DNA from: Gallionella sp. | Lineage (GTDB): Bacteria > Pseudomonadota > Gammaproteobacteria > Burkholderiales > Gallionellaceae | Length of the DNA: 64,000 bases | Reading direction: 5' to 3' | Assembly (NCBI GenBank): GCA_003153155.1 | Contig: PLWV01000005.1 | Span: 12,340 to 76,339, forward strand | Shown: in pieces, positions 1 through 64,000 of the stretch | Layout of the letters: every line of letters starts with the position of its first letter | How positions within the stretch are numbered: the first letter of the stretch is position 1 | Notes under the pieces: model-generated | What the model saw: only the letters and a program-made list of their open reading frames with translations | Database searches by the model: none | What the model was told of the DNA's origin: nothing | Position numbers and translations under genes: made by a program

Positions 1-47
1 CTTATAAACGCTTTGTTATTTGAGTGGCAGCTCCTGGCACCAAGCGG

Positions 48-787
48 CTATACGCACATACTAACTGACTGCCCGGAAGCCGTCATTGGAACTTTGCAAT
101 CAAGCCCGTTTTTAAAATTGCCGAATAGCGACCTTGATACTTGCACTTCCTCTATCAAATCCGGCGAATCATGCTTTGGACTGTTGACCTTGCGGCTAAC
201 GGGATAGGCTTCCATAAAACGTTCGGGGTATGGCCGGGTCATCGCTTGAATCTTGATGACATCAGTGAAATTCGTGTCGATCCAAATAGCGTAATCTTCT
301 GGCTTAATAATAACCGGCATACGGTCGTGTATTTTCGCCATCAGTGAATTGGCATTGATTGTGAGAATGGTGAAGGTCGTTTCATCCCCTTCAGGGCCAT
401 GCCAGTGTTCCAGCAGGCCACCCATCCCCATCGGCTGACCATCTCGCAGCCTGATCAAGTAGGGCTGTTTTCCATTCGTAGAAGCCCGATGCTGGGATGA
501 TGCAGCGCCGATTCTTGAAGGCTGACCTGAATGACGGCTTCTCAGCAACAGTCTCACCACGGGCATTGGCAAGCTTGTTTCCTATCGTTGCGTCTATCGC
601 CCACGACGGAATCAAGCCCCAGCGCATTTTTCGCAGGTTTCTACTTGCTTCGCAATCAGCAGTGATGGGAACATATCCGCGAAGAGGGCGCGATGTTCCA
701 AGAGGACGAGAAGTCCAGATCACCGGACAGGTTGAAGTGTTCGGCTAATTTACGAGGATTTTCGATCAGGGAGTAGCGGCCACACAT
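48..787 (-). pseudogene. SOS response-associated peptidase (SRAP/YedK family), frameshifted
   Basis: The minus strand starts with ATG-Cys-Gly-Arg-Tyr at 787, the invariant MCGR start of the SRAP family, in which Cys2 forms the DNA-protein crosslink at abasic sites. The reading then needs two frame changes. The first is near 680, after NIAPSS; the next frame carries RWGLIPSWA and GFYEWKT. The second is near 485; the last frame carries the ILTINANSLMAKIHDRMPVI block and the C-terminus ending MEAYPVSRKVN. Every block expected of YedK is present in order, so this is one gene broken by two indels rather than several short genes. A second, shorter SRAP remnant lies at 48143. Sequencing error is possible, but two independent frameshifts favour real decay. 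Confidence 0.85.
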
Positions 788-885
788 TTAAGTCCATGAC
801 CTGCAAGGACGCAGCAACCGCCGAGAGTAACAGCAGCCATCAGCAAGGCCGTTATCAACAAGATTCGGTTAAAGTAGCTCTTCAT
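766..885 (-). CDS. possible small lipoprotein-like peptide (39 aa)
   Basis: A 39-residue frame reads MKSYFNRILLITALLMAAV and then LGGCC, that is a positively charged N-terminus, a hydrophobic stretch and a lipobox-like L-G-G-C. This is what a short bacterial lipoprotein (entericidin-like) would show. It overlaps the first 22 bases of the SRAP pseudogene in another frame. No homologue was recognised, and such short frames arise by chance, so this is tentative. Confidence 0.3.
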   Translation of the reverse strand: MKSYFNRILLITALLMAAVTLGGCCVLAGHGLKCVAATP

Positions 886-1176
886 CAACGGAGAATCCCC
901 CATGTCTGACCTATCAACGTTCGAACAATACTACAAATTAGCCGACCAATTGATTTCGCGGTTGGATCCCTCGAAGTAGCCGTCGTGGGAAACAGACATT
1001 TGGAAGATGACTTTCTTCATGAGTTATGCGTACATGAATTGGGCAATTTCCCTTTAATTAAGTCAGTGTCGGTCATGGCCCTGCTTTCTTCGGATTGTCC
1101 AGATGCTGAGGGTACCATTAGAAAAGCGCGCCGGTCACGCAACAAAAATCACGGTATCGCTAAACCATGAAAAAAG
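886..1176. other. intergenic stretch without a convincing gene
   Basis: About 290 bases between the SRAP remnant and the hypothetical gene ending at 1177. It contains a 25-codon frame (902-979, plus strand) and a GTG-started 61-codon frame (985-1170). Neither has a good ribosome binding site or recognisable residues. No repeat or hairpin stood out. Confidence 0.4.
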
Positions 1177-1974
1177 CTACTTAGTACGCTTTTTTTCCTT
1201 CGGAAATTGCTTTCGTGCGTCCCTTACATGATTGCTGAATACGTCCAACAACATATTCCCGATGATTTTTGAATCAGCTTTTTTAAATAGCTCTTTCGCC
1301 GTCAGACAACGGTTAGTCTTTGCCAATAAAAAGATGTGCATTGTTGCTTTTGAAAACGAGCCTTTCTGTCTTCCACCAGTGAAGACTGCATTGCGCACCA
1401 ACAGCATCTCCAGTGCTGCTGCATGGTAGCGCGTGAGTTCTTGCCGTAGAGAGCCGATGCATTGATCGATCCAGTCTTTCCCACCTGGGGACTGCATAAG
1501 CGCAAGCGCCATATACAACGATTGAGCGCAGGCGAGTTGCGCCGGATCGTATGCTCGGGCAACGTAAGTATGCTTAACCACGCCTGACGCGGTAAGAATA
1601 TCGAGCGTTTTATCAATCAGTCGCCCGTCCTCGAGCTCTTTCACGCGCCAGCGCATATCTCCGAAGTCTGACAAGTCGCTGGATAATGTGGGATCGTTCT
1701 CCAGCATCCACCCGTCGAGCTGCCAATACCGCTCATATTCAAAATAGGCTTTGCGCAGTATCTCTACAAGATGGGCAAGAGGAGTTGTACACTCCTTTTC
1801 CCACTCATCACCGGTGATGGTGTTAGGCACAGCACTTAGACGATTACCCAAGTCGGAAAGCAGCTCCAGCACATGGTCAAGCTCTGACATATCTGAGAAG
1901 ACCATGATTTCCCGCTCTCGCGGATAGCGTGCCGGTAATTTGTGTTTTTTGTAGCTACCAGATCGCTCAACCAT
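1177..1974 (-). CDS. hypothetical protein (265 aa)
   Basis: I do not recognise this protein. It is mostly helical in character, without signal peptide or membrane segment, with acidic stretches (FSDMSELDHVLELLSDLGNR) and a basic C-terminus ending KEKKRTK. The ATG at 1974 is preferred because GAAGGGA lies seven bases upstream. The frame stays open 40 codons further upstream, to 2094, but without a binding site. It stands alone between two accessory features, so it may be part of the strain-specific content. Confidence 0.6.
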   Translation of the reverse strand: MVERSGSYKKHKLPARYPREREIMVFSDMSELDHVLELLSDLGNRLSAVPNTITGDEWEKECTTPLAHLVEILRKAYFEYERYWQLDGWMLENDPTLSSDLSDFGDMRWRVKELEDGRLIDKTLDILTASGVVKHTYVARAYDPAQLACAQSLYMALALMQSPGGKDWIDQCIGSLRQELTRYHAAALEMLLVRNAVFTGGRQKGSFSKATMHIFLLAKTNRCLTAKELFKKADSKIIGNMLLDVFSNHVRDARKQFPKEKKRTK

Positions 1975-2099
1975 AATGCATCCCTTCGGAAATGCAGCCT
2001 TCAAAAAAGGAGCTGCGCCAAGTCGGTGAAGGTTTCCGATTTTTCGCCCCGTCGGGCTAGGCGCAGCAAACTGGATATAGCTTAAGCTGTTCACTCTAG

Positions 2100-2168
2100 C
2101 CGTTCGTGGTGATGTATCGAACCCCCAGCCACGTACCCAGAACCCTTCGACAAGCTCAGGGCGAACGG
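2100..2168. repeat. dispersed inverted-repeat element (TTCGA/GGGCGAACGG type)
   Basis: The left half CCGTTCGTGGTGATGTATCG matches, in reverse complement, the element at about 60700. The right half CTTCGACAAGCTCAGGGCG with GAACGG matches copies near 56964, 57008 and 60639. This type of intergenic inverted repeat is common in proteobacterial genomes. Confidence 0.7.
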
Positions 2169-2410
2169 AAATTTTTCTTAAGTGAACAGCTTTGTAGTTC
2201 AGGTGGATGCGATCATTACAGTTGTTGTTGCAAACGAAAGTCCAATTCTAAACTATGCCTTTGCTTCTTGTCACCGGAAGGAGGTGATTCCTTATCAGAA
2301 AACCGAGAGTGTCGAGAAAGGCTAGCCGTTGGCGAAAGGTGTTGGGATTACGTGGAGTATCGCGCACGGGTCGTATTGACCTTCGATATCATTATTGATA
2401 CTATTCACCA

Positions 2411-2659
2411 ATGGGCGGAACCGAGAAAATCCTTGATCAGATGAAGCGCGAGCCAGCCAATGTCCGCTTTATCGACCTGCAAAAAGTCTGCGAGGTTCAC
2501 TTTGGCAAGCCTCGAAATCATGGCGGCATTCATTCGATATTCAAGACACCATGGCAAGGCGATCCGCGCGTCAACATTCAGAACGACAAGGGCAAGGCAA
2601 AGGCTTATCAGGTGAGGCAAGTGCTTTTGGCAATCGAACGACTGGGAGTAAAATTATGA
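2411..2659 (+). CDS. hicA: HicA-type toxin (mRNA interferase-like)
   Basis: This 82-residue protein resembles HicA-family toxins, small double-stranded-RNA-binding-fold ribonucleases that cleave mRNA in translation. It has a central G-G-I-H-S (positions 39-43) carrying the likely catalytic histidine, followed by FKTPW and a basic KGKAKAYQVRQVL segment. Its stop overlaps the ATG of hicB by four bases (ATGA), so the pair is translationally coupled. Toxin first and antitoxin second is the usual HicAB order. The module sits inside the transposon-like element with 22-bp inverted repeats. Confidence 0.75.
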   Translation: MGGTEKILDQMKREPANVRFIDLQKVCEVHFGKPRNHGGIHSIFKTPWQGDPRVNIQNDKGKAKAYQVRQVLLAIERLGVKL

Positions 2660-2979
2660 ATATCAACCATTACACCTATCGCGTTACATGGTCGCAAGAA
2701 GACGGCGAGCACGTTGGCTTGTGCGCCGAGTTCCCTTCTTTGTCCTGGCTTGCGCCTACACCAGAAAAGGCGCTTGCCGGTATTCGCCGCCTTGTTGGTG
2801 AAGTAGTGGCCGACATGCAGGCCACAGGCGAGCCTGTTCCTGATCCGTTGTCCGAAAGGCAATACAGCGGGCGCTTCATGGTTCGCGTTCCTTCGCTGGT
2901 GCATCGTGCGCTTGCTACCGAAGCCGCCGAGCAGGGCGTGAGCATCAACCGTTTAGTGAGCGCTAAGCTGGCGACCTAG
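2656..2979 (+). CDS. hicB: HicB-family antitoxin
   Basis: 107 residues. The N-terminal half (GLCAEFPSLSWLAPTPEKAL) is the degenerate RNase H-like HicB fold. The C-terminal part (RVPSLVHRALATEAAEQGVS then INRLV) is a ribbon-helix-helix/Arc-type DNA-binding segment that would bind the hicAB promoter. The ATG at 2656 overlaps the hicA stop. It neutralises the partner toxin and probably represses the operon. A longer in-frame version starting at 2551 lies inside hicA and is rejected. Confidence 0.8.
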   Translation: MNINHYTYRVTWSQEDGEHVGLCAEFPSLSWLAPTPEKALAGIRRLVGEVVADMQATGEPVPDPLSERQYSGRFMVRVPSLVHRALATEAAEQGVSINRLVSAKLAT

Positions 2980-3143
2980 TTGTAGAATTGCTTATAGTCC
3001 CATCAGAAGAATTTATACCGGAATAAAAAATCCCCTCTAGCTTTCACTGGAAGAGATTATTCGTAACTTTACTTAAAAACCACACACCTTTCGCCAACGG
3101 CTAGCGAGAAAGAGCGCCCCTTCTATTACGTAGTCCAAAAATA

Positions 3144-3174
3144 AAAAGGCAATCCATACGGACTGCCTTTTTTG
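3144..3174. terminator. bidirectional intrinsic terminator
   Basis: AAAAAGGCAATCC, loop ATAC, GGACTGCCTTTTTT: a stem with one mismatch, flanked by A and T tracts. It lies just after the stop of the interrupted small ORF (plus strand) and 16 bases beyond the stop of yceI (minus strand), so it can serve both. Confidence 0.75.
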
Positions 3175-3189
3175 CAATAAAACTCCAGA

Positions 3190-3768
3190 TTAGTTTTTGA
3201 AGGCTTCGATTTCAAATACCAGCTTCACGTCATCGCCAACTAACGGTAGCCCAAATTTAACACCGAAGTCGGAGCGTTTGATTTGGGCGCTGGCGCCGGC
3301 ACCGCATTTTTGCTTTTGCTTCAGCGGATCCATTGGGTCAGCGCCGCAGTTGAACGCATCAATCGTCAATGTGACGGGTTTGGTGACACCCAATATGGTC
3401 AGGTTGCCGTCAACGCTGGCAGGCGTATCACCCTTGAAATGCATCGCCGTGGATTTGTAGGTAATGTTTGGAAATTCCGCTGCGTTAAAAAAATCCGGCG
3501 AGCGCAGATGTTCGTCGCGCTTGGCAAAACCGGTGCTGACCGATGCGGACTCAATGGCGATTTCAACCGAACCGGTTTTTGCCGCACGATCCAATGTTGC
3601 AGTACCGCTGGTTTTGTCAAAGCGGCCTTGCATGGTCGAAAAGCCCAGATGGTTGATGCTGAAATGCGGAAAGGTGTGATTCGGGTCTACCGTATAGCTG
3701 TCAGCAGCGAAGGCGGATAGGGGCAGCGCAACGGAGACAACGAGGGCGGTGAATAGTGACTTGTGCAT
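3190..3768 (-). CDS. yceI: YceI family periplasmic lipid-binding protein
   Basis: 192 residues with a typical Sec signal peptide (MHKSLFTALVVSVALPLSAF, then A-A). The YceI lipocalin-like beta-barrel follows: SYTVDPNHTFPHFSINHLG, FPNITYKS, the G-D/N-L-T-I-LGVTKPVTL block, and FGVKFGLPLVGDDVKL. YceI proteins bind polyisoprenoid/quinone-like lipids in the periplasm. The ATG at 3768 is chosen because AGGA lies six bases upstream; the ATG two codons earlier overlaps that binding site. Monocistronic, with a terminator just downstream. Confidence 0.9.
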   Translation of the reverse strand: MHKSLFTALVVSVALPLSAFAADSYTVDPNHTFPHFSINHLGFSTMQGRFDKTSGTATLDRAAKTGSVEIAIESASVSTGFAKRDEHLRSPDFFNAAEFPNITYKSTAMHFKGDTPASVDGNLTILGVTKPVTLTIDAFNCGADPMDPLKQKQKCGAGASAQIKRSDFGVKFGLPLVGDDVKLVFEIEAFKN

Positions 3769-3774
3769 GGTCAT

Positions 3775-4115
3775 TCCTTACGTGATGGTTATAAATCAAA
3801 CAAATGTTTGATGGGTAATCAGCATAGCAATCGGTAATGTTTCTGTAAAGAACACCTCTATTATAAATTGGCCTTTGCACAACGTAGCGAGCGCAGGTGC
3901 TGACATGACGCTGTGTTCGCAGCATTCGGGGATGGAATGCCCGCCCGCACCTGTTCCCGCAAACCGGCCTTCGCTTCGTGTCCCCGGATTTTGAGACGCT
4001 TTTCGGCGAAGTATCACTTGGCACAATGTTTGTACAGAGGTCTTTTTGATTTTCTCCCGCCATGCAAAGGTGTAGCATGGCGGCTATTCGTTTTACGGCA
4101 TGCCAGAAATCAGTA
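3775..4115. other. intergenic region upstream of sdhC and yceI
   Basis: This 340-base divergent intergenic region should hold the promoters of yceI (leftward) and of the sdh operon (rightward). No convincing open frame is seen. The most obvious structure is the hairpin at 4057-4083, annotated separately. Confidence 0.5.
4057..4083 (+). promoter_or_regulatory. perfect 9-bp stem-loop upstream of sdhC
   Basis: CCGCCATGC, nine-base loop, GCATGGCGG. It ends 33 bases before the sdhC ATG, so it would lie in the leader of the sdh mRNA or overlap its promoter as an operator. No T tract follows, so it is not a normal terminator. Function unknown. Confidence 0.5.
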
Positions 4116-4490
4116 ATGAATAAACAACGTCCGATACACCTCGCCCTGCATCTCATTAAATTACCGCTTCCCGGTATCGTCTCCATTCTTCATCGCATCA
4201 GCGGTCTGATGTTGTTTTTTGCACTGCCGTTACTGTTGCTGATGCTGCAATACAGCCTGGCTTCAATCGAGACCTACACCCAGCTAATGGCCGTGTTGGC
4301 TAATCCGCTGCTCAAATTGATGCTGCTGGGTTTGTTGTGGGCATTCCTGCATCATTTCTGCGCCGGGCTGCGCTTTCTGGCGATTGATATGCACTACGTG
4401 CGCAATCTCGCGCAGGCACGCAACAGCAGCAAAGTAGTGATGGTGGTGAGTTTGATGTTGACCGTTTTGATTGGAATAAAGCTATGGTAA
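4116..4490 (+). CDS. sdhC: succinate dehydrogenase cytochrome b556 subunit
   Basis: 124 residues with three hydrophobic helices. The LHRISG motif near residue 25 and the HHFCAGLRFLAID segment near residue 85 are family hallmarks; the latter holds the likely heme-ligand histidine. It anchors the SdhAB catalytic dimer in the inner membrane and forms the ubiquinone site with SdhD. The ATG at 4116 gives the expected N-terminus MNKQRPIHLAL. The frame opens earlier (4062) but runs through the leader hairpin. It overlaps sdhD by seven bases. Confidence 0.93.
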   Translation: MNKQRPIHLALHLIKLPLPGIVSILHRISGLMLFFALPLLLLMLQYSLASIETYTQLMAVLANPLLKLMLLGLLWAFLHHFCAGLRFLAIDMHYVRNLAQARNSSKVVMVVSLMLTVLIGIKLW

Positions 4491-4831
4491 ATCGCGTCGT
4501 CGTCGGTGCGCATTACGGATTGCGCGACTGGTTGATTCAGCGCGTCACGGCGGTGGTCATGGCGGTGTATATCGTGTCATTGGCCGGCTATCTGCTGCTG
4601 CAAACCGATCTGGATTATGACGTTTGGACTGCGCTGTTCTCCAGCCAGACGGTGCGCACGTTCACTTTGTTGTTCCTGCTGAGCCTGTTCTATCACGCGT
4701 GGGTCGGCATACGCGACATCGTGATGGATTACGTCAAATCTGCCGCTGTGCGTTTGGTGATTCATGTGCTGGTGATTCTGGCGTTGCTGCTTTATGCAAT
4801 ATGGTCGGTGCAGATTTTGTGGGGATTCTGA
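4484..4831 (+). CDS. sdhD: succinate dehydrogenase membrane anchor subunit
   Basis: 115 residues, three transmembrane helices. Motifs: YGLRDWLIQRVTAV near the N-terminus (quinone-site arginine region) and FYHAWVGIRDIVMDYVK, where the histidine is the second heme b ligand candidate. It partners SdhC. It overlaps the sdhC stop, so the two are translationally coupled. It is followed by 270 bases of repeats before sdhA, an unusual interruption for this operon. Confidence 0.93.
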   Translation: MVNRVVVGAHYGLRDWLIQRVTAVVMAVYIVSLAGYLLLQTDLDYDVWTALFSSQTVRTFTLLFLLSLFYHAWVGIRDIVMDYVKSAAVRLVIHVLVILALLLYAIWSVQILWGF

Positions 4832-4844
4832 AATGATTCAAGGT

Positions 4845-5090
4845 TCGTCATTCCGGCGCAGGCCGGAATCCAGCAGTTCAAAGGCTCCGCGTATAACCAG
4901 CGACTTTGCTGGCGTTTTTTGCCAGCTTAGTCGAATGGCTATAACCAATGACTTACCCAGCGTATTTTGCTTGGTTAGTCAGATGGCTAGTAGTCTCATC
5001 AGTCGTTTCATCAGCGGACAAAACCAAAGCGTTATCCCGCTACGCGGGATATGTCAATCAACTGGGTTCCGGCCTGCGCCGGAATGACGG
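4845..5090. repeat. composite repeat cluster in the sdhD-sdhA gap
   Basis: The outer limbs are REP-like inverted copies: GTCATTCCGGCGCAGGCCGG at the left and its complement form CCGGCCTGCGCCGGAATGAC at the right. Between them lie two 60-bp palindromic units (4893-5012, annotated separately) and a short hairpin ATCCCGCTACGCGGGAT (about 5035-5051). The cluster sits inside an operon, so it may affect mRNA stability or the ratio of anchor to catalytic subunits. Confidence 0.8.
4893..5012 (-). repeat. 60-bp palindromic unit nested in another 60-bp unit
   Basis: The inner unit is 4941-5000. Removing it rejoins 4893-4940 to 5001-5012 as exactly 60 bp. On the minus strand both read GATGAAACnACT ... 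CTGGTTAT-like ends. Inner stems are GCTGGC/GCCAGC in the outer copy and CCcAGC/GCtTGG in the inner one. Outer stems are CGACT/AGTCG and TGACT/AGTCA, a compensatory difference. Confidence 0.85.
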
Positions 5091-5103
5091 AAAAGGGAAT
5101 GTG

Positions 5104-6867
5104 ATGGCTGTTGCGAAAAGAACTTTCGACGTGGTGGTAGTCGGCGCGGGGGGCGCGGGGATGCGCGCCGCGTTGCAGCTGGCGCAAGCCGGTTTGAAAG
5201 TGGCGGTGCTGTCCAAGGTGTTTCCCACGCGCTCGCACACCGTCGCGGCGCAAGGCGGCATCGCCGCCTCGCTGGGCAACGTCAAAGAAGACAACTGGCA
5301 CTGGCATATGTACGACACGGTGAAGGGTTCGGACTACCTGGGCGATCAGGATGCCATCGAGTTCATGTGCCGCGCCGCACCGGAAGTGGTGTATGAGCTG
5401 GAACATTTCGGTATGCCGTTCGACCGTTTGGACAGCGGCAAAATATACCAGCGCCCGTTCGGCGGGCACATGCAGGAGTATGGCAAGACACCGGTGGATC
5501 GCGCTTGCGCGGCTGCCGATCGCACCGGACATGCGTTGCTGCATACGCTGTATCAGCAGAATGTGAAAGCCAACACGCATTTCTTCATCGAGTGGATGGC
5601 GCTCGATCTGATACGCGATGAAGACGGTGATGTGCTTGGCGTGACTGCGATGGAAATCGAAACCGGCGAGGTGATGATTTTTCAGGCGCGCGCCACGCTG
5701 CTCGCTACCGGCGGTGCGGGGCGTATCTTCCAGTCCAGCACCAACGCCTACATCAATACCGGCGACGGACTGGGCATGGCGGCGCGCGCCGGGATTCCGC
5801 TGGAGGACATGGAGTTCTTCCAGTTCCATCCCACCGGCGTGTATGGCGCGGGTGTGCTGATCACCGAAGGGGTGCGCGGCGAGGGCGGTTATCTGGTCAA
5901 CAAGAACGGTGAACGCTTCATGGAGAAATACGCGCCGAACGCGAAAGATCTGGCCAGCCGCGACGTGGTATCGCGCGCGATGACCATAGAGATCAACGAA
6001 GGGCGCGGCTGTGGCAAGCACGGCGATCACGTCATGCTCAAACTGGACCATCTCGGCGATGACGTGATTCGCTCGCGGCTGCCCGGTATCCGCGAAATAG
6101 CGCTGAAATTTGCCCACGTCGATCCGGCCAAAGACCCAATCCCGGTCGTGCCCACCGCGCATTACATGATGGGTGGCATTCCCACCAATTACCACGGGCA
6201 AGTTGTCGCGCCTTACAAGACTGGCCCTGACGAAGTGGTGCAGGGCCTGTATGCGGTGGGCGAATGCGCTTGCGTATCGGTGCATGGCGCGAACCGCCTG
6301 GGTTGCAACTCCTTGCTTGATTTGATGGTATTCGGACGTGAAGCGGGCAGGCAGATCATCGAAGATCTGCAAAGCCATCCTCACCCCAAGTTGTTGCCGG
6401 CAAATGCCGCCGATTATTCTTTGGCGCGACTGGCGCGCCTGGAAAATCAAAAGAGCGGCGAGCGCGTGGCCGATGTGGGCGACGCGATGCGCAAGACCAT
6501 GCAGAAACATTGCGGTGTGTTCCGCTTCCCCGGTTTGCTGGCCGAGGGTGTGGAGCAGATCAAACAGATCGCCGAACGTGTTGCACGCACCGAAATCCGG
6601 GACAAGAGCCGGGTATTCAACACAGCGCGCATCGAAGCTCTGGAACTGGACAACCTGATCGAAGTCGCGCAGGCGACTATGGTCGCTGCGGCAGCGCGCC
6701 AGGAAAGCCGCGGCGCGCATGCACGCGACGACTTCCAGCAGCGCGATGACGTGAACTGGCTCAAGCACAGCCTGTATTTCCGCGAAGGGCATAGGCTGGA
6801 CTACAAACCGGTGCGGCTGAAACCGTTGACTGTCGATTCGTTCCCGCTCAAGGCGCGGGTTTATTAA
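5104..6867 (+). CDS. sdhA: succinate dehydrogenase flavoprotein subunit
   Basis: 587 residues, the usual length. FAD-binding [14 protein letters not shown] near residue 15; [15 protein letters not shown] near 45, whose histidine carries covalent [23 protein letters not shown] near 240-260 with active-site residues; [11 protein letters not shown] near 350; [18 protein letters not shown] near 400. It oxidises succinate to fumarate, passing electrons to SdhB. The ATG at 5104 gives the normal start [14 protein letters not shown]. The frame is open back to 4948 only because it reads through the 60-bp palindromic units. Confidence 0.96.
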
Positions 6868-6897
6868 GTAAGGTTGCAACTATAGGGAGAGATCAAC

Positions 6898-7317
6898 ATG
6901 AAAAACCTGTTTTTTTGCATGCTGGCTTTTAGCCTGATTAGTTCCGCTTCTGCACTGGCGGCCGGAAGCGACGAGTTATGGGAAGTGACCACCAAGATGG
7001 AAATGCCCGGTATGCCTTTTGCCATGCCCGCGCAGACCCGCAATATATGCATGGAAAAGGATCATGCAAAAGATCCGAATTATGCAGTCCCGAAAAACAG
7101 GGATCAGGATTGCAAGATGGGCGACGTCAAGGTCTCCGGCAACAAATCGAGCTGGACGATGAAGTGTGACGGAATGAATCAGATGACCGGAGAAGGCGAG
7201 ATGACCCGTGGCGACGGCACCTACAGTGGCAAAACGATAATGCATGCTAAAGACGGCGGCGAGATGAAAATGGTCTATGAAGGCAAGCGAGTCGGCACGT
7301 GCCAGGCAAAAAAATGA
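6898..7317 (+). CDS. DUF3617 family exported protein inside the sdh operon
   Basis: 139 residues with a Sec signal peptide (MKNLFFCMLAFSLISSASAL, cleavage after AAG or ALA). The mature part matches the DUF3617 pattern: LWEVTTKMEMPGMPFAMP, a conserved C-M-E pair, DCKM, W-T-M-K-C, and repeated G-E-M-T/GT-Y-SGK. The family is of unknown function and probably periplasmic. It has a plausible AGGGAGA binding site and lies 30 bases after sdhA and 56 before sdhB in the same direction, so it is probably cotranscribed. Such a gene is not normally part of sdhCDAB. Confidence 0.8.
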   Translation: MKNLFFCMLAFSLISSASALAAGSDELWEVTTKMEMPGMPFAMPAQTRNICMEKDHAKDPNYAVPKNRDQDCKMGDVKVSGNKSSWTMKCDGMNQMTGEGEMTRGDGTYSGKTIMHAKDGGEMKMVYEGKRVGTCQAKK

Positions 7318-7373
7318 ACAGTGCTGTGCAGATGCCGATCAATCTGTTTAAGCGCCTTGATTAGGAGTTGGCC

Positions 7374-8081
7374 ATGAAATTTCGTATCTACCGCTACAAT
7401 CCTGACACCGATACCGCGCCGTATATGCAGGACTATGAACTGGACATCAGGCTTGATGACAGCACTCAGGGGAAGATGTTGCTCGATGCGCTGCTGTTGA
7501 TCAAGGAACAGGACGATAGCCTGTCATTGCGCAAGTCGTGTCGCGAGGGGGTGTGCGGTTCGGATGCGATGAACATCAACGGGCGCAACGGGCTGGCGTG
7601 CATCACGCCGTTGTCGTCGCTGAAGGAGCCGGTGACGTTGCGACCGTTGCCGGGGTTGCCGGTGATACGCGATCTGATCGTCGACATGACGCAGTTCTTC
7701 AAACAATACCATTCCATCAAACCGTACCTGATCAACAACGATCCGCCGCCGGAAACGGAACGGCTGCAATCGCCGGAGCAACGCGCGCATCTGAATGGTT
7801 TGTATGAGTGCATTTTGTGCGGCTGCTGCACCACCGCGTGCCCCTCATTCTGGTGGAACCCGGACAAGTTCGTCGGCCCGGCCGGATTGTTGCAGGCATA
7901 CCGCTTCATCGCCGATACCCGCGATCAGGCGACCAGCGAACGTCTCGATGATCTGGAAGACCCGTACCGCTTGTTCCGTTGTCACACCATCATGAATTGC
8001 GTGGATGTGTGCCCGAAAGAATTGAATCCGACCGAGGCCATCGGAAAAATCAAGGATATGATGGTCAAGAGGTTGGTGTAG
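7374..8081 (+). CDS. sdhB: succinate dehydrogenase iron-sulfur subunit
   Basis: 235 residues. The cysteines for [2Fe-2S] are in SCREGVCGSDAMNINGRNG plus LAC (residues about 53-75). The [4Fe-4S] and [3Fe-4S] ligands are in CILCGCCTTACPS and CHTIMNCVDVCPKELNP. It conducts electrons from SdhA flavin to the quinone site. The ATG at 7374 follows AGGAG by seven bases; a TTG two codons upstream is rejected. sdhE follows after eight bases. Confidence 0.96.
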   Translation: MKFRIYRYNPDTDTAPYMQDYELDIRLDDSTQGKMLLDALLLIKEQDDSLSLRKSCREGVCGSDAMNINGRNGLACITPLSSLKEPVTLRPLPGLPVIRDLIVDMTQFFKQYHSIKPYLINNDPPPETERLQSPEQRAHLNGLYECILCGCCTTACPSFWWNPDKFVGPAGLLQAYRFIADTRDQATSERLDDLEDPYRLFRCHTIMNCVDVCPKELNPTEAIGKIKDMMVKRLV

Positions 8082-8089
8082 GAGGAATA

Positions 8090-8341
8090 GTGGATAAAGG
8101 GTTGGAGCGCGTGCGCTGGCGGAGCCGGCGTGGGTTGCTGGAGCTGGATATCGTGCTGGGACGCTTCATTGATAAGCATTATGCGCAGCTGGACGAGGCC
8201 GGGAAACAAGCGTTCGAAGCATTGCTGGATATGCCAGACAACCCACTCTGGGATATGATTGCGGGGAGAGCGGAGCGAGGGGTACAGGAGGCGACGCACG
8301 GCGAACAGCAGGCGTTGCTGGAGAAGATCAGGGCTGTTTAA
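8090..8341 (+). CDS. sdhE: FAD assembly factor SdhE (Sdh5 family)
   Basis: 83 residues. The RRGLLELDIVLGRFI motif (residues about 9-23) is the RGxxE signature needed for covalent flavinylation of SdhA. The start is GTG at 8090 with a strong AGGAGGA seven bases upstream, just after the sdhB stop; frames opening earlier overlap sdhB. It completes the sdh operon. A cluster of 60-bp palindromic units follows. Confidence 0.92.
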   Translation: MDKGLERVRWRSRRGLLELDIVLGRFIDKHYAQLDEAGKQAFEALLDMPDNPLWDMIAGRAERGVQEATHGEQQALLEKIRAV

Positions 8342-8358
8342 AAAAGCCGCATAATATT

Positions 8359-8534
8359 GTAACCAGCGACTTGGCTATCGTTAACCAATGACTTGGTTGG
8401 CGTAGTTTGACAACTTAGTCAGATGGCTATGCAAAGCCTTTTGATAGCCTAGTCGAATGGCTATAACCAATGACTTGCCTAGCGTTTTTTGCTGGGTTAG
8501 TCAGATGGCTAGTTGCACTATCAGTAGTTATTTC
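8359..8534 (-). repeat. three 60-bp palindromic units, two nested in a third, upstream of gltA
   Basis: The outer unit has inner stem GGCTATC/GATAGCC. One unit (about 8381-8440) sits in its loop and another (8463-8522) near its end, with the leftover 12 bases AGTAGTTATTTC at 8523-8534. Total 176 bp, four short of 3 x 60. Stems of the inserted units are GTTG/CAAC and CCTAGC/GCTGGG. The cluster ends only 12 bases before the gltA start and contains its apparent upstream region. Confidence 0.8.
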
Positions 8535-8546
8535 AGGGAGTCCCTT

Positions 8547-9857
8547 ATGGAAAACGAACGCAGTGAGTTTCGCGAAAAGAATCGTATCGCAACATTGACC
8601 ATGGATGACGGGCGCAGCATCGAATTGCCGATCCTGTCCGGCACGCTGGGGCCGGATGTGATCGATATGCGCACCCTCGGCAAACTTGGCGTATTCACTT
8701 ACGATCCGGCGTTTTTTTCTACGGCCAGTTGCACCTCGGCGATCACCTTTATCGACGGCGATGCAGGGCTGCTTTATTATCGGGGTTATCCGATCGAACA
8801 ACTGGCCGAGCATTCCGATTTTCTGGAGGTGAGTTATCTGCTGTTGAACGGCGAGTTGCCGAGTGCGGCGGAGAAAGCCGCGTTCACGGCGAAGGTGAAG
8901 AATCACACCATGGTGCATGACCAGATGGCGCGTTTTTTCCAGGGCTTTCGCCGTGATGCGCACCCGATGGCGGTGATGGTCGGCGTTGTGGGCGCGCTGT
9001 CTGCGTTCTATCACGACTCGCTGGACATCAACAATCCTGAACACCGGGATATTTCCGCGCTGCGCCTGCTCGCCAAAGTGCCAACCATCGCGGCGATGGC
9101 GCACAAATACCACACCGGTTTTCCGTTCATGTATCCGAAGAACAAGTTTAGCTATGTGGAAAACTTCATGTACATGATGTTCGCCACACCGGCTGAAGAT
9201 TACGTGCCAAATCCGGTATTGGTGCGCGCGCTGGAACGCATCCTCATTCTGCACGCCGACCATGAGCAGAATGCGTCCACTTCGACGGTGCGCCTGGCCG
9301 GCTCGAGCGGTGCGAATCCATTCGCCTGCATCTCTGCCGGCATCGCTGCGCTGTGGGGCCCGGCACACGGCGGTGCCAACGAGGCCGCGCTGAATATGCT
9401 GGAAGAGATCGGCGACGTGTCGCGCGTGAAGGAATATGTGCAGGGCGTGAAGGACAAGAAATATCGCCTGATGGGCTTTGGCCACCGCGTCTACAAGAAC
9501 ATGGATCCGCGCGCTTCCGTGATGCGTCAGACTTGTTATGAAGTATTGTCAGAGCTCAAGCTGGAAAACAACAAGTTGTTCGAACTGGCGATGGAGCTGG
9601 AGCGCGTCGCTTTGAGCGATCCGTATTTCATCGAGCGCAAGCTGTATCCGAACGTGGATTTCTATTCCGGCATCGTGCTGCGCGCGCTGGGTATCCCGAG
9701 CAATATGTTCACGGTGATCTTTGCCGTGGCGCGCACCATCGGCTGGATCTCGCAATGGAATGAGATGATCGGCGATGCCGAACACAAGATCGGTCGTCCG
9801 CGCCAGTTGTATCGCGGTGCGGTGAAGCGCGATTATGTACCGGTGGGGCGGCGTTGA
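8547..9857 (+). CDS. gltA: citrate synthase (type II)
   Basis: 436 residues. Catalytic regions: [19 protein letters not shown] (His about 270), [18 protein letters not shown] (His about 311) and [17 protein letters not shown] (Asp about 368). It condenses oxaloacetate with acetyl-CoA. The N-terminal beta domain (residues 1-50) fits the NADH-sensitive hexameric type of Gram-negative bacteria. The ATG at 8547 follows GGGAG. The frame is open to 8457 only through a palindromic repeat. It overlaps odhA by four bases. Confidence 0.95.
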
Positions 9858-12730
9858 ACGAGCCTGTTAATTTTATGCAGTTGATGCAGGACAGCTCGCT
9901 GCTGTTCGGAGCCAACGCGTCTTTCATCGAGGAGTTGTATGAGCAATACCTCGTTGATCCGAACACCGTTCCGGTCGCGTGGCGCAGTTATTTCGATGCG
10001 TTGCCATCCCTGCCAAACGGCGCACTTGACCAAGCGCACAGCCAGATTCAGCGCGCCTTTGCGGCATTGCCAAAGGCCGCTGCCAGCCCTGTGCTGGCAG
10101 CGGATGCCGAACTGGAGCGCAAGCAGGTCTATGTGCTGCAACTCATCAACGCGCATCGCTTCCTCGGGGTGCGTGTCGCCAATCTCGATCCGTTGAATCG
10201 CCATGCCAAACCGGTGATCGCCGAGCTTGATCCGGCGTACTACGGCCTGAACGAATCCGACCTGTACACCACTTTCGACACCGGTTCGCTGGTGGGCAGC
10301 GCGCGCATGACCTTGAGCGAAATTCTCAGGCTGTTGCGGCAGACCTACTGCGGCAGCATCGGCGCGGAATACATGTATATCAGCGATGTGGCGCAGAAAC
10401 GCTGGATACAGAATCGCCTGGAGAGTGTGCGCGGACAAGCCGGATATGACAGGGCGACGCGTCGCCGCATCCTGGAGCGCATCACCGCTGCGGAAACGCT
10501 GGAGCGCTATCTGCACACCAAGTTCGTCGGGCAAAAACGTTTCTCGTTGGAAGGCGGCGAGACGCTGATCCCGTTGCTCGATCATCTGTTGCAACGGTGT
10601 GGTGCGCAAGGCGTGCAGGAAGCCGTGATCGGTATGGCGCATCGCGGACGGCTGAACGTGCTGGTCAACATACTCGGCAAGCAGCCGGGCATGTTGTTCG
10701 CCGAATTCGAAGGCATCCATGCTGAGCATCTGACTTCCGGCGACGTGAAATACCATCAGGGTTTTTCCGCCGCCATCGAAACAAAGGGCGGCGAGCTGCA
10801 TGTAGCTTTGGCGTTCAATCCCTCGCATCTGGAAATCGTCAATCCGGTGGTGGAAGGGTCGGTACGAGCGCGCCAGCATCGCCGCAAGGATTTTGACGGA
10901 TCAAAAGTATTGCCGATCCTGTTGCACGGCGATGCGGCATTTGCCGGACAGGGTGTGGTGATGGAAACCCTGAGCATGTCGCAAACGCGCGGCTATCGCA
11001 CCGGCGGGACGGTGCATATCATCATCAATAACCAGATCGGCTTCACTGCTTCAGACTCGCGTGATACCCGTTCCAGCACCTATTGTAGCGACGTGGCGAA
11101 AATGGTCGACGCGCCGATCTTTCATGTGAATGCGGACGATCCTGATGCGGTATTGCTGATCACCGAAATTGCGCTGGATTACCGTATGCAGTTCAACAAG
11201 GACGTAGTGATCGATCTGGTGTGCTTCCGCAAATTGGGACACAACGAACAGGACGAGCCATTGGTCACGCAACCGTTCATGTATCGCTTCATCCGCCAGC
11301 ATCCGGGCACGCGCGCCTTGTATGCGCAGCGTCTGGCCGAGCAAGGGGTGATCCGGGCCGATGAGGCAGACGCGATGATCGCGACATATCGCAAGGCCAT
11401 GGATGAGGGACGCAATTCGATTCAACCCGCGCTGGAAAAGAGCAGCGGCAAACCTGCTATCGACTGGGCACCGTTTCAGCGCGACGTGCCGTGGGATGTG
11501 GCGGTGAACACTGCCGTGCCGCTGGAGCGTTTGCAGAAGTTGGCGATACCGCTGACCACCGTGCCGCAAAATTTCATCCTGCATTCGCGCGTGCAAAAAA
11601 TCGTCGAGGATCGCATCGCCATGGCGCGCGGTGAATTGTCGCTGGACTGGGGCATGGCGGAAAACTTGGCTTACGCCACGCTGCTCACGGAAGGTTATCC
11701 GGTGCGGTTTAGCGGGCAGGACAGCCGGCGCGGCACGTTCTTCCACCGCCACGCCACCTGGCATGACCAGAATCGCGTGGAGTGGCATGAAGGTTCTTAC
11801 ACGCCGTTGCAACATCTCGCACCCGATCAGGCGGATTTCGTGGTGATCGATTCGCTGCTGTCCGAAGAAGCGGTGCTGGGTTTTGAATATGGCTACGCCA
11901 CTGCCGAGCCGGATTCGCTGGTGCTGTGGGAAGCGCAGTTCGGCGATTTCGCCAACGGCGCGCAAGTGGTGATCGACCAGTTCATCGCTTCCGGCGAAGT
12001 GAAATGGGGCAGGTTGTGCGGGCTGGTGATGCTGTTGCCGCATGGTTATGAGGGGCAGGGCGCGGAGCATTCCTCGGGACGCATCGAACGCTATTTGCAA
12101 CTGTGCGCCGACTACAACATTCAGGTGTGTATTCCATCCACCCCGGCGCAGATGTTCCATCTGCTGCGCCGTCAGATGTTGCGTCCCAATCGCAAGCCGC
12201 TGATCATGTTCACGCCCAAGAGCCTGTTGCGCAGCAAGGATGCGGCTTCACCGCTCACTGAATTTACGCAGGGAAAGTTCCAGCCGGTGATACCCGAAGT
12301 CGATACGCTGGATGCCGACAAGGTGCGCCGCATCATCGCGTGCAGCGGCAAGGTGTATTACGAGCTGCTCGCGGCACGCCGTGCCAGGGGCATCAGCGAC
12401 ATGGCGATCATCCGCCTCGAACAGCTTTACCCGTTCCCACATGATGACTTTGTGGCGCAGATCGCTGCGTATCCGAAGGCCAGCGAGGTGGTGTGGTGCC
12501 AGGAAGAGCCTGGCAATCAGGGCGCGTGGCATCGCATCCAGCATTATCTGCTGCGCCATTTGCGCAAGGGCATGCGCCTCGATTACGCGCTGCGTCCTTC
12601 TTCCGCCGCGCCCGCAGCGGGTTATCTGGCGGTGCATCAGGAACAACAGAAAGCGGTAATCGAAGCCGCCTTCCGCGACGATCTCGACAACAAACCTAAT
12701 CCGGGAGCAACACACCATGAGCATCATTGA
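9854..12730 (+). CDS. sucA: 2-oxoglutarate dehydrogenase E1 component
   Basis: 958 residues, thiamine-diphosphate dependent. The N-terminal [20 protein letters not shown] segment binds E2. Core motifs: [84 protein letters not shown], GEFxYA-like LGFEYGYA and [19 protein letters not shown]. It decarboxylates 2-oxoglutarate and succinylates the lipoyl group of SucB. A TTG at 9854 overlaps the gltA stop, with GGTGGGG upstream; the alternative is ATG at 9875, with a weaker site. Confidence 0.95.
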
Positions 12731-13880
12731 AGTCAAAGTCCCCCAGTTATCCGAATCCGTATCCGAAGCGACTCTGCTGACCTGGCATAAGCGTGTCGGC
12801 GAGGCGGTCATTGAGGGCGAAAACCTGATCGACGTGGAGACCGACAAAGTGGTGCTGGAACTGCCCGCTTCCAACAGCGGTGTGCTGACCAGGATCATCA
12901 AGGCTGATGGCGAAAAAGTGGGCAGCGAAGAAGTGATCGCGCAAATCGATACTGCGGCGGTGGCGGCCCAGGCAGTCACAACCCGGCCTGCTGCACCGCA
13001 CGCAGCGGCCAGTTCTGCCGTGCCGCCTTCGGTGCGCAAACTGGCGCGCGAAAAAGAGGTCGATGCCAGCAACTTGCACGGCAGCGGACCCAGCGGGCGC
13101 GTCACCAAAGAGGACGTGCTGAATGCGAAGCAGCCAGTTAATCCGCAGCAAGCCGTGCCCGCCATCGCACCCTCCGGCAATCGTCCCGAGCAGCGCGTGG
13201 CGATGACGCGCATTCGCCAGCGCATCGCCGAACGCCTGCTGCAATCGCAACAGAACGCCGCAATCCTCACCACCTTCAACGAAGTCAATATGCAGCCGGT
13301 GATGGATCTGCGCAACCGCTACAAGGATGCGTTCGAGAAGAAGCACGGCATCAAGCTCGGCTTCTCCTCGTTCTTCGTCAAGGCGGCGGTGCTGGCATTG
13401 CAAAAATTCCCCATCGTCAACGCTTCGGTGGACGGCACCGACATCATCTACCACGGCTACTTCGACATCGGCGTGGCCATCGGCAGCGAGCGCGGCCTGG
13501 TCGTGCCTATCATCCGCGACGCGGACAAACTTTCCTTTGCCGACATCGAAAAACAAATCGCCGATTTCGGCGCGCGCGCCAAGGTCGGCAAGCTGACGAT
13601 GGAAGAACTCACCGGCGGCACGTTCACCGTTTCCAACGGCGGCGTGTTCGGCTCCATGCTCTCCACCCCCATCATCAACCCGCCGCAAGCCGCCATCCTC
13701 GGCATCCACGCCACCAAGGACAGGCCAGTTGCGGAGAACGGTCAGGTGGTCATACGTCCGATGAATTATCTCGCGGTGTCCTACGACCACCGCATCATCG
13801 ACGGACGCGAAGCGGTGCTGTTCCTGTCCACCATCAAGGAAGCGCTGGAATATCCGGGGCGGGTGTTGCTGGATTTGTGA
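12717..13880 (+). CDS. sucB: dihydrolipoyllysine succinyltransferase (E2 of 2-oxoglutarate dehydrogenase)
   Basis: 387 residues. The lipoyl domain at residues 1-77 has the modified lysine in [13 protein letters not shown] (about 43). An Ala/Pro-rich linker and the peripheral subunit-binding domain ([20 protein letters not shown] with [13 protein letters not shown]) follow. The catalytic domain has [20 protein letters not shown] and the HxxxDG active site [11 protein letters not shown]. It overlaps the end of sucA by 14 bases. No E3 (lpd) gene follows, so E3 must be encoded elsewhere. Confidence 0.95.
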
Positions 13881-13889
13881 ACATCCCTG

Positions 13890-14972
13890 ATGGCGACTTT
13901 TTCTGCTTATCGTATCTTTGGTGAAACTACTAGCCATTCGACTGGGTTATCAGACGAAAAACTTTTGTCCGGGCACCCGAAAGACGATAGCCAAGTCGCT
14001 GGTTATGAGGAAGACGGAAAATCCGCCGGGCGTTTCGTCGAGCTGACGCTGGATGATCTTGATCCCGGCGAAGTCGTCATTCAGACTCATTATTCCAGTG
14101 TGAATTACAAGGACGCGCTCGCGGCAACCGGCGCAGGAAAAGTGATACGCCGCTTTCCCTGCGTCGGCGGGGTGGATGTGGCTGGTGTGGTAGTTCATTC
14201 CGACGATACGCGCTTCAAGGCGGGCGATGAGGTGATCGTGACGGGCTACGGCATGGGTGTGGATCACGACGGCGGGTTTGCCGAATATGTGCGGGTTCCC
14301 GCCAACTGGGTGGTGCCGCTGCCGCAAGGGTTGACGCTATTCGATGCGATGGCATTGGGCACGGCGGGGGTTGCTGCCGCGCTGTCCATTCATCGCTTGG
14401 AGCAAAACGAACTGCGCCCCGAAAACGGCAATGTGATCGTCACGGGTGCGACCGGCGGGGTAGCGAGTCTCGCGATCCAGATGCTGGCGCAACTGGGTTA
14501 CCACGTGGTTGCGCTGACCGGAAAAGATACTGAACACGACTATCTGAAATCGTTGGGTGCGGCGGAAATATTGTCGCGCAAAGACTTGGAAATGGGTACG
14601 CGGCCTCTGGAAAAGGCACAGTGGGCCGGTGCACTGGATGCGGTGGGCGGCGAGACGCTGGCGTGGTTGACGCGCACCATGCAGCAGAACGGCGTGATCG
14701 CCAGCTTTGGCAACGCGGGCGGTATCGAATTGAATACCACGGTGATGCCGTTTATCTTGCGCGGCGTGCGTCTGATCGGCATCGATTCCGCCGCCACCGC
14801 CATGCCGTTGCGCCGCCAAATCTGGCAACGCCTGGCAACAGATTTACATCCCAAACTATTGGCGCAAGTGGCGCATGGCGTGCCGTTCACCGGGTTGCCG
14901 CAAGTTTTCCCATTGATGCTGCAAGGCAAGCTGCGCGGGCGTTCGGTGGTCGAAATAAAACCGGCAGCTTAG
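13890..14972 (+). CDS. YhdH/AcuI-type NADPH-dependent oxidoreductase with a repeat-encoded insert
   Basis: 360 residues, MDR superfamily, YhdH/AcuI type (acryloyl-CoA or quinone reductase-like). Features: SSVNYKDALAATG, CVGGVDVAGVV, GYGMGVDHDGGFAEYV, the NADPH-binding TGATGGVASLAIQML, and a C-terminal GVRLIGIDSA. No zinc-ligand set, as expected. Residues 11-39 are not normal for the family: they are encoded by a 60-bp palindromic unit with a 27-bp unit in its loop (13920-14006), 87 bp in frame between MATFSAYRIF and EEDGKSAGRFVEL. Start ATG 13890. Whether the protein tolerates the insert is unknown; the rest is intact. Confidence 0.88.
   Translation: MATFSAYRIFGETTSHSTGLSDEKLLSGHPKDDSQVAGYEEDGKSAGRFVELTLDDLDPGEVVIQTHYSSVNYKDALAATGAGKVIRRFPCVGGVDVAGVVVHSDDTRFKAGDEVIVTGYGMGVDHDGGFAEYVRVPANWVVPLPQGLTLFDAMALGTAGVAAALSIHRLEQNELRPENGNVIVTGATGGVASLAIQMLAQLGYHVVALTGKDTEHDYLKSLGAAEILSRKDLEMGTRPLEKAQWAGALDAVGGETLAWLTRTMQQNGVIASFGNAGGIELNTTVMPFILRGVRLIGIDSAATAMPLRRQIWQRLATDLHPKLLAQVAHGVPFTGLPQVFPLMLQGKLRGRSVVEIKPAA
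13920..14006 (+). repeat. 60-bp palindromic unit plus 27-bp unit inside a coding sequence
   Basis: The outer 60-bp unit reads GTGAAACTACTAGCCATTCG ... AAGTCGCTGGTTAT with outer stem CGACT/AGTCG and inner stem GGTTATC/GATAGCC. Its loop holds the 27-bp unit (13952-13978, AGACGAAAAACTTTTGTCCG then GGCACCC). 60 + 27 = 87, the exact length of the extra 29 codons. Confidence 0.88.
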
Positions 14973-14988
14973 TGAAATAACGGCTTCG

Positions 14989-14997
14989 TGATATAAT
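14989..14997 (+). promoter_or_regulatory. extended -10 promoter for tRNA-Leu (and possibly tig)
   Basis: TGATATAAT: TGn followed by a consensus TATAAT (14992-14997), 27 bases before the tRNA 5' end. The -35 region is poor, as is usual for extended -10 promoters. Confidence 0.6.
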
Positions 14998-15023
14998 GCG
15001 CCCCAAAGCTGGGAGCGAACAGC

Positions 15024-15108
15024 GCGAAAGTGGCGGAATTGGTAGACGCACTGGATTTAGGTTCCAGCGCCGCAAGGCGTGAGAGTTCGAGTCTCTCCTT
15101 TCGCACCA
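15024..15108 (+). tRNA. tRNA-Leu (anticodon TAG)
   Basis: Acceptor stem GCGAAAG/CTTTCGC, D arm TGGCGGAATTGGTAGACGCA, anticodon stem CTGGA/TCCAG with anticodon TAG at 15058-15060, a long variable arm typical of class II tRNAs, T arm GAGAGTTCGAGTCTCTC and an encoded CCA (15106-15108). It lies just upstream of tig. Confidence 0.95.
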
Positions 15109-15143
15109 GCCACAATTCAACTTTAATCTCAAGGAAATACAGT

Positions 15144-16445
15144 ATGTCCAGCGTAGAAACTGTAAGCGCGTTAGAACGTCGTCTGAATGCATCTATTCCC
15201 CAACAAGCCATTCGTAGCCAGGTTTCTGCCCGCCTGAAAAACATCGGGCGCAACGTTAAGATTGCCGGTTTCCGTCCCGGTAAAGTACCCACGAAAATCG
15301 TCGAGCAGTACTACGGTGCGCAAGCCCGGCAAGAAGCCTTGGGTGACGCTTTGCAACGTTCGTTCGCCGAGGCAGCGCAAATCAATAATTTGAAGGTGGC
15401 AGGATCCCCCCAATTTGAAGTCAAGACCAAGGATCAGAATGCCGATCAGATCGAATATAGCGCGACTTTCGAGGTGTATCCAGAGGTGGTGGTGGGTGAT
15501 TTGTCCGGCGAAAAGATAGAGCGTATGGTTTATGAGTTGACCCAAGCTGATGTGGATAACACCATTGCGACGTTGCGCAAGCAGCGCGCCACGTTCGGGA
15601 AGGTCGATCGCGCGGCCCAATCTGAAGATCGAGTGAATATCGATTTCACCGGTAAGATGAACGGTGAAGTATTCCAGGGCGGTGAGGCAAAGGACTATCC
15701 GGTGGTGCTGGGCGCGGGGGGCATGTTGCCCGAATTCGAAGCGGCTGCCGTTGGCATGAAGGCCGGCGAGACCAAGTCTTTTGATTTGACATTTCCGGAA
15801 GATTACCGCAGCAAGGAGATGGCGGGTAAGAGGGTTAACTTTACGATCATTTTGAATCGTGTCGAAGCTCCGAAGCTGCCGGAAGTGGATGCTGAATTTG
15901 CCAAGTCTGTCGGTATCTCTGATGGTGATGTAGGCAAGTTGCAAGACGAGATCCGCAGAAACTTGATTAGCGAAGTATCGCGTCGTTTGAGGGCGCGCAA
16001 CAAGGATGCGGCGATGGATGCGTTGTTGAGAGTCGCCAGGTTTGATGTGCCCAAGGTGTTGGTAGATGATGAAGTGCACATCCTGATGCAGCAAACCGCG
16101 CAAGATATGGAGTCGCGAGGAATGAAGATGAAGGGGGTTTCTTTGCCCCCGGATTTGTTCATGGAACGTGGCGAGAAACGCGTCAAGCTTGGGCTGATTC
16201 TCGCGCATCTGGTACAGAAACATGATCTGACGGCCAAATCCGAGCAGATAAAAATTTTTATCAAGGATTATGCGCAGAGCTTCGATCAGCCTGAAGCGGT
16301 GATACGTTGGTATGCCGCTGATCCAAAGCGCATGCAGGAAGTTGAGCATATCGTGCTGGAAGAGAATGTGATGAACTGGACGATGGGTCAGGCCAAGACC
16401 ACTGAAAAGCAGGCCGTATTCAACGAGCTGATGGGAAATGCCTAA
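15144..16445 (+). CDS. tig: trigger factor (ribosome-associated chaperone, peptidyl-prolyl isomerase)
   Basis: 433 residues. The ribosome-binding N-domain carries [17 protein letters not shown] (residues about 43-60), the trigger factor signature loop. The FKBP-type PPIase domain (about 160-240) has [19 protein letters not shown] and the [14 protein letters not shown] block. A C-terminal helical chaperone domain follows. It binds nascent chains at the exit tunnel. The ATG at 15144 has AAGGA eight bases upstream; the frame opening earlier runs through tRNA-Leu. It is followed immediately by clpP and clpX, the classical order. Confidence 0.96.
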
Positions 16446-16446
16446 T

Positions 16447-17085
16447 ATGACGCATTATTACGAAAAACTTTTGTCCCGGCACCGGCAAGAACCACAAAAT
16501 ATCGGCTTGATTCCTATGGTCGTGGAAACCAGCGGTCGTGGTGAAAGGGCATACGACATTTATTCCCGCCTGCTCAAGGAGCGCGTGGTGTTCCTGGTTG
16601 GCGAAGTCGATGATTACAGCGCGAATCTGATCGTGGCGCAAATGTTGTTTCTGGAATCGGAAAATCCGGACAAGGATATTCACTTCTACATCAATTCGCC
16701 GGGTGGTTCAGTGACCGCAGGAATGGCGATTTACGATACCATGCAATTCATCAAGCCGAATATCAGCACATTGTGTATCGGCCAGGCGGCCAGCATGGGT
16801 TCTTTCCTGCTGGCTGCGGGCGAGAAAGGCAAGCGTTTTTGTCTGCCCAATTCGCGCGTGATGATTCATCAGCCGATGGGCGGCTTCCGCGGCCAGGCTT
16901 CGGATGTCGAAATCCATGCGCGTGAAATATTGTATCTGAAGCAGAGGCTCAACCAAATGCTGGCTTATCACACCGGGCAATCTGTTGAGACCATAGAACG
17001 CGATACCGATCGAGATAACTTCCTGAGCGCGGCCGATGCGGTTAAATATGGCTTGGTGGATCAGGTGCTGGAAAAGCGTGTTTAA
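16447..17085 (+). CDS. clpP: ATP-dependent Clp protease proteolytic subunit, with a 27-bp repeat insert near its start
   Basis: 212 residues. Catalytic Ser in [14 protein letters not shown], His in [10 protein letters not shown], Asp in [12 protein letters not shown]. It forms the tetradecameric barrel fed by ClpX. The N-terminus (YEKLLSRHR after MTHY) is unusual and is encoded by a copy of the 27-bp unit at 16458-16484. Removing 27 bp gives [18 protein letters not shown], a normal-looking start. The ATG at 16447 has GGGA ten bases upstream; the ATG at 16438 overlaps tig and sits on top of that site. The insert lies ahead of the conserved core, in the propeptide region. Confidence 0.94.
16458..16484 (+). 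repeat. 27-bp unit within clpP
   Basis: TTACGAAAAACTTTTGTCCC then GGCACCG, aligned over its whole length with the 27-bp units at 13952, 36541 (reverse), 39926 (reverse) and 54405/54480. In frame, no stop codon. Confidence 0.8.
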
Positions 17086-17130
17086 AGAATATGTTTGGTT
17101 TGCTGATAACTCGATGGAAGGTTGATAGCG

Positions 17131-18381
17131 ATGGCTGACGATAAAAAATCAGGTGATAAATTGCTTTACTGTTCGTTCTGCGGCAAGAGTCAGCATGAGG
17201 TGCGCAAGCTGATTGCGGGTCCTTCGGTGTTCGTGTGTGATGAGTGCATCACGCTGTGCAACGACATCATGCGCGAGGAGATCCAGAACGATCAGGCCAA
17301 GACGGACAAGTCCGGCTTGCCGGTTCCCAAGGATATCTGCGCGACATTGGATGAGTATGTGATCGGTCAGGAACAGGCCAAGAAGATTTTGTCGGTGGCG
17401 GTGTACAACCACTACAAGCGTCTCAGGAGCAACGACAAGGACGGCGTGGAGTTGTCCAAAAGCAATATCCTGCTGGTTGGGCCGACCGGTTCCGGCAAGA
17501 CCTTGCTGGCACAAACGCTGGCGCGCTTGCTGGATGTGCCATTCGTGATGGCCGATGCGACCACGTTGACCGAGGCCGGTTATGTCGGCGAGGATGTCGA
17601 GAACATCATTCAGAAGTTGTTGCAGACCTGCGACTACGACGTGGAGAGGGCGCAACGCGGCATTGTGTACGTGGATGAAATCGACAAGATTTCACGCAAA
17701 TCGGATAACCCTTCGATTACCCGCGATGTGTCCGGTGAAGGCGTGCAACAGGCGTTGCTCAAACTGATCGAAGGCACCAAGGCTTCGATTCCGCCGCAGG
17801 GCGGGCGCAAGCATCCGAACACGGAGTTCTTGCAGGTGGATACCACCAATATCCTGTTCATTTGCGGCGGTGCATTTGATGGCCTGGAAAAAGTCATTCG
17901 CAGCCGTTCCGCGAAGGCTGGCATCGGCTTCGGTGCGACCATCGCCAGCAAGGATCAGCGCAAGATCGGAGAGACGTTGCGCGAGGTGGAGCCGGAAGAT
18001 TTGATCAAGTTCGGTCTGATTCCGGAGTTTGTCGGACGTTTGCCGGTGGTCGCCACCCTGGAGGAGTTGGACGAAACCGCGCTGGTGAAAATCCTGACTG
18101 AGCCTAAGAATGCGCTGACCAAGCAATACCAAAAGCTGTTCGCGATGGAGGATGTCGATCTGGAATTCCGCGAAGGGGTATTGCTGGCGATTGCCCGCAA
18201 GGCATTGGTGCGCAAAGCAGGTGCACGCGGATTGCGCTCGATACTCGAACATGCGTTGCTGGATGTGATGTTTGATCTGCCCTCCATGAATAATGTCAGC
18301 AAGGTGGTGTTGGATGAGACCGGCACGACTGGGGAAATCAAACCCATCATCATTTATGCGGATACCCACAAGGCGGCTTAA
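17131..18381 (+). CDS. clpX: ATP-dependent Clp protease ATP-binding subunit ClpX
   Basis: 416 residues. The N-terminal zinc-binding domain has [12 protein letters not shown] and [11 protein letters not shown]+ core: Walker [13 protein letters not shown], the YVGED pore loop, Walker [10 protein letters not shown], sensor-2 region ARGLRSILE. It unfolds substrates and passes them to ClpP. The ATG at 17131 follows GGAAGG by nine bases. It forms a tig-clpP-clpX operon; the gap to lon (219 bases) contains a GC-rich hairpin at 18432-18470. Confidence 0.96.
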
Positions 18382-18431
18382 TCCGGCCTTCCGCCCGTTC
18401 GTTAACGCAAAACTCGCGTAGCGAGACCGCG

Positions 18432-18470
18432 TCCCTCTCTCCCGCTTGCGGGAGAGAGCTAGAGAGAGGG
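18432..18470. repeat. GC-rich inverted repeat between clpX and lon
   Basis: CTCTCTCCCGC, loop TTG, then CGGGAGAGAG: a near-perfect hairpin about 50 bases after the clpX stop. It has no T tract but could stabilise or attenuate the clpX mRNA. Similar CTCCC...GGGAG repeats are widespread between proteobacterial genes; a related one is at about 41130-41165. Confidence 0.6.
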
Positions 18471-18542
18471 AAACGGGTATGGCAGGTTTTATAATCATGG
18501 GCGGCAATTTGCCATGCCCGTTATCTTGTCCCGATGGGGCGG

Positions 18543-18570
18543 CTTGAATTATTTTGAGCTATCCCCATTT
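18543..18570 (+). promoter_or_regulatory. sigma-32-type heat-shock promoter of lon
   Basis: CTTGAA (18543-18548), 14 bases, then CCCCATTT (18563-18570), close to the sigma-32 consensus CTTGAA-N(13-14)-CCCCATnT. It lies 31 bases before the lon ATG, and lon is a classical heat-shock gene. Confidence 0.75.
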
Positions 18571-18600
18571 AACCTTCAATTCAACTAAAAGGTTATTGCC

Positions 18601-21027
18601 ATGTTAGAACAAGATATCCCCAGCACTATTACCAGCAACTTGCACCCGTTACTGCCTTTGCGTGATGTCGTGGTGTTCCCGCATATGGTGATTCCGTTGT
18701 TCGTTGGACGCTCCAAGTCCATCAAGGCACTGGAGACGGCGATGGAGGCCGGCAAAAGTATTGCGCTGGTGGCGCAAAGGTCTGCGACCAAAGATGATCC
18801 GGGCACGGATGATCTCTATGCCATCGGCAGTATGGCTAATATCCTGCAAATGTTGAAATTGCCGGACGGCACCGTGAAGGTTCTGGTCGAAGGCACGCAA
18901 CGCGCCAACGTGTTGCGCGTGTATGACGCCAAATCGCATTTCGATGCCGAGGTGCAAGTCGTCCCCGCTGAGGATGGCACGGATAGCGAATCCGAGGCAA
19001 TGCGCCGCGTGCTGATCGCGCAGTTTGATCAGTATGTGAAACTCAACAAAAAGATCCCGCCGGAAATCCTGACTTCGCTGGCTGGCATCGATGATGCCGG
19101 TCGTCTGGCCGATACCATTGCCGCCCATCTGCCGCTCAAGCTGGAGCAAAAACAGGAGGTGCTGGAAATTTTTGGCGTGCGCAAACGCCTGGAGCACTTG
19201 CTGGGACTACTGGAAGGCGAGATAGACATTCTTCAGGTCGAGAAGCGCATCCGCGGCCGTGTAAGACGCCAGATGGAAAAGAGCCAGCGCGAGTATTACC
19301 TGAACGAGCAGGTCAAGGCGATTCAGAAGGAACTGGGTGACGGTGAAGATGGTACCGACTTTGACGAGTTGGAAAAGAAGATCAAAGCCGCGCACATGCC
19401 GAAAGAGGCACGCAACAAGGCCGAGGCCGAGCTGAAGAAGCTGCGCATGATGTCGCCGATGTCAGCCGAAGCCACCGTGGTGCGCAACTACATGGATGTG
19501 CTGATGGGGCTGCCATGGAAGAAAAAGACCAAGATCAGTGCTGATCTGAAACAGGCCGAAGTGGTGCTTGAGGAAGACCACTATGGCCTGGATAAGGTCA
19601 AGGAACGCATTCTTGAATACCTCGCCGTGCAGCAACGTATGAATAAAATGAAGGCTCCCATCCTTTGTTTGGTCGGTCCGCCGGGCGTGGGTAAAACCTC
19701 GCTGGGACAGTCGATAGCGCGTGCCACCAATCGTAAATTCGTGCGCATGTCGCTGGGCGGTGTGCGCGATGAATCCGAGATTCGCGGCCATCGCCGTACC
19801 TATATCGGTTCCATGCCAGGCAAGATATTGCAGAACATGAGCAAGGTCGCGGTGAAGAACCCGCTGTTCCTGTTAGACGAAGTGGACAAGATGGGTATGG
19901 ATATGCGCGGCGATCCGTCTTCCGCGCTGCTGGAAGTGCTTGATCCGGAGCAGAACAGCACGTTTGTCGATCACTATGTCGAGGTCGAGTATGACCTGTC
20001 AGAAGTGATGTTCGTGGCAACGGCGAATACGCTGAATATCCCGGACGCGCTAATGGATCGTATGGAAATCATTCATGTTTCCAGCTACATGGAAGAGGAG
20101 AAGATCAACATTGCTACGCGCTATCTGGTACCCAAGGTGGTCAAGAACAATGGCCTGAAACCGGAGGAAATCAACATCTCCGAAAGCGCATTGCGCGACA
20201 TCGTGCGCTATTACGTGCGCGAAGCCGGGGTGCGCGGCTTGGAGCGGGAAATCTCCAAGATTTGTCGCAAGGTGGTAAAGGCACTTTTGTTAAAAGATCG
20301 CGATACCAAGGTGACCATCAATTCGCGCAATCTCGACAAGTATCTTGGTGTGCGCCGCTATTCGTATGGTGTCGCCGAGAAAAATAATCAAGTCGGGCAA
20401 GTGACTGGCTTGGCGTGGACGGAAGTTGGCGGCGAATTGCTCACGATTGAAGCTGCAGTGCTGCCGGGCAAAGGCAAGACCACCACCACCGGTAAGCTGG
20501 GCGATGTGATGCAAGAGTCTATCCAGGCTGCACTGAGTGTGGTGCGCAGTCGCGCCAAGCGATTGGGTATAGATGAAGAGTTTTATCATAAGACTGATTT
20601 GCATATCCACTTGCCGGAAGGCGCGATTCCAAAGGACGGGCCGAGTGCAGGGGTGGGGATGTGTACGGCGATGGTCTCGGCACTGACGGGTATCCCGGTG
20701 CGTGCCGATGTGGCTATGACCGGTGAAATAACCTTGCGTGGGGAAGTGTTGCCGATAGGCGGCTTGAAGGAAAAGCTGCTGGCGGCGCAACGTGGCGGCA
20801 TTAAAGTGGTGCTGATACCTGAAGAAAACATCAAGGATCTTGCAGAGATTCCCGACAACATAAAAAACAAATTGGATATTCATCCGGTCAAGTGGATAGA
20901 TCAAGTATTGGAAATGGCCCTCGAACGTAAACCGGAGCCGCTTGCGGAAGTGGCTGAAAAGGTTGCTGTTGTTGCCTTGGCGGGGGATGCGGTGCGGCCT
21001 GATTCAGCAGTAGTGACCAAGCATTGA
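18601..21027 (+). CDS. lon: endopeptidase La (Lon protease)
   Basis: 808 residues. The N-terminal LON substrate-binding domain starts [20 protein letters not shown]. Then come a coiled-coil linker, the AAA+ domain with Walker [13 protein letters not shown] (about 355) and Walker [10 protein letters not shown], and the C-terminal protease domain with the catalytic serine in [14 protein letters not shown] (about 680) and lysine in [13 protein letters not shown] (about 722). It degrades misfolded and regulatory proteins. A sigma-32-type promoter lies just upstream. Confidence 0.97.
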
Positions 21028-21088
21028 GTGGCAAATTCCTAACAGCTTGATTATGGCAATGCAAGATAAAAAATATTTTAGTAATCGC

Positions 21089-21118
21089 TTGACCAAAGCT
21101 GCGAAGCCTTGATATAAA
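21089..21118 (+). promoter_or_regulatory. sigma-70 promoter of hupB
   Basis: TTGACC (21089-21094), 18-base spacer, TATAAA (21113-21118). It ends 51 bases before the hupB ATG. Confidence 0.65.
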
Positions 21119-21169
21119 GCCCTTGCAGGGATTTTCCTGTTTTCTTAATCACTCGCAAAGGGGACTTAC

Positions 21170-21442
21170 ATGAATAAATCTGATTTGGTTGATGCAATTG
21201 CAAAATCCGCTGAAATCTCTAAGGCAGCTGCTGCTCGTGCACTGGATGCGACTGTAGACACCATCAAGAAGGCACTGAAGAAAGGTGATTCAGTGAGCTT
21301 GGTTGGTTTCGGTACTTTTAAAGTTGGCAAGCGTGCTGCGCGTAATGGTCGCAATCCTCGCACTGGTGCGACGATCAAGATCAAGGCAGCCAAGGTTCCA
21401 AAGTTTAGTGCTGGCAAGGGCCTGAAGGATGCTGTAAACTAA
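21170..21442 (+). CDS. hupB: DNA-binding protein HU-beta
   Basis: 90 residues, the standard HU length. Signature: [20 protein letters not shown] followed by [12 protein letters not shown], where the proline at the arm tip intercalates DNA. The N-terminus [20 protein letters not shown] is typical. It is a nucleoid-associated dimer that bends DNA. AAAGGGG lies seven bases before the ATG. It follows lon, a conserved order in many proteobacteria, and precedes two tRNA genes. Confidence 0.96.
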
Positions 21443-21453
21443 CCGGCTTTGTC

Positions 21454-21529
21454 GGGTGCTTAGCTCAGCTGGTAGAGCGTCGCCCTTACAAGGCGAATGT
21501 CGGCGGTTCGATCCCGTCAGCACCCACCA
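21454..21529 (+). tRNA. tRNA-Val (anticodon TAC)
   Basis: 76 bases. Acceptor GGGTGCT/AGCACCC, D arm TAGCTCAGCTGGTAGAGC, anticodon stem TCGCC/GGCGA with TAC at 21487-21489, T arm CGGCGGTTCGATCCCGTC with one loose pair, CCA encoded. Confidence 0.95.
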
Positions 21530-21540
21530 CACACGTTTTT

Positions 21541-21617
21541 GGAGTGGTAGTTCAGTTGGTTAGAATACCGGCCTGTCACGCCGGGGGTCGCGGGTTCGAG
21601 TCCCGTCCACTCCGCCA
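21541..21617 (+). tRNA. tRNA-Asp (anticodon GTC)
   Basis: 77 bases. Acceptor GGAGTGG/CCACTCC, D arm TAGTTCAGTTGGTTAGAATA, anticodon GTC at 21575-21577, T arm CGCGGGTTCGAGTCCCGT, discriminator G, CCA encoded. It is 11 bases after tRNA-Val and is followed by a terminator, so the two form one transcript. Confidence 0.95.
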
Positions 21618-21622
21618 AATTG

Positions 21623-21647
21623 AGGCGAACGCAAGTTCGCCTTTTTT
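21623..21647 (+). terminator. intrinsic terminator after tRNA-Asp
   Basis: AGGCGAAC, loop GCAA, GTTCGCCT, then a T run. A perfect 8-bp stem six bases after the tRNA CCA end. Confidence 0.88.
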
Positions 21648-21687
21648 ACATCTGTTTCATTTAAATCAATAGTTGGATGGCATCGCT

Positions 21688-23595
21688 ATGTTTAATTTCG
21701 TACATGAAAAAAAGCGGCTGGTACAGGTTGTCCTGGCACTCATTATTTTGCCATTTGCATTATGGGGAGTGAGCTCATATGACAGATCTGGAAATACAGC
21801 AGAAGTGGCTGCTACGGTGAATGGCACCAAAATTACTCAACAAGAACTTGAAAATGCACTTCGTCAGCAACAAGACAGGATGCGTCAGCAGCTAGGCGCA
21901 AACTTTGATGCGGCGATGTTTGACAATCCTGAGATGAAGCGTGCGGTGCTGGATAATCTGGTTTCCCAGCGTTTGCTGGTCGAGCGTGCCAAGGCGGCAA
22001 GATTGGCTGTGCCGGATGATCAAGTGGCGCAGGTGATTGCCGGAATCGAGGCTTTTCAGGATGGTGGAAAGTTTGATAAGAAACGTTACCAAACCGTGCT
22101 GGCAAATCAAAATATGTCGCCATTGACGTTTGAAGCACGCTTGCGTGATGAGTTGCTCGGGCAACAAATGCAGGATGCTTATGCGCAGAATGGGTTTGCC
22201 GCAAACAGCGTTGCGGACAACGTTATTCGTTTGAACGAGCAACAACGGGTGGTGAGTGTGTCACCCATATCATTTCAGTCGTTTATGTCACAGGCAAAAG
22301 TGGATGATGCCGCGCTGAAAAAATATTACGAGCAAAATCCAAATGAGTTTCAAGTTCAAGAGCAGGCCAAAGTAGAGTATGCGAAATTCTCAGTGGATGA
22401 TTTGCTTACGAAGGTCGAGGTGAGCAAGGAGGATGTGCGCAAGTATTACGACGAGCATCAAAATGATTTTGGCACGCCGGAGGAACGCCATGCGGCGCAT
22501 ATCCTGATTTCTGTGAGCGCAGCCGCGTCGCAAGCCGAACAGGATGCGGCCAAGGCCAAGGCCGAGCAGTTGCTGCAGCAAGCCAGGCAAAATCCTGCCA
22601 AGTTTGCCGAATTAGCCAGGAAAAATTCGCAGGATCCCGGCTCCGCCGCGAAGGGAGGCGATCTCGGATTTTTTGGCCGCGGCATGATGGTCAAGCCGTT
22701 CGATGATGCTGCCTTTGCTTTGAAGGTCGGTGAAATCAGCGGGCTGGTGAAGTCGGATTTCGGTTATCACATCATCAAGCTGATTGCAGTTAAGCCATCC
22801 AGGGTTTTGCCGTTCGATGAGGCGCGTGAAGGTATCGTGAATAAGCTGCGCCAGCAAAAAGCTGCCGACATGTTCGCCGAGATGGCGGAGAAATTCAGCA
22901 ACGCTGTTTATGAGCAAAGCGATACGTTGAAGCCGGCGGCCGATCTGGTTGGCGCGAAAATTGAGCGCAGCGGATGGTTGATCAAAGGGACGGCTGCCGG
23001 CCAGCCTTGGACAGCAAAAATGTTGCAGGCGATCTTTAACGATGAAGTCGTGAAGAATAAGCGCAACACGGCTGCGATTGAGGTGGCGGCAAATACGCTG
23101 GTTGCTGCGCGTATCCTGGAATACAAGCCGGCCTCTGTGCGTGCCTTGAGCGAAGTGCAGGAAGTGATCCGTCAAAAATTGTTGCGTCAGCAGGCACTGG
23201 AACTGGCTGCAAAGCAGGGTAAATCAGTGCTGGAGCAACTGCAGGGAGGAAATAAGCCGGCATTAAGCTGGGGTGCCGCCCAGAGCGTTACTCGTGCGCA
23301 ACATGGCTCTCTGGATATAGGATTGATACGGCAAATATTCCAGGCGAATGCAGCCAAGTTACCGCAGTTTGTCGGTGCGGAAGATGTACAGAATGGCTAT
23401 GTGCTGGTACGTATCGATGCGGTCAAAGAAGGCGCGGCGATCGATGACGCGAAACGCGCGCGTTACGCGCAGCAATTGCGGCAACTGACCGGAGAGGAAA
23501 TGTCCCATGCTTATCAGGCTGACGCTAAGCAGCAGGCGACGATCAAGGTGAATTTGCCTGAGGCGGTGCCAAAGAATGAGACAGTGCAGCCTTGA
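21688..23595 (+). CDS. ppiD: peptidyl-prolyl cis-trans isomerase D (periplasmic folding chaperone)
   Basis: 635 residues. A short cytoplasmic N-terminus ([15 protein letters not shown]) and one transmembrane helix (about 14-34) are followed by SurA-N-like segments and a parvulin domain near residues 265-360 ([11 protein letters not shown] ... [20 protein letters not shown] ... [11 protein letters not shown]). It is anchored in the inner membrane facing the periplasm and helps fold exported proteins. The ATG at 21688 has GGATGG upstream; a TTG five codons earlier is rejected. Monocistronic, with a terminator after it. Confidence 0.93.
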
Positions 23596-23614
23596 TTTTG
23601 CATCACCGCCAAAT

Positions 23615-23647
23615 AAAAAACGCCACCCGAGAGTGGCGTTTTTTATT
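23615..23647. terminator. bidirectional terminator between ppiD and fabI
   Basis: AAAAAACGCCAC, loop CCGAGA, GTGGCGTTTTTT: a perfect stem flanked by A and T tracts, between convergent genes. Confidence 0.9.
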
Positions 23648-23665
23648 TGGTGGTGTTAACTCAAA

Positions 23666-24454
23666 TTATGCTTCGGTTGTGCCCAACGATGTTGTGTTGA
23701 ATCCACCGTCCACGTATGTGATTTCACCGGTGATGCCGCTGGCCAGATCGCTGCACAGGAAAGCGGCGGCATTGCCCACTTCTTCGATGGTGACGTTGCG
23801 TTTGAGTGGGGCGTTCTTCTCGTTGTAGCTGAGCAATTTGTTGAAATCGGCAATACCGGCCGCAGCCAGTGTCTTGATCGGCCCGGCAGAAATACCATTC
23901 ACGCGAATTCCTTGACGACCCAGTTGCATCGCCAGATAACGCACGCTGGCTTCCAGGCTGGCTTTGGCCATACCCATCACGTTGTAGTGCGGCATGGTAC
24001 GCACCGCACCGAGATAGGTCAGAGTTAGCAGGGATGCGTTGCGGCCTTCCATCATTGGCAGTGCGGCTTTGGCCATGGCTGGAAAGCTATAGGCACTGAT
24101 ATCGTGTGCGATACGGAACGCCTCACGGCTGAAATTATCCAAAAACTCCCCGGCTAAAGCTTCACGTGGTGCAAAAGCGATGGCATGCACAAATCCGTCA
24201 AATCCATCCCAGCGTTTGCCCAGATCGATGAACAGTTGGTTGATGTCGTCATCGCGGCTGACATCGCATTGGTAGATCATGTCGCTGCCGAATTTCTTGG
24301 CCATGTCCTCAACGCGGCCAAGCACCCGTTCTCCCTGATAGGTGAAAGCGAGTTCCGCTCCTTCGCGATGCATGGCTTGCGCGATACCGTAGGCAATCGA
24401 GCGGGTGCTGATCATGCCGGTAATCAAAATGCGTTTGTTGGCCAGAAATCCCAC
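23666..24454 (-). CDS. fabI: enoyl-[acyl-carrier-protein] reductase (NADH)
   Basis: 262 residues, the usual length. NADH-binding start [18 protein letters not shown]; catalytic Tyr and Lys in the Y-x6-K motif [29 protein letters not shown]-terminal [13 protein letters not shown]. It catalyses the last reduction of fatty acid elongation. I prefer the GTG at 24454, with GAGGA seven bases upstream and a -10 hexamer at 24494-24499. The ATG nine codons earlier (24481) has no binding site and would lie only a few bases from the transcription start. Confidence 0.94.
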
Positions 24455-24493
24455 GTTGTTCCTCTGCAAAAGGTTGGTCATTAAAGTGCGGTC

Positions 24494-24499
24494 ATTATA
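24494..24499 (-). promoter_or_regulatory. -10 hexamer of the fabI promoter
   Basis: TATAAT on the minus strand, about 40 bases before the preferred GTG start. The -35 region is not clear and may lie in the adjoining sequence near 24517-24523. Confidence 0.45.
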
Positions 24500-24604
24500 A
24501 CCTTATGTCAGCGCGTAGCGAATTCATTAAAAGCCCCGCAACAGGGTTTCCAGCATTGCGTGGCGGATTACCCGCTTGCGCATCTGCAGGGCTGTCCCGA
24601 TCCT

Positions 24605-24784
24605 GATGTAACAACTGATGCGACTACTAGCCATCTGACTAACCCAGCAAAAGACGCTGGGCAAGTCATTGGTTATAGCCATTCGACTGATGAAACTACT
24701 AGCCAATCCACTAAGCCACCAAAAAACGGTGGCCAAGTGGCTGGTTATAGGCTGGCAAAAGACACCAGCCAAGTCGCTGGTTAT
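24605..24784 (+). repeat. three 60-bp palindromic units: two inserted in a third, exactly 180 bp
   Basis: The outer unit is 24605-24616 + 24677-24688 + 24749-24784 (12+12+36 = 60 bp; inner stem GGCTGG/CCAGCC, outer CGACT/AGTCG). The first insert is 24617-24676 (inner CCCAGC/GCTGGG, outer TGACT/AGTCA). The second is 24689-24748 (inner CCACC/GGTGG, outer CCACT/AGTGG). Both inserts follow ACT and begin GATG. The remainder of this 450-base gap between fabI and ccmA shows no gene. Confidence 0.92.
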
Positions 24785-24844
24785 GTCGAATAGATTGGCA
24801 CTTACACTCAGAGGGTCTTGGCGATCCGGTGCCGGCATTTAGCG

Positions 24845-24874
24845 TTGTCACCGTCCGGCGCAACCGTATATAAT
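24845..24874 (+). promoter_or_regulatory. sigma-70 promoter of the ccm operon
   Basis: TTGTCA (24845-24850), 18-base spacer, TATAAT (24869-24874), 31 bases before the ccmA ATG. Confidence 0.65.
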
Positions 24875-24905
24875 CCCGCGCTGTCAAATTTTAGGTTTCC
24901 CCTTC

Positions 24906-25520
24906 ATGCTGGAAGTCAGCAATCTTGCTTGTAGTCGCGGCGAACATCGTTTGTTTTCCGGGTTGAGTTTTAATCTGCATCTCGGGCAGATCATGCAAGT
25001 GCAAGGCGTGAACGGCAGCGGCAAAACCAGTTTGTTGCGTACCTTGTGCGGCTTTTTGATGCCGGATGAGGGTGATATTGTCTGGCGCGGTGAGAGCATC
25101 CGCGAGCTGGATGAGGATTACTATGCCGAGATGCTGTACCTCGGGCATTTGAATGCTATTAAAGATGAGTTGAGCGCGCTGGAAAATTTGCGCATTTCGG
25201 CCGGTCTTTCCGGGATTAAGCTCGAGGAGAAAGAGGCGATAGCCGCTTTGCGGCGTATGGGCTTGCGCGGCCGCGAGAAGCTGCCAACCAAAGTGCTTTC
25301 GCAAGGCCAGCGGCGGCGCGTTGCGCTGGCGCGTTTGCTGGTCAGTGATGCCAAGTTGTGGATACTCGACGAACCTTTGACCGCGCTCGATGTCGGAGCA
25401 GTGGCGTTAATACAGGAATTGATCGCCGAGCATCTGGCTCAACAGGGGATGGTGATTTTTACCACGCATCAGCCGCTGCATGTGGCGGGGGTGGAAATGC
25501 GCACTTTGTCGCTGTCATGA
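24906..25520 (+). CDS. ccmA: heme exporter ATP-binding protein CcmA
   Basis: 204 residues, ABC ATPase. Walker A GVNGSGKTSLLR (about 36-47), signature LSQGQRRRVALARLL (the LSxGQ variant), Walker B LWILDEPLTALD, H-loop TTHQPL. With CcmB it powers release of heme-loaded CcmE in system I cytochrome c maturation. The ATG overlaps no upstream gene. Its stop overlaps the ccmB ATG by four bases. First gene of a nine-gene ccm operon. Confidence 0.94.
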   Translation: MLEVSNLACSRGEHRLFSGLSFNLHLGQIMQVQGVNGSGKTSLLRTLCGFLMPDEGDIVWRGESIRELDEDYYAEMLYLGHLNAIKDELSALENLRISAGLSGIKLEEKEAIAALRRMGLRGREKLPTKVLSQGQRRRVALARLLVSDAKLWILDEPLTALDVGAVALIQELIAEHLAQQGMVIFTTHQPLHVAGVEMRTLSLS

Positions 25521-26200
25521 AGAAATCCACCATGCTCGATTTGCTGGTGTTGGTGATACGGCGCGATCTGGTGTTGGCGATGCGTCGCCGTGCAGATGTG
25601 CTCGCCACGCTGATTTTTTTCGTGATGGTGGTTAGTCTGTTTCCATTGGGTGTCGGGCCGGAACTGGACATGTTGCGCAAGATGGCGGCGGGCGTGTTGT
25701 GGGTGGCGGCGTTGCTGGCTTCGATGCTGTCGCTGGGACGATTGTTCTCGGCCGACTATCTGGATGGCACGCTGGAGCAGATGATGTTGGCCCCACAGTC
25801 TTTATCCATGCTGGTGCTGGGCAAGATGACGGCGCACTGGATGGTGTCCGGATTGCCGCTGGTGCTGCTGGCTCCGGTGTTGGGTTTGCAGTTCGATATG
25901 TCAGCGCGGGCGCTGGGTGTGTTGATCGTTGGCCTGCTGTTGGGAACGCCGATACTCAGTATGGTGGGTGCGATCGGCGCGGCATTGACGCTGGGATTAC
26001 GCGGTGGCGGTGTGCTGTTGTCATTGCTGGTGTTGCCGCTGTGCATTCCGGTGCTGATTTTTGGCACCGGAGCAGTCGAAGCTGTATCAAGCGGGTTAAG
26101 CGTAGCGTCCCATTTATCCTTGTTGGGTGCTTTGTTGGTGTTGGCCTTGGTGTTCACCCCGTGGGTGACCGCGCAGGCTTTGCGTATTTCGATGGAGTGA
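25517..26200 (+). CDS. ccmB: heme exporter permease CcmB
   Basis: 227 residues, six hydrophobic helices, with the family motifs VIRRDLVLAMRRRADVL, LFSADYLDGTLEQM and PLCIPVLIFGTGAV. It is the membrane partner of CcmA. ATG 25517 is coupled to the ccmA stop (ATGA); an alternative ATG is four codons later. Confidence 0.93.
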   Translation: MKKSTMLDLLVLVIRRDLVLAMRRRADVLATLIFFVMVVSLFPLGVGPELDMLRKMAAGVLWVAALLASMLSLGRLFSADYLDGTLEQMMLAPQSLSMLVLGKMTAHWMVSGLPLVLLAPVLGLQFDMSARALGVLIVGLLLGTPILSMVGAIGAALTLGLRGGGVLLSLLVLPLCIPVLIFGTGAVEAVSSGLSVASHLSLLGALLVLALVFTPWVTAQALRISME

Positions 26201-26203
26201 TTA

Positions 26204-26941
26204 GTGGCAATTAACTGGTTCAAATATTCCGCACCCACCACCTTTTACGGCCTGGCCGGAAAGATGATTCCATGGTTTGCCTTTTCCGCCGCGATCTTGT
26301 TTGCGATTGGCTTGTATATCGGCTTTTTTGTCGCGCCAACGGATGCTCAGCAAGGCGAGTTTTACCGCATCATGTTCATCCATGTCCCGGCTTCCATTCT
26401 GTCCATGTTCCTTTACCTGATCATGGCAGGCTACGCGGCATTGGGATTGATCTTCAATACCCGCTTGTCGGCCATGATGGCCACCGCGATCGCTCCGACC
26501 GGCGCACTGTTCGCCCTCATTTCATTGTGGACCGGTGCGCTGTGGGGCAAGCCGATGTGGGGTACGTGGTGGCTGTGGGATGCGCGCCTGACTTCCGAAC
26601 TCATCCTGTTGTTCCTGTATTTGGGCTTCATCGCGTTACACGCCTCGATTGACGACCCGCGGCGTGCCGACCGTGCCGCCGCACTGTTGGCCATCGTGGG
26701 TTCGGTGAACGTGCCGATCATTTATTTTTCGGTAAAGTGGTGGAATACCCTGCATCAGGGCTCGACCATCAAGTTCAGCGGCACCACCATGCACATTGCG
26801 ATGCAGCAGGCCATGTTCACCATGCTGGCAGCCTGCTGGTTATATGCCATTGCGGTCGTGTTGGTGCGGGTGCGCAGCATCATTCTCGAGCGCGAACGAA
26901 ATACCACTTGGATTGCTGACTTGCCGGAAGTGAAACAATGA
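26204..26941 (+). CDS. ccmC: heme transport protein CcmC
   Basis: 245 residues, six transmembrane helices. The WWD heme-handling motif is WGTWWLWDARLTSELIL (about 124-140), with conserved His in FIHVPAS and in TMHIAMQ. It loads heme onto CcmE in the periplasm. The GTG at 26204 is three bases after the ccmB stop. Confidence 0.94.
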   Translation: MAINWFKYSAPTTFYGLAGKMIPWFAFSAAILFAIGLYIGFFVAPTDAQQGEFYRIMFIHVPASILSMFLYLIMAGYAALGLIFNTRLSAMMATAIAPTGALFALISLWTGALWGKPMWGTWWLWDARLTSELILLFLYLGFIALHASIDDPRRADRAAALLAIVGSVNVPIIYFSVKWWNTLHQGSTIKFSGTTMHIAMQQAMFTMLAACWLYAIAVVLVRVRSIILERERNTTWIADLPEVKQ

Positions 26942-27126
26942 TTAGCCTGGATATCTGGATGAGGGAAAACCCGCTCACCTATGTTTGGTTCGGTTCATAT
27001 GCCGTTGCGTTGCTCATTTTTGCGATTGAGATCGCGATGGTCAAACACAAGAGAAAAATCACTTTGCAACAGGTGCGCCTGATGCGTAACGCAGGAGATG
27101 ATGCCAGAGATGAGGGTATAGCATGA
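26938..27126 (+). CDS. ccmD: heme exporter protein CcmD
   Basis: 62 residues with one transmembrane helix and the family Y-V-W-x-S/G-Y pattern (YVWFGSYAVALLIFA), followed by a basic tail. It stabilises the CcmABC-CcmE complex. The ATG overlaps the ccmC stop (ATGA), and its own stop overlaps the ccmE ATG. Confidence 0.9.
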   Translation: MISLDIWMRENPLTYVWFGSYAVALLIFAIEIAMVKHKRKITLQQVRLMRNAGDDARDEGIA

Positions 27127-27611
27127 AACCGCGCCAGAAAAGATTTGTGTTCATCGCCGTTGCCGTCGTCGGAGTGGCCACTGCGGTCGGCTTGGTACTT
27201 TATGCGCTGAGGGGTAATGTCAACCTGTACTTCACCCCGACCCAGGTGTTTAACAATGAAGTCCCCAGCGGGCGCAGCTTCCGTATTGGCGGTTTGGTCG
27301 AACTGGGCAGCGTAAAGCGCGAAAAGGACGGCTTGACGGTAAATTTCGTGATTACCGATACGCACAAAAGTATTCCGGTCGTGTATAAAGGCATCCTGCC
27401 GGATTTGTTCAAGGAAGGCAAAGGCGTGGTTGCGCAGGGCACGGTGGAAGCCAATGGTGTGATGCGCGCTGAAGAGGTGCTTGCCAAGCATGATGAGAAT
27501 TACATGCCGCCCGAAGCGGCCGATGCCTTGAAAAAAGCGCAAGCAGCGAATGCGGCTGATTCAGCCGCCATGCCAGCCAACGCGCCTGCAGCTATTCCTG
27601 TTGCTAAATAA
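27123..27611 (+). CDS. ccmE: periplasmic heme chaperone CcmE
   Basis: 162 residues. N-terminal membrane anchor (about 8-28), an OB-fold beta-barrel (FTPTQVFNNEVPSGRSFRIG ... VTDTHKSI-like block ... VVAQGTVE), and the heme-binding histidine in LAKHDENYMPPE (about 124). An Ala-rich C-terminal tail is disordered and dispensable in the family. It carries heme covalently from CcmC to CcmF. Confidence 0.94.
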   Translation: MKPRQKRFVFIAVAVVGVATAVGLVLYALRGNVNLYFTPTQVFNNEVPSGRSFRIGGLVELGSVKREKDGLTVNFVITDTHKSIPVVYKGILPDLFKEGKGVVAQGTVEANGVMRAEEVLAKHDENYMPPEAADALKKAQAANAADSAAMPANAPAAIPVAK

Positions 27612-27629
27612 TTAACTGAGGAGCCTGAC

Positions 27630-29636
27630 ATGATTCCAGAACTTGGTCATTTTTCCTTAATCATCGCACTTTTTTTGGCGATGACCTTGGGCGTGTTGCC
27701 AATACTCGGTGCTGCCCGCAACAACTCGGTATTGATGAGCATTGCGCGCCCGTTGGCGTTTGGACAATTCGTATTTATCGCGCTGGCGTTTGCAACCCTT
27801 GCCAGTGCTTTTCTCCACAATGATTTTTCTGTGCTGTATGTCGCGGAACACTCCAATTCGGGATTGCCCCTGCAATACCGCTTCGCCGCGATTTGGGGTG
27901 GCCACGAAGGTTCTTTGTTATTGTGGGTATTCATCCTGTCGATTTGGACCGCCGCCGTCGCCACGTTTAGCAAACACCTGCCGGAAGAAATGGTTGCGCG
28001 CGTATTGGGCGTGATGGGATTGATCGCGGTAGGTTTCATATTGTTCATGCTGCTCACCTCGAATCCATTCGATCGTTTGTTGCCTGCTGCGGCCGATGGG
28101 CAAGAGCTGAATCCATTGTTGCAAGATCCGGGTTTGGTAATCCATCCGCCGATGCTGTACATGGGCTATGTGGGGTTCTCGGTCGCGTTTGCGTTCGCCA
28201 TTGCCGCACTGCTGGGAGGGAAACTGGATGCCACATGGGCGCGCTGGTCGCGTCCCTGGACCACCGTGGCTTGGACGTTCCTGACCACGGGAGTCATGCT
28301 GGGCAGTTGGTGGGCTTACTATGAACTCGGCTGGGGCGGTTGGTGGTTCTGGGATCCGGTTGAAAACGCCTCCTTTATGCCCTGGCTGGTGGGCACGGCG
28401 CTTATCCATTCGCTGGCCGTTACGGAAAAGCGCGGTGCGTTCAAGAGTTGGACGGTATTGCTGGCGATAGCCGCATTCTCCCTCAGTCTGTTGGGAACCT
28501 TCATGGTGCGCTCCGGTGTGCTGACTTCGGTACATTCGTTTGCGACTGATCCCAAGCGCGGTGTTTTTATTCTGGCATTCCTGGCGATCGTGATCGGCTC
28601 GTCGCTGTTGTTGTTCGCCTGGCGCGCGCCCAAGATCGGGCTGGGCGGCAAGTTCGATATGATCTCCCGTGAATCGATGCTGTTGTCGAATAACGTACTG
28701 CTGTCGGTCGCCGCTGCTTCGGTGTTCATCGGCACCCTGTATCCGCTGTTCATGGATGCGCTGGGCATGGGCAAACTCTCGGTAGGGCCACCCTATTTCG
28801 AGGCGGTGTTCGTCCCGCTGATGGCGCTGGCGGTATTGATGATGGGGTTGGGGGCACTGGCACGCTGGAAACAGACCAGCGTGCCGGAATTGGCCAAGCG
28901 CATGCGTTGGGGATTCGCCGCGGCAGCCATTCTTGCGGTGCTGTTGCCCTTCGTTTTCAAGCACTGGACGCCGATGATCGCATTCGGGTTGTTGCTGTCG
29001 TTCTGGGTCATCGCCTCGCTGGTGGTTAGCTTGCAGCAACGCTGGGGTGGGCAGGGTACCTTCATGCAGCGCGTACGTAATCAAAGTTTGAGCTACTACG
29101 GTATGCAGTTGGCGCATCTCGGCGTGGCGGTGTTCATCATCGGGGTGACCGTGGTGAAGGGTTATGCAACCGAACGTGACGTGCGCATGAACGTGGGCGA
29201 CACGGTGGATGCGGGAGGCTACATGTTCCGTTTTGACGGCGTGCGCGAAATCCCCGGTCCGAACTATATGGCGACGGAGGCACACTTCACGGTCACCAAG
29301 GATGGCAAGCGGGTTACCGAACTGCTGCCGCAGAAGCGCCACTACAACGCGTCCGGAATGCCGATGACAGAAGCTGCGATTGATACGGGCCTGTTCCGCG
29401 ACCTGTACGTTTCCATGGGCGAACCGATTGCCGAAGCGGAAGGCGCTTGGGCGGTGCGCGTCTATTACAAGCCGTTTGTGGTTTGGATTTGGGGAGGCTG
29501 TCTGTTGATGGCCTTGGGTGGTGTGCTGGCCATCAGCGACCGTCGCTATCGTGTTTACAGCAAAAAAGCGAGCCATATAAGTGACGGCAGTTTGCCCGCA
29601 GCTGGGGTCATGGCGGCAGGGGGCAAGGCATCATGA
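27630..29636 (+). CDS. ccmF: heme lyase subunit CcmF
   Basis: 668 residues, about 15 transmembrane segments. The WWD motif is GWGGWWFWDPVENASFMPW (about 233-251). Other family blocks are GGHEGSLLLW, IHPPMLYMGYVGFSVAFA and GTFMVRSGVLTSVHSFA, followed by a large C-terminal periplasmic domain. With CcmH/I it ligates heme to apocytochrome CXXCH motifs. GAGGAG lies seven bases before ATG 27630. It overlaps ccmG by four bases. Confidence 0.95.
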   Translation: MIPELGHFSLIIALFLAMTLGVLPILGAARNNSVLMSIARPLAFGQFVFIALAFATLASAFLHNDFSVLYVAEHSNSGLPLQYRFAAIWGGHEGSLLLWVFILSIWTAAVATFSKHLPEEMVARVLGVMGLIAVGFILFMLLTSNPFDRLLPAAADGQELNPLLQDPGLVIHPPMLYMGYVGFSVAFAFAIAALLGGKLDATWARWSRPWTTVAWTFLTTGVMLGSWWAYYELGWGGWWFWDPVENASFMPWLVGTALIHSLAVTEKRGAFKSWTVLLAIAAFSLSLLGTFMVRSGVLTSVHSFATDPKRGVFILAFLAIVIGSSLLLFAWRAPKIGLGGKFDMISRESMLLSNNVLLSVAAASVFIGTLYPLFMDALGMGKLSVGPPYFEAVFVPLMALAVLMMGLGALARWKQTSVPELAKRMRWGFAAAAILAVLLPFVFKHWTPMIAFGLLLSFWVIASLVVSLQQRWGGQGTFMQRVRNQSLSYYGMQLAHLGVAVFIIGVTVVKGYATERDVRMNVGDTVDAGGYMFRFDGVREIPGPNYMATEAHFTVTKDGKRVTELLPQKRHYNASGMPMTEAAIDTGLFRDLYVSMGEPIAEAEGAWAVRVYYKPFVVWIWGGCLLMALGGVLAISDRRYRVYSKKASHISDGSLPAAGVMAAGGKAS

Positions 29637-30160
29637 TGCGCTACATCTGGCCGTTTGTGGCTTTCGTGGTGTTGGCGGGTTTTTTGTATGTCGGACTGGG
29701 ACTGAATCCGCATGAAGTGCCCTCACCACTGATAAACAAACCGGCGCCGGCATTCACTCTGCCTCAGTTGCACGACCCGGCCAAACAATTTGTGTCACAG
29801 GACATGAATGGAAAAGTCTGGTTGCTTAACGTGTGGGCATCCTGGTGCGTTTCCTGTAGGGAAGAACACCCTGTTCTGATGGCACTGGCACGCCAGAACA
29901 TCGTGCCGATTTACGGTTTGGACTACAAAGACAATCGTAAAGACGGGGAAGCCTGGCTGCGCAACGGCGGCGATCCTTACACCGTGATCGCCTCGGACAC
30001 GGAAGGGCGCATCGGAATCGATTATGGCGTGTACGGCGTGCCGGAAACCTATGTTATCGACAAGCAGGGCGTGATCCGATACAAGCAGATCGGCGCGGTC
30101 ACGCATGAAAGCCTGCAGGAAAAAATCCTTCCACTGGTTGCGGAGTTGCAAGCGAAATGA
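29633..30160 (+). CDS. ccmG: thiol:disulfide interchange protein CcmG/DsbE
   Basis: 175 residues, an N-terminal membrane anchor (about 7-25) and a thioredoxin-like domain with active site WASWCVSCREEHP (about 73) and the cis-proline loop GVYGVPETYVIDK. It reduces apocytochrome c thiols in the periplasm before heme attachment. Coupled to ccmF and ccmH by ATGA overlaps. Confidence 0.94.
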   Translation: MMRYIWPFVAFVVLAGFLYVGLGLNPHEVPSPLINKPAPAFTLPQLHDPAKQFVSQDMNGKVWLLNVWASWCVSCREEHPVLMALARQNIVPIYGLDYKDNRKDGEAWLRNGGDPYTVIASDTEGRIGIDYGVYGVPETYVIDKQGVIRYKQIGAVTHESLQEKILPLVAELQAK

Positions 30161-30624
30161 AACATCTATTGATACTGCTGATCTGTTTATTGCCGGCTTT
30201 TTCTTACGCCGGTGAAGCAAAAGATCTGGCCGAAGATCCGGTGCTGGAAAAGCGCATGATCGGCCTGGCGGAAAATCTGCGTTGTCTGGTATGTCAAAAC
30301 GAATCGCTGGCGAGCTCGCGTTCGGAACTTGCCAACGATCTGCGCCGCGAAATACGCGAACAAATGAAGAAGGGCATGACCGACCAGGAGATCATCGACT
30401 ACCTGGTTTCCCGTTACGGTGATTTCGTGCTGTTCGACCCGCCGATGAAAAGTTATACGTTGCTGCTTTGGTATGGCCCGTTTGCCTTGCTGCTGATAGG
30501 CCTGGCCGGTTTGGTATTTCAACTGCGCAAACGTAAAAATACACTCCCCGAAAGTCAACTGTCCGCCGAACAAGCGCAACGTGCCGCAGCCTTGCTAAAC
30601 CCACCTAAAGACTCACAGACATGA
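30157..30624 (+). CDS. ccmH: cytochrome c-type biogenesis protein CcmH
   Basis: 155 residues. Signal peptide (MKHLLILLICLLPAFSYA), the redox motif LRCLVCQNESLASS (LRCxxC, about 45), a three-helix bundle, and a C-terminal transmembrane helix (LLLWYGPFALLLIGLAGLVF). It acts with CcmG on the apocytochrome thiols. This is the short form; the TPR part is the separate gene ccmI. Confidence 0.94.
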   Translation: MKHLLILLICLLPAFSYAGEAKDLAEDPVLEKRMIGLAENLRCLVCQNESLASSRSELANDLRREIREQMKKGMTDQEIIDYLVSRYGDFVLFDPPMKSYTLLLWYGPFALLLIGLAGLVFQLRKRKNTLPESQLSAEQAQRAAALLNPPKDSQT

Positions 30625-31877
30625 TTTTATTCTGGACACTCTGCGCAGCATTATTGCTGGTCGCAGTACTTTTTGTTGCCTTGCCGCTGTGGCGTAAAGC
30701 TTCATCCAATAACGATGTGTTGCGAGATGCTGCGAATCTGGGAATTCTGCGCGACCAGGCGACAGAGCTTGAAGTCGATTTGCGCAACGGCTTATTGACT
30801 CAAGACGCTTACGAACAAGGCAAAAGCGAATTGCAATCACGCCTGATAGAAGAAGTCAAAATCACCGAACAGCCCGCAAGGCCGCCGCGCAACCCGGCTA
30901 AAGTGCTGGCGATCGTATTGGCAGTGATGCTTCCGTTATTCAGCGTGCTGCTCTATCTGACGTTGGGCAATACCGATGCACTGTCGCCACAGGAAATGAT
31001 CGTGGCGGACGCCGATGGCATCATCCATTCGGAAGAAGCGCTGCAAAGACTGGAAAAGAAAGTGATGCGGCTTTCCAAGAATCCGAATGACTGGTGGATG
31101 CTGGCGCACTCCTACACCGAACTGAAGCGTTTTCCGGAGGCAGTCACAGCATATGAGCACCTTGTCGTCCTGGTGCCGAATGAGGCCCAACTCTGGGCAA
31201 ATTATGCCGATGTCTATGCGATGGCGCACGGTCAAACCCTGCAAAATGACGAAGTTACCAAACTGTTGGCAAAAGCACTGGAAATCGATGCCAACAATCC
31301 TACTGCGCTCGCACTGTCCGGTTCAGCAGACATGGAGCGTGGCGACTATGTTGAGGCCATCACTTCCTGGCAGCGACTGGTTGACATAGCACCACCGGGT
31401 TCACAGGATGCACAGATGTACCTTGGCGGTGTCAAGCGGGCACGCGAGCTTCTTGCCGCCCAGCCCGGCGGCAAGAAAAAGCTTGCGCAACTGTCGACAG
31501 GCAAACCCCCTGAAAAAGCAGTTGCAAATTCGGCTGCTGCCATTACCGGTAACGTTTCTTTGAGTCCGGCATTGGCAGGCAAAGTTGCGCCGACCGATAC
31601 CGTGTTCATCTTCGCGCGTGCCGCACAAGGTCCGAAGATGCCGCTGGCGGTGTTGCGCAAACAGGTAAAGGATTTGCCGTTGAAATTTACGCTTGACGAC
31701 AGCATGGCGATGCAACCGCAATTGAAACTGTCCGGCTTCGGACAAGTCGTGGTGGTGGCACGCGTGTCGAAGTCCGGCACACCGATGGCGCAATCCGGCG
31801 ATCTGCAAGGATTGACGGGGCCCATCAAACCCGGCGTCAAAGGTTTGAACATTGTGATCGATTCGGTCATGCCATAG
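30621..31877 (+). CDS. ccmI: cytochrome c-type biogenesis protein CcmI (TPR domain)
   Basis: 418 residues. Two N-terminal transmembrane helices (about 1-24 and 92-112) are separated by a short loop with the RDQATELEVDLRNGLL block. TPR repeats follow (WWMLAHSYTELKRFPEAVTA, AQLWANYADVYAMAHGQ, NPTALALSGSADMERGDY). A C-terminal beta-rich domain (about 300-418, FIFARAAQGPKMPLAVLRKQ) is typical of the long form. It chaperones the apocytochrome C-terminus to CcmF/H. Last gene of the operon; a terminator follows 23 bases later. Confidence 0.92.
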   Translation: MILFWTLCAALLLVAVLFVALPLWRKASSNNDVLRDAANLGILRDQATELEVDLRNGLLTQDAYEQGKSELQSRLIEEVKITEQPARPPRNPAKVLAIVLAVMLPLFSVLLYLTLGNTDALSPQEMIVADADGIIHSEEALQRLEKKVMRLSKNPNDWWMLAHSYTELKRFPEAVTAYEHLVVLVPNEAQLWANYADVYAMAHGQTLQNDEVTKLLAKALEIDANNPTALALSGSADMERGDYVEAITSWQRLVDIAPPGSQDAQMYLGGVKRARELLAAQPGGKKKLAQLSTGKPPEKAVANSAAAITGNVSLSPALAGKVAPTDTVFIFARAAQGPKMPLAVLRKQVKDLPLKFTLDDSMAMQPQLKLSGFGQVVVVARVSKSGTPMAQSGDLQGLTGPIKPGVKGLNIVIDSVMP

Positions 31878-31899
31878 CTTCACGGCTGATCTGCTATCG

Positions 31900-31936
31900 C
31901 GGCATCTGGTTGAAAAATCAGATGCCGTTTTTGTTT
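31900..31936 (+). terminator. terminator of the ccm operon
   Basis: CGGCATCTG, loop GTTGAAAAAT, CAGATGCCG, then TTTTTGTTT. Perfect 9-bp stem with a T tract. Confidence 0.88.
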
Positions 31937-31939
31937 GTG

Positions 31940-32227
31940 GTGCAATGAACGTGATAAGTGAGATTTATAGCTCCAAGCAAATGGAATAACCCCAGGGTAA
32001 TCAGGTGGGAGACATTTGGTTTTCCGCGGAGGATTGATTCATCAGAAGAATAAAAAAGGCTGCATCGCTGCAACCCTTATGTACTTGTCTCACCAGACTC
32101 GGGCGTATCTGACGGCTGGATTTGCTCGACACTCATTTCTTAAATGGTTCGCCGCAGATAGTGAATTATTTTTCAGGTCAGCATTTGGCAAGAGTAGTAG
32201 ATTTATATCCATCCCCACTTTGTATGG
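31940..32227. other. intergenic region between the ccm terminator and the GGDEF gene
   Basis: A 101-codon plus-strand frame (32016-32321) lies here but overlaps the GGDEF gene antisense and shows no family features. The only structure supported is the minus-strand terminator at 32051-32075. Confidence 0.4.
32051..32075 (-). terminator. terminator of the GGDEF gene
   Basis: On the minus strand GGTTGCA, loop GCGA, TGCAGCC, then six T. It is about 150 bases past the stop of the diguanylate cyclase-like gene. Confidence 0.7.
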
Positions 32228-33043
32228 CTATTGCTTTTGCTTTTTGATCGAATACATTTTTTCATCAGCCTCATTCAATATCTCATCAAAACTCCTCTCG
32301 ATGCCGGTCACGGTTACATGACCTATTGATAAAGATATTGACCAACCTTCGGTTTGAAATTTCTTCTCCGATGCCAACTGGATCCTCGTGACCAATATTC
32401 CGCAGATATATTCATCTGTTTCGGGGAACAATAACACGAACTGATCCCCGCCAATGCGCGCAACAGTATCAACGCTCCTGGAATTATCCCTTAATATGCC
32501 GGACACGGCTTTAAGGGCCGCATCGCCGACACGATGACCAAGGTTGTCATTCAGCATCTTGAATTGGTCAATGTCGATAAATAGCAAGGAGTAAGGCCTG
32601 CTGGACCGTTCACTGCGCAATTGTTCAGCTTCAAATCTCTCAGCAAATTCCAAACGATTAGCCAAACCTGTCAACGCATCCTTGCGGGAAAAATCTCTTT
32701 CCTTCCAAAGCTTCGCCACCACCCGGCCAAGAACTGTAAAAGTGACGCTACGAGTAAAAATGTTCATCGTAAATGCGTCCAGAGGATAATGCGGCCAAAC
32801 AACAGCTGCCTCAGCAATACTCCAGGCAACAGCAGATATAACTCCCACCAATGCAGACATCTGTGTGTCAGAGTGGCGTAAGGAACGAATTGCGCCTATA
32901 CGTGCAGCTTGAATAATCGGCAGACAATATAGTACGTCCAGGGAATAATACGCCCCAGCCACCTTATAATCCCAAAAGGTGATGAATAGAATTTCTGCTA
33001 CAACTAGCACAAAACTCCAAAACATATTTTTTTGCTTTGCCAT
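32228..33043 (-). CDS. membrane-bound GGDEF-domain protein with a GGDQF motif
   Basis: 271 residues. Three to four hydrophobic segments in the first 110 residues (FWSFVLVVAEILFITFW, ISAVAWSIAEAAVVW, FTVLGRVVAKLW) and a GGDEF domain from about 118 (RKDALTGLANRLEFAERFE, DIDQFKMLNDNLGHRVGDAAL). The active-site loop reads RIGGDQFVLLFPE, so the Glu of GG(D/E)EF is Gln. GGDEF domains make cyclic di-GMP; this substitution usually lowers or removes activity, so the protein may be a degenerate or GTP/c-di-GMP-sensing member. Monocistronic with its own terminator. Confidence 0.88.
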   Translation of the reverse strand: MAKQKNMFWSFVLVVAEILFITFWDYKVAGAYYSLDVLYCLPIIQAARIGAIRSLRHSDTQMSALVGVISAVAWSIAEAAVVWPHYPLDAFTMNIFTRSVTFTVLGRVVAKLWKERDFSRKDALTGLANRLEFAERFEAEQLRSERSSRPYSLLFIDIDQFKMLNDNLGHRVGDAALKAVSGILRDNSRSVDTVARIGGDQFVLLFPETDEYICGILVTRIQLASEKKFQTEGWSISLSIGHVTVTGIERSFDEILNEADEKMYSIKKQKQ

Positions 33044-33295
33044 CGTTCAACCAATGAATGAGACAAATTACGCAGGCAGAAGATTTGTTGTTTACTTTTT
33101 TACAGCATCATCCTAACCCATTGGCTAGCTATTAGCATTGCAATATTTCTTCAAAATCACGGCCTATAATAAACGTGTTTGAAAACTTATTGCAGATCAG
33201 GCGATCCCATCGCTTACATACGCTATCCGAACTGTGATTTGGCTGCAGGGGTAAGGAAAGTAAAAAGCTCCGCATTGCTTTGAGGCTGGGTGATT
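33044..33295. other. intergenic, no gene seen
   Basis: About 250 bases between the GGDEF gene and tRNA-Asn. It is AT-rich in the first part and should hold the GGDEF promoter. No supported feature. Confidence 0.4.
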
Positions 33296-33371
33296 TGGCT
33301 CCCCGACCTGGACTCGAACCAGGGACCTGCGGATTAACAGTCCGTCGCTCTACCGACTGAGCTATCAGGGA
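33296..33371 (-). tRNA. tRNA-Asn (anticodon GTT)
   Basis: 76 bases on the minus strand. Acceptor TCCCTGA/TCGGGGA with one G-T pair, D arm TAGCTCAGTCGGTAGAGCG, anticodon stem GGACT/ATCC region with GTT (33336-33338 on the plus strand as AAC), T arm CCTGGTTCGAGTCCAGG, CCA encoded. Confidence 0.95.
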
Positions 33372-33385
33372 ATGAAGAGGTGCGC

Positions 33386-33414
33386 ATGATAGTGATTTTG
33401 CCTTGCTCGGTCAA
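33386..33414 (-). promoter_or_regulatory. sigma-70 promoter of tRNA-Asn
   Basis: On the minus strand TTGACC (33414-33409), 17-base spacer, TATCAT (33391-33386), about 15 bases before the tRNA 5' end. Position and spacing are as expected for a tRNA promoter. Confidence 0.75.
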
Positions 33415-33677
33415 CCTCAATTAGTCCATATGCGGCGGATGGAGCGTTCCTTGCCCGCTGCATGTTAAAGGTGGTTTCTGAACATTGGATGATCCAATCG
33501 CTAAACATGGAGGAACAGCCTTGGCAAGTGTGGCAGTGTAAATTAAAATTACCGGGCTTCTGAATAAGCCGTTCGGCAAAAATGAGGATAAGCAATAACA
33601 AGTGACTTGCACCCGGACCACCCGTAAAGAAATGATTTACAATCGCGATTCAAGCGCGCTATCAGTTAGAATACAGC
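33415..33677. other. intergenic region upstream of the coiled-coil/AsmA-like gene
   Basis: No gene was supported in this stretch. TAGAAT near 33666 could be the -10 of the following gene, but this is weak. Confidence 0.35.
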
Positions 33678-36494
33678 ATGGACAATAAAACAATTTTTGT
33701 CAGAACCAGCAAAGGCGAAGATGAGACGCAGAGCAGGACTTCGCATCTTCCCGGCGACGTTAAACGCGCCTTGTTGATGGTGGACGGATCCGCAACTTTC
33801 GGCGAAATCAGCAAGCGCGCCGCGCCCAGCATGCGCGCCGGTCTCGGCAAGATGTTTGAAGAGCTGGAAAAGAGCGGCTTCATCCAAGACAAAGCCATGG
33901 TCGGCAAAATTCCAAAGGTGGTCGTGCCGCCTAAGATGGTCGTTCCCGCCAAGATGGTTACCCCGTATAAAAAACAAGCGGTGGATGATGATGCCGGCGA
34001 ATTGGATTTTATGTCAGGGTTTACTGCATCCCCACCGGAAGCGCCGACAGCCGAGGCGGTCAAGGCTGAGAAGTTGAGGGCTGAGGCTGAAGAAAAATCC
34101 AAACAGGAAATCGCAGCGGAGAAAATAAAGGCGCAGCGTGAAGCTGCAGCCATCCTTCTTAAAGCTGAACAGGAGGCCGCTAGAATCCGTGAAGTGACGG
34201 CGCGTCGTGCCAAGGAAGAGGCGGAAATCACCCGGCTAAAGGCAGAGCAGGAAGCCAGGAAAGTGCGCGACGAGCTCGAGGCCGCCCGGTTGAAAACCGA
34301 GCAAGAGTCCAAGCTGCGTCTTGAGACTGCAGCCAGGGAGCGGCAACAAGCCGAAGCTGCGCGTTTGATAGCAGAACAAGAAGCCAGGAAAGTGCGCGAC
34401 GAGCTCGAGACCGCCCGGTTGAAAACCGAGCAAGAGTCCAAGCTGCGTGCAGTCAGGGAGCAGCAACAAGCCGAAGCTGCACGTTTGATAGCGGAACAAG
34501 AAGCCAGGAAAGTGCACGACGAGCTCGAGGAGCTCGTGGCCGCCAGGTTAAAAGCCGAGCAAGAAACCAAGCTGCGTCTTGAGGCTGCAGTCAAGGAGCG
34601 GCAACAAGCCGAAACTGCGCGTGTAAAAGCAGAACAAGAAGCTGCGCAGATGCATATCGAACTGGAAGCGATCAAGCTAAGGGCTGAGCAGGAAGCCAAG
34701 GCGCGTCTTGAGGCTGCAGCCAAGGCGCATGTTCGTATAAAAGCTGAAGAAGATGCTGCCAAAGCACGAGAAGCAGCCGAGCTCATAGCCAAGCAACAGC
34801 GGGAAGCTGCCCCTGCGGCCAAGAAGCCGGATGCATTTGCTTTTGATTCGTTCCATGTTGATGAACCGCAGCGCCCGGCTGAGCCGCATAAAGATCAGCA
34901 ACCGGTGCAGAAAGCCAGCGCCGCACAACAGCCCAGCGATGCTGCGAAAACAACCCAACCTGCAGATGTCCGGCAGCCTGTCAGGCAACAAGTACCCCCG
35001 CCTGTCGCGAGTGAACCGGTCGAGAGCAAGCCCAGTCAGGAACAAATCAAACGAAAAGCGCAAGAGCGTATCGCGGCCGAACAGCGCATCGTTGCGGAAG
35101 CACAACTAGCCAAAGAACTGGCCGATTCCCAAGCCAAGGTTTGGGCTGAAGCCGAGCAACGGGCACTTGAAGTTGCAAAGGCCAACGCAGAGCGAGCTGC
35201 TCATCAGGCTGAATATCCCGTTGCCGACACCAGCCATGTTGAAAAACCAGTCCCCGTTGCACGAGTCCAGCGCAAGCCATTTGCATGGGGCAGGCTGGTG
35301 GGGTTTGTGTTCAAGCTGGGGGTGTTCTTGCTGGTGTTGCTGGTCGGCGCGTTGTTTGTCGTCCCCTATGTACTGCCGATGCGGGATTACATGCCCAAGG
35401 TCCAACAACTGCTGTCCGAAAGATTACATCAGCCGGTGCATATAGGCTATTTGTCCGGACGTATTCTGCCCACGCCGCGTTTGGAATTGGGTGAGATATA
35501 TATTGGCGAGGTGAAGCAATTTCAGGCCAAGGAGGCGCAAATAAATTTTGATATCACCGGATTGTTCGGCGATAAGAAGCCGATCAGCAGTGTCGAGTTT
35601 CAAGATGTCAAAGTCAGGGGCATCGGGTTACAAAATGCATCTGCATGGTTGCAACAACTGGCCAATGTAGATCAATATCAGGTGCGTCGCATGGTGATCA
35701 GTCAAGGCACGCTGGATGCGGACGCCTTCCAATTGACCGGTGTAGAGGGCGAGTTGAATTTCAACCCGGATGGCAAATTCACCCAGGCTAATTTGCGCGC
35801 AAATGCCGGCAAATTCACGTTGGGTATTAATGCCACTCCGGAAGACCAGCTGCAAGTCGCCATAACGGTGCGCGACAGTGCTTTGCCGTTGTTGCCGAAT
35901 TTGTCGTTTGATGAGCTGAATGCAAAAGGTGCGTTAAGCAACGACGAGTTACAGATCAGCGATTTCGATGCCCGGATCCTGGGTGGTGTCGTGCAAGGGA
36001 ATGCAAGTATCAGCTGGCGTTCAGGCTGGCGCACACAAGGCGCGCTGAGCGCAAAAAAGATCACTATGCAGAAGTTGAGCAAGTTGCTGGATGGAAATGT
36101 CGAAGGCTCGGCGCGCTTCAAAATGACCTCGATGGATTTAGCCGATCTGACCGATTCCGTAGTGCTGGATGGCAGCTTCACGGCTAATGACGGGATGATC
36201 AGCGGCATGGACATCGTTGAAACTGCGCGTATGCGCAGCAAGGAAAACTTGCCGGGCGGCAGGACACATTTCGATGGGCTCAGCGGCCTCATTTCATATG
36301 CTAACAATGCCTATCACTTTAAGCAGGTGAAAGTCGCGGCTGGTGTGTTGAATGCAACTGCTACGTTTGATGTCGCCAAGCAACAGTTGTCGGGAAAGAT
36401 GAGCGTCAAATTGTCGATGCACGATGGGGCGGCGCCTGTCGACCTGCAAATGGGCGGAGTGATTGACAACCCCACATTACGTTACGCTCCCTAA
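33678..36494 (+). CDS. large membrane protein: coiled-coil repeat region fused to an AsmA-like C-terminal domain
   Basis: 938 residues. Residues 1-90 form a small globular domain (SRTSHLPGDVKRALLMVDGS, GKMFEELEKSGFI). Residues about 130-560 are highly charged helical/coiled-coil sequence rich in Glu, Arg, Ala and Gln, with tandem repeats of 40-46 residues (34254-34640) and a Pro/Gln-rich spacer. One transmembrane helix follows (FVFKLGVFLLVLLVGALFVV, about 540). The C-terminal 380 residues resemble AsmA/TamB-like proteins (VHIGYLSGRILPTPRLELG, ... TARMRSKENLPGGRTHFDGL, VDLQMGGVIDNPTLRY). Inference: a membrane-tethered lipid-transport or envelope protein with a long cytoplasmic stalk. No known name. 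Confidence 0.75.
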   Translation: MDNKTIFVRTSKGEDETQSRTSHLPGDVKRALLMVDGSATFGEISKRAAPSMRAGLGKMFEELEKSGFIQDKAMVGKIPKVVVPPKMVVPAKMVTPYKKQAVDDDAGELDFMSGFTASPPEAPTAEAVKAEKLRAEAEEKSKQEIAAEKIKAQREAAAILLKAEQEAARIREVTARRAKEEAEITRLKAEQEARKVRDELEAARLKTEQESKLRLETAARERQQAEAARLIAEQEARKVRDELETARLKTEQESKLRAVREQQQAEAARLIAEQEARKVHDELEELVAARLKAEQETKLRLEAAVKERQQAETARVKAEQEAAQMHIELEAIKLRAEQEAKARLEAAAKAHVRIKAEEDAAKAREAAELIAKQQREAAPAAKKPDAFAFDSFHVDEPQRPAEPHKDQQPVQKASAAQQPSDAAKTTQPADVRQPVRQQVPPPVASEPVESKPSQEQIKRKAQERIAAEQRIVAEAQLAKELADSQAKVWAEAEQRALEVAKANAERAAHQAEYPVADTSHVEKPVPVARVQRKPFAWGRLVGFVFKLGVFLLVLLVGALFVVPYVLPMRDYMPKVQQLLSERLHQPVHIGYLSGRILPTPRLELGEIYIGEVKQFQAKEAQINFDITGLFGDKKPISSVEFQDVKVRGIGLQNASAWLQQLANVDQYQVRRMVISQGTLDADAFQLTGVEGELNFNPDGKFTQANLRANAGKFTLGINATPEDQLQVAITVRDSALPLLPNLSFDELNAKGALSNDELQISDFDARILGGVVQGNASISWRSGWRTQGALSAKKITMQKLSKLLDGNVEGSARFKMTSMDLADLTDSVVLDGSFTANDGMISGMDIVETARMRSKENLPGGRTHFDGLSGLISYANNAYHFKQVKVAAGVLNATATFDVAKQQLSGKMSVKLSMHDGAAPVDLQMGGVIDNPTLRYAP
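34254..34640 (+). repeat. three in-frame tandem repeats in the coiled-coil gene
   Basis: Units begin GCCAGGAAAGTGC at 34254, 34383 and 34503, with lengths 129, 120 and 138 bp. The first two are nearly identical at DNA level. Length differences are multiples of three. Core peptide: EARKVRDELEAARLKTEQES. Confidence 0.88.
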
Positions 36495-36540
36495 TTCCAA
36501 TTCGCATTTATTGTACGTACAATTTTTATCCCGCTCCTAC

Positions 36541-36567
36541 GGGTGCCCGGCCAAAAGTTTTTCGGAC
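36541..36567 (-). repeat. 27-bp unit beside a GCTCCTAC repeat end
   Basis: GGGTGCCCGGCCAAAAGTTT then TTCGGAC, exactly 27 bp, directly after CCCGCTCCTAC, the end of the GTAGGAGCGGG-type hairpin repeat. It lies in the gap between the AsmA-like gene and the aminotransferase. Confidence 0.75.
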
Positions 36568-36596
36568 ACAGCAGAATTATTGTCTTTACGAACGAA

Positions 36597-37790
36597 TCAA
36601 ACCAGAGCCTTGGCCAGCCGCTCCAATGCCTTTTGCAGATTATCCATCGAAGTCGCGAACGACAATCGGATGTAACCCTCACTGCCGAATGCCGAACCGG
36701 GCACTACTGCCACCCCGCCGCTTTCCAGCAAATATTCAGCCAGCGCCACATCAGTCGCAGCCTTGATCGTGCCGCGCTGATGCAGCTTGGCGATGGCCGG
36801 GCGCACATCCGGGAAAGCATAGAACGCGCCGCCCGCCATGATGCACTTCACCCCCGGAATCTTGTTCAGCGCATTCACCACGAACACATGCCGCTCGCGG
36901 AACGCCTTCAGCATCGGCGCGATACAGCCCTGATCGCCATTCAGCGCGGCCTCCGCGGCCACCTGCGAGATCGAAGTCGGGTTCGAAGTGCTTTGCGACT
37001 GCACGTTTTCCATTGCGGTGATGATGTGCTCCGGCCCTCCGGCATAGCCGATGCGCCAGCCGGTCATCGCATAAGATTTTGAAACACCGTTCAACACCAT
37101 GGTGCGTGCATACAGATCAGGGCAGGCATTCAGGATGTTGACGAACTTCGCATCGGTCAGCGCGATGTGCTCGTACATATCGTCGGTCGAGATCAGCACC
37201 TGCGGATGTTTGCGCAATACCGCGCCGAGTGCCTGCAAATCTGCCAGCGTATACACCGCGCCGGAAGGATTGCTCGGGCTGTTGATCACCATCATTTTGG
37301 TCTTGGGCGTGATCGCCGCTTCCAGTTGCGCCGGCGTCATCTTGAAGCCCTGCTCGATGCCCGCCTGCACGATCACCGGCTTGCCTTCCGCGATGAGTAC
37401 GATGTCGGGATACGACACCCAGTACGGCGCGGGAATGATCACCTCGTCGCCGGGATTGATCACCGCCAGCGCCAGATTGAAAAAACTCTGCTTGCCCCCG
37501 CACGAAACCAGGATCTGCTTGGCGGTGTAATCCAGCCCGTTGTCGCGCTTGAACTTGGCGATGACGGCCTGCTTGAGTGAAGGCGTGCCGCCCACCGCGG
37601 TGTACTTGGTGAAGCCCCTGTTGATTGCGGCAATCGCCGCATCCTTGATGTGCTGGGGCGTATCGAAATCCGGTTCGCCCGCGCCCAGTCCGATGATGTC
37701 TTTACCTTCAGATTTTAGCTTTGCTGCACGGGCGGTGACTGCAAGAGTGGGGGAGGGCTTGATGGCTTGTACGCGTTTGGAGAGTTCCAA
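36597..37790 (-). CDS. aatA: pyridoxal phosphate-dependent aspartate aminotransferase (class I, subgroup gamma-like)
   Basis: 397 residues. PLP lysine in NGVSKSYAMTGWRIGYAGG (about 238); NSPSNPSGAVY; substrate-binding arginine in YIRLSFATSMDNL (about 375); N-terminal LGAGEPDFDTPQHI. It interconverts aspartate/2-oxoglutarate and oxaloacetate/glutamate, possibly also prephenate as in bacterial 1-beta-type enzymes. The start appears to be TTG at 37790 with AAGGA six bases upstream. Divergent from uvrB. Confidence 0.92.
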   Translation of the reverse strand: MELSKRVQAIKPSPTLAVTARAAKLKSEGKDIIGLGAGEPDFDTPQHIKDAAIAAINRGFTKYTAVGGTPSLKQAVIAKFKRDNGLDYTAKQILVSCGGKQSFFNLALAVINPGDEVIIPAPYWVSYPDIVLIAEGKPVIVQAGIEQGFKMTPAQLEAAITPKTKMMVINSPSNPSGAVYTLADLQALGAVLRKHPQVLISTDDMYEHIALTDAKFVNILNACPDLYARTMVLNGVSKSYAMTGWRIGYAGGPEHIITAMENVQSQSTSNPTSISQVAAEAALNGDQGCIAPMLKAFRERHVFVVNALNKIPGVKCIMAGGAFYAFPDVRPAIAKLHQRGTIKAATDVALAEYLLESGGVAVVPGSAFGSEGYIRLSFATSMDNLQKALERLAKALV

Positions 37791-37863
37791 GATATTTCCT
37801 TAAGGTCGGTTAGATGGTGCTCGCGTGCTAAAATCAGCCGCTAAACTTTGCGAAATTATACCC

Positions 37864-39885
<2,022 letters not shown>

Positions 39886-39908
39886 AAAACATTAGGATCT
39901 TTGACTTT

Positions 39909-40100
39909 GTAGGAGCGGGCCATGCGGGTGCCCGGACAAAAGTTTTTCGTACCCGCGATTGTTTTTTTGTTCGCGGGCATGGCCCGCTCCTACAATTTCT
40001 GCGGGTTCTTCGCGGGCAGCACCCGCAAGGGGTACGCCGTGGTTGTAAGGGGCTAAAGCCCCAACAACACACGCAGGGCCCGCTCCTACACACCCGAGAA
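39909..40100. repeat. GTAGGAGCGGGC hairpin repeat cluster with a 27-bp insert
   Basis: The hairpin GTAGGAGCGGGCCATGC ... GCATGGCCCGCTCCTAC (39909-39992) is interrupted at 39926-39952 by a 27-bp unit (GGGTGCCCGGACAAAAGTTT then TTCGTAC). Removing it restores GGGCCATGCCCGCGA. A second composite (about 40001-40095) has a GCGGGCAGCACCCGC limb, a GGGGCTAAAGCCCC hairpin, and a closing GGGCCCGCTCCTAC. The same composite occurs at 41009 and 58880. Confidence 0.85.
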
Positions 40101-40191
40101 TCCTTTACCGACGGTCTCATCCCGCTGCTTGATTGTTTTTGGCAAATAGCATAAAGTAATGATTCCTTACTTTCCGAATCGGAGATTTGTC

Positions 40192-40458
40192 ATGCTGGCT
40201 AAAATGACCTCTAAAAATCAACTCACCCTGCCCAAGAGCGTGACCGCCATCGTTGGTTCTGCGGAATACTATGATGTGGAAGCCCGCAACGGCCAGATCG
40301 TGCTCACCCCGGTGCGTATTCAGCGTGGCGATGCCGTGCGCGCCAAACTGGCCGAACTGGACTTGAACGAACATGACATTGCCGATTCGGTCGCATGGGC
40401 GCGGAAATCACCTGCAACTAAAAAATCAGGCCCTGTATCTAAAAAGTCTGCGAAGTAA
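40192..40458 (+). CDS. AbrB/MazE-type antitoxin-like protein
   Basis: 88 residues. N-terminal swapped-hairpin AbrB motif: MTSKNQLTLPKSVTAIVG (residues 5-22), followed by YYDVEARNGQIVLTPV. Basic tail KSPATKKSGPVSKKSAK. Such proteins bind DNA and neutralise a toxin partner. GGAG lies seven bases before ATG 40192. Its stop overlaps the start of the PIN-domain gene by one base (TAATG). Confidence 0.8.
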   Translation: MLAKMTSKNQLTLPKSVTAIVGSAEYYDVEARNGQIVLTPVRIQRGDAVRAKLAELDLNEHDIADSVAWARKSPATKKSGPVSKKSAK

Positions 40459-40892
40459 TGCCACGTTCCAAATCGATACCCCGCATCGTGATCGACACCA
40501 ATCTGGTGCTATCTGCACTGGTATTTGCGCAGGGTCGGCTGTCGCCGCTACGCCATGCATGGCAAGGCACTCACTGTCAGCCGCTAGTATCAAGCGCCAC
40601 TGCCGCAGAGTTTATACGTGTGCTCGCATACCCGAAATTCAAACTCACTGCCGCAGAACAGCAGGAACTGCTTGCCGACTATCTACCCTATTGCACCACA
40701 GTGCGCATGCCCGCCAGGCCACCCAGAACACCCGCCTGCCGCGACCCGTTCGACTTGCCTTTCCTGCAACTCGCCGTCGCGGGCAAGGCGGCATACCTGG
40801 TTACCGGTGACCAGGATCTACTGAGCCTTGCTGGCCGGTTTGTCTGCCCCATCATCACCGCCGATCAATTCATAAAATCTCTAAACCTGTAA
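40458..40892 (+). CDS. PIN-domain toxin (putative ribonuclease, PIN_3/COG1569 type)
   Basis: 144 residues. Acidic residues of the PIN site: RIVIDTNLVLSALVF (Asp 13), SAATAAEFIRVL-type glutamate (TAAEFI, about 51), CRDPFDLPFLQLA (about 94) and LVTGDQDLLSL (about 115). VapC-like toxins cleave RNA. Translationally coupled to the AbrB-type antitoxin. The pair sits between two repeat clusters. Confidence 0.8.
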   Translation: MPRSKSIPRIVIDTNLVLSALVFAQGRLSPLRHAWQGTHCQPLVSSATAAEFIRVLAYPKFKLTAAEQQELLADYLPYCTTVRMPARPPRTPACRDPFDLPFLQLAVAGKAAYLVTGDQDLLSLAGRFVCPIITADQFIKSLNL

Positions 40893-40916
40893 TCGCATCT
40901 TTGCGCCTTCTTCTTC

Positions 40917-41215
40917 CCCTCTCCCTGTGCGGAAGGGTCGTCGCGAAGCGGCGGGGACCCACCGGCCTACCCCTTGCGGGTGCTGCTCGCGAAAAATCGT
41001 CGGTCTTGTAGGAGCGGGCCCTGCGTGTGTTGTTGGGGCTTTAGCCCCTTACAACCACGGCGTACCCCTTGCGGGTGCTGCCTGCGAACAAAAAACAATC
41101 GCGGGCATGGCTCGCTCCTACACGGTATCTTCCCTCCCTCTTGCAGGGGGAGGGCTAGGGTGGGGGTAGAAACCAAAGTGGGCGTAGAAACTAGGGCATG
41201 GCTCCTACACATCAA
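40917..41215. repeat. repeat cluster between the PIN toxin and zapE
   Basis: It contains a full GTAGGAGCGGGCCCTGCG ... GCTCGCTCCTAC composite (41009-41122) with the internal GGGGCTTTAGCCCC hairpin and CACCCGCAAGGGG-type limb, partial copies at 40966-40994, and a CCCTCCCTC...GGGGGAGGG inverted repeat (41130-41165). No gene. Confidence 0.8.
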
Positions 41216-41219
41216 CGGC

Positions 41220-42380
41220 CTACGAATCACTGCCCAACCTAACCCTCTGCGAATGATGTAGCAGCTTCAGATAGTGCAGGGATTGCATCTCGGTCAGGCG
41301 GCTGACGGTACGGGAAGCTTCGCCGAACGACATGTCATCGGCGAAGACATCCTCCAGCGAGACCGCTGCCGAAGCCACCAGCCTGACATGGTTGTCGTAA
41401 AACACATCGATCAGCCAGGTAAAGCGCCGCGCCTCGGCGGCGAGGTCGGCGGTCAGTTGCGGGATGTGCGACACAAACACCGTGGGGAACCGGTGGGCGA
41501 TCTCCAGGTAATCGGGCTGCGAGTGCGCCCCGCCGCACAGCTCCTTGAAATCGAACCAGACCACATTGTGGGCGATACTTTTCACCGGAATCAGACGGCC
41601 CAGCACCTCGACATGCTGCTCATCGCGTCGCGTCTCCCCGGCTATCCGATCGAACAACGCCTCCATGCGCGCCTCGTTGGCGGCATCGCCTTCGGCATCG
41701 TTCGCCACGAGGAACAGCGGCTCGCGGGTCATCGCACGCAGGCGGTAGTCACTGCCGCTTTCTATGTTCAACACCTTCAACTCACGCTTGAGCAGATCGA
41801 TCGCAGGCAAAAAGTTTTGCCGCTGCAAACCATGTGCGTACAGGCCATCAGGCGGGAAGTTGGAAGTGGTCATCAGCACCACGCCTCGCTCGAACAGCGC
41901 CGCTACCAGCCGCCCCAGAATCATCGCATCGGCAATATCATCGACGTGAAACTCATCCAGACACAACAGACGGGTAGATTTGGCAATGTTGCCGGCCAGG
42001 GCGATCAGCGGATCATCTTCACCGGCGAGCACCTTCATCTCGTGATGAACCTCGGCCATGAAATTGTGAAAGTGGATGCGGCGTTTGCGGCGATACGGCA
42101 GGCAGGCATAAAACGCATCCATCAAAAATGTCTTGCCGCGACCGACACCGCCCCAGAGATACAAACCCTTGGGCACCTCCGGACTGAGCAGACTGCGTCC
42201 CAGGAATTGGTTGCGCCTGGATTTGAAATCGACCAACTGATGCCAGAGCACATCCAACTCATCGATTGCCGCAGCTTGCGCGGCATCATAAACAAAGTCC
42301 GGCAATACGCTGGCGGCCTGATACCAGGCCTTGGGGCTCATGTTGCCGTCAGTGTGCTTGCTAATAGTGTGTGGTGGCAT
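41220..42380 (-). CDS. zapE: cell division protein ZapE (AFG1-like ATPase)
   Basis: 386 residues. Walker A LYLWGGVGRGKTFLMDAFY (about 80), Walker B LLCLDEFHVDDIADA, arginine region MTTSNFPPDGLY, VKSIAHNVVWFDFKELCGG and LIDVFYDNHVRLVASA. These are all features of the AFG1/LACE1 family, which in Enterobacteria associates with FtsZ under stress. ATG 42380 has AAGGGG five bases upstream; a GTG seven codons earlier is rejected. Confidence 0.92.
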   Translation of the reverse strand: MPPHTISKHTDGNMSPKAWYQAASVLPDFVYDAAQAAAIDELDVLWHQLVDFKSRRNQFLGRSLLSPEVPKGLYLWGGVGRGKTFLMDAFYACLPYRRKRRIHFHNFMAEVHHEMKVLAGEDDPLIALAGNIAKSTRLLCLDEFHVDDIADAMILGRLVAALFERGVVLMTTSNFPPDGLYAHGLQRQNFLPAIDLLKRELKVLNIESGSDYRLRAMTREPLFLVANDAEGDAANEARMEALFDRIAGETRRDEQHVEVLGRLIPVKSIAHNVVWFDFKELCGGAHSQPDYLEIAHRFPTVFVSHIPQLTADLAAEARRFTWLIDVFYDNHVRLVASAAVSLEDVFADDMSFGEASRTVSRLTEMQSLHYLKLLHHSQRVRLGSDS

Positions 42381-42428
42381 GTTGCCCCTTGTCCCTTGCA
42401 CCTAGAAAGATGATGCCGCAATTATGCC

Positions 42429-42562
42429 GCGTTTCCAAACAAATCACCCGGCTGGGAAAAGAAAGGCTGCAAGCCGCGAGGAATCTGGAATTCGAGCGCG
42501 CCACCGAACTGCGTGACCAGTTGAAGAAACTGCGCGAGAGCGTGCTGATTTCGCCGTTGTGA
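42429..42562 (+). pseudogene. diverged duplicate of the uvrB 3' end (UVR domain)
   Basis: The translated segment KQITRLGKERLQAARNLEFE and what follows to [11 protein letters not shown], then a stop, matches the last 42 residues of UvrB (39757-39885) with few changes, while the DNA has diverged noticeably. The 2.5 kb between the two copies holds repeats, a toxin-antitoxin pair and zapE. Not expected to be functional alone, although an open frame starts at ATG 42413. Confidence 0.8.
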
Positions 42563-42719
42563 TATTCAGCGGCTGCCGTGATCGCAGCAACTCATGCGCC
42601 GAAATCTGTTAGGATTCCCTATAAATATGCTCTTCAGAAGGTTATGTCGAACAATTCAAGGCATATCTTTCAACTACAATTTTCCCTAATTGTTGTTAAT
42701 AAAAACAGAGACCAAACGA

Positions 42720-44696
42720 ATGAAGCGAGAGTACTACTCTGATTCAATTTCCAACTTCCTTCGGTCTTCAACCGAGCAGATACTTGGCATACTTGCTCTC
42801 AACAATGATTTTGCTCTAATCCAAACACAACGTGGCGCTTGGGTAGCGGAAATAAAAATTCTTCGCGAAGCACTAAATCCATACGAAGGTTCGATTTATT
42901 TTGAATATTCAATCCCCCGCATGGGTCGACGAATTGATGTTGTGCTCTTGATTGGGCCTGTGATTTTTGTACTCGAGTTCAAGGTTGGAGAAAGGGAATT
43001 TACTACTTATGCCATTGACCAAGTTTGTGACTATGCCTTGGACTTAAAGAACTTTCATGACTCAAGCCACGAGCAGTACATTGCACCCGTTCTAATTGCT
43101 ACTGATGCAAAAGATGCTATTCCGATAGTTGCAGTAACTCCACAAAACGACAGGCTACTTTTTCCGATTAAGTCGAACATAGCGCTACTCGGTAAAGTAA
43201 TTGAAGATGTGCTAAGTTTTGTCGACGGTAACGACATAGATATAAATAAATGGGAGAGTGGTCGTTATTGCCCAACACCAACTATCATCGAAGCTGCAAT
43301 GGCGCTTTACAACAATCATTCAGTTTCCGAAATAACACGTAGTGACGCTAGTGCTACTAATCTGAGCCAAACCTCTGCCGCAATCTCTGAAGTTATTAAG
43401 TCGTCGCGAGATAAATCGCATAAGTCAATTTGTTTGGTGACGGGTGTCCCAGGTGCAGGAAAAACCTTAGTAGGGCTTGATGTCGCCACTAAGCACATTG
43501 ATGCGGATGATAAGTTGTACAGCGTGTACTTGTCTGGGAATGGACCGCTCGTAAAAATACTTTGCGAAGCGCTCGCGCGAGATAAGGTCCGTCGTGGCGG
43601 TGAAGCGGGAGAAAAAATAAAAATTGGTACGGCACGGAGTGATGTAAAGACATTTATCCAGAATGTTCACCACTTCCGTGATGAATGTCTTCTTGATAAA
43701 TTGGGGGCGCCTGTAGAGCATGTTGCAATATTTGATGAAGCTCAACGCGCATGGGATATGGAGCAAACTTCTTCCTTCATGCGCCGTAAGAAAAATACAC
43801 CAAACTTTAACCAATCAGAGCCTGAGTTTCTGATTTCCTGCATGAATCGGCACGAAGATTGGGCTGTCATTGTTTGTCTTGTTGGCGGTGGGCAGGAAAT
43901 CAATACGGGTGAAGCTGGCATTGGGGAGTGGATTGATTCGATAAATCGGTCATTCCCAGACTGGCATATTCATATTTCATCGCGCCTTACAGATAGCGAA
44001 TATAACGCAGAAAAAATACTGAATGAACTGAAGTCACGCCAACATGTGAAGTACCATGATGGACTTCACTTGGCGGTGTCGATGCGCTCATTTCGGGCAG
44101 AAGATGTTTCACTTTTAGTTAAACAGATGCTCGACCTTGAAGTTGATTCTGCTCGGCAAACTTATAAGAAGGTGAGAGACAAATATCCGCTTGTAATCAC
44201 GCGCGATTTAAGCAAAGCAAAGAAGTGGCTGAAAGGGCAGGCGCGCGGCTCAGAGCGTTACGGATTGGTCGTTTCATCGCAAGCTGAGCGACTTAAACCT
44301 CATGCAATAGATGTGAAATCGCCTATGGATCCTGTTCACTGGTTTCTGGACGAAAAGGATGATGTGCGCTCGTCGTACTACCTGGAGGATGTTGCTACTG
44401 AATTTCATGTCCAGGGTCTGGAACTGGATTGGGCGTGCGTTATATGGGATGCAGATTTCAGATATTTGCCAGCTGGATGGAGCCATCATTCGTTTTGCGG
44501 GAACCGATGGAACAACATAAAGAAAGAAGAGCGAAAGCAATACTTAAAAAATGCTTATCGAGTTTTATTGACTAGAGCTCGTCAAGGGATGGTGTTGGTG
44601 GTTCCAGAAGGCGATGCGGACGACCATACCAGAAGTTCCCAGTTTTACGATGGTACTTTTGGCTACCTGAAAGAAATTGGATTTACTGAAATCTAA
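42720..44696 (+). CDS. DUF2075-type DNA/RNA helicase with nuclease-like N-terminus
   Basis: 658 residues. The N-terminal 150 residues resemble a PD-(D/E)xK nuclease fold: [21 protein letters not shown] supplies the Asp and the E-x-K. The rest is the DUF2075/Schlafen-type SF1 ATPase: Walker [16 protein letters not shown] (about 240), Walker [12 protein letters not shown] (about 337), [32 protein letters not shown], and [20 protein letters not shown] near the end. The gene is clearly more AT-rich than its neighbours, which suggests transfer. ATG 42720 gives the family start [15 protein letters not shown]-helicase gene follows after 11 bases. Probable role: defence or nucleic-acid processing (inference). 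Confidence 0.8.
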
Positions 44697-44707
44697 TACA
44701 GTTCACT

Positions 44708-46561
44708 ATGGCCATCATTCTCCCTGCACTACACTCCAAAAATCTGAAACTCACAACAGGTGAGAGGCGCTTTGGCACTTGTCTGCTACGCAATCTGGAG
44801 GATGACTACCACTGCTGGGTCGATGTGCCGGTGGGGCCTAAGCAACGCCGCCCCGATTTCATTGTGCTCCATCCAGGTCGTGGCATTTTGGTGCTGGAGG
44901 TAAAAGACTGGAAGCTGACAACGATTAAGCAGATGGATAGGCTCACTGCCGAAATACATACGGATTGCGGTTTAAAGACGGTGGTCAATCCGCTTGAACA
45001 GGCACGCTCATGTGCTATCGAAATCACAGGGCTTCTTGAACGTGACCCGCTGTTGGTGCGGCAGGAGCAGGGGCGTTATCACGGGCATTTGTTATTGCCC
45101 TGGGGCTTTGGCGTCGTGCTCACCAATATCACTCGCAAGCAGTTTATCGCGGCAGAACTGGATCAGGCCATTCCCGGCGATAAGGTGATTTGTCAGGATG
45201 AAATGACGGAGTCGGTTGATGCCGAAGCATTTCAAAAAAGACTGTGGGGAATGTTCACCTATAGCTTCGGTGGTGTGCTTTCTCTGGCGCGGATTGATCG
45301 GGTGCGCTGGCATTTGTTTCCAGAAATTCGGATTCAACAAGGCAGCTTGTTTGACATAGCCAGTGATGGAGCAGACCCGCAACAATCCATCGCCAAGGTG
45401 TTGCCCGATATTGTCAAGGTCATGGATTTGGAGCAGGAGAAGCTTGCCCGTAGTCTGGGCGAAGGGCATCGCATCATTCATGGCGTTGCTGGCTCCGGCA
45501 AGACATTGATTCTGGCGTATCGCGCCATGTATCTGGATAAGCTCGGCCTCGCCAAACCCATTCTGGTGCTGTGTTACAACAAGACGCTGGCGGCAAAACT
45601 CAAACAGTTGCTGGCTGAACGAGGCGCGGGTGATCGCGTTCATGTGCGTCACTTTCACGGCTGGTGCAAGGATATGTGCGACCTCTACCAACTGGATTTG
45701 CCCGGCGATCAAGGCCAGGACGTTTGGGATCGACAGGTGGGTGCGGTGATTGCTGGTTGTGAAAAGGGCCGTGTGCCACTCGCCCAATATGCAGCGGTGT
45801 TGATTGACGAAGGCCATGATTTCAAGCCGGAGTGGTTCAAGCTGCTGGTGCAGATGATTGACCCGGAAACCAACTCGCTTCTGCTAATGTACGACGATGC
45901 ACAAAATCTTTACGGCGGGAGCAAGCGGCGGGTTTTTACCTGGTCCAGCGTCGGTATCAATGCAGCAGGTCGCAGCACGATTCTGAAGGTGAATTACCGG
46001 AACACCGTGGAAGCTCTCGATTTCGCCTACCAGTTTGCTTCCACCTACCTCGACCAATCCAGCGGCACCGAGGAGATACCGCTGGTGCATCCGGAATTCG
46101 GCGGTAGAAACGGGGCAAGGCCAGAGGTTCATCGTCTGTTCAGCAATACGCAGGAGTTGGAATACCTGGCCTCCTGGCTGAGAAAACGCGCCGAGGCTGG
46201 CATTTCTTTCCGCCAAATGGCCGTGCTATGCCGTTTCAATAAACAGGTGGAGAAAATGCGTGAGGGGCTGGCTCAGAAGGGGATAGCCGTGGACTCGGAT
46301 CAATTCAACAGCCAGCGTACCAAGGCATTCGATCCTGCTGAAGACACCGTTAAAATTTTAACCATGCACTCCAGCAAGGGGCTGGAATTCAACAGCGTTG
46401 CAATATCTGACTTGGGCTGCATGCCGTGTGCAAAAGCAACGCCTGAGGAAGAGGCGAGGTTGCTCTATGTCGCCATGACACGCTCAACGGAAAGTATGCT
46501 GATTACCTACCACAGTGAAAGCCAATTTACGAAGCAATGCGAGGCACTTCAACAACGTTAA
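44708..46561 (+). CDS. NERD-domain nuclease fused to a UvrD-like helicase
   Basis: 617 residues. The NERD (nuclease-related) domain at about 12-120 has RRPDFIVLHPGRGILVLEVK with the Asp and E-x-K of a PD-(D/E)xK core. An SF1 helicase follows: Walker A IHGVAGSGKTLILAYRAM (about 258), VLIDEGHDFKPEW, DDAQNLY, NYRNTVEALDFA, VKILTMHSSKGLEFNSVAIS, and EEARLLYVAMTRSTESM. It resembles the domain design of the Nhi-type antiphage nuclease-helicase. Its base composition is GC-rich, unlike the upstream gene. The pair is codirectional with 11 bases between. Function inferred, not shown. Confidence 0.82.
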   Translation: MAIILPALHSKNLKLTTGERRFGTCLLRNLEDDYHCWVDVPVGPKQRRPDFIVLHPGRGILVLEVKDWKLTTIKQMDRLTAEIHTDCGLKTVVNPLEQARSCAIEITGLLERDPLLVRQEQGRYHGHLLLPWGFGVVLTNITRKQFIAAELDQAIPGDKVICQDEMTESVDAEAFQKRLWGMFTYSFGGVLSLARIDRVRWHLFPEIRIQQGSLFDIASDGADPQQSIAKVLPDIVKVMDLEQEKLARSLGEGHRIIHGVAGSGKTLILAYRAMYLDKLGLAKPILVLCYNKTLAAKLKQLLAERGAGDRVHVRHFHGWCKDMCDLYQLDLPGDQGQDVWDRQVGAVIAGCEKGRVPLAQYAAVLIDEGHDFKPEWFKLLVQMIDPETNSLLLMYDDAQNLYGGSKRRVFTWSSVGINAAGRSTILKVNYRNTVEALDFAYQFASTYLDQSSGTEEIPLVHPEFGGRNGARPEVHRLFSNTQELEYLASWLRKRAEAGISFRQMAVLCRFNKQVEKMREGLAQKGIAVDSDQFNSQRTKAFDPAEDTVKILTMHSSKGLEFNSVAISDLGCMPCAKATPEEEARLLYVAMTRSTESMLITYHSESQFTKQCEALQQR

Positions 46562-46576
46562 TGGGTGTTTAATTAA

Positions 46577-46695
46577 CAGCAAACGAACGAATCAATAAGA
46601 ACAGCCTGTTGAGATGAGCCCCGAACACCTGGAGCTGCTGGTTACCCGCGAAGACCTCAGGGACGGAGCCCAATTGAATTTGCGAAAAGAATGAG
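46577..46695 (+). pseudogene. duplicated 5' end of the DUF3820 gene
   Basis: CAAACGAACGAATCAATA (5' flank) followed by an ATG frame MSPEHLELLVTREDLRDG that aligns with MNHEHLQLLVTRVMPYGKYK of the intact DUF3820 gene at 57091, then diverges to a stop near 46692. It is a fragment, one of four copies of this 5' region in the window. Confidence 0.65.
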
Positions 46696-46739
46696 GCACC
46701 GTCCCTATGTCATTGTGCACATGGATTGAATGGGCAAGG

Positions 46740-46831
46740 TATTCTCTATTCCTGAAATAAGAATATTGACTCACAGGTCAATATCAGCATATGATTCGTT
46801 CGTTGCATTCTTATTTCGAGAATAGAGAATA
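46740..46831. promoter_or_regulatory. large palindromic operator upstream of the AbiE-like pair
   Basis: Arms 46740-46764 (TATTCTCTATTCCTGAAATA then AGAAT) and 46807-46831 are 25-bp inverted repeats with two mismatches. Between them is a second perfect palindrome, ATATTGAC-TCACAG-GTCAATAT (46763-46784). The right arm overlaps the first base of the start codon, so a protein bound here would block expression. AbiEi antitoxins are known to repress through inverted repeats in their own promoter. Confidence 0.75.
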
Positions 46832-47367
46832 TGCCTAAAATATCCAATCGTCAGGTTGCTCTTAAACCGCAAGACCTTTACGTGTTGCTGGCACTATTAA
46901 GTCGTAGCGGTGCGGCTGCCAGTTATCCTGAGCTGGCAGAGCAGACCGGGTTGGCTGTGTCTGCAGTTCATGGCGCGCTCAAGCGCGCAGCCGTGGCGCG
47001 GCTTGCGATATTTGAAGAACGCCGCCCGGTGGTGCTCAAGCCGCAGTTGCGGGAGTTTGTGTTGTTTGGCGCGAAGTACGTTTTCCCTCCCGTCTGGGGT
47101 ACGCTCACGCGCGGCGTGCCTACGGCTTATGCTGCTGCGCCGCTTAACAAGGCGATCGCGCCCTCCAGCGACCCAGTACCGGTGTGGCCGCACTCCAAAG
47201 GTACGGTGCGCGGGCTGAGTCTGGCGCCGCTATATCCTTCTGTGCCAGAGGCCGCGCTCAAGGACGAACGGTTGTATGCCATGCTTTCGTTGTTTGATGC
47301 GCTTCGAAGCGGGCAGGCTCGCGAGCGCAAGGCCGCGCAAAAGCTGTTGGAAGAATTCTTTCTGTGA
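46831..47367 (+). CDS. winged-helix regulator/antitoxin (AbiEi-like)
   Basis: 178 residues. N-terminal winged helix: LKPQDLYVLLALLSRSGAAA, SYPELAEQTGLAVSAVHGAL, KRAAVARLAIFEERRPVV (about 10-70). The rest is a less structured region and a C-terminal helix (LRSGQARERKAAQKLLEEFF). Its start lies at the edge of a palindromic operator, and its stop overlaps the next gene (GTGA), so the pair looks like an autoregulated toxin-antitoxin system of AbiE type. The family assignment is inferred from context. Confidence 0.6.
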   Translation: MPKISNRQVALKPQDLYVLLALLSRSGAAASYPELAEQTGLAVSAVHGALKRAAVARLAIFEERRPVVLKPQLREFVLFGAKYVFPPVWGTLTRGVPTAYAAAPLNKAIAPSSDPVPVWPHSKGTVRGLSLAPLYPSVPEAALKDERLYAMLSLFDALRSGQARERKAAQKLLEEFFL

Positions 47368-48062
47368 GAGCGAGACTCCCAAATATTGCCAGTGTAGAAC
47401 TCATCGCGCAGGCGCTCGGGCCGTTGCGTGAAGAGTTGGTGTTGGTGGGCGGTTGTGCGGTGGATTTGTTGCTGACAGATTCGGCTGCTTCACCGACAAG
47501 AGTAACTTACGATGTGGATATGGTGGCTCAGGTGGCTTCCTTGGCGGGTTATCACGAATTGGAAAGGCAATTTACCCGGCTCGGTTTCAAACGCGACATG
47601 GCTCAGGATGCGCCCATTTGCCGCTGGCGCTATAACAATCTGGAAGTGGATCTGATGCCTGCGTTGCCGGGTATTTTGGGTTTTGCCAACAGGTGGTATC
47701 CATTGGCAGTGCAGTCGGCGCAACGGGTTGTGTTGCCGAGTGGAACGTCGATTCAGCTGATTACGGCCCCTGCATTTTTAGCGACCAAATTTGAGGCATT
47801 TTCAGACCGGGGCAAAAGCGATCTGTTGGGAAGTCACGATATGGAAGACATCGTCAATGTGCTGGATGGCAGACCCGAGATTGTGGAGGAGGTCGCTGCG
47901 AGTCCCGATGAACTGAAGCGTTATTTGGTGGATCGGTGCCACGCGCTATTGGCATTGCCGAACTTTATGGATGCCTTGTCTGGCATGGTGTTCCCTGATG
48001 AGTCGCTCGCCGAGCGCGTAAAGATGATAGGGCTAAGATTAAAACAAATAGCGGAAATTTAA
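47364..48062 (+). CDS. nucleotidyltransferase-fold protein (AbiEii-like)
   Basis: 232 residues. The N-terminal LVLVGGCAVDLLLTDSAASP and VTYDVDMVAQV match the G-G/S ... D-x-D pattern of nucleotidyltransferase-fold proteins such as AbiEii. The third acidic residue is in NNLEVDLMPA (about 95). YHELERQFTRLGFKRD and FLATKFEAFSDRGKSDLLGS then HDMEDIV (about 135-165) are typical of AbiEii/MNT-like proteins. GTG start coupled to the upstream regulator. AbiEii toxins transfer nucleotides to tRNA in related systems; here this is inferred only. Confidence 0.7.
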   Translation: MRARLPNIASVELIAQALGPLREELVLVGGCAVDLLLTDSAASPTRVTYDVDMVAQVASLAGYHELERQFTRLGFKRDMAQDAPICRWRYNNLEVDLMPALPGILGFANRWYPLAVQSAQRVVLPSGTSIQLITAPAFLATKFEAFSDRGKSDLLGSHDMEDIVNVLDGRPEIVEEVAASPDELKRYLVDRCHALLALPNFMDALSGMVFPDESLAERVKMIGLRLKQIAEI

Positions 48063-48142
48063 TTTAGAAGCGAATCATTTTGTCTAGCTCAAATCACAAT
48101 TTAATCTCGCACATCGGATGCAATAGAAGGACAAGCTCTGAC

Positions 48143-48340
48143 ATGTGTGGCCGCTTCGTCCTGAATGAAAATCCCCGCAAGCTTGCCGATCACTTTTGCC
48201 TTCGACAGGCTCTGATGGAACTACTAAGTATTGAGCTAAGCACGATAAACCCGTGCTAAGTCACTACTTAAGGCCGAACGGTGTGGGGATCTGGACCTCT
48301 CGTCCTCTTGGAACATCGCTCCCTCGACGTGCATCTTTGC
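48143..48340 (+). pseudogene. SRAP (YedK) remnant split by nested repeats
   Basis: ATG at 48143 begins MCGRFVLNENPRKLADHF, the SRAP N-terminus. The frame is then interrupted by a TTCGACAGGCTC...CCGAACGG repeat that itself holds a degenerate 60-bp palindromic unit (48214-48273). SRAP sequence resumes as DLDLSSSWNIAPST near 48292, then is lost. It is a second decayed copy beside the one at 48-787. Confidence 0.8.
48214..48273 (+). repeat. degenerate 60-bp palindromic unit inside another repeat
   Basis: It starts GATGGAACTACT. Inner stem AGCACG/CGTGCT, outer stem TGA(g)CT/AGTCA and AAGTA/TACTT. The flanks CCTTCGACAGGCTCT and CCGAACGG are the two halves of a common TTCGACAGGCTC...GAACGG repeat. 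Confidence 0.75.
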
Positions 48341-48401
48341 CAGTCCATGTTGCACCGCACGTTCAACCGGGAGTTGTGATTCCTGTGCCACCTGCCGGAT
48401 G

Positions 48402-48456
48402 TAGGAGCGGGCCATGCCCGCGATAATCTTTTCGCGGGCATGGCCCGCTCCTACAT
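48402..48456. repeat. GTAGGAGCGGGC hairpin repeat, uninterrupted copy
   Basis: GTAGGAGCGGGCCATGCCCG, then CGATAATCTTTTCG, then CGGGCATGGCCCGCTCCTAC: a nearly perfect 20-bp stem. It is the clean reference for the interrupted copies at 39909 and 54366. The rest of this 630-base gap to xdhC shows no gene. Confidence 0.9.
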
Positions 48457-48693
48457 TGAATGCAGCTCTTTGGTAATAATGGTGCAAGCTTCGCATTTCT
48501 ATCTGCGAACATGAATATCGATATGAGGACGGATTGATACAGGGGCGATTTGTGGCGGCCGTCTACACGCTGTAGTTTTGCCGTAAGAGGGCGTACGATA
48601 AGGTTCACTGTAGATGATACGATCTCGCAGTTACCGCCAGTGGAATCCATCTCAAATCTCTGGGAGAATAGCCGCCGGCACAAGGAGTCACGT

Positions 48694-49719
48694 ATGGATA
48701 GTGTTGATCTTTCTGTACTCAAGTCCCTGCGGGAGTGGCAAGCAGGGGATCTTCCGTTGTGGTTGGTGACGGTGGTGGAAACCTTCGGCTCCAGCCCGCG
48801 TCCGCCGGGTGCCATGCTCGCCCTGCGCGGCGATGGCCTGGCAGCAGGCTCGGTGTCGGGCGGCTGCATCGAGGATGACCTTGTGCTGCGTGCGCAGCGC
48901 GGCGAATTGCCGATCGATCGCTGCGAGGTGCTGACGTTTGGTGCCACGCACGAAGAAGCCAAGCGTTTCCGGCTGCCGTGCGGTGGTGTCATACGCGTGG
49001 TCATTGAGCCGGTACGCAATGTGGATTGGGTGGAGCAAGTCCTGCAACTGATCCAGTCACACCGGCTGGTCAGGCGCACGTTGCACTTCAATTCATTGCA
49101 GGTCGTGCTGGCCGACGCCAGCCGCACCGACAGCATTTCATTTGACGGCGCAACGCTGACCACGGTGCACGGCCCGCTCTGGCGTATGCTCATCATCGGC
49201 GCCGGCCAGACTTCCGCTTATCTCGCACGCATGGCGCAAGCGCTTGACTACCAGGTGTTCGTCTGTGATCCGCGCGAAGAGATGCGCCACACTTGGGACG
49301 TGCCTGACACAACTCTGATGAGCGAGATGCCTGACGACGCGGTGCTGGCACTGCAGGCCGACAACTCAACCGTGATCATCGCGCTCACGCATGATCCCAA
49401 GCTGGATGACATGGCACTGCTGGAGGCGCTCAAATCACCGGCGTTCTATGTCGGTGCGCTCGGCTCCAAAGCCAACAATGCAAAGCGCCGCGAGCGGCTG
49501 GCAATGTTCGATCTCACGCCTGAAGAAATCGACCGGCTGCACGGGCCGGTGGGCTTGAGCATTGGCAGCCGTACTCCACCGGAGATCGCAGTGGCCATCC
49601 TCGCGCATTTGATCTCTGTTCGAAACCAGCCGGCTGAAGCAGCCAGCGCTGTTCAATCCATCAATCAAGTTCAACCCATAAATCAGACTCGACCCAACAA
49701 CCAGGAGGTGTGCTCATGA
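48694..49719 (+). CDS. xdhC: XdhC-family molybdenum cofactor insertion/sulfuration protein
   Basis: 341 residues. N-terminal XdhC/CoxI domain ([48 protein letters not shown]). A Rossmann-like C-terminal half has [49 protein letters not shown] and [20 protein letters not shown]. It matures the molybdenum cofactor for the hydroxylase encoded next. ATG 48694 has AAGGAG six bases upstream. It overlaps the small subunit gene (ATGA). The C-terminal tail has a short Q/N-rich repeat ([16 protein letters not shown]). Confidence 0.9.
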
Positions 49720-50201
49720 CCACTTTATTTATCAACGGCAAAAAGACCAAGGTCGATGCCGACCCTAGTACGCCCTTGTTATGGGTGCTGCGCGACAACC
49801 TGAAACTGACCGGCACCAAATACGGTTGCGGCATCGCGCAGTGCGGCGCATGCACCGTGCACCTGGATGGCCGCGCTGTTCGTTCCTGCGTTACGCCGAT
49901 TTCAATGGCAAGCGGCAAGCAAGTCACCACCATCGAAGGACTTGCCGAAACCACGCTTGGGAAAACGGTGCAGGCGGCCTGGCAGGAAGTAGACGTGCCG
50001 CAGTGCGGATATTGCCAGTCCGGCCAGATCATGGCGGCCACCGCGCTGCTCAAGGAGATTCCGCACCCCAGCGAATCACAGATCACCGCCGCGATGGATG
50101 GCATCCTGTGCCGTTGCGGCACCTACAACCGTATCCGCGCGGCGATCCAGAAGGTGGCGAAACACCCGTTGTTGGCGGAACAAAGCGGAGGTGAGAAATG
50201 A
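49716..50201 (+). CDS. iorA: [2Fe-2S] subunit of a molybdenum hydroxylase (IorA-like)
   Basis: 161 residues. First cluster [15 protein letters not shown] (plant-type 2Fe-2S), second cluster CGYCQSGQ and [15 protein letters not shown]. This is the electron-transfer subunit of a two-subunit aldehyde/isoquinoline-type oxidoreductase. ATG 49716 follows AGGAGGTG. Coupled to both neighbours by ATGA overlaps. Substrate unknown; the symbol reflects the closest family only. Confidence 0.85.
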
Positions 50202-52390
50202 AAACCGAAATGGAAACCCAAACGAAAGACATCGCCGCGCAAGATCCTTCGCGCCGCAAATTCTTGAAAGAATCCACCGCATTGATGGGTGGTTTGGTGA
50301 TCGGCTTTTACCTGCCGATGAAAGGCGGCCGTGCTTATGCGGCCGAAGCACCGCCGAAGCCGGTTTATCCGCCCAACGCATTCATCCGCATTGCGGCAGA
50401 CGACAGCATCACGATCGTCGTCAACAAGTCCGAGATGGGGCAGGGTGTCTACACGTCGCTGCCGATGCTGATCGCGGAGGAGCTGGAAGCCGACTGGAGC
50501 CGCATCAGCGTCGAGTCCGCACCGGTGGCCGCGGTTTATAACCACACGGCCATGCCCATGCAATTGACTGGGGGCAGTTCCAGCATCCCGTCGTCGTGGG
50601 AGCAGATGCGTCGCGTCGGCGCCAGTGGCAGGATATTGCTGATCCGCGCTGCGGCGCAGCAATGGGGCGTGCCGGAAAGCGAATGCCATGCCGAGAACAG
50701 CCAGGTGATCCATGTTAGCGGCAAGAAATTAAGCTACGGAAAACTGGCCGATGCCGCAGCAAAACTGCCGCTGCCGGACAACGTCGCTCTCAAGTTGCCC
50801 AAGGATTTCAAGATCATCGGCAAGGCAACGAAACGTCTCGATACGCCGGCCAAGATCAACGGCAGCGCGCAGTTCGGCCTCGACGTTTATCTGCCCGGCG
50901 TGCTGACGGTGTTGATCGCGCGCAGCCCGGTGTTCGGCGGCAAGGTGAAAAGTTTCGACGCTGCCGAGGCGCGCAAAGTATCAGGCGTACAGGGTGTCTA
51001 TCAGGTGCCAACTGGAATCGCTGTTGCCGCATCCGGTTTCTGGCCCGCCAAGACCGCGCGCGACCTGCTGGAAATCGAATGGGATGAAGGGCCGGGTGCG
51101 GCACTTTCCACTTCGAAGATGCGCGCGGAATTTCTCGCGCTGGCAAACCAACCGGGTGCCGTGGCGCGCAAGGATGGAGATATCGTGCAGGGTTTCAAAA
51201 AGGCACACAAGTCCGTCAGTGCCGAGTATGAGATACCTTATCTGGCGCACGCCACGATGGAGCCGCTCAACGCGGTGGTGGACCTCAAGCCCGATCACTG
51301 CAGCATCTGGACCGGCACGCAGATGCAGACCATGGACGCCATGATGGCGGCAAAGACTGCGGGGCTCAAGCCGGAGCAGGTGGAGATCCATACGACTTTC
51401 CTCGGCGGCGGTTTTGGCCGGCGCGCCAATCCGCGTTCGGATTTCGTCATCGAGGCGGTGCAGGTGGCGATGGCGGTCGGCCAACCGGTCAAGGTGGTGT
51501 GGACGCGCGAGGATGATATGCGCGGCGGCAACTACCGGCCGATGTGGGCCGACCACATCGAAGCGGGAATCGCGAAAGACGGCAAACCGCTGGCGTGGAA
51601 ACACACCCTCGTCGGCCAGTCCATCGTTGCCGATACTGCCTTCGCAGGCTTTCTGGTCAAGAACGGCATCGACGTCACTTCGGTGGAGGGCGCGGCTACA
51701 CTGCCCTATGTGATCCCCAACCTTCAGGTCGAACTGCATAGCCCGAAGAATGAAGTGCCGGTGCAGTGGTGGCGCTCGGTGGGCCACTCGCATACGGCGT
51801 TCGTGGTCGAAACGATGATAGATGAACTCGCGCATCTGGCCGGCAAAGATCCGGTCGCCTACCGGCTCACCATCCTGCCTGCCGATTCGCGTTACAGAGG
51901 CGTGCTGCAACTGGCCGCGGATAAAGCCGGCTGGGGCAAAAAGAAGTTGCCTGCAGGTCATGCTTACGGTGTGGCGGTGCACAAGTCGTTCGACAGCTAC
52001 GTGGCAGAGATCGCCGAAGTGTCGCTGGAAAACGGCAAGATCCGCGTGCATCGCGTGGTCGCTGCAGTGGATTGTGGCCTGGTCATTAACCCTGACGGCG
52101 TGCGTCAGCAGATCGAAGGCGGCATCGTCTACGGACTCTCCGCCGCCTTGCATGGTGCGATCACTTTGGAGAACGGCCGCGTGATGCAATCCAATTTCCA
52201 CGACTACGCGCCGCTGCGATTTTCCGAAATGCCGCAGGTCGAGGTGCATATCGTGGCAAGCAGTGAGCCGCCCACCGGCATCGGTGAACCGGGCGTGCCG
52301 CCGATCGCGCCGGCGGTTGCCAATGCGGTGTTCAAGCTGACCGGCAAGCGCTTGCGGCGCATGCCGTTCGACCAGGAAACATTTGTCTGA
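50198..52390 (+). CDS. iorB: molybdopterin-binding subunit of a molybdenum hydroxylase (IorB-like), Tat-exported
   Basis: 730 residues. An N-terminal twin-arginine signal ([20 protein letters not shown], about 18-37) implies export after cofactor insertion. Molybdopterin-binding segments: [47 protein letters not shown], and the catalytic glutamate in [16 protein letters not shown] near the C-terminus. Two copies of the aldehyde oxidase-type domain, as in IorB. It would act with the IorA-like protein and pass electrons to a cytochrome. Substrate not predictable. Confidence 0.88.
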
Positions 52391-52419
52391 ATCCACTGTT
52401 TGATCGGGAGCCTGAGCCG

Positions 52420-53031
52420 GTGCCTGATCAGGGTGACATCGCCGCCATCGTGCTGGCAGCGGGAGCATCGCGCCGCTTCGGTTCGGACAAGTTGCTGCAT
52501 CCGCTTACGCTGCGTGGCGTGACATTGCCGCTCGCCGCACACAGTCTGCTGCCATGGCTGGAGACGTTCGGGCATATCACGGTAGTCGTCAGGCCGGGGG
52601 CAGAAACATTTTGCAGCGCCATTGAAATTGCGCTGGGCGAGATCAGGTCAGCGCAGATACGCTGGATCGAATGTGCGGATGCCGCGCAAGGTATGGCTGC
52701 CAGCTTCGTCTGCGGCGTGCGCGCAAACCTTGATGTCGACGGTTGGTTGATCGGGCTGGCCGATATGCCTGCTGTTCCATCGGTCGCTATCGCGGGCGTG
52801 CGAAACGCGCTGTCAGAAGGTGCAGCTCTGGCTGCTCCCTCCCGCGCCGGCAGGCGCGGCCATCCGGTCGGGTTTGCCTCTCATTACCGCGATGAATTGC
52901 TGGCACTGCAGGGTGATAACGGTGCCCGGCGTTTGCTGGAGCGCGATAGATCCAAAGTCGCGGAGATAAAGATCGACGATGCCGGAATCTTTGCCGACAT
53001 CGATATCCCGGGCGATCTGAAGAATCTGTGA
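52420..53031 (+). CDS. mocA: MocA-like molybdenum cofactor cytidylyltransferase
   Basis: 203 residues. Nucleotidyltransferase start [20 protein letters not shown], the [15 protein letters not shown] metal-binding block, and [16 protein letters not shown]. It probably adds CMP to molybdopterin for the adjacent hydroxylase. GTG start at 52420 with GGGAG nine bases upstream. It follows iorB by 29 bases and closes the operon. Confidence 0.85.
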
Positions 53032-53212
53032 AAGATCCTCGACAATAATAATACTGATTCTAATCCTGATCCTGCGTGGTCATTACTCAGCCAAGTGCGT
53101 TACCGCACAGTTCGTCTGGCGAAACCCGTGGACAATGTCTCCATCGAAGCGCGTTGGCATCGCTGTTCATTCAGCGCACATGTCATGCCGTTTGAAAATG
53201 AGGAGTAACAGG

Positions 53213-54334
53213 ATGAGTTCAGCCAAGCATCTCGAATATTGCAAGGCGGCGATCCGCGCCGGCCTGCACTATGTCACCGATATACTTGTCGGCATTAGCC
53301 GGCGCCGTTCCGGCAAGGGCTGGAGCTATGCCGATGCCGACGGTTTGCGCATAGACGACCCGCTCATGCGCAAACGGCTCAATGCGCTGGTGATTCCGCC
53401 GGCGTGGGCCAACGTGTGGATTTGTCCCGATCCCGAGGGCCACATTCAGGTGACGGCACGCGATGCGCGCGGTCGCAAGCAGTATCACTACCATCCTTTG
53501 TACCGCGCAGCACGCGACCAATCCAAGTTTCTCCACATGTTCGAATTCAGCGAGATATTGCCTATGCTGCGTGAGCAAGTGGAGCGCGATCTGCGCGCCG
53601 GCGAACAGACTCGACGTCAACTGCTCGCCTCGGTGGTGTGGCTGCTGGACAAGACGCTGATCCGCGTCGGCAACGACGAATACGCGCGCAAGAACCAATC
53701 CTATGGGCTGACGACGATGCTCATGAAGCATGCGAAGGTCATTGGCACACTGTTGCGCTTCAGCTTTCGCGGCAAGAGCGGAGTCGGGCACATCGTGGCG
53801 GTCGACGACCCGCGGCTTGCAGGTATCGTGCAGCGTTGCCAGGATCTGCACGGGCAGGAAATATTTCAGTATCTCGATGCGGACGGCACGCGCAAGCCGA
53901 TTTTGTCGGATGACGTGAACGACTATCTGAGGGAAATCAGCGGCCGCGACATCACGGCCAAGGATTTCCGCACTTGGGGCGGCACCATGGTGGCCGCCGT
54001 GGCGTTGCGGACGATGGGACCGGCGGCCAGCTGCGGCGAGGCGGAGCGCAACATCCTGCGGGCGCTCGATGCGGTGGCGGAGCGGCTCGGCAACACGCGC
54101 GCGGTGTGCCGCAAGTATTACGTGCATCCCGCACTGCTGAGTGCCTATCACCTGGGTCGCACGGCTCCGCATTCTGCGCTGCCGGAAAAGCATAACGCAC
54201 ACCATGAGATGTCGCATGCCGCGCTGCGGCGCGACGAGCTGGTGATTCTGGATTTTCTTCACGAGTCGGCCGCTGAGCCCGGCAGGCAGCATCCGCTCCG
54301 GGATGTAACGGGGCTGGTTGAGCGGGTGGGTTGA
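53213..54334 (+). CDS. DNA topoisomerase IB (poxvirus/eukaryote-like)
   Basis: 373 residues. IPPAWANVWICPDPEGHIQV, DARGRKQYHYHPLYRAARDQ, VWLLDKTLIRVGNDEYARKN (catalytic Arg region), FSFRGKSGVGH (catalytic Lys), DFRTWGGTMVAA (catalytic Arg), and the active-site tyrosine in CRKYYVHPALLSAY. It relaxes supercoils through a 3'-phosphotyrosyl intermediate. ATG 53213 has GAGGAG upstream; the frame opens at 53135 without support. Stands alone. Confidence 0.93.
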   Translation: MSSAKHLEYCKAAIRAGLHYVTDILVGISRRRSGKGWSYADADGLRIDDPLMRKRLNALVIPPAWANVWICPDPEGHIQVTARDARGRKQYHYHPLYRAARDQSKFLHMFEFSEILPMLREQVERDLRAGEQTRRQLLASVVWLLDKTLIRVGNDEYARKNQSYGLTTMLMKHAKVIGTLLRFSFRGKSGVGHIVAVDDPRLAGIVQRCQDLHGQEIFQYLDADGTRKPILSDDVNDYLREISGRDITAKDFRTWGGTMVAAVALRTMGPAASCGEAERNILRALDAVAERLGNTRAVCRKYYVHPALLSAYHLGRTAPHSALPEKHNAHHEMSHAALRRDELVILDFLHESAAEPGRQHPLRDVTGLVERVG

Positions 54335-54365
54335 GAAACCCCTCCCGAGTTTTTTAACAAGGGGG

Positions 54366-54502
54366 TGTAGGAGCGGGCCATGCCCGCGAAAGAGTTGATC
54401 GCGGGTACGAAAAACTCTTGATGGAACTACTAGCCATTCGACTAAGCGAGCAAAAAACGCTCGCCAAGTCGCTGGTTATGTCCAAGCACCCGCATGGCCC
54501 GC
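54366..54502. repeat. three-level nest: hairpin repeat containing a 27-bp unit containing a 60-bp unit
   Basis: The host GTAGGAGCGGGCC hairpin (54366-54404 and 54492-54502) is interrupted by a 27-bp unit (54405-54419 plus 54480-54491, that is 15+12), which is itself interrupted by a 60-bp unit (54420-54479). The 60-bp unit has inner stem GCGAGC/GCTCGC and outer stem CGACT/AGTCG. Confidence 0.92.
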
Positions 54503-54540
54503 GCCTTGATCAGCAGCGTTCAGTCGGCAAACTGGATTCT

Positions 54541-54759
54541 TTATTTCTTGGGATCGTACTTGAAAGATAAGGCTACTCTCGCCCGGTAAGCAGCGATTTT
54601 GCCATCATCGACCACCATGTCCAATTTAATTACTTCAGCAACCCTCAGATCTCGCAAGGTTTTTGAGGCGGCGTTGACCGCGTTCGCGGCGGCATCCTCC
54701 CAGGATTTCTTGCTGGTTCCGACTAGCTCGGTGATACGATAAATGCTGTCTGTTGCCAT
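54541..54759 (-). CDS. dodecin (flavin-binding storage protein)
   Basis: 72 residues. Family pattern: IYRITELVGTSKKSWEDAAA (Trp stacking on flavin, about 20), NAVNAASKTLRDLRVAEV, and VALSFKYDP. Dodecins form hollow dodecamers that store riboflavin/FMN. The ATG at 54759 has GGAGAAA six bases upstream. Monocistronic. Confidence 0.92.
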   Translation of the reverse strand: MATDSIYRITELVGTSKKSWEDAAANAVNAASKTLRDLRVAEVIKLDMVVDDGKIAAYRARVALSFKYDPKK

Positions 54760-55099
54760 GATTTTCTCCTTTATCTATGATGAACATCAGTGGTTGATAT
54801 GGTGATGCAGTATGGCTTGGTTCCTATGTGGTTCTCGGGCATTATAGCCAAGTGCGGGAGCGCAGTTACACTAATGAAATGGCTATCGAAGTTGTAAGCG
54901 AAAAAAAAGTAAAGGCGCCAGGCTCGAATTGTTTTCATAATCACAAACGAACGAATCAATAGAAGCAGTTTATTGAGATGAACCAAGAACACCTGGGGCA
55001 GCCACCCATAGAGAGCAAGGCGCCACCTGGGTCAATAGACAAACCGGCGATCTTCGTCCAAACTTAAATTCCTAATCGTGCTTGCAAAGGGGCACATCA
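54760..55099. other. intergenic region holding a DUF3820 5' fragment
   Basis: Positions about 54945-55065 repeat CAAACGAACGAATCAATAG and an ATG frame MNQEHLGQPPIESKAPPGSI, related to the start of the DUF3820 gene but divergent after six residues. The preceding GGCGCCAGGCTCGAATTG (about 54914) also recurs at 56921. No intact gene. Confidence 0.6.
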
Positions 55100-55600
55100 A
55101 TGAACAGACTACTGTTAACTATGCTGCTGGTATTGTCGGCTTTTCCGGTGTGTGCTGTCGGGGAGGGCGAGATGTTCGGGCAGGGGCGTACTTATTTTTC
55201 GCTGATGGTAGGGAATGGTTATGCATTCGACAATAATTATTTCGTCATTGGGGCGAGCGCGACCTATTACGTACACGATGGGCTGGGTGTCGGGTTTTCC
55301 TTGGAGAATTGGTCGGGGGGTGGTCCCGGTATCACCAAGTATGCGCCTTTTGCGCAATACGTTTTCTATCAGGCGTCTTCGGTGCAGCCGTATGTCGGCG
55401 GGTTTTATCGCCACACCGCTGTCGGTGGCCTGCCCGGCATCAATTCGGTCGGCGGACGCGCCGGAATCTATATCCCTGCCGGATCCAATGCCTATCTTGG
55501 TGCCGGCTTCGTTCATGAGTCCTACCTTAATTGCCAAGAGACGGTTTATCGTGCATGTAGCCTAACCTATCCCGAATTTAGTTTCACTTTCGGATTTTGA
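55100..55600 (+). CDS. hypothetical outer-membrane beta-barrel-like protein
   Basis: 166 residues. Signal peptide MNRLLLTMLLVLSAFPVCAV. The mature part has alternating aromatic/glycine strands (YFVIGASATYYVHDGLGVGF, YVGGFYRHTAVGGLPG, AYLGAGFVHESYL) and ends in Phe (FSFTFGF), the C-terminal signature of outer-membrane barrels. It resembles small OmpA/OmpW-like or porin-family hypothetical proteins, but no family was identified. ATG 55100 has AAAGGGG eight bases upstream. Confidence 0.7.
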   Translation: MNRLLLTMLLVLSAFPVCAVGEGEMFGQGRTYFSLMVGNGYAFDNNYFVIGASATYYVHDGLGVGFSLENWSGGGPGITKYAPFAQYVFYQASSVQPYVGGFYRHTAVGGLPGINSVGGRAGIYIPAGSNAYLGAGFVHESYLNCQETVYRACSLTYPEFSFTFGF

Positions 55601-55666
55601 TGCGGTAAGTCAGCGCATGAATTCGAGATGGCCACAAGATCCTATTTGTTAACCCGGGCTATTGAG

Positions 55667-56902
55667 ATGAATCACGAACACTTACAACTGCTGGTCACCC
55701 GCGTGATGCCTTACGGCAAGTGCGGTCTGCTATTTCTATTGTGCCTTGTCTTGGCGCCTGCACACGCGGGTACGGAAGCGCTGGCCTTTGATGAGCAGAC
55801 GCTGACACTGGACGGCGAGCGCAGAACGGTGCATGTGCCTAAGGGTTATCAGCTGGAGCTGCTCAGTCTGCTTGATGCTCCGCGCATGTTGACCTTTGCC
55901 GCCAACGGCGATTTGTTTGCAGGCTCGCAATCCGGCAAGGTGTATCGCTTGCCCCCTCCTTATACCAAGCCGGAAGTGTTGGTGCAGTTGGACGACTATC
56001 CGCACAGTGTGGCGTTCCGGCAGAATGAAATATTGATCGCGCGGACGAATGGTTTGTATCGGGCGCCGTACCGGCCCGGGCAGGGCAAGATTGCGGCGGA
56101 TGCGGTGGTATTGCTTGCTGCCTTGCCGGGCGGGGGCGGGCATAACAGCCGCACGGTGGGGGTGGGGCCGGATGGGCGGGTGTATGTGAGCTTGGGCATC
56201 CAGCGCGATTGCAGCGACCAATATTTGGGTGAGGGCTACCCGTTCGAAGATCAGCGCGGCGGGGTGCTGGTTTTGCGCGAAAGCGGCGGCAAGGCAAGTT
56301 GGGAGCCTTTTGCTTCGGGCCTGCGCAATCCGGTTGGATTCGACTGGCAGCCGCAGACCGGTGTGCTTTACGCCAGCAACAACGGGCCTGACCATCTTGG
56401 GTTCGATCAGCCGCCGGAATATTTCAGCCGGCTCACCGCCGGTTCTTTTCACGGCATGCCGTGGTTTCAGTTCGACGGCAAACAACTACAGCGCGATGAT
56501 TGTGTATCAAGCGCGCCGCCGCGTCCCATCGCTGATGTGACGATACCGGCCGCGACTTTTCCGGCACGCAATGCGCCGCTGGGCATGGCCTTTGTGCCCA
56601 AGGGCGCAATGGATGCAAGTCTGGAATTCAATGCGGTGGTCGCGTTGCACGGTTCATGGGGCACGCAACCCAGCGGCGGATTCATGGGGAGTGCCGCCAC
56701 CCGCCGCCCGCCGAAGCTTGTGGTGGTGCGCTTTCAGGATGGGCAGGCAATACGCGTGGATGATTTGATCACTGGTTTTCAGTTGCCCGATGGCAAGCGC
56801 TGGGCGCGGCCGGCGGGTGTGGCGATTGGGCCGGACGGCGCACTGTACTTCACCAGCGATAGCGATACCAACGGGCTGTTTCGGCTGAAACGGATGCGCT
56901 GA
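55667..56902 (+). CDS. PQQ-dependent sugar dehydrogenase-type protein (sorbosone dehydrogenase family) with a chimeric N-terminus
   Basis: 411 residues. Mature six-bladed beta-propeller features: VPKGYQLELLSLLDAPRMLT, the active-site histidine in GGGGHNSRTVGVGPDGRVYV, FASGLRNPVGFDWQP, and FVPKGAMDASLEFNAVVALH with GSWG. Periplasmic sugar or aldose oxidation with PQQ is typical of the family. The first 18 residues (MNHEHLQLLVTRVMPYGK) are not family sequence: they equal the start of the DUF3820 protein (57091), including upstream bases, and run directly into a hydrophobic core CGLLFLLCLVLAPAHA that would complete a signal peptide. The start is uncertain; an ATG at 55628 is in frame. Confidence 0.82.
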   Translation: MNHEHLQLLVTRVMPYGKCGLLFLLCLVLAPAHAGTEALAFDEQTLTLDGERRTVHVPKGYQLELLSLLDAPRMLTFAANGDLFAGSQSGKVYRLPPPYTKPEVLVQLDDYPHSVAFRQNEILIARTNGLYRAPYRPGQGKIAADAVVLLAALPGGGGHNSRTVGVGPDGRVYVSLGIQRDCSDQYLGEGYPFEDQRGGVLVLRESGGKASWEPFASGLRNPVGFDWQPQTGVLYASNNGPDHLGFDQPPEYFSRLTAGSFHGMPWFQFDGKQLQRDDCVSSAPPRPIADVTIPAATFPARNAPLGMAFVPKGAMDASLEFNAVVALHGSWGTQPSGGFMGSAATRRPPKLVVVRFQDGQAIRVDDLITGFQLPDGKRWARPAGVAIGPDGALYFTSDSDTNGLFRLKRMR

Positions 56903-56920
56903 TAAAACCCAAGGTGCCAG

Positions 56921-57090
56921 GCTCGAATCGTTTTCTTATAGAGTCGGCCATTAATATAGTAAGCCGTTCGCCCTGAGGTATCGAAGGGCATATCAGTGTG
57001 AGCGGGGCTTCGATACCTCAGCCCGAACGGATTTTTACTGGCCGATTCAATAATCGCAAACGAACGAATCAATAGAACCGGTCTATTGGA
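56921..57090. repeat. long imperfect palindrome upstream of the DUF3820 gene
   Basis: 56964-57030 is an inverted repeat CCGTTCGCCCTGAGGTATCG ... CGATACCTCAGCCCGAACGG. Outside it GAGTCGGCCA (56941) pairs with TGGCCGATTC (57040). The flanks share GTGCCAGGCTCGAAT with 54914, and CAAACGAACGAATCAATAG (57058) with the other DUF3820 5' copies. Confidence 0.7.
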
Positions 57091-57303
57091 ATGAACCACG
57101 AACATTTACAACTGCTGGTTACACGCGTCATGCCTTACGGCAAGTACAAAGGCCGGTTGATCGCCGACCTGCCCGGCCGGTATCTCAATTGGTTCGCTCG
57201 TGTAGGCTTCCCGCCCGGCGAGATCGGTCTGCTATTGGCGCTGATGCAGGAGTTGGATCACAACGGTCTGTCATCTCTGCTTGACCCGTTACGCAAGCGA
57301 TGA
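57091..57303 (+). CDS. DUF3820 family protein
   Basis: 70 residues. MPYGKYKGRLIADLPGRYLN followed by WFARVGFPPGEIG is the DUF3820 signature (GKYKGxxLxxLPxxYLxW). The C-terminus is LMQELDHNGLSSLLDPLRKR. Function unknown. The intact copy here appears to be the parent of the fragments at 46577, about 54945 and 55655. Confidence 0.85.
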   Translation: MNHEHLQLLVTRVMPYGKYKGRLIADLPGRYLNWFARVGFPPGEIGLLLALMQELDHNGLSSLLDPLRKR

Positions 57304-57392
57304 ATCATCAGCGATAAATCCTCACGGGCGTTCAGCTTGTATTACAAATCAAATGGTTAGGGTAAGGAGAATGTGTATTTTAGACGGTGGCG

Positions 57393-57398
57393 TATAAT
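57393..57398 (+). promoter_or_regulatory. -10 hexamer of the rhlE promoter
   Basis: TATAAT preceded by GGCG. It lies 58 bases upstream of the preferred rhlE start and rules out the in-frame start at 57387. Confidence 0.5.
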
Positions 57399-57455
57399 GT
57401 CGGGGTTCGAGCTGGGGGAGGTCTGATCCCCGATCATTATGAAGAGATTAGAAAA

Positions 57456-58847
57456 TTGAATACCATTGGTTTTGCAGAATTAAATCTTGCGCCTGAAATT
57501 CTCAAGGCACTAGCCGAGTCCGGTTACACCACACCCACCCCTATTCAGGCTCAAGCCATCCCGCTGGTGCTGGAAGGTTGTGATTTGATGGCGGGCGCGC
57601 AAACGGGTACCGGTAAGACGGCTGCTTTTGTGCTGCCCATGCTGCAAAAATTGTTGCCGCATGCCAGTTCCAGCGCTTCGCCTGCGCGCCATCCGGTGCG
57701 CGCGCTGATCTTGGTGCCTACACGGGAGCTGGCGATCCAGGTGGAAGAAAGCGTGAAGACCTATGCGAAGCATTGCAAGTTGCGCTCACTGGTGGTGTTT
57801 GGCGGGGTGGATATCAAGACGCAGACGCCACATCTGAAGACTGGAGTGGAGATTCTGGTCGCCACTCCGGGCCGCCTGCTGGATCACATCGAGATGAAAT
57901 CGGTGCAGTTTAATCAGGTGCAAATGTTGGTGCTGGATGAGGCGGATCGCATGCTGGATATGGGCTTTATGCCTGATTTGAAGCGCATCCTGGCTTTGTT
58001 GCCCAAACAACGGCAGAACTTGATGTTCTCGGCCACGTTCTCGAACGAGATCAAAAAATTATCGGCGGAATTTCTGACCAAACCCAAGCTCATCGAAGTT
58101 GCGCGCAGCAATGCCACCGCCGAGAACGTCACGCAAAAAGTCTATCTGGTCGAGCAGGCAGACAAGCACGTGCTGCTCGCGCAATTGTTGCGCGGCAGCG
58201 ATGCGTCGCAAGTGCTGGTGTTCACCAAAACCAAGCTCACTGCCGGCCGCCTTGCCAAGCAATTGCAGAAGGAGGGCGTTGCCGCCGATGCGATCCATGG
58301 TGACAAGACCCAACTGGAACGCATCAAGGCTCTCGATGCTTTCAAACAAGGCACAGTCACCGTGCTGATCGGGACTGATGTTGCCGCCCGCGGCCTGGAT
58401 ATCGACCAGTTGCCGATGGTGATCAACTATGAGATACCACGCGCTCCGGAAGATTACATCCACCGCATCGGCCGCACCGGCCGCGCGGGCGCTTCCGGTA
58501 AAGCTATTTCGCTGGTGTCGCCGGAAGAAGAAAAATACCTGAAGGAAATCGAGAAGCTGATCAAGTGCGAGATTGAAAAAGAAACTGCGATCGTGCCTCG
58601 CCATGCGGCGAAGTCCGAGAGAGCGCCGCGCGGTGAACATCCAGAGCGCAGCCATGCGCCGCGCAGTGAACATCCAGAACGCAGTCGCGGGCCGCGTCCT
58701 GCCGCACCGAAAAAATCCAGCCATGATCCGTGGTTCGATAAACCTTACGAACCGAGCGGCAGCGCCACCCCTGTCAAACAGCCAGATCAACCTGAAAGCA
58801 AGCCTAAAAAAGAAGTTGCGGCGATATTTGTGCGTCGGCCAAGCTAA
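57456..58847 (+). CDS. rhlE: DEAD-box RNA helicase RhlE-type
   Basis: 463 residues. Q motif FAELNLAPEILKALAESGYT; motif I GAQTGTGKTAAF; PTRELAIQ; motif II VLDEADRMLDMGF; SAT in FSATFSNEI; VLVFTKTKLT; GTDVAARGLDI; HRIGRTGRAG. The C-terminal tail has a repeated SERAPRGEHPERSHAPRSEH-like basic low-complexity stretch for RNA contact. The start is probably the TTG at 57456 (FAELNL two residues in); a -10 element lies within the longer frame from 57387. Confidence 0.92.
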   Translation: MNTIGFAELNLAPEILKALAESGYTTPTPIQAQAIPLVLEGCDLMAGAQTGTGKTAAFVLPMLQKLLPHASSSASPARHPVRALILVPTRELAIQVEESVKTYAKHCKLRSLVVFGGVDIKTQTPHLKTGVEILVATPGRLLDHIEMKSVQFNQVQMLVLDEADRMLDMGFMPDLKRILALLPKQRQNLMFSATFSNEIKKLSAEFLTKPKLIEVARSNATAENVTQKVYLVEQADKHVLLAQLLRGSDASQVLVFTKTKLTAGRLAKQLQKEGVAADAIHGDKTQLERIKALDAFKQGTVTVLIGTDVAARGLDIDQLPMVINYEIPRAPEDYIHRIGRTGRAGASGKAISLVSPEEEKYLKEIEKLIKCEIEKETAIVPRHAAKSERAPRGEHPERSHAPRSEHPERSRGPRPAAPKKSSHDPWFDKPYEPSGSATPVKQPDQPESKPKKEVAAIFVRRPS

Positions 58848-58879
58848 GGTAATAACCGAATCAAAGGGAGTTGCATTTT

Positions 58880-59042
58880 GTAGGAGCGGGCCCTGCGTGT
58901 GTTGTTGGGGTTTCAGCCCCATACAACCACGGCGGTGACGATCTTGTCCAGCCTTTGGCTGGTTACAAGTCGCCTGCAAAGCTACCTCTTGCGGGTGCTG
59001 CCCGCGATCAAAAAGGCTCGCGGGCAGCACCCGCTCCTACAT
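58880..59042. repeat. GTAGGAGCGGGC composite repeat with a 48-bp hairpin insert
   Basis: The order is as at 41009: GTAGGAGCGGGCCCTGCG, GGGGTTTCAGCCCC hairpin, ACAACCACGGCG ... TACCTCTTGCGGGTGCTGCC, closing GGGCAGCACCCGCTCCTAC. At 58935-58982 it has 48 bp absent from 41009, containing CTTGTCCAGCC-TTT-GGCTGGTTACAAG. Confidence 0.82.
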
Positions 59043-59107
59043 ACAGAATTTATTTCAAGCGTCGAATCGCAAACTCGCCAGTAGCGCGTAAAACCATCGA
59101 GTGACGT

Positions 59108-60589
59108 TCATGACGAGCAGCTCACCGAAATTTGTCGCGCCCATTCCGGCGGCGACGCAGCATAACTCTCCATCCCCGGCTGTTCGTCGAACGGTTTGCT
59201 GAGCAAGTTCAGCAGACGGTCGATCTCGGAAAAGTCGCGATGCTTCTCAGCTTTTTCGATCGCGATTTGCGCCAAATAATTGCGCAGGATGTATTTGGGA
59301 TTGACCGCGTCCATGCGCGTTTTGCGCTCGCTGTCGGTGCCCGGTTCGCGTTGCAGGCGCGCGCGATAGGCTTCGGCCCAGGCGTCGAACGCTGCGCGGT
59401 CGATGAACTGATCGCGCAACAGGTCGTTTGTTGCATCCGCTGCCGAGTTGAAATTCCCCATGCTGCGAAACAGGTTGGTGTAATCGAGCTGGCTGGCGTG
59501 CATCATTTCCAGCAGCGACACGATCAGTTGAATATCGTCCTGGGTGGCGCTGCTCAGCCCCAGTTTGGCACCCATCAATTTCACATGGTGTTGGTAATAA
59601 GTCGGGGCATAGCCGTCCAGCACGGCGTGTGCTGCTGCTATGGGAATGAGCGGCGAAAGGGCTTGTGCAAGGCAGGTGAGATTCCACAGGCCGACTTGCG
59701 GCTGTTGATCAAAAGCGTAACGCCCGCGAGGATCGGAGTGGTTGCAGATGTAGCCGGGGTCGTAACTTTCCATGAAACCGAACGGGCCGTAATCGAAAGT
59801 CAACCCGAGTATGGACATGTTGTCGGTATTCATCACGCCATGCGAGAAACCGACCGCCTGCCACTGAGCCATCAGTTTGGCGGTGCGCTGGGTGACTTCA
59901 TCCAGGAACAAGCGGTACTTGTCTTTTGCTTTTTCTGGGTCATCTGCGAGATGGGGGAAGTGTCTGGCGATGACGTAATCGGCGAGCGCGGCGATTTGTT
60001 CGTGCTGGCCGCGGTAGAAGAATACTTCGAACGAGCCGAAGCGCACATGCGAAGGTGCCAGGCGGGTGAGCACGGCGGCGGTTTCGATGGCTTCGCGATA
60101 GACTTCTTCATCGCTGCCGACGATGCACAAGGCGCGGCTGGTGGGGATGCCCAGTCCATGCATGGCTTCCGAACACAGGTATTCGCGGATGCTGGAGCGC
60201 AGCACGGCGCGGCCATCGGCGCTGCGCGAATAGGGTGTGATGCCGGCACCTTTGAGCTGGACATCCCAGAGCTCTCCGGCGCGATTCTTGATCTCGCCGA
60301 GCAGTATCGCGCGCCCGTCGCCCAGTTGCGGGACGAAGTGGCCGAACTGGTGTCCGGCGTAGAGCATAGACAGCGGCTCGGCTCCCGGCAGCAACCGGTT
60401 GCCGGTGAAGTGCTCGGCGAAATCGGCGCGAGAAAATTCTTCAATATCGAGATCTATCAAACGCGCGGCGTTCGCGTTGAAACTGACCAGATAGGGCGCG
60501 GGCAGGGGAGTGTGATTCAGGCGGCTGTGAAAGCTATCCGGCAGACGAGCGAAGGTGTTTTCGAAATTCAGTTGTTCGAGTTTATGCAT
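59108..60589 (-). CDS. selO: protein adenylyltransferase SelO (YdiU/UPF0061)
   Basis: 493 residues. Pseudokinase-like fold: MLYAGHQFGHFVPQLGDGRA, ELWDVQLKGAGITPYSRSAD, GRAVLRSSIREYLCSEAMHG, FSHGVMNTDNMSILGLTFDY followed by GPFGFMESYDP (the D-N and D-F-G-like metal sites). The C-terminus ends ISVSCSS, with Cys at the position of selenocysteine in mitochondrial SelO. It transfers AMP to Ser/Thr/Tyr of target proteins. Start ATG 60589. Confidence 0.93.
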   Translation of the reverse strand: MHKLEQLNFENTFARLPDSFHSRLNHTPLPAPYLVSFNANAARLIDLDIEEFSRADFAEHFTGNRLLPGAEPLSMLYAGHQFGHFVPQLGDGRAILLGEIKNRAGELWDVQLKGAGITPYSRSADGRAVLRSSIREYLCSEAMHGLGIPTSRALCIVGSDEEVYREAIETAAVLTRLAPSHVRFGSFEVFFYRGQHEQIAALADYVIARHFPHLADDPEKAKDKYRLFLDEVTQRTAKLMAQWQAVGFSHGVMNTDNMSILGLTFDYGPFGFMESYDPGYICNHSDPRGRYAFDQQPQVGLWNLTCLAQALSPLIPIAAAHAVLDGYAPTYYQHHVKLMGAKLGLSSATQDDIQLIVSLLEMMHASQLDYTNLFRSMGNFNSAADATNDLLRDQFIDRAAFDAWAEAYRARLQREPGTDSERKTRMDAVNPKYILRNYLAQIAIEKAEKHRDFSEIDRLLNLLSKPFDEQPGMESYAASPPEWARQISVSCSS

Positions 60590-60635
60590 GGGGGTGGAGC
60601 AGAGGTCTATTTTTGAACATTCCGTAATTCATTAC

Positions 60636-60722
60636 ACCGTTCGCCCTGAGGTATCGAAGGGTGAACTCGCGCGTATCTTTGGCTTCGATACATCCGTTAT
60701 GGTTCGATACCTCACCACGAAT
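60636..60722. repeat. dispersed GTTCGCCCTGAGGTATCGAAG element
   Basis: GTTCGCCCTGAGGTATCGAA at 60639 and GGTTCGATACCTCACCACGA at about 60699 form an inverted pair around a further CTTCGATACATCCGTTATGG. Related to 2100-2168 and 56964-57030. Confidence 0.7.
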
Positions 60723-60784
60723 GGATGTACTCTATTGATGCAGGATCAATAGAAGGAGTTACGCGGCTGCAACAGAGAAGAAAA

Positions 60785-61078
60785 TCAAACGCAGCCAGTC
60801 GGTTTCGGCAGGCCGCCGTATTTGGTGATCGGTTTCATCGGACCGGTCATCCACAGGTCGAAAACTTCTTTCTGGTACTGCTCGATATATTTTACGAATT
60901 TGCGGATCGGCGGGACGGTGCCGAATTCTTCGTAGAACTCGCGGGCTTTCAAAATGTGCGCCCATTTCATCTCGTTCAATTCGTAATTGTCGGCCTCGGC
61001 CATGGCTTTGGCGATCTCCGGTGTCCAGTCACTCATGTCTTCGAGATAGCCGTCGCCGTCGCGTGTCGGGATTTCCAT
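60785..61078 (-). CDS. tusE: TusE/DsrC-family sulfur carrier protein
   Basis: 97 residues. RDGDGYLEDMSDWTPEIAKA, WAHILKAREFYEEFGTVPPI, and the C-terminal arm YGGLPKPTGCV with the penultimate cysteine that carries sulfur. Only this one cysteine is present, so it fits TusE (tRNA thiolation relay) or a DsrC-like paralogue rather than the two-cysteine DsrC of dissimilatory sulfur metabolism. No tus or dsr genes are adjacent. Confidence 0.82.
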   Translation of the reverse strand: MEIPTRDGDGYLEDMSDWTPEIAKAMAEADNYELNEMKWAHILKAREFYEEFGTVPPIRKFVKYIEQYQKEVFDLWMTGPMKPITKYGGLPKPTGCV

Positions 61079-61280
61079 TGGTAAAATTCCTGATTTAATG
61101 ATGAATGGGGCGCATGATAATAAACCCGAGTTAATTGGTCAAGTAATGTTGTGATGGCGCGGTTACAATGGCAGCGGCGGTAGACAGCGCAATTTACGGG
61201 AGCAGGACATTGAACATATTTGGAAAAGCAATGATGGAACGGTTATCGTCTGGGCGGCGTGTTGGTGATGGTGGATCGAG

Positions 61281-61769
61281 ATGAAGGAGAATGTTTCCGT
61301 GGTGTTTGTCTGCATGGGCAATATCTGCCGCTCTCCCACGGCGGAGGCGGTGTTTCGCCACTATGTCGAGAATGCCGGTTTGTCCGAACACATTTTGATC
61401 GATTCGGCGGGGACGCATGATTATCACATCGGTGATCCGCCGGATTCGCGCGCGCGCCACGCGGCACAGCAGCGCGGTTATGACATGAGCAAGCTGCGCG
61501 GCCGGCAGGTGGGGGAGGGCGACTTCCGCCGTTTCGATTATGTGCTGGCGATGGACATGGCTAACCTCGCCATTCTGCAACGCATCACTCCGCCGGACAG
61601 CGATACCCAGGCGCGGCTGTTCCTCGAATATGCGCGTCATTATGCGGAGCGCGAAGTGCCTGATCCGTATTACGGCGGCGCGGATGGTTTCGAGCGCGTG
61701 CTGGATATGGTGGAGGATGCGGCGCAGGGGTTGTTGGAGGAGATTCGTCAACAGCACTTCGCGATATAG
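61281..61769 (+). CDS. low molecular weight protein tyrosine phosphatase
   Basis: 162 residues. P-loop VCMGNICRSPTAEAVF (C-x5-R-S), and the acid Asp in VPDPYYGGADGFERVLDMVE. It hydrolyses protein phosphotyrosine; in many bacteria it is linked to polysaccharide control, but no such genes are next to it. ATG 61281 is used. A terminator follows about 30 bases after the stop. Confidence 0.92.
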   Translation: MKENVSVVFVCMGNICRSPTAEAVFRHYVENAGLSEHILIDSAGTHDYHIGDPPDSRARHAAQQRGYDMSKLRGRQVGEGDFRRFDYVLAMDMANLAILQRITPPDSDTQARLFLEYARHYAEREVPDPYYGGADGFERVLDMVEDAAQGLLEEIRQQHFAI

Positions 61770-61798
61770 ATTTTCATCGCAACTTTCAGGAGTTCCTG

Positions 61799-61843
61799 AA
61801 ATAATAAAGCCGCACGACTTTCATCGTGCGGCTTTATTATTTT
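61799..61843. terminator. bidirectional intrinsic terminator
   Basis: AAATAATAAAGCCGCACGA, loop CTTTCA, TCGTGCGGCTTTATTATTT. A perfect stem of about 18 bp between two convergent genes. Confidence 0.9.
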
Positions 61844-61869
61844 GAAATTCCACTCCGTCTAAAATTTCC

Positions 61870-61937
61870 GTCATGCCGGCGAAGGCCGGCATCCAGACAA
61901 TTAAAATCACTGGATTCCGGCCTTCGCCGGAATGACG
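61870..61937. repeat. REP-like inverted pair
   Basis: GTCATGCCGGCGAAGGCCGG and CCGGCCTTCGCCGGAATGAC face each other across 25 bases. Same family as the limbs at 4848 and 5068. Confidence 0.85.
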
Positions 61938-61953
61938 AACCTATGTTTTAGTC

Positions 61954-64000
61954 TTACCCTTGCGGGCGTTGTGTCTCGATTTGCACCAGCGGTTCATTCT
62001 CCACAAACACTTCACGCTGACGCTCGCGGCGGCGCGCGGTGTGTTTTTCCGCTGGAGTGGCGGTGACCTGCGCCACGGTGCTTAATTTGACCGGATCGGT
62101 CTCGATTTGAACCAAGCCGTGGCCGTTGCCTGATGTCTTCGCTACAGGGGCCGGTGTCACTACTGCGGGCAAGTTTGGTGTTACAACCGCAGGCAGGCTC
62201 GGGGAGAAGATCGCCGGCATGGCGATGTATTCGCTTGGTTTAACGAATCCATCGGGGAAGGCGATATATTCCGTCGGCGCTGCGCTGACCGGTGCGGTGT
62301 CCATCTGTTCGAAAGATTGCTGCACGATGACGGCTTCGCCATTCGTTGCCAACCCTGCAGCGTTTTGCGCCGCATTTTCGCGATGTTCACGTTCGCGGCG
62401 TCCACCACGGCGACCGCGACGGCGAGCACCTTCGCGTGGCGGGCTGCCTGCTTCGGCTTGTTCCAGCGCAGCAGCGGCAACCTGGCTTTCCAGCACCGGC
62501 TTTTCTTCGGCCCCCGCAAGGAGTACGGGTGCACCGCCGTCTGCGCCAAGACCGCCCGAAGGGCGAGCGTCTGGCGGCGTCCCTTCCACAGCTACCCGCG
62601 GCGGGCGCGGCGGCTTGGGTTGACGCGGCTCATGTGGCTTGGCTTCAGCTTGTGCCGGCTTTTGGCCGCTGCGCGGTTCGTTGCGGTCGCGATTACCGCC
62701 GCCTTCGCTGCGTTCACCACGTCCGCGACGTTTGCCGCCGCCCTCAGGACGCTCACCGCGTTCGGGACGCGGAGCGTTGCGCGGCCGGCTTGCCGCCGGC
62801 TTGGCTTTGGGTTGTTCTTCCTCACCCAACGATTTGATCCAGGCGAAGAATTTGCCGAGCATCGAAGGCTTGGCTACTTCAGCCTGCATCGGTGCGGGTT
62901 GCATCGGGGTGACGCCCTGCACCACGGCTTGCGCACGCGTGGCTTTTTGCTGCTCTTGTGCGGCGGTCAGCGGTTTTTCTTCGGCCGGTTTTTCCACCAG
63001 TTTGTAGCTGGCCTGCAACACATCGCTGTTCATGTCATCCTGGCGCAGGCGGTTGATGCTGTAGTTGGGTGTTTCCAGATGCGGGTTGGGTATCAGCGTG
63101 ATGCCCACTTTCAGGCGCGATTCGATGCGATGGATGTCGCTTCGTTTCTCGTTCAACAGGAACGTCGCGACATCCACCGGCAATTGCACGTGTATCGCCG
63201 CGCTGCTTTCCTTCATGGCTTCTTCCTGGATGATGCGCAGGATGTGCAAGGCGGAAGACTCGATGCCGCGGATGTGGCCGATACCGCTGCAACGCGGGCA
63301 GGCGATATAGTTGCTTTCGCCCAGACTGGGTGCCAAACGCTGGCGCGACAGTTCCAGCAGGCCGAAGCGCGAGATCTTGGCAGTCTGCACACGGGCACGA
63401 TCGTAATGCAGCGAATCGCGCAAACGATCCTCGACATCGCGCTGGTTGCGGTTGCTTTCCATGTCGATGAAGTCGATCACGATCAGCCCGCCCAGGTCGC
63501 GCAAGCGCAGCTGGCGGGCGATCTCTTCCGCCGCCTCGAGGTTGGTGTTGAACGCGGTGGCTTCGATGTCAGAGCCTTTGGTGGCGCGCGCCGAGTTGAT
63601 GTCGATGGCGGTCAGCGCCTCGGTATGGTCGATGACGATCACGCCGCCGGATGGCAGGCGCACTTCGCGCGCGTGGGCGGATTCGATCTGATGCTCGATC
63701 TGGAAACGCGAGAACAGCGGCACGTCGTCCACATAACGCTTGATGCGGTTCACATTGCCCGGCATCACCGTGCTCATGAACGCCAGGGCTTGCTGGTAGA
63801 CTTCTTCGGTGTCGATCAGGATTTCGCTGATCTCCGGGTTGAAGTAGTCGCGGATGGCGCGCACCACCAAGCTGCTTTCCAGATAGATCAGCGACGGGGC
63901 TTTTTCGGATTTCGCCGCGCCTTCGATCGCATCCCACAACTGCTTGAGGTAGTCCAGGTCCCATTGCAACTCTTCTTCGTTGCGTCCGATACCGGCAGTG
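61954..64000 (-). CDS. rne: ribonuclease E/G (RNase E), 5' part cut by the window edge
   Basis: About 680 residues are visible; the N-terminal S1 domain lies beyond the window. The frame enters as [18 protein letters not shown]. Catalytic region: [20 protein letters not shown] and [20 protein letters not shown] with the metal-binding aspartates. The zinc-link cysteines are in [15 protein letters not shown]. The C-terminal 350 residues are a disordered scaffold rich in Arg, Pro, Glu ([29 protein letters not shown]) that would bind RNA and degradosome partners. It initiates mRNA decay and processes rRNA and tRNA. Confidence 0.95.

Follow-up and report, generated by a model that had tools for sequence, protein, structure and literature searches.

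A non-autonomous palindromic mobile element of exactly 60 bp in Gallionella and its relatives

We identified in a Gallionella genome a non-autonomous mobile element of exactly 60 bp, with exact ends, which inserts on the 3' side of CT without target duplication beyond a possible single T, takes one orientation within its own copies and shows covariation in its stems. We put the odds at about even that this single-hairpin element is moved as a single DNA strand by a HuH-like enzyme acting in trans. A literature search returned no description of the element, and four 13-mers of the unit had no match in the paper texts searched.

The window (the whole stretch of 64,000 nucleotides that was analysed) carries at 24605-24784, on the plus strand, one 60-bp unit interrupted twice by other 60-bp units, and the arrangement of 12+[60]+12+[60]+36 bases given in the original prediction was base-exact. 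Bases 1-12 of the host unit (GATGTAACAACT) lie at 24605-24616, bases 13-24 (AGCCATTCGACT) at 24677-24688 and bases 25-60 (AGGCTGG...GGTTAT) at 24749-24784, which together make up 60 bases. The first nested unit (24617-24676; 80.7 bits in the covariance model) sits between host bases 12|13 (ACT^AGCC) and the second (24689-24748; 85.4 bits) between bases 24|25 (GACT^AGGC), both on the plus strand and both borne out by their joined flanks. Each of them starts with GATG, ends with GGTTAT and lies 3' of ACT, and the predicted stems were all recovered: CGACT/AGTCG, TGACT/AGTCA and CCACT/AGTGG for the outer stem, and GGCTGG/CCAGCC, CCCAGC/GCTGGG and CCACC/GGTGG for the inner one. According to the ORF list, the locus occupies the gap between a minus-strand gene and a plus-strand gene, which we take from their reading frames to be a fabI-like gene and a ccmA-like ABC gene, respectively. 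The whole 211 bases folded better than 200 of 200 shuffles, and when three units were tested on both strands, no more than one of 200 shuffles equalled the native fold in any of the six tests. In a relative with flanks 93% identical (G159), the site of the outer unit is common to both genomes and the nested inserts differ (L266, by eye); other relatives have unit-free spacers of 82-238 bases at this locus, with flanks too diverged for a base-exact empty site.

The unit opens with an unpaired head of 11-12 nt (GATGAAACTACT; common to units, GATGRAACTACT), followed by one long imperfect hairpin: a foot TAGCCA/TGGTTA, a Y.Y mismatch, an outer stem of 5 pairs, an A.A mismatch, an inner stem of 6-7 pairs, whose sequence varies among units with pairing kept, and the loop AAAAGAC. 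The fixed length was confirmed, since all but four of the 148 own-genome matches of at least 60 bits span 60 bases (by eye; three of 59 bases and one of 61), the covariance model itself having 60 positions. Variants comprise a 54-bp subfamily and 61-bp forms; the former, with a shorter inner arm, was seen in at least two genera (L004 1610-1663, L021 1662-1715, L035 1349-1402, L140 1501-1554). Base-by-position statistics were taken from 60-base matches only (75 own and 46 of relatives, 108 distinct): 105 of the 108 end in T, within the GGTTAT end, and the mismatch at 19/53 is T19/C53 in 70 and C19/T53 in 32, together 102 of the 108.

The covariance model, built from 15 own-genome units, returned 9 matches in the 64-kb window, which together with the split hosts make about ten copies, as had been estimated from the sequence. 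The matches lie at 4895-4940, 4941-5000, 8382-8429 and 8463-8522 on the minus strand, and at 13920-14006, 24617, 24689, 48214-48271 and 54420 on the plus strand. The unit at 4941-5000 (minus strand; model match and joined flanks) is nested at 12|13 of a host spanning 4893-5012 on the same strand, of which bases 13-60 lie at 4893-4940 and bases 1-12 at 5001-5012. The unit at 8463-8522 (minus strand) is likewise nested at 12|13 of a host with bases 1-12 at 8523-8534; the remainder of that host, at 8359-8462 on the minus strand, has a 'type B' relative of 56 bp (core 8382-8429) inserted in its loop, and subtracting 56 bases leaves a 60-bp host (counted by hand). On the plus strand, the copy at 13920-14006 is a unit with a foreign 27-bp palindrome (GACGAAAAACTTTTGTCCGGGCACCCG-type) in its loop (87 = 60+27), that at 48214-48271 is degenerate (34.5 bits), and that at 54420-54479 is an isolated 60-bp unit within another dispersed repeat (AAAACTCTT^GTCCAAGCACCCG), for which the closest uninterrupted copies of the target differ by 2 mismatches in 28. 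The window also contains, at 1998-2067 on the minus strand, a match to the Rfam family RF02996 (int-alpA RNA).

Two companion repeats were observed. A palindrome of about 27 bp (CCGAAGAACTTTTGGCCGGGCACCCG-type) occurs inside unit loops and elsewhere is a target for the 60-bp unit (window 13920-14006, L036, L255, L260). The type B relative (GGCTTTGCATAGCC...GGTTAA; window 8359-8462, where it is 56 bp long, L348, L253 5921-6010 and L260 2545-2625) inserts into unit loops. In G199 it lies between arms GCCCGAT and ATCGGGC, and in the own genome it was also seen (by eye) within GTAG-tagged palindromes.

At least 161 model matches were detected in the own genome of 2.75 Mb. The unit was present in 35 of 37 genomes of the window's own genus, own genome included, and in none of 24 genomes from other families (61 genomes searched), in 84 of 100 genomes and 14 of 15 genera of the family, and in 25 of 300 genomes of the order, own and family included (9 in the family and 16 in other families). 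The search of the whole genome and the Gallionellaceae that had been suggested thus recovered the unit in most genomes of the family, and also beyond it. Relatives range from 0 to more than 80 copies; every count of units is a minimum, since scoring covered only a portion of the first-look candidates and stricter filters applied over 40 genomes. A contig pattern scan, which matched only 61-bp variants, gave 19 stretches, whose record titles name Gallionella, Gallionellaceae, Gallionellales, Nitrosomonadales and Proteobacteria MAGs. Plasmid and phage collections gave no blastn match to the unit. Two IMG/VR contigs (L133 and L134; putative viruses) carry a 60-bp unit. The units are mostly intergenic, with 16 of 72 lying in an ORF of at least 150 aa versus 80% of random 60-mers.

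For 47 own copies, we joined the 14+14 flanking bases and compared them with the DNA stretches examined. The joined flanks matched uninterrupted sequence in 36 of the 47 (at most 4 mismatches in 28), 12 of them at 0 mismatches (examples are TCTACCCCCACCCT^AGCCCTCCCCCTGC and CTGGATTCCGGCCT^CCGCCGGAATGACG), and three of these 12 sites were repeats other than the unit (L021:1501, L022:139, L031). Each insertion therefore means a gain of 60 bp, and apart from a possible T no target sequence is duplicated; since the unit nearly always ends in T and a T precedes it, a 1-bp duplication is indistinguishable from none. Empty sites were thus obtained as predicted, but from joined flanks, the window locus in relatives being too diverged for a base-exact one. 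The base at -1 was T in 75 of 75 own units and CT occupied -2,-1 in 69 of them; in relatives, CT stood directly 5' of 40 of 46 units. The predicted insertion after ACT accordingly holds inside own copies, but the general target is CT. The left junction, C|TGATG, is compatible with C|T cleavage, and at the right one, GGTTA|T, there is no CT. Copies in the CCGTTCGCCCTGAGCTTGTCGAAGG repeat lie directly 3' of the CT on their own strand, in either orientation (by eye), with junctions one base apart, CCCT^GAGC (L040, L041) and AGCT^CAGG (L133, L152). Isolated sites hit certain other repeats more than once, each time at an identical base (by eye). There was also an excess of hairpins with the junction at their centre, with a stem of at least 8 at 8 of 91 sites versus 0.7 expected (5 of the 8 being one repeat family) and a mean stem of 3.10 versus 2.70 (sd 0.12).

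The 121 distinct sites comprised 30 nested and 91 isolated ones, at least two of the latter (L030:1663, L032:1663) lying in unit-derived sequence in the same orientation. All 30 nested units were on the strand of their host and 0 on the opposite one, even though the core CTAG reads identically on both strands. We counted 26 own-genome composites with a unit at host 12|13, the second site being 24|25. In the own-genome DNA examined, neighbours within 150 bp were on the same strand in 41 cases and on opposite strands in 2, both with a type B copy, and neighbouring copies among the stronger own-genome matches were on the same strand in 17 of 17 cases. Composites with identical inner units recur at different sites, so that nested composites probably move as one too. 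We found no replication-strand bias, with 53:37 in three complete genomes and 31:42 in the own genome (78 of the 148 matches, on contigs with consistent GC skew).

The mismatch at 19/53 was associated with the target. Among distinct sequences, 16 of 35 C19/T53 units sat at another unit's 12|13 versus 3 of 78 T19/C53 units (p 2e-7), and at isolated sites ACT preceded 11 of 17 C19/T53 units versus 14 of 65 T19/C53 units (p 0.002); both tests took only these two forms, and amplification of composites may confound them. We tentatively raise the possibility of a new class, a single-hairpin mobile element inserted as a single strand in which an internal mismatch helps to choose the target. A scan for other associations between flank and unit gave diffuse signals, which we read as relatedness of copies.

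In the reading that we favour, the unit would move as a single DNA strand. A HuH enzyme (Y1, similar to those of IS200/IS605 or TnpAREP), acting in trans, would recognise the folded hairpin and cleave at the C|T preceding GATG and the A|T following GGTTA; the strand would then be joined into a target C|T made accessible by single-stranded DNA or a hairpin loop, and the insertion would be fixed by replication. The need for such an accessible C|T may explain why palindromic repeats and own copies are often targeted. The use of one strand, the CT, the lack of duplication, the hairpin and the palindromic targets are all signs shared with HuH single-strand joining, and C|T is the cut known for TnpAREP; the missing linked enzyme, the lack of replication-strand bias, the mismatch asymmetry described below and a right junction of TTA|T instead of CT count against it. 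Weighing these, we hold to the mobile 60-bp element as observed, and regard the HuH route as its likeliest mover.

A rather less probable reading is that the unit is an ordinary REP family, mobilised by RAYT transposases present in these genomes. TnpAREP of E. coli is described in PMC8266576 as cleaving at C|T 5' or 3' of REP hairpins, which fits the left junction of the unit. The original prediction that no transposase is present held in that none is linked to the unit, but the own genome contains three Y1 genes. Two of these are typical RAYTs and have GTAG palindromes of their own. Such palindromes, and not the unit, adjoin 20 of the 22 RAYT-type genes inspected (by eye; one own gene included), which argues against this reading; genes without them are L120, L121 and three longer Y1 genes (L009, L126, L128), and 7 of the 30 loci gave no ORF at the filter used. 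Several members of another Y1 group also have GTAG palindromes. The many different GTAG-tagged palindromes carried by the RAYT genes of the family (L099-L118) make up a rich set for RAYT-REP co-evolution. A unit lay near the gene in 2 of 32 Y1 loci, 5 of 30 RAYT loci (E<0.01) and 3 of 12 further loci, the first two sets overlapping; with one unit match per locus, no gene was flanked on both sides, and the transposase gene with matching ends that the original prediction had proposed to look for did not turn up at the Y1/RAYT loci examined. In one case (L351), the unit is located within a GTAG-type palindrome immediately downstream of a Y1 gene. We considered a linked RAYT as the mover and found it unsupported, nearby units being few, single and non-flanking.

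Counts of RAYT genes and units give this reading some backing. In 22 same-genus genomes at least 90% complete they correlate (rho 0.56, p 0.007, kinship ignored), the median unit count being 45 with RAYT and 3 without, and, in these g1 genomes, more than 22 units were found in 11 of the 15 that have a typical RAYT and in 0 of the 7 that have none. The relation fails in g33, where G118 (97% complete) has 37 units and no RAYT over the cut-off, G113 has 34 RAYT matches and 1 unit, and 12 unit-free genomes have 8 to 19 RAYT matches in nine cases (fragments included), 3 in one and none in two. A further genome, G022 (83% complete), has 88 units and no Y1 match. On present data, with the caveat of assembly gaps, RAYTs are thus neither necessary nor sufficient. 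The unit moreover shows no unpaired GTAG (or GGAG) directly 5' of the hairpin, bases 8-11 being C, variable, A and C; the only GTAG lies 3' of the hairpin on the complementary strand, where it is not conserved.

Inner-stem mismatches on the unit strand are A.C in 29 and G.T in 3 distinct contexts (pair 26/46 left out), a hint that the complementary strand is constrained. There they become G.U, the 19/53 swaps become G.A and A.G, and 25/47 becomes U.U, as would suit movement via an RNA that is transcribed, folded and reverse-transcribed, or upkeep as an RNA structure, with folding in the complementary strand. We nevertheless consider this unlikely, given that G.T pairs occur in the foot on the unit strand (14/57 here, 17/54 in another family), that the conserved CT flank and the lack of duplication fit the cut of a DNA strand at least equally, and that at gathering score the window's unit has no match to any Rfam family. 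A hammerhead-like reading of CTGATGA..GAAAC was dropped, as it lacks stem II (by eye). The R-box core of integron attC sites is GTTRRRY / RYYYAAC, and GTTAT plus flank does not fit it (by eye).

The original prediction took covariation to mean that folding is selected or needed for movement. In the 15 training units, double-sided changes affect 10 of 18 pairs and one-sided changes none, and further pair types show no excess over shuffles (473 of 500 reach the observed number). In 48 distinct units of other genomes, double changes occur at 12 of 18 pairs and 95.9% of cells are paired, a percentage biased upward because these units, from genomes outside model building, were picked by a model in which pairing raises the score. 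Of five measures, four had an observed value that 0 of 500 shuffles equalled and one had a value reached by 6 of 500; in slid controls the paired cells drop to 8.7-42.8%. The relatives' alignment comprised 39 of the 46 60-base units of relatives and 10 units of families f43 and f15. Inner arm pairs are perfect in 19 of 54 distinct cases versus 22 of 1080 when these arms are paired at random. Pairing is also kept where the foot changes in family f43 (TAAGC/GCTTA, CAGCCA/TGGCTG). The invariant CTAG before the CCA/TGG stem had resembled a TnpAREP guide motif, which we rejected: f43 has CTAA, CCAG or CCAA there with covarying partners, so these bases are stem and not guide.

Covariation is strong, but by itself does not prove selection. 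Hairpin-templated correction of quasi-palindromes can also yield compensatory changes, and such correction could make the arms agree in copies that are partly passengers of other repeats. Consistent with this, G.T intermediates are nearly absent (3 of 1836 cells with pair 14/57 excluded), composites sharing an identical inner unit occur repeatedly, and many f43 units lie within 190-320 bp repeats, some with inverted ends of about 30 bp (L337-L344 in G224 and G334; L329-L336 in G264; compared by blastn among the stretches examined), so that units also spread as passengers. As the full account it seems to us quite improbable, since an exact 60-bp gain at unrelated sites requires insertion, beyond correction, and 19 distinct perfect inner stems have a fixed length. 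Covariation, empty sites and a fixed length, on which the original prediction had staked itself, were all found.

Least likely of all is that the unit is a 59-bp miniature element of the DDE type that duplicates a single T, a reading which the T at the unit's end and the T before it would allow, but which has against it the internal hairpin with an unmatched head, the lack of terminal inverted repeats, the 30:0 nesting and the lack of a parent element with such ends among the left ends examined. Those 168 distinct left ends, covering part of the genomes, gave no autonomous or long copy: 146 are complete within 40 bases and the other 22 are nested inserts, loop inserts or variants (by eye).

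A DDE MITE thus differs from the unit, which lacks terminal inverted repeats and a target duplication (a 1-bp T being possible). A REPIN consists of two inverted REPs. The unit resembles it as non-autonomous mobile hairpin DNA and differs from REPINs and BIMEs in that a single hairpin inserts on its own and that, within 150 bp, 41 of 43 neighbours share a strand. IS200/IS605 elements and their non-autonomous derivatives make no target duplication, use a fixed short target, are strand-specific and have hairpins, and IS608 shows an orientation bias with replication. The unit is like such derivatives in lacking duplication (with a one-base ambiguity), in inserting 3' of a fixed short target, in strand specificity and in its hairpin; it is unlike them in its single hairpin and in showing no replication-strand bias, and no autonomous relative with matching ends appeared among the left ends examined. 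The IS200/IS605 features are also cited in PMC8266576.

The predicted likeness to REP and RPE elements was supported. With the REP/RAYT systems of E. coli, Stenotrophomonas and Marinomonas, as described in PMC8266576, the unit shares a small palindromic high-copy form, a mismatched hairpin and an adjoining C|T; it differs in the exact 60 bp, the unpaired head, the same-strand nesting and the absence of a unit-flanked RAYT among those found. Like the CGTC-tagged REPs (Rickettsia RPE-4 and RPE-6, Neisseria dRS3; PMC3733652), it is palindromic and without a dedicated transposase, and some REPs are reported there inside other palindromes; unlike them, it has no CGTC tag at either end, its head being GATG-like and its end GGTTAT in 105 of 108 distinct units. 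The main text of that paper has no mention of Gallionella or Sideroxydans, and calls the spread of small gene-less palindromic repeats, with regard to CGTC repeats, an open question (PMC3733652). On this question the 60-bp family offers unusually sharp evidence, with exact ends, many paralogous empty sites, strand-specific nesting, 0 to more than 80 copies per genome and perhaps a connection of the mismatch in the hairpin with the target, which puts both finding the enzyme and testing the mechanism within reach. The element is REP-type in its working, but departs from GTAG REPs, CGTC REPs and REPINs in the features that define them, and is best called a member of the non-autonomous palindromic repeats.
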